Source: Nostoc sp. GT001 (GTDB lineage Bacteria; Cyanobacteriota; Cyanobacteriia; Cyanobacteriales; Nostocaceae). Taken from it: DNA of 25,754 nt. Shown in pieces: positions 1 through 25,754 of this stretch. The first letter of the stretch is position 1; each line of letters starts with the position of its first letter. The notes below the pieces were generated by a model. It did no database searches. It was not told where the DNA came from and saw nothing but the letters and a program-made list of their open reading frames with translations. The DNA is taken from assembly GCF_030382115.1 (NCBI RefSeq), contig NZ_JAUDRJ010000003.1, forward strand, positions 1,416,240-1,441,993. Reading direction: 5' to 3'. The position numbers were made by a program, and so were the translations under genes.

Positions 1-76
1 TGGGGATTGGGCATGAGGTATGTATGAGGCATTGGGTATGGGTTATTCTCCTTGTCTCCCTAGTCCCTAGTCCCCA
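1..76. repeat. Dispersed repeat with CCCTAGT heptamers
   Basis: This stretch carries the words gggattgggcat and atgggttattctcc, then two tandem CCCTAGT heptamers at 58-71. The same two words return in the same order at 13104-13134, so it is one member of a dispersed non-coding family. Heptameric tandem repeats are characteristic of heterocystous cyanobacteria. No reading frame is visible. Confidence 0.6.
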
Positions 77-113
77 ATTCCTTGATGAAAACTGATATAG
101 AAAGGGTGAATTT

Positions 114-1052
114 ATGCGAATTCTGATTATGGGTGGTACTCGATTCATTGGTGTCTATTTGACTCAACTACTAGTGGAAAAAGGACACGAGGTAGTGCTG
201 TTCAATCGTGGGAATCGGCCAGCACCTTCTTTAGAGGGAGTAGGACAAATTATAGGCGATCGCACAGATGCTACTCAATTAAAAGCAAAGTTATCACAAG
301 AAAACTTTGATGTCATTTTTGACAATAACGGACGCGAACTTACTGATACTCAACCACTAGCAGAAATTTTTCAAGACCGAGTGCAACATTTTGTGTATAT
401 GAGTTCTGCGGGGGTTTATCTCAAATCTGACCAACTGCCCCACATAGAAGGTGATGCTGTAGATCCAAAAAGTCGCCATAAGGGTAAACATGAAACTGAA
501 GCTTATTTGACTCAATTGGGATTGCCCTTTACTTCTATTCGTCCTACTTATATTTACGGGCCTCGTAATTATAATGAGTTGGAAGGCTGGTTTTTTGACA
601 GAATTGTACGCGATCGCCCCATTCCTATCCCTGGAAATGGCTTGCATATCACGCAGCTAGGTCATGTAAAAGACTTGGCACAAGCAATGACTAAGGTTTT
701 GGGCAATAAACAAGCCGTAGGGCAGATTTATAATATCTCTGGCGATCGCTTTGTCACTTTTGATGGTTTAGCCCGTGCTAGTGCTGTCGCGGCTGGCAAA
801 TCACCCGATGCTGTCAAAATCGTCCACTACGACCCGAAAAAGTTTGATTTCGGCAAACGCAAAGCTTTTCCTATGCGGGTGCAGCATTTCTTTGCTTCGG
901 TGAATAAAGCGCAGACAGAATTAAACTGGCATCCTGAATATGATTTAATTTCTGGTTTACAAGACTCTCTGGAAAATGACTATTTGGCTAATGCAAAAGA
1001 CAAAGCTGATGTTGATTTTTCTGTAGATGAGGAGATTTTACAAGCGTTGTGA
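114..1052 (+). CDS. NAD-dependent epimerase/dehydratase-like protein, CSP41-type atypical SDR
   Basis: This 312-residue soluble protein has an N-terminal Rossmann fold with the dinucleotide motif GGTRFIG at residues 7-13. The segment YMSSAGVY (95-102) and RPTYIYGP (143-150) are typical of extended short-chain dehydrogenases of the nucleotide-sugar epimerase class. The catalytic YxxxK motif expected after residue 102 is missing; the corresponding stretch reads SRHKGKHETE (120-129). That pattern recalls cyanobacterial relatives of the chloroplast stem-loop binding protein CSP41, which are RNA- and ribosome-associated in plastids rather than classical epimerases. A purine-rich stretch (AAAGGGTG, about 101-108) precedes the ATG. 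Three HIP1 sites lie inside the gene. It stands alone on this strand, with a hairpin beginning directly after the stop. The fold is certain; the CSP41-like role is an inference from motif loss and overall resemblance. Confidence 0.85.
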   Translation: MRILIMGGTRFIGVYLTQLLVEKGHEVVLFNRGNRPAPSLEGVGQIIGDRTDATQLKAKLSQENFDVIFDNNGRELTDTQPLAEIFQDRVQHFVYMSSAGVYLKSDQLPHIEGDAVDPKSRHKGKHETEAYLTQLGLPFTSIRPTYIYGPRNYNELEGWFFDRIVRDRPIPIPGNGLHITQLGHVKDLAQAMTKVLGNKQAVGQIYNISGDRFVTFDGLARASAVAAGKSPDAVKIVHYDPKKFDFGKRKAFPMRVQHFFASVNKAQTELNWHPEYDLISGLQDSLENDYLANAKDKADVDFSVDEEILQAL

Positions 1053-1345
1053 GTAGCCAAGGGAATAGAATTCGCGGCTACACAGGCAAAGTCCGCCTCC
1101 GCGGACTAAGGTCAAATTAAGGGTTTGAAACCCACGGAGGCGGTCACTGAGCGGCTGGTGAGCGCAGTCGAACCATGTCGTACCCCTCCGGGGAAGCAAG
1201 CTACGCGCAGCGTCTCGTAGAGAAGTGTGGGTTTTGTATTTCGACTTCGGCTCCATCGAGCGAAGTCGAGATGCTCAACACAAGCTCATGTAGACGAGGT
1301 TTCTAACCGCTCGTTTCGCTTCAGTTGACTGATGCGATCGCATTT
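1053..1345. repeat. Composite palindromic repeat region
   Basis: This non-coding region is built from repeats. GTAGCC (1053-1058) pairs with GGCTAC (1076-1081) directly after the stop codon and may end transcription of the upstream gene, although no T-run follows. GTCCGC-CTCC-GCGGAC forms a hairpin at 1091-1106. A unit at 1193-1227 contains the core GCGTCTCGTAGAGAAGT, which recurs near 10051, 10158 and 18230. The segment GTTTGAAACCCACGGAGGCGG (about 1120-1142) seems interrupted: its expected continuation TGGGTTTTGT appears only at about 1227. The small reading frames here are chance. Confidence 0.6.
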
Positions 1346-1420
1346 TCATAACTCATCAGGGTTAACACCTAACTCTCGCAGTTGTGCATGATCAGAGTTT
1401 TGTTTTGGTCGCTTGGGCAT
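1346..1420 (-). pseudogene. Possible C-terminal remnant of a Uma2-like nuclease
   Basis: The minus strand reads ATG followed by 24 codons ending in AQLRELGVNPDEL and a TGA stop. The ending resembles C-termini of Uma2-family putative endonucleases, which are very common in cyanobacteria and often end in a LRELGIxPDxL-like sequence. No in-frame coding continues upstream; a TGA lies a few codons before the ATG. It therefore looks like a decayed tail rather than a gene. The identification rests only on this short motif. Confidence 0.3.
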
Positions 1421-2164
1421 GGCGGTAAACCAAACTTTTCATTACCTCGTTTAATAATTGAATTTACCTAAGAATTCAGTCCACTTTTGACAAAGTTATT
1501 CTCTCGTTACAATACTGTTTCATATCCTATTTTAATTTGTGAAAAACCTTAAAGATAATGATAATCAAGCAGATCCTCTCGAAACTCGTTCCCAGCCTCC
1601 AGGCTGGGAACGAGGATACAATAAGTCTTTGGGCTTTTCTTAGTGCCATTCGGCTCAATCCCTTAACGATGCAAAATTTTTCAGGTTACTGGCAGTACTT
1701 GATGTTTCTATCTAGTCTACGTATTAATTGATCAGGTTAATGTCAAGCTAATACAAGCAAAGGTTTGTAAGTGCAATTACTGATGTGATATAGCATGTTA
1801 ACGTAATTTATGCAAGTGAAAATAGCTGCGGAAATATACTGAATTATTTAACAAAATTTCTTATTTGCCTTGTCATGTCTCAGAAAATATACGGTCACAA
1901 TCATTAACTTATTATAGATATCCTTTATTAGAGCTAATTGCCTCTCAAAGTTAAGAAACTTGGTATCAGTTACTAAAACTATGACGAGTAGTGAGACTGC
2001 CAGTCACCCTTATTTTTCAGAGATGGGAACGCGTGACAATCCTAACGGCACTAACGCAGCGATCGCGGGTGGAGCGTCTCATGAGCGCAGCCTCTCGTAA
2101 AAAGCTGGCTCACCGTTTTTACCACTTTAGTCAGCAGCTACTTTTTCAACTAGGAAGGTAAAAA
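1421..2164. other. Non-coding leader region of the sensor kinase gene
   Basis: No credible gene is visible in these 744 bases. The region is AT-rich apart from a perfect 14-bp inverted repeat at 1585-1614 and a degenerate GCGTCTC.../GCAGCCTCTCGTA repeat with a HIP1 site at 2059-2105. The promoter of the downstream kinase gene probably lies in the AT-rich part (1740-2000), but no clear -35/-10 pair could be chosen. Confidence 0.5.
1585..1614. repeat. Perfect palindrome, 14-bp arms with 2-base centre
   Basis: CTCGTTCCCAGCCT at 1585-1598 is followed by CC and the exact reverse complement AGGCTGGGAACGAG at 1601-1614. It lies inside AT-rich DNA, far from either neighbouring gene, and has no T-run, so it looks like a dispersed extragenic palindrome rather than a terminator. 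Confidence 0.75.
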
Positions 2165-3658
2165 ATGGAATGGGCTATTTACAAAAAGAATACAGGCAGT
2201 TTTGTAATAGCAGTCGCAATTATGACTAGTGTTGGTATAATCTCATATCTTAGTTTGCTTCAGTATAGAGAAAACGCTCAAAGGGTAACACATACACGCG
2301 AAGTGCTTGAAAAAACAAAAGAAGTAATGTCACAGATCAAAGATGCAGAGACTGGACAACGAGGCTATCTTCTCACGGGCAAAGAACGGTATCTGGAACC
2401 GTATCGCACTGCAACTGGACAGATTGCTCAGAAACTTCAGGCTCTGCGCCAATTGACTGCGGATAATCCGAATCAACAGCGGCAGCTCGATCGCCTTGAA
2501 CCCCTGATAAGCAAAAAACTGGTTTTGATTGAACAGACGATTAACGCTAGGAGCAAAAATTTAGAGTCAGCGCTGCAAATAATTCAGACAGATCGGGGTC
2601 AGCAGATTATGGAAGACATCCGAATGCTGACCAGAGATATGGAAAATGAAGAGAAAGAGTTGTTGAAACAGCGGTCAATGGAGGCGAACGCCAGCGCTCA
2701 TCAAACAACTTTGCTAACTATTTTTGGCAGCATTATCGCTTCTGCGATCATCGGTTTAGCAGCCACGATTACCAATCAGGAACTCGTCAAACGCAAACTG
2801 ATGGAAAATTATTTGCAAAATGCTCGTGATGAATTAGAAATAGAGATTAGCAAACGGACTGCTGAACTAAGAAACACTAACGAAGAATTACAAACTGAAA
2901 TTAATGAGCGCAAAAAGGCGGAGTCAGAGATTCTGCGTCTGAACGTCCAGCTTGAGCAGCGAGTTGCAGAACGCACAGCACAACTCGAAGCCACTAACAA
3001 AGAGATGGAAGCATTTAGTTATTCTGTGTCTCACGACCTGCGCGCCCCCTTGCGGAGCATCGACGGCTTTAGCCAAGCACTTCTAGAAGATTATGCTGAC
3101 AAGCTGGACGCATTAGGTCAAAACTACCTCCAGCGAGTGCGTGCAGCCACCCAGAGAATGGCACAACTCATTGATGATTTACTAAATCTGTCACGATTGA
3201 CGCGTAGTGAGATGCGTTACGAAAAGGTCGATCTCAGCGCACTGGTGGAGGCGATCGCTACAGAGTTGCACAAAACCCAACCAGAACGCCAAGTAGAGTT
3301 TGTCATTGCGCCGGGATTGGTTGCTAATGGTGATGCTCATCTGTTGCGGATCGTGCTAGAAAACCTGCTAGGTAATGCCTGGAAGTTTACAGGAAAACAT
3401 CAAAAAGCACGGATAGAATTTGGGCTTTTGCTGCAAGATAACACCGATGTATATTTTGTCCGTGATGATGGCACAGGCTTCGATATGGCCTATGTCGAGA
3501 AACTCTTCGGTGCTTTTCAGCGCCTACACGCCATGACTGAGTTTGAAGGTACTGGTATCGGACTAGCTACTGTGCAGCGCATTATTCACCGTCATGGCGG
3601 CCGTGTCTGGGCTGAAAGCGCAGTGGAGCAAGGCGCAACATTTTACTTCACCCTTTAA
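2165..3658 (+). CDS. CHASE3-domain sensor histidine kinase
   Basis: This 497-residue kinase has two membrane segments (about 11-33 and 181-203). They enclose an extracytoplasmic CHASE3 sensor with the signature [13 protein letters not shown] (60-72). A long coiled coil (about 205-285) links this to the catalytic core. The HisKA motif [19 protein letters not shown] (284-302) places the phospho-histidine at His290. The ATPase domain has an N box ([11 protein letters not shown], 398-408), a G1 box DDGTGF (434-439) and a G2 box GTGIGLATV (462-470), so it should be active. A strong ribosome site AGGAAGG ends six bases before the ATG. The core resembles cyanobacterial phytochrome-type kinases, which typically pair with Rcp1-like receivers, and such a receiver begins 15 bases downstream. 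The ligand of the CHASE3 domain cannot be read from sequence. Confidence 0.92.
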
Positions 3659-3673
3659 CTAGAGGAATAAAAC

Positions 3674-4102
3674 ATGATTTTACTTGTAGAAGACAATCCT
3701 GATGATGAAGCGCTAACCCTACGCGCACTTAAGAAAAACAATATTTTGAACGAGGTGGTGGTGGCACGCGATGGGGTAGAAGCCCTAGATTATCTCTTTG
3801 GTAAAGGTGTCTACGCCGATCGCGACATGAACATTATGCCAAATCTCATCCTTCTAGATTTGAAGTTGCCTAAAATGGATGGTCTGGAAGTTTTGCGACA
3901 GCTGCGGGCCGATGACAGGACAAAAATCCTTCCCGTCGTCATTCTCACCTCCTCCAAAGAGGAGCAAGACTTAATCAATGGTTACAGCTTGGGAGCCAAC
4001 AGCTATGTTCGGAAACCAGTAGACTTTTCCCAATTCAGTGAAGCAGTGCGACAACTAGGATTGTACTGGTTTGTCTTAAACGAATCACCACCAAGGATAT
4101 AG
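3674..4102 (+). CDS. Rcp1-like single-domain response regulator
   Basis: This 142-residue protein is a lone receiver domain. Acidic-pocket residues are Glu6 and Asp7, the phospho-acceptor is Asp62 in LLDLKLP, the switch residue is Thr92 in LTSS, and the conserved lysine is Lys114 in YVRKP. The long loop around residues 43-56 and the C-terminal extension match Rcp1-type partners of cyanobacterial phytochrome-like kinases. There is no output domain, so it probably passes phosphate on or acts by protein contact. The start is set by AGAGGA at 3661-3666 and by an in-frame TAA just upstream; the N-terminus is a few residues shorter than usual for the family. It is almost surely co-transcribed with the kinase gene 15 bases upstream. 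The insertion sequence begins 35 bases after its stop. Confidence 0.9.
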   Translation: MILLVEDNPDDEALTLRALKKNNILNEVVVARDGVEALDYLFGKGVYADRDMNIMPNLILLDLKLPKMDGLEVLRQLRADDRTKILPVVILTSSKEEQDLINGYSLGANSYVRKPVDFSQFSEAVRQLGLYWFVLNESPPRI

Positions 4103-4137
4103 CTTCTAGCAATCCTCCAAAATCAGGTTATAGATGC

Positions 4138-4152
4138 CAATACCTTAGCCAA
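4138..4152 (+). repeat. IS left terminal inverted repeat
   Basis: CAATACCTTAGCCAA, preceded by target duplication AGATGC at 4132-4137. It pairs with 5575-5589 with two mismatches. Confidence 0.9.
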
Positions 4153-4232
4153 AATAAGAGGATGAGGAGAGAGGGCCGATGTAGTAGAGTTATTGTCTCT
4201 CACAACGACAACTCAAAAACTACAATCAGCCC

Positions 4233-5573
4233 ATGTCCGATATCTTATCACTGCTACAATGCTTGCTACCGCAGATAAACGCTACGACGATGCGGCAATT
4301 GAACCAGATAATCCTGGCTATGTTAGCGATGAGCGGACGAGTCACGATGTTGGGAATTTCCCGTTGGGCAGGCATTGGTGGTAGTTATCGGACGATGTTG
4401 CGGTTTTTTCATACAGTAATACCTTGGGCTACATTGTTTTGGCTATTTTTCCGCAAGCATTTGTTCCGTGCGAATGAGGTATATTTGCTTGCAGGAGATG
4501 AAGTTGTAGTCAGTAAATCGGGTAAAAAGACTTATGGATTAGATAGATTCTTTTCTAGCCTAGCCAATAAACCGATATCAGGATTATCTTTCTTTGTATT
4601 ATCATTAGTGAGTGTTGAACAGAGGCACTCGTTTCCGATTCAGATAGAACAGGTAATAAAGAAAGATACTCAAACAAAAAGTACCTCGACAATCGAAAAA
4701 CCAAACAAAAAAGAAAAGCGTGGGCGTGGACGACCAAAAGGAAGTAAAAACAAAAATAAAAAGGAAGTGATATTAACATCTGAATTAATACTAATTCAGA
4801 AAATGATTGGTTCACTATTCAAGTTATTAGCTAACTCTATTTCCCTCACCTACTTGGTAGTAGATGGTCATTTTGGTAACAACAATGCTTTGCAGATGGC
4901 ACGTCTTGTCAACTTGCAGATAATTTCCAAATTGCGCCATGATTCAGCATTATACTTCCCTTATGAAAATCCTGACTCCAGTAAGCGCTCTCGTCGTAAA
5001 TACGGTGATAAGCTAGACTATCGTAATATACCTGACAAATACTTATGTAAAAGTGCTATTGAGGATGATATTCAAACTGATATTTATCAAGCCACTCTTA
5101 TTCACAAAGAATTTGCCCAAGCTCTCAATGTAGTGATTTTGGTCAAAACCAATCTTAAAACTAATGCTTGCAGCCATGTAATTATTTTTTCTAGCGACCT
5201 AACTCTGTCATTTGAAAAAATTATCGACTATTACAAACTCCGTTTCCAAATCGAGTTTAATTTTAGGGATGCCAAGCAGTTTTGGGGATTGGAAGATTTT
5301 ATGAACCTGAGCCAAACTGCCGTGACTAATGCTTCTAATTTAGCATTTTTTATGGTCAATTTATCCCACCATCTTCTCGCTGATTTCCAGCAACTCAATC
5401 CCGGTTCTGGCATTATTGACCTTAAGGCTTACCATCGTGGTTTTCGATATGTTCGTGAAATGTTAAAAATGCTTCCCGAAATCCCTGAGCCTATTTTATT
5501 AACCCAGATTTTTGCCAAGCTTACTTCTTTAGGACGTATTCATCCCGTTTCCACTGGCGTTGAACCCTCGTAA
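4233..5573 (+). CDS. IS4-family DDE transposase
   Basis: This 446-residue protein is the only gene of the flanking insertion sequence. The catalytic triad is visible: Asp89 in LLAGDEVVVSKSGKKTYGLD, Asp211 in YLVVDGHFGN and Glu341. The last lies in an exact YREK signature (Tyr334, Arg337, Glu341, Lys348, spacing Y-2-R-3-E-6-K), which defines the IS4 family. Residues 162-177 are a basic AT-hook-like stretch with GRGRPKGSKNK, probably an extra DNA contact. No stop or frameshift interrupts it, and the length fits a complete enzyme, so the copy may be active. The ATG at 4233 has no strong ribosome site; other starts are not excluded. Confidence 0.92.
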   Translation: MSDILSLLQCLLPQINATTMRQLNQIILAMLAMSGRVTMLGISRWAGIGGSYRTMLRFFHTVIPWATLFWLFFRKHLFRANEVYLLAGDEVVVSKSGKKTYGLDRFFSSLANKPISGLSFFVLSLVSVEQRHSFPIQIEQVIKKDTQTKSTSTIEKPNKKEKRGRGRPKGSKNKNKKEVILTSELILIQKMIGSLFKLLANSISLTYLVVDGHFGNNNALQMARLVNLQIISKLRHDSALYFPYENPDSSKRSRRKYGDKLDYRNIPDKYLCKSAIEDDIQTDIYQATLIHKEFAQALNVVILVKTNLKTNACSHVIIFSSDLTLSFEKIIDYYKLRFQIEFNFRDAKQFWGLEDFMNLSQTAVTNASNLAFFMVNLSHHLLADFQQLNPGSGIIDLKAYHRGFRYVREMLKMLPEIPEPILLTQIFAKLTSLGRIHPVSTGVEPS

Positions 5574-5574
5574 A

Positions 5575-5589
5575 TTGGCAGAGGTATTG
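5575..5589 (-). repeat. IS right terminal inverted repeat
   Basis: TTGGCAGAGGTATTG on the plus strand, followed by target duplication AGATGC at 5590-5595. Confidence 0.9.
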
Positions 5590-5611
5590 AGATGCAAGGC
5601 TGACTTTCTTA

Positions 5612-5630
5612 ATTACGAATTACGAATTAC
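5612..5630. repeat. ATTACGA heptamer tandem repeat abutting a start codon
   Basis: Two ATTACGA units and a partial third (ATTAC) end at 5630, and the ATG of the next gene starts at 5631. The repeat therefore occupies the position of the ribosome-binding site, and no Shine-Dalgarno-like word is present. The same heptamer occurs at 9982-9994 and 10070-10083, and a single copy lies near 10225. Confidence 0.8.
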
Positions 5631-6668
5631 ATGGGTATACCACTGCGCGTATTAATTGTTGAAGATTCAGAAGACGACGCTTTGTTGCTGCTGCGTGAAC
5701 TGCAACGTGGTGGCTACGAAGTAACCTTTGAACGGATTGATACACCCACAGCCATGAAAGCTGCGATCGCAGGGCAAACATGGGATATCGTGATCTGTGA
5801 TTATTCTATGCCCACCTTTAGCGCCCCAGATGCATTGAAGCAGGTTAAGGAAAGTGGACTTGACTTACCATTCATTATCGTCTCAGGAACTATTGGCGAA
5901 GATACCGCAGTCGCCGCCATGAAAGCTGGTGCCCATGACTACATTATCAAAGGCAATCTAGCACGACTTACCCCTGCTGTTGCCCGCGAGTTGCGTGAGG
6001 CACTAGTGAGGCGAGAACGTAAACAAGCAGAAGAGCAGATTAAAGCATCGCTTCAAGAAAAAGAGGTGCTATTGAAAGAAATTCATCACCGGGTAAAAAA
6101 TAATTTGCAGATTATTTCTAGTCTGCTTAACCTGCAAGCAGAGTATCTCAAGGACAATCAAGCCCTTGAGGTATTCAAAGATAGCCAGAACCGGATTGAA
6201 TCAATGGCTCTGATCCACGAGAAACTATATCAATCTCAAGATTTGGCAAGGATTAATTTTGCCGACTATATTCAAGATTTAGTAACTAATTTATTTTATT
6301 CATACAACGTTAATTCCAGCAATATTACCTTGAAAATGAACGTTGAGGAGGTTTTTTTAGCCATTAATGCAGCTATTCCTTGTGGTTTGATTATCAATGA
6401 ACTGATTTCAAATTCCCTAAAATATGCCTTTCCCCAAAGAGAACCAGGAGAAATTGGTATTGAATTTTGCTCTACAGAAGGAAATTTATTTACACTTACT
6501 ATCAGTGATAATGGTGTCGGTTTTGCCCAAGATTTTGACTTTGAAGCTACAGAATCATTAGGTTTACGATTAGTCAAAGGTCTAATACATCAGCTACAAG
6601 GCAATATCGATTTTATCAGCGACAAGGGAGTAGAGTATAAAATTATATTTCCGAATAAAATTTTCTAA
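5631..6668 (+). CDS. REC-HisKA_2 histidine kinase
   Basis: This 345-residue cytoplasmic protein begins with a receiver domain: Glu11 and Asp12 acidic pocket, phospho-acceptor Asp57 in CDYSMP, switch Ser85, Lys107. A short coiled linker (about 125-150) leads to a HisKA_2 dimerisation and phosphotransfer domain with the motif [11 protein letters not shown] (150-160), the likely phospho-histidine being His153. The ATPase part has [12 protein letters not shown] (256-267) and DNGVGF (293-298), and ends with GLRLVKGL. It belongs to the HisKA_2/HWE-like class, often placed with receivers and cyclic-dinucleotide proteins. No other in-frame Met occurs before residue 42, so the ATG at 5631 is favoured despite lacking a ribosome site. 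The gene ends 21 bases before the REC-PAS-GGDEF-EAL gene, so these two probably share a transcript. The IS just upstream probably cuts it off from the promoter of the CHASE3 kinase gene. Confidence 0.9.
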
Positions 6669-6689
6669 TTTTAGAAGTTAAATAAAATT

Positions 6690-7505
6690 ATGAACCCAGT
6701 AAATATATTAATTGTTGAAGATGAAATTATCGTGGCAATGGATATACAAAATCGGCTCAGAAAATTTGGATACAGTGTTATGGCGCTTGCCGATTCGGGA
6801 GAAGAAGCAATTAAGAAAGCAGCAGATGATTCTCTTGATTTAGTTCTAATGGATATTCACCTTAAAGGAAACATGGACGGTGTGGAGGCTGCTCAGATAA
6901 TTCATAATCTTTTTGATATTCCAGTTATATATCTGACTGCTAATGCAGATGAATCAACGTTAAATCAGGCCAAGGCGACAGAACCGTTTGGCTACATTCT
7001 CAAGCCTTTCAAAGAAAAAGAATTAAAGTTCACAATTGAAATTACCCTTTCTAAACATCAAACTGAAAAAAAAATCAAACAGAATGAACAATGGCTAACT
7101 ACTGTACTTAAAAGTATTGGAGATGCTGTGATTACTAGCGACGAAGCTGGAACTGTGAATTTCATGAATCCAATTGCGGAGGTACTGACGGGTTGGAATT
7201 ATGCAGATGCATTTGGTAAAAAAGCAACAGAAGTATTTAATATTACTCAGAAAGCAACTCGTATAATAATTGAAAATCCTGTAGAGCAAGTCCTTCAGTC
7301 GGGCGTTAATGTCGGTCTACCAGAACAGACGATACTTATTACTAAAAACGGTACAGAAATACCAATTGATGATAGTACTGCACCGATTAAAGATGACAAC
7401 GGTAACATCACTAGGTGCAGTTTTGGTCTTTCAGGATATCACCGAACGCAACCAAATTCTGGAGGCACTAGCGCGTCGCCAGCAAGAATTCAAAGCACTA
7501 GTTGA
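6690..7505 (+). CDS. 5' part of split gene: receiver plus PAS1
   Basis: As written this frame encodes 271 residues. The receiver has Glu10 and Asp11, phospho-acceptor Asp55 in LMDIHL, switch Thr83 and Lys105 in ILKPF. It is followed by a PAS domain from about residue 127 (EQWLTTVLKSIGDAVITSD). After residue 241 the frame leaves the PAS domain and reads about 30 unrelated residues to a stop. If expressed alone it would be a phospho-receiver with a truncated PAS and no output. It starts 21 bases after the REC-HisKA_2 gene, a likely source of its phosphate. Confidence 0.8.
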   Translation: MNPVNILIVEDEIIVAMDIQNRLRKFGYSVMALADSGEEAIKKAADDSLDLVLMDIHLKGNMDGVEAAQIIHNLFDIPVIYLTANADESTLNQAKATEPFGYILKPFKEKELKFTIEITLSKHQTEKKIKQNEQWLTTVLKSIGDAVITSDEAGTVNFMNPIAEVLTGWNYADAFGKKATEVFNITQKATRIIIENPVEQVLQSGVNVGLPEQTILITKNGTEIPIDDSTAPIKDDNGNITRCSFGLSGYHRTQPNSGGTSASPARIQSTS

Positions 7506-9159
7506 AAATGCACCTGATATTATTTCTAGATTTAACACTCAATTGCGCTATGTTTACGTTAATCCAGCTATTGAAAAAGTTACAGGAATATCAGCCGAAA
7601 CATTTATCGGCAAAACAAACGCAGAATTAAATCTGCCAGAAGAATTTTGTTGTATATGCGATCGCCAGCTCCAGCAAGTTTTCCAAACAAAGGAAGAAAC
7701 GGAGTTTGAATGCAATTTAGCGATCGCCCAGCAAACAAGACATTACCATACCCGCCTTGTCCCTGAATTGGCTAGCGATGGTTCAGTATATTTTGTTTTA
7801 AGTATTTCTCATGACATTACTGCTCTCAAACTTGCGGAGGCGCAATTAATTCATGATGCCTTTCACGACATACTAACCGGTCTGCCAAACCGCGCCTTAT
7901 TTATGGAACGCCTAGAACGGGCGCTCATGCTGACAAAGCGACGTGCAGATTATAGATTCGCTGTTCTCTTTCTAGACCTAGATCGCTTCAAAGTTATCAA
8001 CGACAGTCTCGGCCACATGATTGGCGACCAACTACTAACTGCCCTTGCTCGCAGATTGGAGAATTGCCTGCGTTCTGGAGACACAGTTGCGCGTTTAGGG
8101 GGGGATGAGTTTACAATTCTGCTTGACGATCTCCAAAATGCTAATGAAGTAACAAACATAGTGGAAGGAATTCATGCAGCTCTGACATCTGCGTTCCAAC
8201 TCAGCGGGTACGAGGTATTTACCACTGTCAGCATTGGCATCGCCCTGAGTCAAAGTAGTTATAACCATCCAGAAGAACTTTTGCGCGATGCTGACATTGC
8301 AATGTATCGCGCTAAAGCATTGGGTAAGGCACGCCATGAGATATTTGACTCAACCATGTACACCCAAGTAACGCAGCTATTAGAGTTAGAGATGGATCTA
8401 CGACGGGCAGTTGAACGCCAGGAGTTTCAAGTTTACTACCAGCCAATTGTTTTATTAGAAACGTACCAAATTATTGGCTTCGAGGCTCTGGTTCGCTGGC
8501 AGCACCCGCAACACGGATTAATATCTCCAGACAGCTTTATTCCCCTGGCAGAAGAAACTGGGCTGATTATCCCTATTGGTTATTGGGTACTAGGCGAGGC
8601 TTGTCGGCAAATGCGTGCTTGGCAACTACAATTTTCTACTGACCCACCCTTGACAATTAGTGTAAATCTTTCCACTAAGCAGTTTTCACAACCTGGACTG
8701 ATTGAGCAAATTAACCAAATTATGCAAGAGACTGGTTTGGAAAGTGGCAGTTTAAAGCTGGAGATTACCGAAAGTGTACTTATGGAAAATATTCAATTAG
8801 CAACTTTTATGCTTTTGCAACTGCGACAGATGAATATGCAAGTACACTTAGATGATTTTGGCATCGGCTATTCATCCTTGAGTTACCTGCACCGCTTTTC
8901 CAGTAATGCCTTGAAGATCGATCGTTCCTTTATTGCTAAGATTGGTGCTAATGGAGAAAACTTAGAGATTGTTCAAGCGATCGTGGCTCTAGCACAGAGT
9001 CTAAATATAGATGTAATAGCAGAGGGCGTAGAAACACTAAAGCAACTGGCGCAACTTAGAGTTATGAAATGCAAATATGCACAGGGGTATTTTTTCTCCA
9101 AACCCCTCGATCGCAAGTCTGTAGAAACATTAATTTTATCTGGCATTGAACCTAGTTAG
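7309..9159 (+). CDS. 3' part of split gene: PAS2-GGDEF-EAL
   Basis: The ATG at 7309 is not a natural start: the first 35 codons read PAS1 DNA in the wrong frame. True coding begins at 7414 (GAVLVFQDITER). A PAS domain (this frame's residues about 58-172) precedes the diguanylate cyclase domain, with LPNRALF, FLDLDRFKVIND and the active-site GGDEF at 264-268. The product-inhibition site RSGD (255-258) lies exactly five residues upstream. The EAL phosphodiesterase domain has FEALVRW (391-397), SVNLS, EITES, LDDFGIGYSSL, LKIDRSF and AEGVET, so all known metal and catalytic positions look intact. The product should be able both to make and to break c-di-GMP; which activity dominates cannot be told from sequence. 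Confidence 0.85.
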   Translation: MSVYQNRRYLLLKTVQKYQLMIVLHRLKMTTVTSLGAVLVFQDITERNQILEALARRQQEFKALVENAPDIISRFNTQLRYVYVNPAIEKVTGISAETFIGKTNAELNLPEEFCCICDRQLQQVFQTKEETEFECNLAIAQQTRHYHTRLVPELASDGSVYFVLSISHDITALKLAEAQLIHDAFHDILTGLPNRALFMERLERALMLTKRRADYRFAVLFLDLDRFKVINDSLGHMIGDQLLTALARRLENCLRSGDTVARLGGDEFTILLDDLQNANEVTNIVEGIHAALTSAFQLSGYEVFTTVSIGIALSQSSYNHPEELLRDADIAMYRAKALGKARHEIFDSTMYTQVTQLLELEMDLRRAVERQEFQVYYQPIVLLETYQIIGFEALVRWQHPQHGLISPDSFIPLAEETGLIIPIGYWVLGEACRQMRAWQLQFSTDPPLTISVNLSTKQFSQPGLIEQINQIMQETGLESGSLKLEITESVLMENIQLATFMLLQLRQMNMQVHLDDFGIGYSSLSYLHRFSSNALKIDRSFIAKIGANGENLEIVQAIVALAQSLNIDVIAEGVETLKQLAQLRVMKCKYAQGYFFSKPLDRKSVETLILSGIEPS

Positions 9160-9304
9160 CTTAGTGTAACTAACCCAACAAGAGCCAGATATTACAACCA
9201 ATTCAGAACCGCTATAGTTAATTTGTGTTGTTAAGCAAATTCTTGGAGGCGCAGCTAAACTTACCCTCAAAAAGTATCAAGCTTTAAGAAAGCTGCGAAA
9301 ACTA

Positions 9305-9922
9305 ATGACTGATAACTTTTTCAATAACAAAAAGCTACTTTTTGATCTATGGGCATCAAGTTACGATTGGTTCTTTCCTTCAGTGTTTTATCGAGCCGTT
9401 CACCAACGGTTGCTGGAGTACGTCGATTTACCAGAGCCAGCAAATGTACTTGATATAGGCTGTGGTACTGGACGCTTACTTGAGCGCCTTGCTACTCAGT
9501 TTCCCGATTTGCGAGCTACCGGATTGGATTTATCTGCTAATATGTTGCGGGTAGCAAGACAGAGCAACCACCACCGTCCACGCTTAATTTATATTGAGGG
9601 CAAAGCTGAATCTCTTCCCTTTGCTGATGGTCAATTTGATGCCGTTTTCAGTACTATCAGCTTCTTGCACTATTTGGAACCTAAACAGGTGGTTAGTGAG
9701 ATAGCACGCGTACTTTCTCCTGGTGGACGCTTTTATTTGGTTGACATTAGTTCCAAAAAAGAGACAGAACCTCAATTATTGCCTATCTCTCCCCGTGGAA
9801 TTAGACTCTACAGCCCTAATCAACGTCAACTTCTTGGCTCCTCTGCTGGGCTATTGTGTTTAAATCATCATTATTTACTAGGGCCTGTCTTACTAACGAT
9901 TTTTGCTAAACCTCCAAGTTGA
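9305..9922 (+). CDS. Class I SAM-dependent methyltransferase
   Basis: This 205-residue protein has the SAM-binding motif I VLDIGCGTG (48-56), the acidic motif II residue Asp75 in GLDLS, LPFADGQFDAV (104-114) and the post-motif segment VLSPGGRFYLVD (136-147). It is of the Methyltransf_11 type; the substrate is unknown and there is no membrane segment. The gene starts 145 bases after the GGDEF-EAL stop with no obvious ribosome site. The frame stays open for about 80 bases upstream without ATG, GTG or TTG, so the ATG at 9305 is the best start. Whether it belongs to the signalling operon is uncertain. Confidence 0.85.
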   Translation: MTDNFFNNKKLLFDLWASSYDWFFPSVFYRAVHQRLLEYVDLPEPANVLDIGCGTGRLLERLATQFPDLRATGLDLSANMLRVARQSNHHRPRLIYIEGKAESLPFADGQFDAVFSTISFLHYLEPKQVVSEIARVLSPGGRFYLVDISSKKETEPQLLPISPRGIRLYSPNQRQLLGSSAGLLCLNHHYLLGPVLLTIFAKPPS

Positions 9923-10227
9923 AATAGGGAAGAGTAAAAGATTGGAAACAGTTTGTATCCACCCCTGTTCAGCATATCTTAATTACGAATTACGTTAGCA
10001 TAGCGGTAGCAAGTATTCGTACTCTTACAGAGAAGCAAGCTACGCTTTTAGCGTCTCGTAGAGAGCGTCATTACGAATTACGAACTTGTACTGAGTTTCG
10101 ACTGCGCTCAACTACCGCGTAGCCGTTGGCGTGGTAACAGAGCGTAGTCGTTCGCGGAGCGTCTCGTAGAGAAGTGCAGCCTCTCGTAGAGAAGTATTAC
10201 AAACTTGTACTGAGCGTAGCCGAAGTA
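9923..10227. repeat. Mosaic of small dispersed repeats
   Basis: The gap is almost wholly repetitive. ATTACGA heptamers lie at 9982-9994 and 10070-10083. The core GCGTCTCGTAGAGA occurs near 10051 and again near 10158, the latter followed at once by a variant CAGCCTCTCGTAGAGAAGT at 10177-10195. The 19-bp word ATTAC(G/A)AACTTGTACTGAG occurs twice, at 10077-10095 and 10196-10214, enclosing the second cluster. The arrangement suggests repeats inserted into repeats. The last ATTACGA unit overlaps the 3' end of the minus-strand GNAT gene. Confidence 0.7.
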
Positions 10228-10719
10228 TTACGAATTATTTCGATATTCCATAAACACCACAGGAACTTTGACCAGCTTTTTAGCTAACTGCGAGAATCTA
10301 AATTTCTCCTTGAGTGTAGATAAGCCTATGGTCTTGGGAAATTGTGGCAAGTCTTCAAAAGATATTGGTACAAAGTCAAAGCGACTGTAAAACTGCACCA
10401 GTCGTTGACCTAAGCATTCCAGATAAAGTGGTTGCGTTGCTGTATTAATCAAATGTTGCGTTAGCAAACTACCCAAACCGCGACCTCTCCAAGCTGATGC
10501 AACGACCAAGCTACCAAGTTCTTGTGCCCCTGAGAAATTACGCAGCTGTCCACAAGCTATAAGATTCTCATTGTATTCAATTACCCAAAATTGCTGCCAA
10601 TTTAATTGGGTTGGGTCGAGTTTCGCTGAAAATACCAGCAATCGAATCGACCACTGATCCGCAGAGGTTGCTTCGCGAAGGACACATCCAGATGGTAACG
10701 ATAGATTGCTCTGGTTCAT
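10228..10719 (-). CDS. GNAT-family N-acetyltransferase
   Basis: This 163-residue protein has the GNAT acetyl-CoA pyrophosphate-binding motif in SAWRGRGLGSLL (75-86), preceded by the β4 strand ELGSLVVA (67-74), and the late motif FYSRFDFVPI (110-119). The N-terminal LREATSADQWSIRLLV also fits the family. The acceptor substrate is unknown. There is no clear ribosome site before the ATG; an AT-rich leader follows. The final residues and stop (MEYRNNS, stop) are encoded where an ATTACGA repeat begins, so the C-terminus may have been shaped by the repeat. It is transcribed convergently with the methyltransferase gene and divergently from the small acidic protein gene. Confidence 0.85.
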   Translation of the reverse strand: MNQSNLSLPSGCVLREATSADQWSIRLLVFSAKLDPTQLNWQQFWVIEYNENLIACGQLRNFSGAQELGSLVVASAWRGRGLGSLLTQHLINTATQPLYLECLGQRLVQFYSRFDFVPISFEDLPQFPKTIGLSTLKEKFRFSQLAKKLVKVPVVFMEYRNNS

Positions 10720-11051
10720 TAATTAAATTTTGATAGTTTATATCACAATCATCACACCATGCTATTCATTCAGATACGTTTAGATGATTTTGTATTTTTT
10801 GTCAACTATCAATAAAGCAATTTTAAAAGCATCTTGGATATAAAACCCATTCCAAGTTCTCTCTTAATGACAGCAACCGTTCTAAAGTTAACAAATTCTA
10901 TATTTGTGGATTTTCATCAGCATACATGAATAGTACTAAACAATACTTACGATAGAGGGACGAATCACCCATAACTATATTCTGGATAGATACACTCACA
11001 CCCCTAATTTTTTTAAGATAATCCCAAGAATAAATGATTAGGAATGCAGTC
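10720..11051. promoter_or_regulatory. AT-rich divergent intergenic region
   Basis: These 332 bases separate two divergent genes and should hold the promoters of both. They are AT-rich, with no repeats of the kinds seen elsewhere in the window, and no further gene is visible. No -35/-10 pair could be chosen with confidence. Confidence 0.4.
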
Positions 11052-11252
11052 ATGGCTGAACAACAAAAAGAAAAATCTAATAATCAAGAAGCTACACCTA
11101 ACGCTTCTGGTGGCTACCAAACCCCTATTGAAGAAGGTATCCGCAAAACTGGCGATGCCGAAAAGAGTGATGCTAAAACAACTGCTACTCCAGAAGCACC
11201 AGGAGAAGATTCTGTAGCTGGTAGCCCCAATCAAGGAACTGAGTCACGTTAA
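11052..11252 (+). CDS. Small acidic, probably disordered hypothetical protein
   Basis: This 66-residue protein starts MAEQQKEKSNNQEATPN. It is rich in E, D, K, N, T, P, G and A and has almost no hydrophobic residues, so it is predicted to be intrinsically disordered and soluble. A central segment GGYQTPIEEGIRKTGDAEK is the only part with possible helix character. An ATG at 11034 is in frame, but AGGA at 11040-11043 lies eight bases before the ATG at 11052, which decides the start. Codon use is normal for the region and the gene has its own long AT-rich leader. I do not recognise the family. Low complexity and charge resemble small stress-related proteins, but that is only a resemblance. Confidence 0.65.
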   Translation: MAEQQKEKSNNQEATPNASGGYQTPIEEGIRKTGDAEKSDAKTTATPEAPGEDSVAGSPNQGTESR

Positions 11253-11752
11253 TTGATTTGAACCTTCCCAAGTTTTAATCATCTTGTCAGGTCTTTTGTA
11301 ATCACCCTAATAAAGTAAGTATTGAGTGGATATGTAGTGTAACAGCTACAATTATTCACTTATTTTTTTGTGTCATGAGCTACATTGTCTCTACGTGCGT
11401 GCGTTAGACAGGAATTTGTGCTAGTTGACTGTAATATAACACTGAGTCTAGCTCTAGGTAATTTACATATAGCGATCGCTCAGGATAATGGTCTCAATAT
11501 CTTGAGCGAATTTTTGAGGTTTTCCGCCGTCTTCATACTCGTCGAGAATAGTATGGTGGTCGCATCTAGGCTGAGTCAGAACTGGGCCAGGCGTAGGAAC
11601 AGTATTTTATTTTACTCTCAACGCAAATTAAGGTATCTTTAAATATATATCTAATAACTGCCTAGTAACCCTCTAATAAACGCATGATTTCTATCCCTAT
11701 CCAAAAATAGGAAATCAGGTGATTATCTAACAAATTGATGTAGCCCTGTACT
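11253..11752. other. Intergenic region with a possible decayed coding remnant
   Basis: No firm gene is present in these 500 bases. On the minus strand, 11463-11606 stays open for 47 codons without a start. It reads protein-like sequence toward its end (HHTILDEYEDGGKP, then a short stretch to SDRYM and stop), which could be the tail of a lost gene. The plus-strand frame at 11385-11642 has no protein character. The final 100 bases are AT-rich and presumably hold the promoter of the REC-kinase gene. Confidence 0.35.
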
Positions 11753-12931
11753 ATGGAAAAGCTCACAATTCACATTCTATTAGTAGAAGATAGTGCAAGT
11801 GATGCTCATTTGCTACACCGGATATTTAGAAATGCAGATCAAGAACAATGGCAGATGTTACATGTTGAACGGTTATCTGAGGCAATAGAGGCTAGCAGGG
11901 AAAACTCTGCGTCCACCCTTGATAATTCTCAGATAGGGAATAGAAAGCAACGGAGATTCGACCTAGTTTTGTTAGACCTCAGCCTTCCAGACTCTATTGG
12001 GCTGGACACATTAAAAGAATTTAGGGCAGCAGTACCTGATATCCCAGTTGTGGTATTAACAGGTATTGATGATGAAGATTTAGCACTGCAAGCATTAGCA
12101 GAAGGAGCGCAAGACTATTTAGTTAAAGATAAAATAAATATACAACGGTTAGTGCGTGCCATTCGCTATGCCATTGAAAGAAGCGAAATTCTCAACCAAC
12201 TACGCGAGAGTGAAGAACGCACCCGTCAAGCGCTGGCAAAAGAACAGGAACTCAACGAGTTAAAGTCAAACTTTGTAGCAATGGTTTCTCACGAGTTCCG
12301 CACCCCTATGACTACGATTCGGACGGCTGTAGATATCCTTGAATACAACAGCAATAAACTAACTGATGCCCGGAGAACTAAATATTTCGATCGAATACAA
12401 AATGCTATCAACCAGATGCTTAATCTCTTAGATGAGATATTATTCTTGAGTAAAACGGAAGCAGCTAAACTCGAATACAGACCTACACTTTTAAATTTAG
12501 AAAATTTCTGTAGCGAACTCACAGATATTCTTCAACTAAACGCAGGTAGTAAGCACAAGATTATCTTTACTTGTCAAGGTGAATCGACCCAAGCCCAAAT
12601 AGATGAAGACTTACTAAATTGTATCTTAACCAATTTGATTTCCAATGCCATCAAATATTCCCCTGAAAATGACACTATTTGGTTTGATTTGATTTGCAAA
12701 GATCGTCTTGCCATTTTCCAAATCAAAGATCGGGGAATGGGGATTCCTCTCAAAGATCAAACTCATCTATTTCAAACCTTCTATCGCGCCAGCAATGTGG
12801 GTGTAATTCAAGGAACAGGACTAGGACTCACTATAGTTAAAAAATGTGTGGAGTTACATGGTGGTCACATTCAATTAGAAAGTGAGCAGGGTGTTGGCAC
12901 AACAGTAATTGTTACTCTGCCACTACAATAG
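11753..12931 (+). CDS. REC-histidine kinase hybrid (receiver at N-terminus)
   Basis: This 392-residue cytoplasmic protein starts with a receiver domain: Glu12 and Asp13, phospho-acceptor Asp75 in LLDLSLP, switch Thr103, Lys125. The receiver carries an insertion of about 18 polar residues (about 49-67) before the phospho-acceptor strand. A coiled coil (about 140-172) leads to HisKA with FVAMVSHEFRTPMTTIRTA (174-192), phospho-histidine His180. The ATPase domain has NLISNAIKYS (294-303), DRGMGI (326-331) and GTGLGLT (354-360). All sites needed for phosphotransfer are present. An N-terminal receiver suggests its kinase activity is gated by another kinase. There is no clear ribosome site. It stands alone and is convergent with the DUF4079 gene. 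Confidence 0.9.
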   Translation: MEKLTIHILLVEDSASDAHLLHRIFRNADQEQWQMLHVERLSEAIEASRENSASTLDNSQIGNRKQRRFDLVLLDLSLPDSIGLDTLKEFRAAVPDIPVVVLTGIDDEDLALQALAEGAQDYLVKDKINIQRLVRAIRYAIERSEILNQLRESEERTRQALAKEQELNELKSNFVAMVSHEFRTPMTTIRTAVDILEYNSNKLTDARRTKYFDRIQNAINQMLNLLDEILFLSKTEAAKLEYRPTLLNLENFCSELTDILQLNAGSKHKIIFTCQGESTQAQIDEDLLNCILTNLISNAIKYSPENDTIWFDLICKDRLAIFQIKDRGMGIPLKDQTHLFQTFYRASNVGVIQGTGLGLTIVKKCVELHGGHIQLESEQGVGTTVIVTLPLQ

Positions 12932-12970
12932 ACCTCTTACACAAATACAAAATTTGCCCTCAACCCCCAA

Positions 12971-13034
12971 CCCCTTCTCCCAAGAATGGGAGAAGGGGAG
13001 CCAATTTAAAGTCCCTCTCCCAAGCTTGGGAGAG
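12971..13034. repeat. Pair of strong palindromes between convergent genes
   Basis: The first hairpin has 12-bp perfect arms CCCCTTCTCCCA (12971-12982) and TGGGAGAAGGGG (12987-12998) around AGAA. The second is the perfect 20-bp palindrome CTCTCCCAAGCTTGGGAGAG (13015-13034). Both share the word TCTCCCAAG and look like members of one extragenic palindrome family. They begin about 40 bases after the REC-kinase stop and lie about 100 bases from the stop of the DUF4079 gene on the other strand, so they could stop transcription from both sides, although neither has a T-run. Confidence 0.7.
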
Positions 13035-13101
13035 AGATTTAGGGTGAGGGCTTTTGATTCATGCAAGAAGTCTAATGAGTAGGCAAGTAAATTATAATAG
13101 T

Positions 13102-13138
13102 TAGGGATTGGGCATTGATATGGGTTATTCTCCCTTGC
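13102..13138. repeat. Second copy of the gggattgggcat repeat
   Basis: The words gggattgggcat and atgggttattctcc match the repeat at the left end of the window. This copy abuts the stop codon of the DUF4079 gene. Confidence 0.6.
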
Positions 13139-13858
13139 TTATTTTGGTGCTTGGGAATTTGGTGTTGGGCAAGTTTTATTAGCAAAATCACACTGATAAA
13201 TATAGGGTTCTTGCCAACTCAGGGGGATTTCTAACAAGTCTCGCGTTCCTGTCATACCTTGTCCAATAAATAGCAACAAAGCAATGCAATTTAAAATCGT
13301 ATGGACGAGACGCCAGCGATTGGACTTATCTTGATAAATATCTTGAACAATTGCTAGTGAAAAAATCATTAGCAGTGCTGCGGTAATGCCTATATAATAA
13401 TGTGACCAATACCACTCATTGGTGCGGCGATAGACTCCATCTTGACAGCCTAGAATTACTAAACCTGCACCAGTTAAAGTTGCAAAAACTGCCCGCCACA
13501 CCCGCTGTTTTGCCCGATAAAGAAATACTAATGAGGCGATGGTGGCAGCAAATATTAGCAGGATAAAAATAACTTGAAAAGGTGTTTGATTCCATAATTG
13601 ATTTTTGATAATATTTTTGCCAATAGGGTAGCTTAATCCGATTAAAGTTAATCCCACAACTGCACTTGTGAGTCTTTCACCTAACTGCTTATGTTCTGCG
13701 CCCACCACTGGAGGAATTTTACTCTTACTCCCCGCTAAACTTTGCAATCTACGTTGGCGTGTTTGCCAAGCAAAATTAACTACTGTACCGATGAGTGGAA
13801 ACACGAATATAATTGCGATCGCTGGATGTAAAAGACCAAGAAAATCTGTTATTTGCAT
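13139..13858 (-). CDS. DUF4079 family integral membrane protein
   Basis: This 239-residue protein has five or more hydrophobic membrane segments, including about 10-28, 64-82, 95-113, 123-137, 157-172 and 188-203. Diagnostic stretches are LHPAIAIIFVFPLIGTVVNF, EWYWSHYYIG and QGMTGTRDLLEIPLSW near the C-terminus, matching the cyanobacterial and plant DUF4079 family. Its function is not established; conserved histidines (His11, the His of WYWSHYY and the His of RLVHT) would suit haem binding, but this is inference. AAAGGTG upstream of the ATG is a likely ribosome site. The last residues TPNSQAPK lie in repeat-derived DNA, so the C-terminal tail seems to have been added or changed by a repeat. 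Confidence 0.85.
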   Translation of the reverse strand: MQITDFLGLLHPAIAIIFVFPLIGTVVNFAWQTRQRRLQSLAGSKSKIPPVVGAEHKQLGERLTSAVVGLTLIGLSYPIGKNIIKNQLWNQTPFQVIFILLIFAATIASLVFLYRAKQRVWRAVFATLTGAGLVILGCQDGVYRRTNEWYWSHYYIGITAALLMIFSLAIVQDIYQDKSNRWRLVHTILNCIALLLFIGQGMTGTRDLLEIPLSWQEPYIYQCDFANKTCPTPNSQAPK

Positions 13859-14176
13859 AGAACACCTTTCAATGAATCATTGAATTCATCACAAAGGATA
13901 ATTTAAAGTATCGTACCATTACTTAAATTAATTTCAGATGAGAATTTGTTTAATATTTGTTTTTGTTGTTTTTAGCTAATTTTAATTAAGAAACTATTTA
14001 AATATCTTATAAAAGATGATGAATTTAGCAAATATTTCCATATATCAAAAAATATATGGAAATATTTTTTAATATAAACTTATGCAAATAATAGTTGAAA
14101 AAATTAGGTTTCTTCTCTACTTGGCGCGAATTCATTTATTATATGAATTGCCCATAACTACAGCGTCTAGTTTGGG
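13859..14176. other. AT-rich intergenic region with a long hairpin
   Basis: No gene is visible. It holds a 16-bp perfect inverted repeat at 14030-14067 and a shorter one, AATTCAT (14129-14135) with ATGAATT (14143-14149). Both lie downstream of the glycosyltransferase gene on the minus strand and upstream of the DUF4079 gene, whose promoter probably lies at 13870-14000. Confidence 0.45.
14030..14067. terminator. Possible terminator hairpin, 16-bp arms
   Basis: AAATATTTCCATATAT (14030-14045) pairs exactly with ATATATGGAAATATTT (14052-14067) around a 6-base loop CAAAAA. It is AT-rich, so only moderately stable. A T-run follows on the plus strand, where no gene lies upstream. On the minus strand it is about 110 bases after the glycosyltransferase stop without a T-run, so the terminator role is uncertain. 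Confidence 0.4.
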
Positions 14177-15796
14177 TTAAGTCCTAATTTTTTCAAAAAA
14201 TACGTCGCTACGTGGATTTTCTATTTTCCAGAGCAAGTAATTCTTGTCACCATATACAACAAACGTTTTATAATTATAATTTGTTTCTATTTGCTTACGC
14301 CAGGTATCTGAAGGATTTAGTAAAAAAATATCAGTGAACTCATCAGGAATATTGGGAATAGAACGGTCTTTTACTAATTGGAACTGCACTTTTGGCTGTA
14401 AAAGATAGCTCAGAGAAAAGACATTACCATAATTAATACCAGAATCATTACTAATCAAAAGTGGATGATTAGCCTGATTAATAATTCTTGCAACTTGTGG
14501 ATTACCAGAGCTAATAACCTTACTCCACCAAGTTTCAGCCTGAGAACTCACTCCATAAGAAACTAGTCCACAAATAATCACTAGTCCCATGATTATTTGC
14601 CAGATTTTCCGGCGTGCAAAACTCTTATTGTTTAGCTGCGTAGCTAATAAGTAAGTAACAGCTATTTGAATTCCTAAATAAGAAATCAATAAATAACGTT
14701 CGGCAAGTGAGCGTATACCCCCAAAAAGTAAGTCTGGTAGCATTAAAGGTAATGCAGGAATCATAATCAGCGTGACGATAAACAACCAGATTTTATAGTT
14801 CGTTTTTCGACAAATAAAATAAATAGAATATCCAAAAAGAACTAAAAAAAATGGTGTAATTAGATAATTCAACGGATTTTCAAAGCCTAAGTCTAAATCA
14901 AGAAAAATCCGATTTAACTGTAAAAGCCAAGATTTAATTAAAGCATCTAAGGGTACATGTCTTTTTGTCCAAGCTGTTGAACTTTTTAATTGCAACAAGT
15001 TAACTATCACAACCAGTATCCAAGGTGTAAAGGCTAACAAACCTGCTAAAGATGCTAATATATAAGCTTTTACTGTTCTCGTAAACCTAAATTTCGCAGT
15101 GGCAATTACATAAATCACATGAGCGACTACAACAAATCCACTGAACAAAAATGTATATAGACTAAGCGCCAAAGTGACTGCATACATTCCCCAATTTAAT
15201 ATGCGTAGTACTCGATCTTTTGATTCCAAACGTAATGCTCGTAGCAATGAAGCGCTGCATAGTAATACAGTCACTATCCAGAGAATGTATTCTCGTGCTT
15301 CTTGGGCGTATACTAAGTGAATAGGGGAGATTGCCATGAGTGCGATCGCAACCTCCGATACCCATACCGATGCTTTAAATAATTCTCGACACAGCCAATA
15401 AATACTCGGAAAAATCAACAAGCTGATAAAGGCAGATAAACTTCTAATTACTGTCACCGAATTGCCAAAGATTCCCACCCAAAACCGAGCGAGTATATAA
15501 TACAGTGGTGGATGCTGTGGGTCGTCTACTTCTAAAGATATAATGGTGTCACGTAAGCCTTTCTCCATATTGGGACTTTGGAATTTGGCAAAACTTTCCT
15601 TATTAATTATGCGACCATTAAATATTTGCTGCTTGACTTCATTTGCCGTATAACCAGAAATCCGTAATGAAGTGAAAGTCTCATCGTGCCAGTAAACTTT
15701 GCGATCGAGGTTAAAAAAACGAAAAAATATACCCACCATTAACAAAACTACAATGAGAAACCGCAACCTATTTGGAGCAAGTTGGAGATGCCGCAT
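14177..15796 (-). CDS. GT39/PMT-like membrane glycosyltransferase (intact motifs)
   Basis: This 539-residue protein has a GT-C topology: a first membrane helix (about 11-29), a large first loop and roughly ten further membrane helices. The first loop has the acidic motif WHDET with Asp38-Glu39, the position of the catalytic acid in GT39/ArnT/PMT enzymes. HPPLYY (95-100) and AQEAREY (164-170, Arg168) are further family marks. Such enzymes move sugars from a polyprenyl-phosphate donor to lipid, protein or polysaccharide on the outer face of the membrane; donor and acceptor here are unknown. It is the downstream member of a tandem pair: over residues 91-140 the two share 39 of 50 residues. A HIP1 site lies at 15342-15349 inside the gene. 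No Shine-Dalgarno word is seen. It lies 288 bases after its paralogue, so each may have its own promoter. Confidence 0.85.
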   Translation of the reverse strand: MRHLQLAPNRLRFLIVVLLMVGIFFRFFNLDRKVYWHDETFTSLRISGYTANEVKQQIFNGRIINKESFAKFQSPNMEKGLRDTIISLEVDDPQHPPLYYILARFWVGIFGNSVTVIRSLSAFISLLIFPSIYWLCRELFKASVWVSEVAIALMAISPIHLVYAQEAREYILWIVTVLLCSASLLRALRLESKDRVLRILNWGMYAVTLALSLYTFLFSGFVVVAHVIYVIATAKFRFTRTVKAYILASLAGLLAFTPWILVVIVNLLQLKSSTAWTKRHVPLDALIKSWLLQLNRIFLDLDLGFENPLNYLITPFFLVLFGYSIYFICRKTNYKIWLFIVTLIMIPALPLMLPDLLFGGIRSLAERYLLISYLGIQIAVTYLLATQLNNKSFARRKIWQIIMGLVIICGLVSYGVSSQAETWWSKVISSGNPQVARIINQANHPLLISNDSGINYGNVFSLSYLLQPKVQFQLVKDRSIPNIPDEFTDIFLLNPSDTWRKQIETNYNYKTFVVYGDKNYLLWKIENPRSDVFFEKIRT

Positions 15797-16084
15797 AACT
15801 AAATTTCACAATAACTTGTACAACAATTATCTACTTTAACGAAACAACTTTATGACTCTCAAAACTAGTTATTAAAAATGTCTAACCAAACAGTGGTGGG
15901 TTGTAATTGTAGAGAGTAAATTAGTTAAGTAGCGGAGGTAATAATTAGACTCAGTAGTTTTTTGTGCAAGATAAAAATTGTATATTTAGCTACAAAATTA
16001 CTTGTTTAGTGAAGTGAGAAAAGTGGATTTATGTACTTAAAGCAGACTGATCTGTGCAACCATGAACTTTTCAAGAATTGTCAG

Positions 16085-17785
16085 CTATTGAAGAATTATT
16101 TGCCTAGTTGATAGCTCGGCAGATAATTGATTATTAGGTGAGATATTACGTCGCCGCAAATTACGAGTTTTAGCCAATTTCCAGATTGAATAATAGTTAT
16201 CACTATAAACAATATCTGTCTTGAATTTATACTTTTTTTCTATGCTTTTACCCCAAGCCTCTGAAGGATTAAGTAAAAACACATCACTAAACCCATCAGG
16301 AATTTTAGGAATTTTTTGATTGTTCACCAACAGAAATCGCACTTTTGGTTCCAAAAGATAGCTTAAAGAAAAGACATGACCATAATTATTACTCAAAGCA
16401 TCACTAATCAAAAGTGGACGATTACTCTGATTAATGATTTGGGCAACTTGGGGATTGCCATAATTCATACCCTTATTCCACCAAGTTTCTGCCTGTGAAC
16501 TCACCTTAGAAGAAATCAAACCACAAATAATCACTAATGCCATGATTATGTGCCAAAAGCTCCGACGCGATCCCCTCCCATTATATAATTGCGTAGTTAG
16601 TAGATAGGCAACAGCTAATTGGATTCCTAAATAAGATGGGATTAAATATGCTTCGGTAGACGATCGTATACTCCCAATAATTAAATCTGGCAGTATTAAT
16701 GGTAATGCTGGTACTACAATTAACGTGATGATAAAAGACCAAATTTTATAGTTAGTTGATTGACAAAGAAAATAAATTGAATATCCTACTAAGCTTAAAA
16801 AAGCTAGTCCAATTAAATAGCCTAGAGAATTTTCTGAGCTAAGGTCTATATCAAAAAAAATCCGGCTTAACTGCATCAATAAAAATGGGAGAATAGGTAT
16901 TAAATCTGACTGTGCTGTTGTTTTATCTGCTGAAATCAAAAATTGAAAAAAATCACCAATTACAACTGTTATCCAAGGCATGAAAGCTAAAAAACCTACT
17001 AGTGATGCTAGCAGATAACTTCTCACAGTTTCAGTAAACTGAAATTTGGCAGTTATCATCACATAAATTCCGTGAGCAAATGCTACAAATGCACTCCAAA
17101 GAAATGTATAAAGACTAATGGCTAAGGTGACTGCATAAATACTCCAAATAGCGAACAAGTCGGGTTTTTGTCGTTCTTTTGCTAGCTCATCTTCTAGCCG
17201 TATGGCTCGCAGCAGAGACGCACTGGATAGTAAAATGGTGACTAACCAAAGAATATATTCTTGTGCTTCTTGGGCGTATACTAGGTGAGTTGGAGAGATA
17301 GCCATGAGTGCGATGGCTACGCCCGCCGCAGGCATCGCAACACCAGAAACCGATAATGGCACATTAAATAATTCTCGGCATAGCCAATAAACACAAGGGA
17401 AAACCAGCAAACTAATACAGGCTGATAAACTTCTAATCGCTGTCACCGAATTACCAAAGATTTCCATCCACAATCTGGCTATGATGTAATACAACGGTGG
17501 ATGCTGAGAATCTTGTTTTGCCAAAGACATAATTGTGTCATTTAAGCTTTTTTCTGGATTTGCACCTTGAAACTGAGCAAAACTTTCTTTGCCAATCACA
17601 CGATTATTAAAAAGTTGCTGTTTCGCTTCATTAATCGTGTAACCAGAAATTCGCAATGAGGCATAAACTTCATTTTGCCAGAAAACTTTACCATCAAGAT
17701 TAGAAAAACGAAACAATATACCCATCGTCAATAAGAAGATAGTTAAAAACCGCAACCAACTCGGAGCAAATTTGAGATGGTGCAT
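16085..17785 (-). CDS. GT39/PMT-like paralogue with altered active-site motifs
   Basis: This 566-residue paralogue aligns without gaps to its downstream neighbour over the first 140 residues. Two family marks are changed: the loop acid is Asn38 in WQNEV where the sister has WHDET, and AQEAQEY (171-177) has Gln175 where the sister has Arg168. Glu39 and HPPLYY are kept. A 7-residue insert GVAMPAA (148-154) comes from a small mobile repeat placed inside a HIP1 site. Other insertions lie near 198-212 (polar) and 285-300, and the C-terminus has an extra basic tail. The frame is open throughout and codon use is normal, so it is not an obvious pseudogene; it may have altered or no transferase activity. 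AGGAAA upstream of the ATG is a possible ribosome site. Confidence 0.85.
   Translation of the reverse strand: MHHLKFAPSWLRFLTIFLLTMGILFRFSNLDGKVFWQNEVYASLRISGYTINEAKQQLFNNRVIGKESFAQFQGANPEKSLNDTIMSLAKQDSQHPPLYYIIARLWMEIFGNSVTAIRSLSACISLLVFPCVYWLCRELFNVPLSVSGVAMPAAGVAIALMAISPTHLVYAQEAQEYILWLVTILLSSASLLRAIRLEDELAKERQKPDLFAIWSIYAVTLAISLYTFLWSAFVAFAHGIYVMITAKFQFTETVRSYLLASLVGFLAFMPWITVVIGDFFQFLISADKTTAQSDLIPILPFLLMQLSRIFFDIDLSSENSLGYLIGLAFLSLVGYSIYFLCQSTNYKIWSFIITLIVVPALPLILPDLIIGSIRSSTEAYLIPSYLGIQLAVAYLLTTQLYNGRGSRRSFWHIIMALVIICGLISSKVSSQAETWWNKGMNYGNPQVAQIINQSNRPLLISDALSNNYGHVFSLSYLLEPKVRFLLVNNQKIPKIPDGFSDVFLLNPSEAWGKSIEKKYKFKTDIVYSDNYYSIWKLAKTRNLRRRNISPNNQLSAELSTRQIILQ
17310..17338 (-). mobile_element. 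SDR5-like small mobile repeat inside a HIP1 site
   Basis: GCGAT (17310-17314) and CGC (17336-17338) would join to GCGATCGC if the 21 bases at 17315-17335 were removed. The sister gene has the intact octamer in the same codons (15342-15349), with matching flanks GCCATGAGT and AAC. The insert begins GGCTACGCCCG and ends CAGGCAT and can pair its flanks GCGATG/CATCGC. SDR5 of Nostoc is described (Elhai and co-workers) as a repeat of this size range found only within HIP1. Confidence 0.8.
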
Positions 17786-18397
17786 AAGTGGGTTTCCTAA
17801 AAAGTTTTCTCAAATCATCTCGTGGGCTGGATGAGGTGCCGCAGCTACGCCCGTCGGCGACATCGCCAAGACTTCAAGCGGAGCCTATTTGTTAAACATC
17901 GCCAACCGGACTTTAATTTGATTGGGAAGATTGGCAATCAACACCTCTCCTTTATTAACTACAAAAAAACATGGGCAAGGTTGTATCAAATCCCGCAAAA
18001 CTGGATTTGGTTGTGAAACCGAGATATAAATGGAGTGTAAAATACACCAAGTGTAGCCGCATCTGTGGTCAGGCAACTCCATAGCTACCGTGCATTGAGC
18101 GATCGCTTTGCGGGTTATAGTTCTCAATTCTCCTAACGGCGAATAAAGGATTGTTTTTTGCCTCCAGCACAGGACAGGGTATAGAACGAGCGATGCCTAC
18201 GGTGATCACTGAGCCAAGTCGCTCGCGGAGCGTCTCGTAGAGAAGTGCGGGCTACGCCTACGCCACGCCACTTGGTATTGTTAACCGATCAGAATTCGAG
18301 GTAGCAGTTTAAAGTAGCTGTAGAGCAGATTGATAATACTCCCTTGGCAAGAAGATAAACTCTTGCTTTTAAGCTCTCGGAGGCTAAGATCGCACAG
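17786..18397. other. Repeat-bearing intergenic region
   Basis: These 612 bases separate two divergent genes. Near 17840-17863 is a degenerate relative of the SDR5-like repeat (GCTACGCCCG, then GACATCGC). A HIP1 site is at 18099, and a composite repeat lies at 18190-18264. Short open frames on both strands between 17822 and 18127 overlap and have no recognisable protein character. The promoter of the GGDEF-EAL gene probably lies at 18265-18380; GGAGG at 18379-18383 is its likely ribosome site, though 14 bases from the ATG. Confidence 0.5.
18190..18264. repeat. Nested small repeats
   Basis: GCGATGCCTACGG (18190-18202) and GGGCTACGCCTACGCC (from 18249) look like the two halves of one palindromic repeat. 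Between them lie 46 bases with TGATCACTGAGC and the core GCGTCTCGTAGAGAAGTGC, the same core found in the composite repeats near 1193, 10051 and 10158. One repeat seems to have inserted into another. Confidence 0.6.
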
Positions 18398-21064
18398 ATG
18401 CGACAGCAGAATTTCTTGCGTTCGATTCCCAAAGGGTTCTTGAGAGTGCCACTCCGTGTAGCTCTTGTAGTACCTTTCGTTGTGCAAATTTCTGTTGCTG
18501 TAGGCTTAACAGCATTCTTATCTTTAAAAAATGGTCAGAAAGCTGTTAATGACGTTGCTACTCAGCTGCGGAATGAGGTTACAACTCGGATTCATCAACA
18601 TGTTACCAATTACATAGAGATTCCCCAACTTGTCACTCAGATTAACGCCAATGCTGTCCATATTGGTCAGTTAAGTTTAAAAGATGCAAAAAGTTTAGAA
18701 CGCCATTTATGGAATCAAATGCAGTTATTCAAGCCCTTAAAGCCGATCGCTTTTGCAAGTACACAAGGAGAAATTCATTCGGTTGATCGCCTTAACGATG
18801 GTTCACTAGTCATCCGAAAAAGAGACCAATCGACTGGTTACAATTACTATACTTACACCACTGATAATCAAGGCAACATTGTCAGGTTACTTCAAGTTAA
18901 CCCAACTTTTGATCCTCGCACTCGCCCCTGGTATACAAATGCTGTGAAAGCAGGTAAAACTACTTGCACAGAAATTTATTCATATTTCTCTTCATCAGGG
19001 CTAGCGTTCAGTGCAACCCAACCTCTTTATAACCAGACGGGTACTTTGCTTGGAGTGACCAATGCAACGTTATCTCTTTCACAGCTGAGTGAGTTCTTGC
19101 ACAGTTTAAAGATTGGTCGCTCAGGAAAGACATTTATTGTCGAGCATTCTGGAGAGTTGGTAGCAACTTCAACCGCGGAGCAACCTTTTATCCTGAGTCA
19201 TGAGGGAGGAAAAAAGAAATCCAAACGGCTCAGAGCGATCGCCAGCAGCGATCGGATCACTCATCTGACAACACAGTATTTGCATTCAAAATTTGGTAAT
19301 TTTAGAAACATTTCTTCTCGCCGACAGCTAGAATTTGAAATTGATCAGAAGCGGCAATTTGTACAGTTAATGCCCCTTACAGCCGACTGTGGGCTAAATT
19401 GGCTGATTATCGTAGTGGTTCCAGAAGCCGACTTTATGGAGCATATCGAAGCTAACACCCGAACCACTATGTTGCTGTGTTTAGGAGCGTTGATATTGGC
19501 TACAGCCATAGGAGTGATTACTTCTCATTGGATTACTCAACCAATTCTCTTTTTGAGCATTGCCTCTCAGGAAATCGCTAATGGGAAGTTAGACCAAACC
19601 GTTACAGTAGAGGGCATCAATGAAATAAGAGTTCTTGCTCAAGCTCATAATCAAATGGCTGCTCAATTACAAGATTCATTTGCTGGACTCTTAGAGGCTA
19701 ACAGGCAATTAGAAGCTGAAATTAACGAGCGTAAGCAGGTAGAAGAACAGTTACGACATAATGCGTTTCACGATGCACTGACAGGTTTACCAAACCGAGC
19801 TTTCTTTATGGAGAGCTTAAAACACACACTCCAGCGAGCCAAGCGACAAAAGAGTTATTTATTTGCTGTACTATTTCTCGACCTGGATCGGTTTAAGGTG
19901 ATCAATGACAGTCTCGGACACTTAAAAGGAGACCAATTTCTCATTGCTATTGCAAATAGATTAGAAGTATGCATACGCTCTACGGATATAGCCGCACGAC
20001 TTGGGGGAGACGAATTTACAATCCTGCTTGACGAAATCCAGAATGTGTCAGAAGCCATCAAAGTAGCTGAACGAATTCAACAAGAACTGACATTACCCCT
20101 TGAGCTTGACGGGCAAGAAGTATTTACAACGGCAAGTATTGGCATTGCCCTGAGTTCGACAGTAGACTATGACCAACCAGAAAACTTGCTAAGAGACGCT
20201 GATACAGCTATGTACCGAGCCAAGGCGCTGGGCAAAGCTCGCTATGAACTATTCAACCAAGAGATGTATACTAATGCTCTGGTCAGATTGCAGTTAGAGA
20301 ACGATCTACGCCGAGCGATCGAACGCCAAGAGTTTCAACTTTATTACCAACCGATTGTTTCCCTCACTAATGGCAGACTTATAGGCTTTGAGGCTCTGAT
20401 CCGCTGGCAGCATCCAGAGCGTGGTTTTGTTTCTCCAACAGATTTTATCCCCCTAGTAGAAGAAACCGGAATGATTGTCGAGCTTGGTTACTGGACACTA
20501 TATGAGGCGTGCCGCCAGATGCAAAGCTGGCAGGTGAGCCATCCAACAAACTCGTTAGAGAAAATCAGCGTCAATCTCTCAGTCAAGCAATTTTCTCAAC
20601 GGGATTTAATTGAACAAATTGGAGAAATTTTGCACTCGACTGGTCTTGATGCTAGCAGTTTGATGTTAGAAATTACTGAAAGTGCAATTATGGAAAATGG
20701 CGATGAGGCAAATGCCGCACTCTCAGAATTTCGGAAGATGGGCATTAAGTTATCAATTGATGATTTCGGGACAGGCTACTCTTCATTAAGCCGTCTCCAT
20801 AGCTTTCCGATTAGTTTGTTGAAAATTGACCGCTCCTTTGTCAGCCCGATAGATGGTAATGGCAAGAATTTAGAAATTATTGAGATAATTATCACACTGG
20901 CACACAAATTAGGTATGGATGTTACCGCCGAAGGAGTAGAGACAAAAGAGCAGCTAGCATTTCTGAAGAAGTTGAACTGTGAATATGGACAAGGATATTT
21001 TTTCTCGCGTCCCTTAGATAAGACGGCAGCATTAGCATTAATCGTGAAAAATCTTCAGTGGTAA
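18398..21064 (+). CDS. dCache-HAMP-GGDEF-EAL c-di-GMP signalling protein
   Basis: This 888-residue membrane protein has a first membrane helix (about 20-43), an extracytoplasmic dCache sensor (about 50-345, with FDPRTRPWYTNAV at 171-183), a second helix (about 355-377), HAMP (about 377-430), a coiled coil and then the catalytic pair. GGDEF is at 536-540, with the inhibitory I-site RSTD (527-530) exactly five residues before it. EAL is at 665-667 in GFEALIRW, with SVNLS, EITES, IDDFGTGYSSL, LKIDRSF and AEGVET all present. It should sense a small molecule outside the inner membrane and adjust c-di-GMP in either direction. The catalytic half closely resembles that of the split protein ending at 9159, so the two may be paralogues. 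Its 3' end overlaps the acyltransferase gene on the other strand by 27 bases. Confidence 0.93.
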   Translation: MRQQNFLRSIPKGFLRVPLRVALVVPFVVQISVAVGLTAFLSLKNGQKAVNDVATQLRNEVTTRIHQHVTNYIEIPQLVTQINANAVHIGQLSLKDAKSLERHLWNQMQLFKPLKPIAFASTQGEIHSVDRLNDGSLVIRKRDQSTGYNYYTYTTDNQGNIVRLLQVNPTFDPRTRPWYTNAVKAGKTTCTEIYSYFSSSGLAFSATQPLYNQTGTLLGVTNATLSLSQLSEFLHSLKIGRSGKTFIVEHSGELVATSTAEQPFILSHEGGKKKSKRLRAIASSDRITHLTTQYLHSKFGNFRNISSRRQLEFEIDQKRQFVQLMPLTADCGLNWLIIVVVPEADFMEHIEANTRTTMLLCLGALILATAIGVITSHWITQPILFLSIASQEIANGKLDQTVTVEGINEIRVLAQAHNQMAAQLQDSFAGLLEANRQLEAEINERKQVEEQLRHNAFHDALTGLPNRAFFMESLKHTLQRAKRQKSYLFAVLFLDLDRFKVINDSLGHLKGDQFLIAIANRLEVCIRSTDIAARLGGDEFTILLDEIQNVSEAIKVAERIQQELTLPLELDGQEVFTTASIGIALSSTVDYDQPENLLRDADTAMYRAKALGKARYELFNQEMYTNALVRLQLENDLRRAIERQEFQLYYQPIVSLTNGRLIGFEALIRWQHPERGFVSPTDFIPLVEETGMIVELGYWTLYEACRQMQSWQVSHPTNSLEKISVNLSVKQFSQRDLIEQIGEILHSTGLDASSLMLEITESAIMENGDEANAALSEFRKMGIKLSIDDFGTGYSSLSRLHSFPISLLKIDRSFVSPIDGNGKNLEIIEIIITLAHKLGMDVTAEGVETKEQLAFLKKLNCEYGQGYFFSRPLDKTAALALIVKNLQW

Positions 21065-21865
21065 GGGTTTTTTGAGATAATTTGGATAACGCCATCTGGC
21101 AAAGTCTGCAATATTAGATATAGTTAAAAAATCAATAGTTTTAAACTGCCGATCAATAGCAGGAAGGCTGCATATTTTAGCTCCAATATTCAAGTATGCC
21201 TGCAAAATTTTCGGAATTTCAACATTAGATGAATCTGGACAATCTTGAGTCAGTTCTAGACAAAATTGTGAATTTGGATAAACCAAAATACTTGGATGCA
21301 TCAAGTTATTCTGCCGAAAATAATCATAAGCCCAAGTAGCTTGCCTAGGACATTGTGTTAGTAATGATGCACAACCAAAGAAATATTGATTTTTACTCCA
21401 GATGAGATAATTTGCCAGCCCTTCCCAGAGTAGTAAAAGTGTCTGACTATTGCGATATTCTTTAGCTATACATGCACGCCCAACTTCCACTGATACCTGA
21501 AGCACAGAATTGGGAATTCCATTAAGATTAAATATATCGGTAGCATCAAAGCCTAGTCTTTGAGAAGCCATTATATAGGTCTGCATCCGATAAGTTCCAA
21601 TCGTTTTACCCGTATGTTTGGAGATTAGGATTAAATGATGGCAAACCGCATCAAACTTATCTATATCCATCTGGGTAAAGTTAGAAGTAGAAAATCCCAA
21701 GCCTAATTCAAGATTAAAAACTTCAAAGCGCAACCGAAAAATTGATTCTAATTCTTCTTCAGTTGAAGCCAGCCGTAGGGTATATTTTTCAGTTTGAAGG
21801 ACGGGAAAATCTTCAAGAAGGGGAGGAGGATTTAGTGGGTAATTGATGCGTCCAGAAACTTCCAT
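21038..21865 (-). CDS. N-acyl amino acid synthase-like GNAT acyltransferase
   Basis: This 275-residue protein has the AHL-synthase/OlsB/FeeM-like pattern: a region IFRLRFEVFNLELG (42-55) corresponding to the R..VF..E element, DKFDAVCHHLIL (69-80), GTYRM (90-94), VSVEVGRACI (124-133) and YFFGCASL (161-168). Members of this fold move a fatty acyl chain from acyl-ACP or acyl-CoA to an amino acid or related amine. Relatives make ornithine lipids, N-acyl amino acids or, with exosortase systems, unknown products; no exosortase gene lies here. AGGAAG (21870-21875) four bases before the ATG supports the start. Its 3' end overlaps the GGDEF-EAL gene tail to tail, so KKPLPLKIFHD is encoded opposite the last codons of that gene. 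The exact product is unknown. Confidence 0.8.
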   Translation of the reverse strand: MEVSGRINYPLNPPPLLEDFPVLQTEKYTLRLASTEEELESIFRLRFEVFNLELGLGFSTSNFTQMDIDKFDAVCHHLILISKHTGKTIGTYRMQTYIMASQRLGFDATDIFNLNGIPNSVLQVSVEVGRACIAKEYRNSQTLLLLWEGLANYLIWSKNQYFFGCASLLTQCPRQATWAYDYFRQNNLMHPSILVYPNSQFCLELTQDCPDSSNVEIPKILQAYLNIGAKICSLPAIDRQFKTIDFLTISNIADFARWRYPNYLKKPLPLKIFHD

Positions 21866-22033
21866 CTATCTTCCTACTTAGATTTGCGAAAATATTCTAC
21901 TAGGATTTAGGCACTATACAAATAGCTCACATTATGCATTAATGTGTCGAAGTGTAATTGAGACAGGTTTCGATCAACAATCCTTTAGAGCAATATGTTT
22001 TGGTTAAGGATTTTTGGTACTGATTTTTGACTT

Positions 22034-22089
22034 GTAAAGACGCGTGAGCGCAGCAGGATGTTAGCATGGCGGGGCGATCGCGTCTCTAC
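22034..22089. repeat. GTAGAGACGCG-type palindrome, interrupted
   Basis: GTAAAGACGCG (22034-22044) and CGCGTCTCTAC (22079-22089) are inverted repeats with one mismatch. The 34 bases between them contain GAGCGCAGCAGGATG and most of a HIP1 octamer, which reads like foreign repeat material placed in the loop. A weaker relative of the outer palindrome lies at about 24062-24095. Confidence 0.55.
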
Positions 22090-22276
22090 CAAGGATTTTA
22101 GGTTGAACTGAACGGTATTGTGGTCTAGAGAGCTTTTTTACTTTCTTAGATTAGGGTTAGAGTGCTTTTATTATGGGCATTAATTCCCAAAAAATCTGGC
22201 AATAAGATACAAAATTTTCTTTTGATATACGCTATAGATGTAAGTTATAGCATTTTACACAAACCCTGATATACAC

Positions 22277-22311
22277 CAGAATACAGAATACAGAATTCAG
22301 AATTCAGGAGT
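22277..22311. repeat. CAGAATA/CAGAATT heptamer tandem repeat
   Basis: Four tandem heptamers, CAGAATA twice and CAGAATT twice, are followed by a diverged fifth unit CAGGAGT. This is a short tandemly repeated repetitive sequence of the heterocystous cyanobacterial kind. Confidence 0.75.
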
Positions 22312-22611
22312 AAAAGACGCTTTATATTTGGGCAACAGACTTAGCTTGTGTACCTCACCAACTTGAAATCTGCTGTATATTGTGACGACGGATAACCTAA
22401 GTGAGAGAGTTATGTCAATTTATCAACCGAGATAACTTGCTATGGTATTCAAAAGTTGAAGTCTCGCAACAAGCCTGATCAAAAAGATTTTTAGAATTTC
22501 CGGCTTCAAAAGCAGTTCTGAATTTGCTAACTGCACATCAAAGGGCTATTCCCGCTTGCTAGAGTGTGAGTAGTTCACGTAAAATATAATGCCATTGTTG
22601 CAGCAGTTCTC

Positions 22612-23682
22612 ATGACCTCATCTGCGTCGTTTGACACATTAGAGTCTTTACAGGCGGATATCGCTGAATTGATCGTTAGTTTACCGACATTAAAAAATCG
22701 GCAATTTATTCAGCAAGCACTTACTACTATTGTTCGTCTAGCTGATACCGAAATCGAGCGTCTCGATTGGAAAATATTATCCGCTGCATTAGCAGATATG
22801 GAGCGCGGTTTCCAGCTTTTTTATGATTACCGACACGTTCGCAAAGTCACCATCTTTGGTTCTGCTCGTCTAGCGCCAGATAGACCAGAATATCAAATGG
22901 CCCTTGAGTTTGCTCGCGCTGTTTCTCAATTAGGATTCATGGTGATGACTGGTGGTGGTGGTGGAATTATGCAGGCGGGTCATGAAGGTGCTGGGCGAGA
23001 AAATTCCTTTGGATTAAACATTCAGTTACCCTTTGAACAGCAAGCAAACCCTTTTATCGAGGGCGATCCCAAGCTAATTAACTTCAAATATTTCTTCACC
23101 CGCAAGCTGTTTCTCCTCAAAGAAAGTGATGCTGTAGCCTTGTTTCCGGGAGGCTTTGGTACTCAAGATGAAGCTTTTGAATGTATGACATTAAGCCAAA
23201 CTGGTAAATTTGGGCCAGTACCTTTAGTTTTAATCGATCGCCCTGGTGGTGATTACTGGCGCTCTTGGAGCGAATATATTGATAAGCAATTAGTGCAAAA
23301 TGGTCTTGTCAATCCTGAAGACCCCAGCCTTTATACGGTGACAGATAACCTTGATGTGGCTTGTGATGCAATCACCCGTTTTTACCAGGTTTATCATTCC
23401 AGCCGCTATGTAAGTGAGAAGTTAGTCATCCGCCTGAAGACAGATATATCAGACGCTCTGTTAGAAAAACTCAATGCTGATTTTAGCGACATTATTATTC
23501 AAGGAAGAATTGAAAAAAGTCAGGCATTACCTCAAGAAGCACAAGATGAAACTGTTGGACTACCTCGCCTCATTTTGTACTTCAATCAACGCGACTTGGG
23601 ACGCTTGTATCAGATGATTGCCACAATTAACCGGATGGGTACTCCTTCACCAGAGGATGTAGCGCATCCAGAAAGAAAGTAG
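22612..23682 (+). CDS. LOG-family Rossmann-fold nucleotide-binding protein
   Basis: This 356-residue soluble protein has an N-terminal helical region of about 75 residues, then a LOG/TIGR00730-type Rossmann domain. The marks are VTIFGSARLAPD (79-90), MTGGGGGIMQAGHEGA (112-127), FFTRKLFLL (161-169) and the signature PGGFGTQDE (179-187). LOG proteins are nucleoside-monophosphate phosphoribohydrolases, some of which release active cytokinins; long cyanobacterial members with extra N- and C-terminal parts are less well characterised. The C-terminal 100 residues (after about 255) are outside the core domain. There is no strong ribosome site. Both PGGxGT and the arginine-bearing FFTRK segment are present, so enzyme activity is plausible. 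Confidence 0.88.
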   Translation: MTSSASFDTLESLQADIAELIVSLPTLKNRQFIQQALTTIVRLADTEIERLDWKILSAALADMERGFQLFYDYRHVRKVTIFGSARLAPDRPEYQMALEFARAVSQLGFMVMTGGGGGIMQAGHEGAGRENSFGLNIQLPFEQQANPFIEGDPKLINFKYFFTRKLFLLKESDAVALFPGGFGTQDEAFECMTLSQTGKFGPVPLVLIDRPGGDYWRSWSEYIDKQLVQNGLVNPEDPSLYTVTDNLDVACDAITRFYQVYHSSRYVSEKLVIRLKTDISDALLEKLNADFSDIIIQGRIEKSQALPQEAQDETVGLPRLILYFNQRDLGRLYQMIATINRMGTPSPEDVAHPERK

Positions 23683-23727
23683 GTAAGCTAAAACACATCT
23701 AATTTGCATATTACAATTTTCTCAATA

Positions 23728-23998
23728 TCTTGTGGGGTGGACATCTTGTCATTGGTGTCAACTTAACGCAAAAACTATGTCCCGCAAGGAACTTCAGTTC
23801 CAAGATCATGGCGAAAGTCATCTGAAGATGACTAGATATCCCCAAAAATATTCAGTCTACTTCAGTAGACTTTAACTATGAGCCAGAGAATTTATTCTCT
23901 GGCGGGTTATGAAGCCCGCAGCGAAGCTATTTCTAGCTTAACTTGACACCAATGACATCTTGTCCGCCCCGGACGGGTGAGACACCCATCCCACAAGA
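23728..23998. repeat. Older palindromic repeat split by the MITE-like element
   Basis: TCTTGTGGG (23728-23736) and CCCACAAGA (23990-23998) are exact inverted repeats. With the inner element removed they would lie about 50 bases apart around ACATCTTGTCCGCCCC and GACGGGTGAGACACCC. TTTTTC follows at 24000, so the restored hairpin could have ended transcription of the LOG-family gene. The inner element now stretches the loop by 214 bases. Confidence 0.6.
23750..23954. mobile_element. MITE-like non-coding element with hairpin array
   Basis: The 205-bp element has ends CATTGGTGTCAACTTAA (23750-23766) and TTAACTTGACACCAATG (23938-23954), inverted repeats with one mismatch in 17. ACATCTTGT flanks both ends (23741-23749 and 23955-23963), a 9-bp target-site duplication. 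Inside are five successive hairpins: GGAACT/AGTTCC, GTCATC/GATGAC, AGTCTAC/GTAGACT, CCAGAGAA/TTCTCTGG and GCGGG/CCCGC, mostly with 2- to 4-base loops. No reading frame is present, so it must be moved by an enzyme encoded elsewhere. The transposase family is not known; the ends do not match those of the IS at 4138-5589. Confidence 0.8.
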
Positions 23999-24242
23999 GT
24001 TTTTCTAATGCACTATTTAAGGCTGCACACGCCACTGCTGGTCTGTCAAATTCATTTTGACGGTTAGAGAGAAGCGATAAATCGCCGCCTCTACAGGGAT
24101 CTATCCATCAATTATTTATTGACAGACTACTACTTACAGATGAGAAAAACACTAGTTATTATGACTCAATACTGATTATTGTAAAAAAGCTTGTATATTA
24201 GCACAGTAAACAACGCTTGAGATCCTAACAGAGGAATAAAAA
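23999..24242. promoter_or_regulatory. Leader region of the carboxypeptidase gene
   Basis: This short gap holds the T-run after the split palindrome, a degraded GAGA...GCGATAAATCGC...CTCTAC repeat and an AT-rich stretch that should carry the promoter. GAGGA at 24231-24235 lies seven bases before the ATG and sets the start. Confidence 0.45.
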
Positions 24243-25565
24243 ATGCTGGAATTATTGGGTTCAGGTTTGGTGTCGCTTTGGCTGGAAATGGCTGGGGTAC
24301 AAATCAAGCCTCTAGATGCCTTAGATGCTTTGACTTGGCAAAGTAGTCCTGGCTTAGTTCTTGCCCCCGATCCAAATCCAGCTGGGGCGACTACGGTGCA
24401 GGAATATCTGAAAAAGCTCATAACATCAAAAGTAGTGGCGCAAAATCTGGCTGAGAATCAGGGGATTTGGATGCAGTCGGGGCCAATGCTGATGGCTAAT
24501 CATCAAGGTACGACACCTCTACTAGCTGCTTCTTTAACCAAAATTGCCACTTCACTAGTTGCTTTGAAAACTTGGGGACCAGATTACCAATTTGATACTT
24601 TGGTGAGTGTCACTGGCTCAGTGGTAAATGGAGTTGTTCAGGGCGATTTGGTGGTTACAGGCCGTGGTGATCCTTTGTTTGTTTGGGAAGAAGCGATCGC
24701 TCTTGGTAATACTCTCAATAAAATGGGCATCAAGCAAGTAAAGGGGAATTTGATTATTACTGGCAGTTTTGCCATGAATTTTCAACGTCAGCCAATGCTA
24801 GCTGGTCTGATGCTGAAGCAAACGCTAAATCGTGCAACTTGGGGACGCCCTGCGATTTATACACACTCAATTATGCCCAAGGGAACACCCAAGCCTCAAG
24901 TTGTCATTGCGGGTGGGGTGAAAGTTGAGGCACAACCAAACCCTCAACAAACTTTGTTAGTGCGTCATCGCTCATTGCCCTTGAAGCAACTAATCAAGGA
25001 GATGAACGTTTACAGTAACAATGATATGGCAGAGATGCTGGCAGATTCAGTAGGGGGAGCAACTGTAGTCCAATCAACTGCTGCTAACCTGGCGAGGGTG
25101 CCACAAGTAGAAATTCAGTTAATCAATGGTTCTGGACTGGGCCCTGAAAATCGCATTTCCCCTAGAGCAGCTTGTGCCATGTTGATGGCTATTCAAGCTG
25201 AGGCATCTGCCCATCAACTGAATCTAGCTGACTTGTTCCCCATGTCTGGATTCGATCACCGGGGGACACTGCACGCCAGACACATTCCCCTGGCGACTGT
25301 GATCAAAACTGGTACTCTCCGAGATGTGAGCGCTTTAGCGGGAGTGATGCCGACACGCGATCGCGGTTTGGTTTGGTTTGCTATTATCAACCGTGGGACA
25401 AATGTCTGGGGTTTGCGGACTGGACAAGACCAACTCTTGCAAAGTGTTGTTAAACAATTACAACTACCTCCAACCGTTCCTGTTAACCTCACTCCTCATT
25501 CAGCCATCAACTCTTTACCCCAGCTAGGTGCAGCTAATCGGAATGAAATTTTATACAAAAGTTAG
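24243..25565 (+). CDS. dacB: D-alanyl-D-alanine carboxypeptidase/endopeptidase, PBP4 type (peptidase S13)
   Basis: This 440-residue low-molecular-mass penicillin-binding protein has all three active-site motifs: SLTK (97-100, nucleophile Ser97), SNN (258-260) and KTG (355-357). GDPLF (142-146) and NGSGLGPENRISP (295-307) are typical of the S13 family, which trims or cleaves peptidoglycan cross-links in the periplasm. The N-terminus (MLELLGSGLVSLWLEMAG) is hydrophobic but lacks the basic residues of a classical signal peptide, so export may be unusual or the protein may be membrane-attached. The length is slightly below that of E. coli PBP4. GAGGA seven bases upstream supports the start. It stands alone on its strand, with two HIP1 sites inside. 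Confidence 0.92.
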   Translation: MLELLGSGLVSLWLEMAGVQIKPLDALDALTWQSSPGLVLAPDPNPAGATTVQEYLKKLITSKVVAQNLAENQGIWMQSGPMLMANHQGTTPLLAASLTKIATSLVALKTWGPDYQFDTLVSVTGSVVNGVVQGDLVVTGRGDPLFVWEEAIALGNTLNKMGIKQVKGNLIITGSFAMNFQRQPMLAGLMLKQTLNRATWGRPAIYTHSIMPKGTPKPQVVIAGGVKVEAQPNPQQTLLVRHRSLPLKQLIKEMNVYSNNDMAEMLADSVGGATVVQSTAANLARVPQVEIQLINGSGLGPENRISPRAACAMLMAIQAEASAHQLNLADLFPMSGFDHRGTLHARHIPLATVIKTGTLRDVSALAGVMPTRDRGLVWFAIINRGTNVWGLRTGQDQLLQSVVKQLQLPPTVPVNLTPHSAINSLPQLGAANRNEILYKS

Positions 25566-25754
25566 TTCATCCATCGTTTAGAGTTAGAACAGAGAGCGGG
25601 CTTGTCTCATTCGCAATCCAAAAGTTTTATTGATGGGTAAAAACCGAACTTGTAAAGGGTAAATGTCCATAATAGCTTTTGGGTTAAATTTTCTATTAAG
25701 TTGATTATAGGATTTCGCAAAATGCCCTAACGCCAGTACTGGAAAGAGCAGGCG

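Follow-up and report, generated by a model that had tools for sequence, protein, structure and literature searches.

The insertion of a 21-bp repeat of the SDR5 type into a HIP1 octamer of a glycosyltransferase gene in Nostoc sp. GT001 followed the duplication of this gene and of its tandem neighbour, and took place during the divergence of Nostoc species. Taken as a whole, the observations are very probably explained by precise SDR5-type insertion in HIP1 after the duplication. Whether the same octamers were filled repeatedly is a separate question, on which we are more tentative.

The filled octamer and its host gene

We analysed a stretch of 25,754 nt from Nostoc sp. GT001, below called the window; all positions refer to it. 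The forward strand at 17310-17338 reads GCGATGGCTACGCCCGCCGCAGGCATCGC, and the coding (minus) strand reads GCGATGCCTGCGGCGGGCGTAGCCATCGC. Removal of 21 bp from this 29-bp unit yields GCGATCGC, an intact HIP1 octamer. The insert is exactly 21 bp long and in frame, and the host protein gains the seven residues GVAMPAA (positions 148-154; the exact seven are ambiguous, neighbouring residues being repeated). Since the AT is repeated, insertion at 3/4, 4/5 or 5/6 of HIP1 cannot be distinguished. The preliminary description of a 21-bp, in-frame insert placed exactly within HIP1 and adding these residues is thus borne out by the sequence and by a gap in the BLASTP alignment with the paralogue. HIP1 itself is strongly overrepresented in the window (17 observed octamers versus 0.14 expected).

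Table. Features of the window and further sites at which orthologous octamers were compared
Feature	Positions	Strand	Basis or remark	Filled
Host gene of the main site, PMT_2 / glycosyltransferase-39-type membrane protein, 566 aa	16085..17785	-	ORF, Pfam PF13231, homologue names	
Filled HIP1, SDR5-type 29-bp unit (main site)	17310..17338	-	Halves GCGAT and ATCGC flank 19-bp core; empty octamer plus 21 bp	
Tandem paralogue, PMT_2, 539 aa, without insert	14177..15796	-	ORF, BLASTP, Pfam	
Empty HIP1 octamer, same codons of paralogue	15342..15349	-	Sequence, BLASTP; reads GCGATCGC	
s68, 332-aa gene without Pfam match				7/30
s04, GH116 gene				8/30
s41, PurT gene				1/30
s53, AMIN/beta-lactamase-like gene			Pfam	8/17 orthologous loci among 30 returned
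s69, no ORF of >=100 codons across site			One exact empty HIP1, in G060	5/8 loci aligned of 30 returned

Both tandem proteins match PMT_2 (PF13231) in Pfam, and close homologues of the host protein are named glycosyltransferase family 39 proteins in the source records. The gene with the insert remains under purifying selection: dN/dS is 0.20-0.33 between the GT001 copy and four other filled copies, and 0.46 for one further filled pair. The gene tolerates the insert, since its length is divisible by three and it is open in the frame read here. The AlphaFold2 model of the host protein has mean pLDDT of 42.5 and pTM of 0.22. A placement of the seven residues by this model, with a coil at 141-152 and a helix from 153, was dropped because of the low confidence.

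The host protein and its paralogue are 62% identical over 542 alignment columns, with a seven-residue gap at the insert (BLASTP). The sister gene had been described as retaining the octamer in the same codons, and indeed it does. The paralogue is empty in all 11 loci where it was read, and therefore the insertion is later than the duplication; of the two orders initially considered, insertion after duplication or loss from one copy, the former is favoured. The paralogues form a real pair of filled and empty sites, as had been proposed. However, they are old, given their 62% identity, and so orthologues provide better before-and-after pairs.

Several other features of the window were noted by eye. 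SDR-like repeats lie just upstream of the glycosyltransferase gene, at 17832-17868 and 18186-18275, for example GCGATGTCGCCGACGGGCGTAGC (minus strand) and CGGGCTACGCCTACGCC. The ORFs 6690-7505 and 7309-9159 overlap in different frames; they resemble the two parts of a single response-regulator/PAS/GGDEF/EAL protein that a frameshift has divided. A transposase-like ORF of 446 aa (4233-5573) is situated between signalling genes.

The repeat family

Across the genus, 38 of 39 genomes contain the 29-mer with at most three mismatches, whereas the reversed pattern was absent from all 39; hence its occurrence is not due to chance. The GT001 genome contains four copies by a near-exact pattern and six by the 29-mer pattern with at most three mismatches. 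The 19-bp core is exact in four copies, each between HIP1 halves, one half carrying a point change. Cores with two or three mismatches come largely from a related 29-bp repeat, GCGATG[CT]CTACG[GA]CGGGCTACGCCTACGC, which is far commoner in this genome and is not closed by HIP1. A loose pattern gave 122 forward and 121 reverse matches in GT001 (control: 6 and 6), and the related repeat accounts for most of the three-mismatch matches listed.

An exact scan of 84,980 species yielded at least 120 stretches, of which 80 loci were listed. Among these matches, all 80 come from genera placed in an order that we take to be Nostocales, including N. punctiforme NIES-2108. Of the listed copies, 35 lie within ORFs of at least 150 codons, where they occur in both orientations and in several frames; the other 45 do not. 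Their flanks, compared as 70 full-length distinct pairs (71 distinct in all), have little in common beyond HIP1 except for T/A at the first position, mainly T at -1 and T/A at +1. With exact copies set aside, GCGAT and ATCGC at spacing 19 occur four times in 606 kb, not above several other spacings.

In two genomes the exact 29-mer recurs in the same flanks, namely at L150, L201 and L224 of Nostoc sp. FACHB-892 and at L151, L166, L167, L174, L200, L218 and L222 of Fortiea sp. LEGE XX443. The 29-mer thus also travels inside larger repeats.

SDR5, a small dispersed repeat of Nostoc, is said to have been defined by Elhai et al. in 2008 (Genome Res 18:1484), the abstract reportedly giving repeat families of 21-27 nt and SDR5 a length of 21 nt, and the repeat is reportedly restricted to a subgroup of cyanobacteria and confined to HIP1. 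All 99 empty alleles at the main site, s68, s04 and s41 are exactly 21 bp shorter than the filled ones. A precise insertion inside HIP1 was found at the main site and in all fills at the five coding sites. An excerpt of PMC4390886 places SDR5 insertion precisely between nucleotides 3 and 4 of HIP1. The identity of the insert as an SDR5-type small dispersed repeat is supported by the published description (site, length, dispersal) rather than by a consensus. The likeness to SDR5 suggested earlier was upheld in that the insert belongs to a dispersed family, with the 29-mer spread over the genus and exact HIP1-flanked cores elsewhere in the GT001 genome.

The 29-mer is predicted to fold on the coding strand into a hairpin of 6+5 base pairs with a C.C mismatch and one G.U pair. 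The predicted RNA fold favours this strand (-15.4 kcal/mol, z -2.0) over the other one (-12.0, z -1.2), where A.C replaces G.U. For DNA the prediction is the opposite: the other strand has the more stable fold (-9.5, z -2.2, versus -7.7, z -0.9). The SDR5 hairpin is reportedly supported by compensatory changes. Among 54 distinct variants considered here, none of the 11 pairs was changed on both sides, and thus covariation lends no support to the hairpin in this set; 90.9% of the hairpin cells are paired, versus 91.8% after shuffling.

Filled and empty alleles of the same octamers

A protein search of 59 genomes produced a match in 56, and all 30 loci returned were aligned. The main site is filled with an identical 21 bp in five of these orthologues: GT001 itself (G000), G002, G028, G018 and G022. 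The other 25 have exactly the empty octamer GCGATCGC. The preliminary description had expected empty HIP1 in most orthologues, and this is the case; nor do all orthologues carry the seven residues. G022 has the fill and its sister G006 (support 100) the empty octamer. The flanks of the G022 fill are of the type found in its empty sisters; the G000 type differs from it at 4-5 bp on the upstream side and at 7 bp on the downstream side. At L159 (Nostoc sp. UCD121) and L177 (Nostoc sp. NMS8) the filled site occurs on two different flanks.

The 120 best homologous proteins of the host gene fall into 22 filled and 98 empty ones, with no other length. The peptide is AMPAAG in 19 of the filled proteins, AMPAAS in one and AMPATG in two.

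Over the five coding sites, 29 alleles are filled (5+7+8+1+8) and 108 are empty. No partial remnant of the insert was observed in these 108 empty alleles, nor in the 98 empty proteins. The exact empty octamer is present in 25/25 empty alleles at the main site, 19/23 at s68, 14/22 at s04, 27/29 at s41 and, judged by the alignment, 9/9 at s53. At the latter site all nine empty alleles are shorter by 24, and the neighbouring codon also differs. Orientation is constant within each site: 5/5 at the main site, 7/7 at s68, 8/8 at s04 and 8/8 at s53. A single base change, synonymous in that gene (CCC to CCG), is found in each of the eight s04 fills; the exact 29-mer form of this variant occurs in nine of the 358 loci examined, always at s04.

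Some s04 empty alleles read GCGATGGC (4/22) or GCAATGGC (1/22). No change of the GCGATGGC type was seen at 11 other HIP1 sites examined, filled rows being set aside. It may be a scar, left when 21 bp between GC copies of the insert (reverse-oriented here) were deleted, or may stem from a repeated change of Ile to Met. Other apparent empty-site variants, G3C at the main site, s53 and s41 and 7 G>C at s68, were artefacts of filled rows stripped of the insert columns.

Occupancy was mapped on a tree of concatenated genes (37/38 genomes); the misaligned s53 part of G025 was left out, and the change counts are the same with or without it. The numbers of Fitch changes at the main site, s68, s04, s41 and s53 are 3, 5, 6, 1 and 2, versus shuffled means of 4.75, 6.38, 7.20, 1.00 and 5.61. 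Occupancy at s68 and s04 is indistinguishable from random scatter (P 0.12 and 0.20), the main site retains some tree signal (P 0.023), and s53 tracks the tree (P 0.003). The single fill makes s41 uninformative on scatter. Thus at two of the four coding sites filled in several genomes the filled alleles are scattered almost at random, and at the main site they are partly so. In the set of 120 proteins the tree signal is clear and the separate events are many: the 22 filled proteins form 13 all-filled clades and require 13 changes, versus 20.5 after shuffling (minimum 16). The three changed peptides, AMPAAS and the two AMPATG, all lie within one coherent clade of eight filled proteins.

The inserts have hardly changed. 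Among filled genomes, the 21 inserted columns contain 0, 1, 1 and 0 changes at the main site, s68, s04 and s53, respectively. Same-phase 21-column windows from the same genes and genomes average 6.6, 5.5, 6.9 and 6.0 changes, and the fraction of such windows as low as the insert is 0.000, 0.058, 0.030 and 0.009. Pooled, there are 2 changes versus 25.1 expected, and none of 100,000 draws was as low; this count was made on the concatenated tree with a distorted G025 row, and gene trees of the main site, s68 and s04 give nearly the same values. High divergence has not hidden any insert from the count, since alleles outside the filled class lack it altogether. At s69 the element has changed about as much as the DNA around it (2 versus 2.6 per window). 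This and the protein clade with changed peptides speak, though with low power, against the element being constrained in general.

No excess similarity of the flanks of fills was observed within 0-12, 0-30 or 0-60 bp at the main site, s68 and s04 (P 0.19-0.90). The s04 flanks have a weak trend at 30-90 bp (P 0.068). At s53 the fills have flanks in common in the first 12 bp and again past 30 bp (P 0.013-0.035), but not when 0-30 or 0-60 bp are taken.

Scattered occupancy of the same octamers by almost unmutated inserts is an observation added by this comparison. No report of it was found among the titles and opening parts of abstracts that literature searches listed.

Possible modes of filling

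One possibility is that the filled allele was copied into the same octamer recently and repeatedly, with a minimal flank. As the dominant process such copying is plausible, falling somewhat short of probable. An empty HIP1, GCG-AT-CGC, would be opened with a 2-nt stagger at its central AT; the cutting positions of AsiSI and PvuI suggested such a stagger. Copying from a donor could then leave the 19-bp core and a second central AT, in total 21 bp. Both steps are read from the sequence only, and no nuclease or donor molecule for the filling was identified. Repeated copying appears to fit the scatter, the invariance and the unshared flanks better than random reinsertion does. On the other hand, the tree signal at the main site, at s53 (where flanks are shared too) and in the 120 proteins is what vertical inheritance predicts and counts against repeated copying, as does the filling of s41 in only one of 30 loci.

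The same tree signal agrees with an old insertion, one fill per site in an ancestor, followed by many exact losses of 21 bp that restored HIP1, the insert staying nearly unchanged elsewhere. This history, which we regard as possible and nearly as likely as repeated copying, accounts for the constant orientation and the shared s04 variant, and the GCGATGGC alleles are what a 21-bp deletion between the GC copies would leave. However, it requires 14, 10 and 12 losses at the main site, s68 and s04 on the concatenated tree with the distorted G025 row, and none of the empty alleles or proteins retains a remnant. The low number of insert changes is also left unexplained, given that the element does change at s69 and in one protein clade. 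If filled or empty alleles moved from one Nostoc species to another by ordinary homologous recombination, in tracts hundreds of bases long, this would again account for the orientation and the shared variant, as well as for the scatter. The shared flanks at s53 and the weak trend at s04 point the same way. Normal tracts of recombination should, however, bring flanking DNA along; the flanks at short range at the main site, s68 and s04, and the G022 fill, whose flanks are of the type found in its empty sisters, speak against this explanation, which is unlikely.

The contrast between G022 and G006 could also arise if SDR5 copies located elsewhere in each genome inserted at random and independently, and several exact or near-exact potential donors per genome are available. 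Yet the orientation is constant within sites, the s04 variant is present in all fills there and its exact form is site-specific, and one octamer is filled in 22 of 120 homologues at a density of about half a dozen copies per approximately 5,000 HIP1 (extrapolated from the window). Independent insertions are disfavoured for these reasons, and we consider them improbable. Finally, the seven residues might be a selected protein feature with an incidental likeness of the DNA to SDR5. Purifying selection on the gene with the insert and the same peptide in 19 of 22 filled homologues agree with this; the same DNA in unrelated genes, in other frames, in both orientations and outside ORFs, and 25 of 30 orthologues without the insert, make it hardly credible.

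A bolder version of repeated copying is that SDR5 acts as a minimal homing element: an empty HIP1 would be opened in its central AT, and a filled copy of this site would serve as the template for repair. We offer this reading with considerable reserve. The repair template could be DNA from another strain or RNA of the filled copy. In this way the 21 bp would pass from species to species at fixed sites, carrying almost no flank, and a filled octamer would then be immune.

The movement of elements too short for coding is an open question, and the function of HIP1 is likewise unsettled. With filled and empty alleles of one octamer available from dozens of related genomes, and with flanks and site variants as clocks, the former question becomes directly testable by strain-level sequencing. 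If repeated filling is true, HIP1 sites are opened and repaired from templates in nature. If the homing reading is true, SDR5 is among the smallest known elements with site-specific allelic spread, and HIP1 cutting has a visible footprint.

Among known systems, the insert is closest to SDR5: it is 21 bp long, lies inside HIP1 at a position that fits nucleotides 3/4, and is dispersed, in Nostocales. No difference from SDR5, as judged by its description, was found. Homing elements are homing endonuclease genes and inteins. The insert may be like them in its working only, in that filling destroys the target octamer, occupancy is scattered among species and the flanks seem little co-converted. Unlike these elements, it has only 21 bp, encodes no nuclease and has a target motif that each genome contains thousands of times, and it is not a member of this class. 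REP and REPIN sequences with their RAYT transposases, as described in excerpts of PMC3116915, which include N. punctiforme, are short, hairpin-forming, dispersed repeats that have no coding capacity, and the insert, with its predicted hairpin, resembles them in this; in contrast to the REP doublet of REPINs, the SDR5-type insert is a single unit located inside a HIP1 octamer and often within ORFs.
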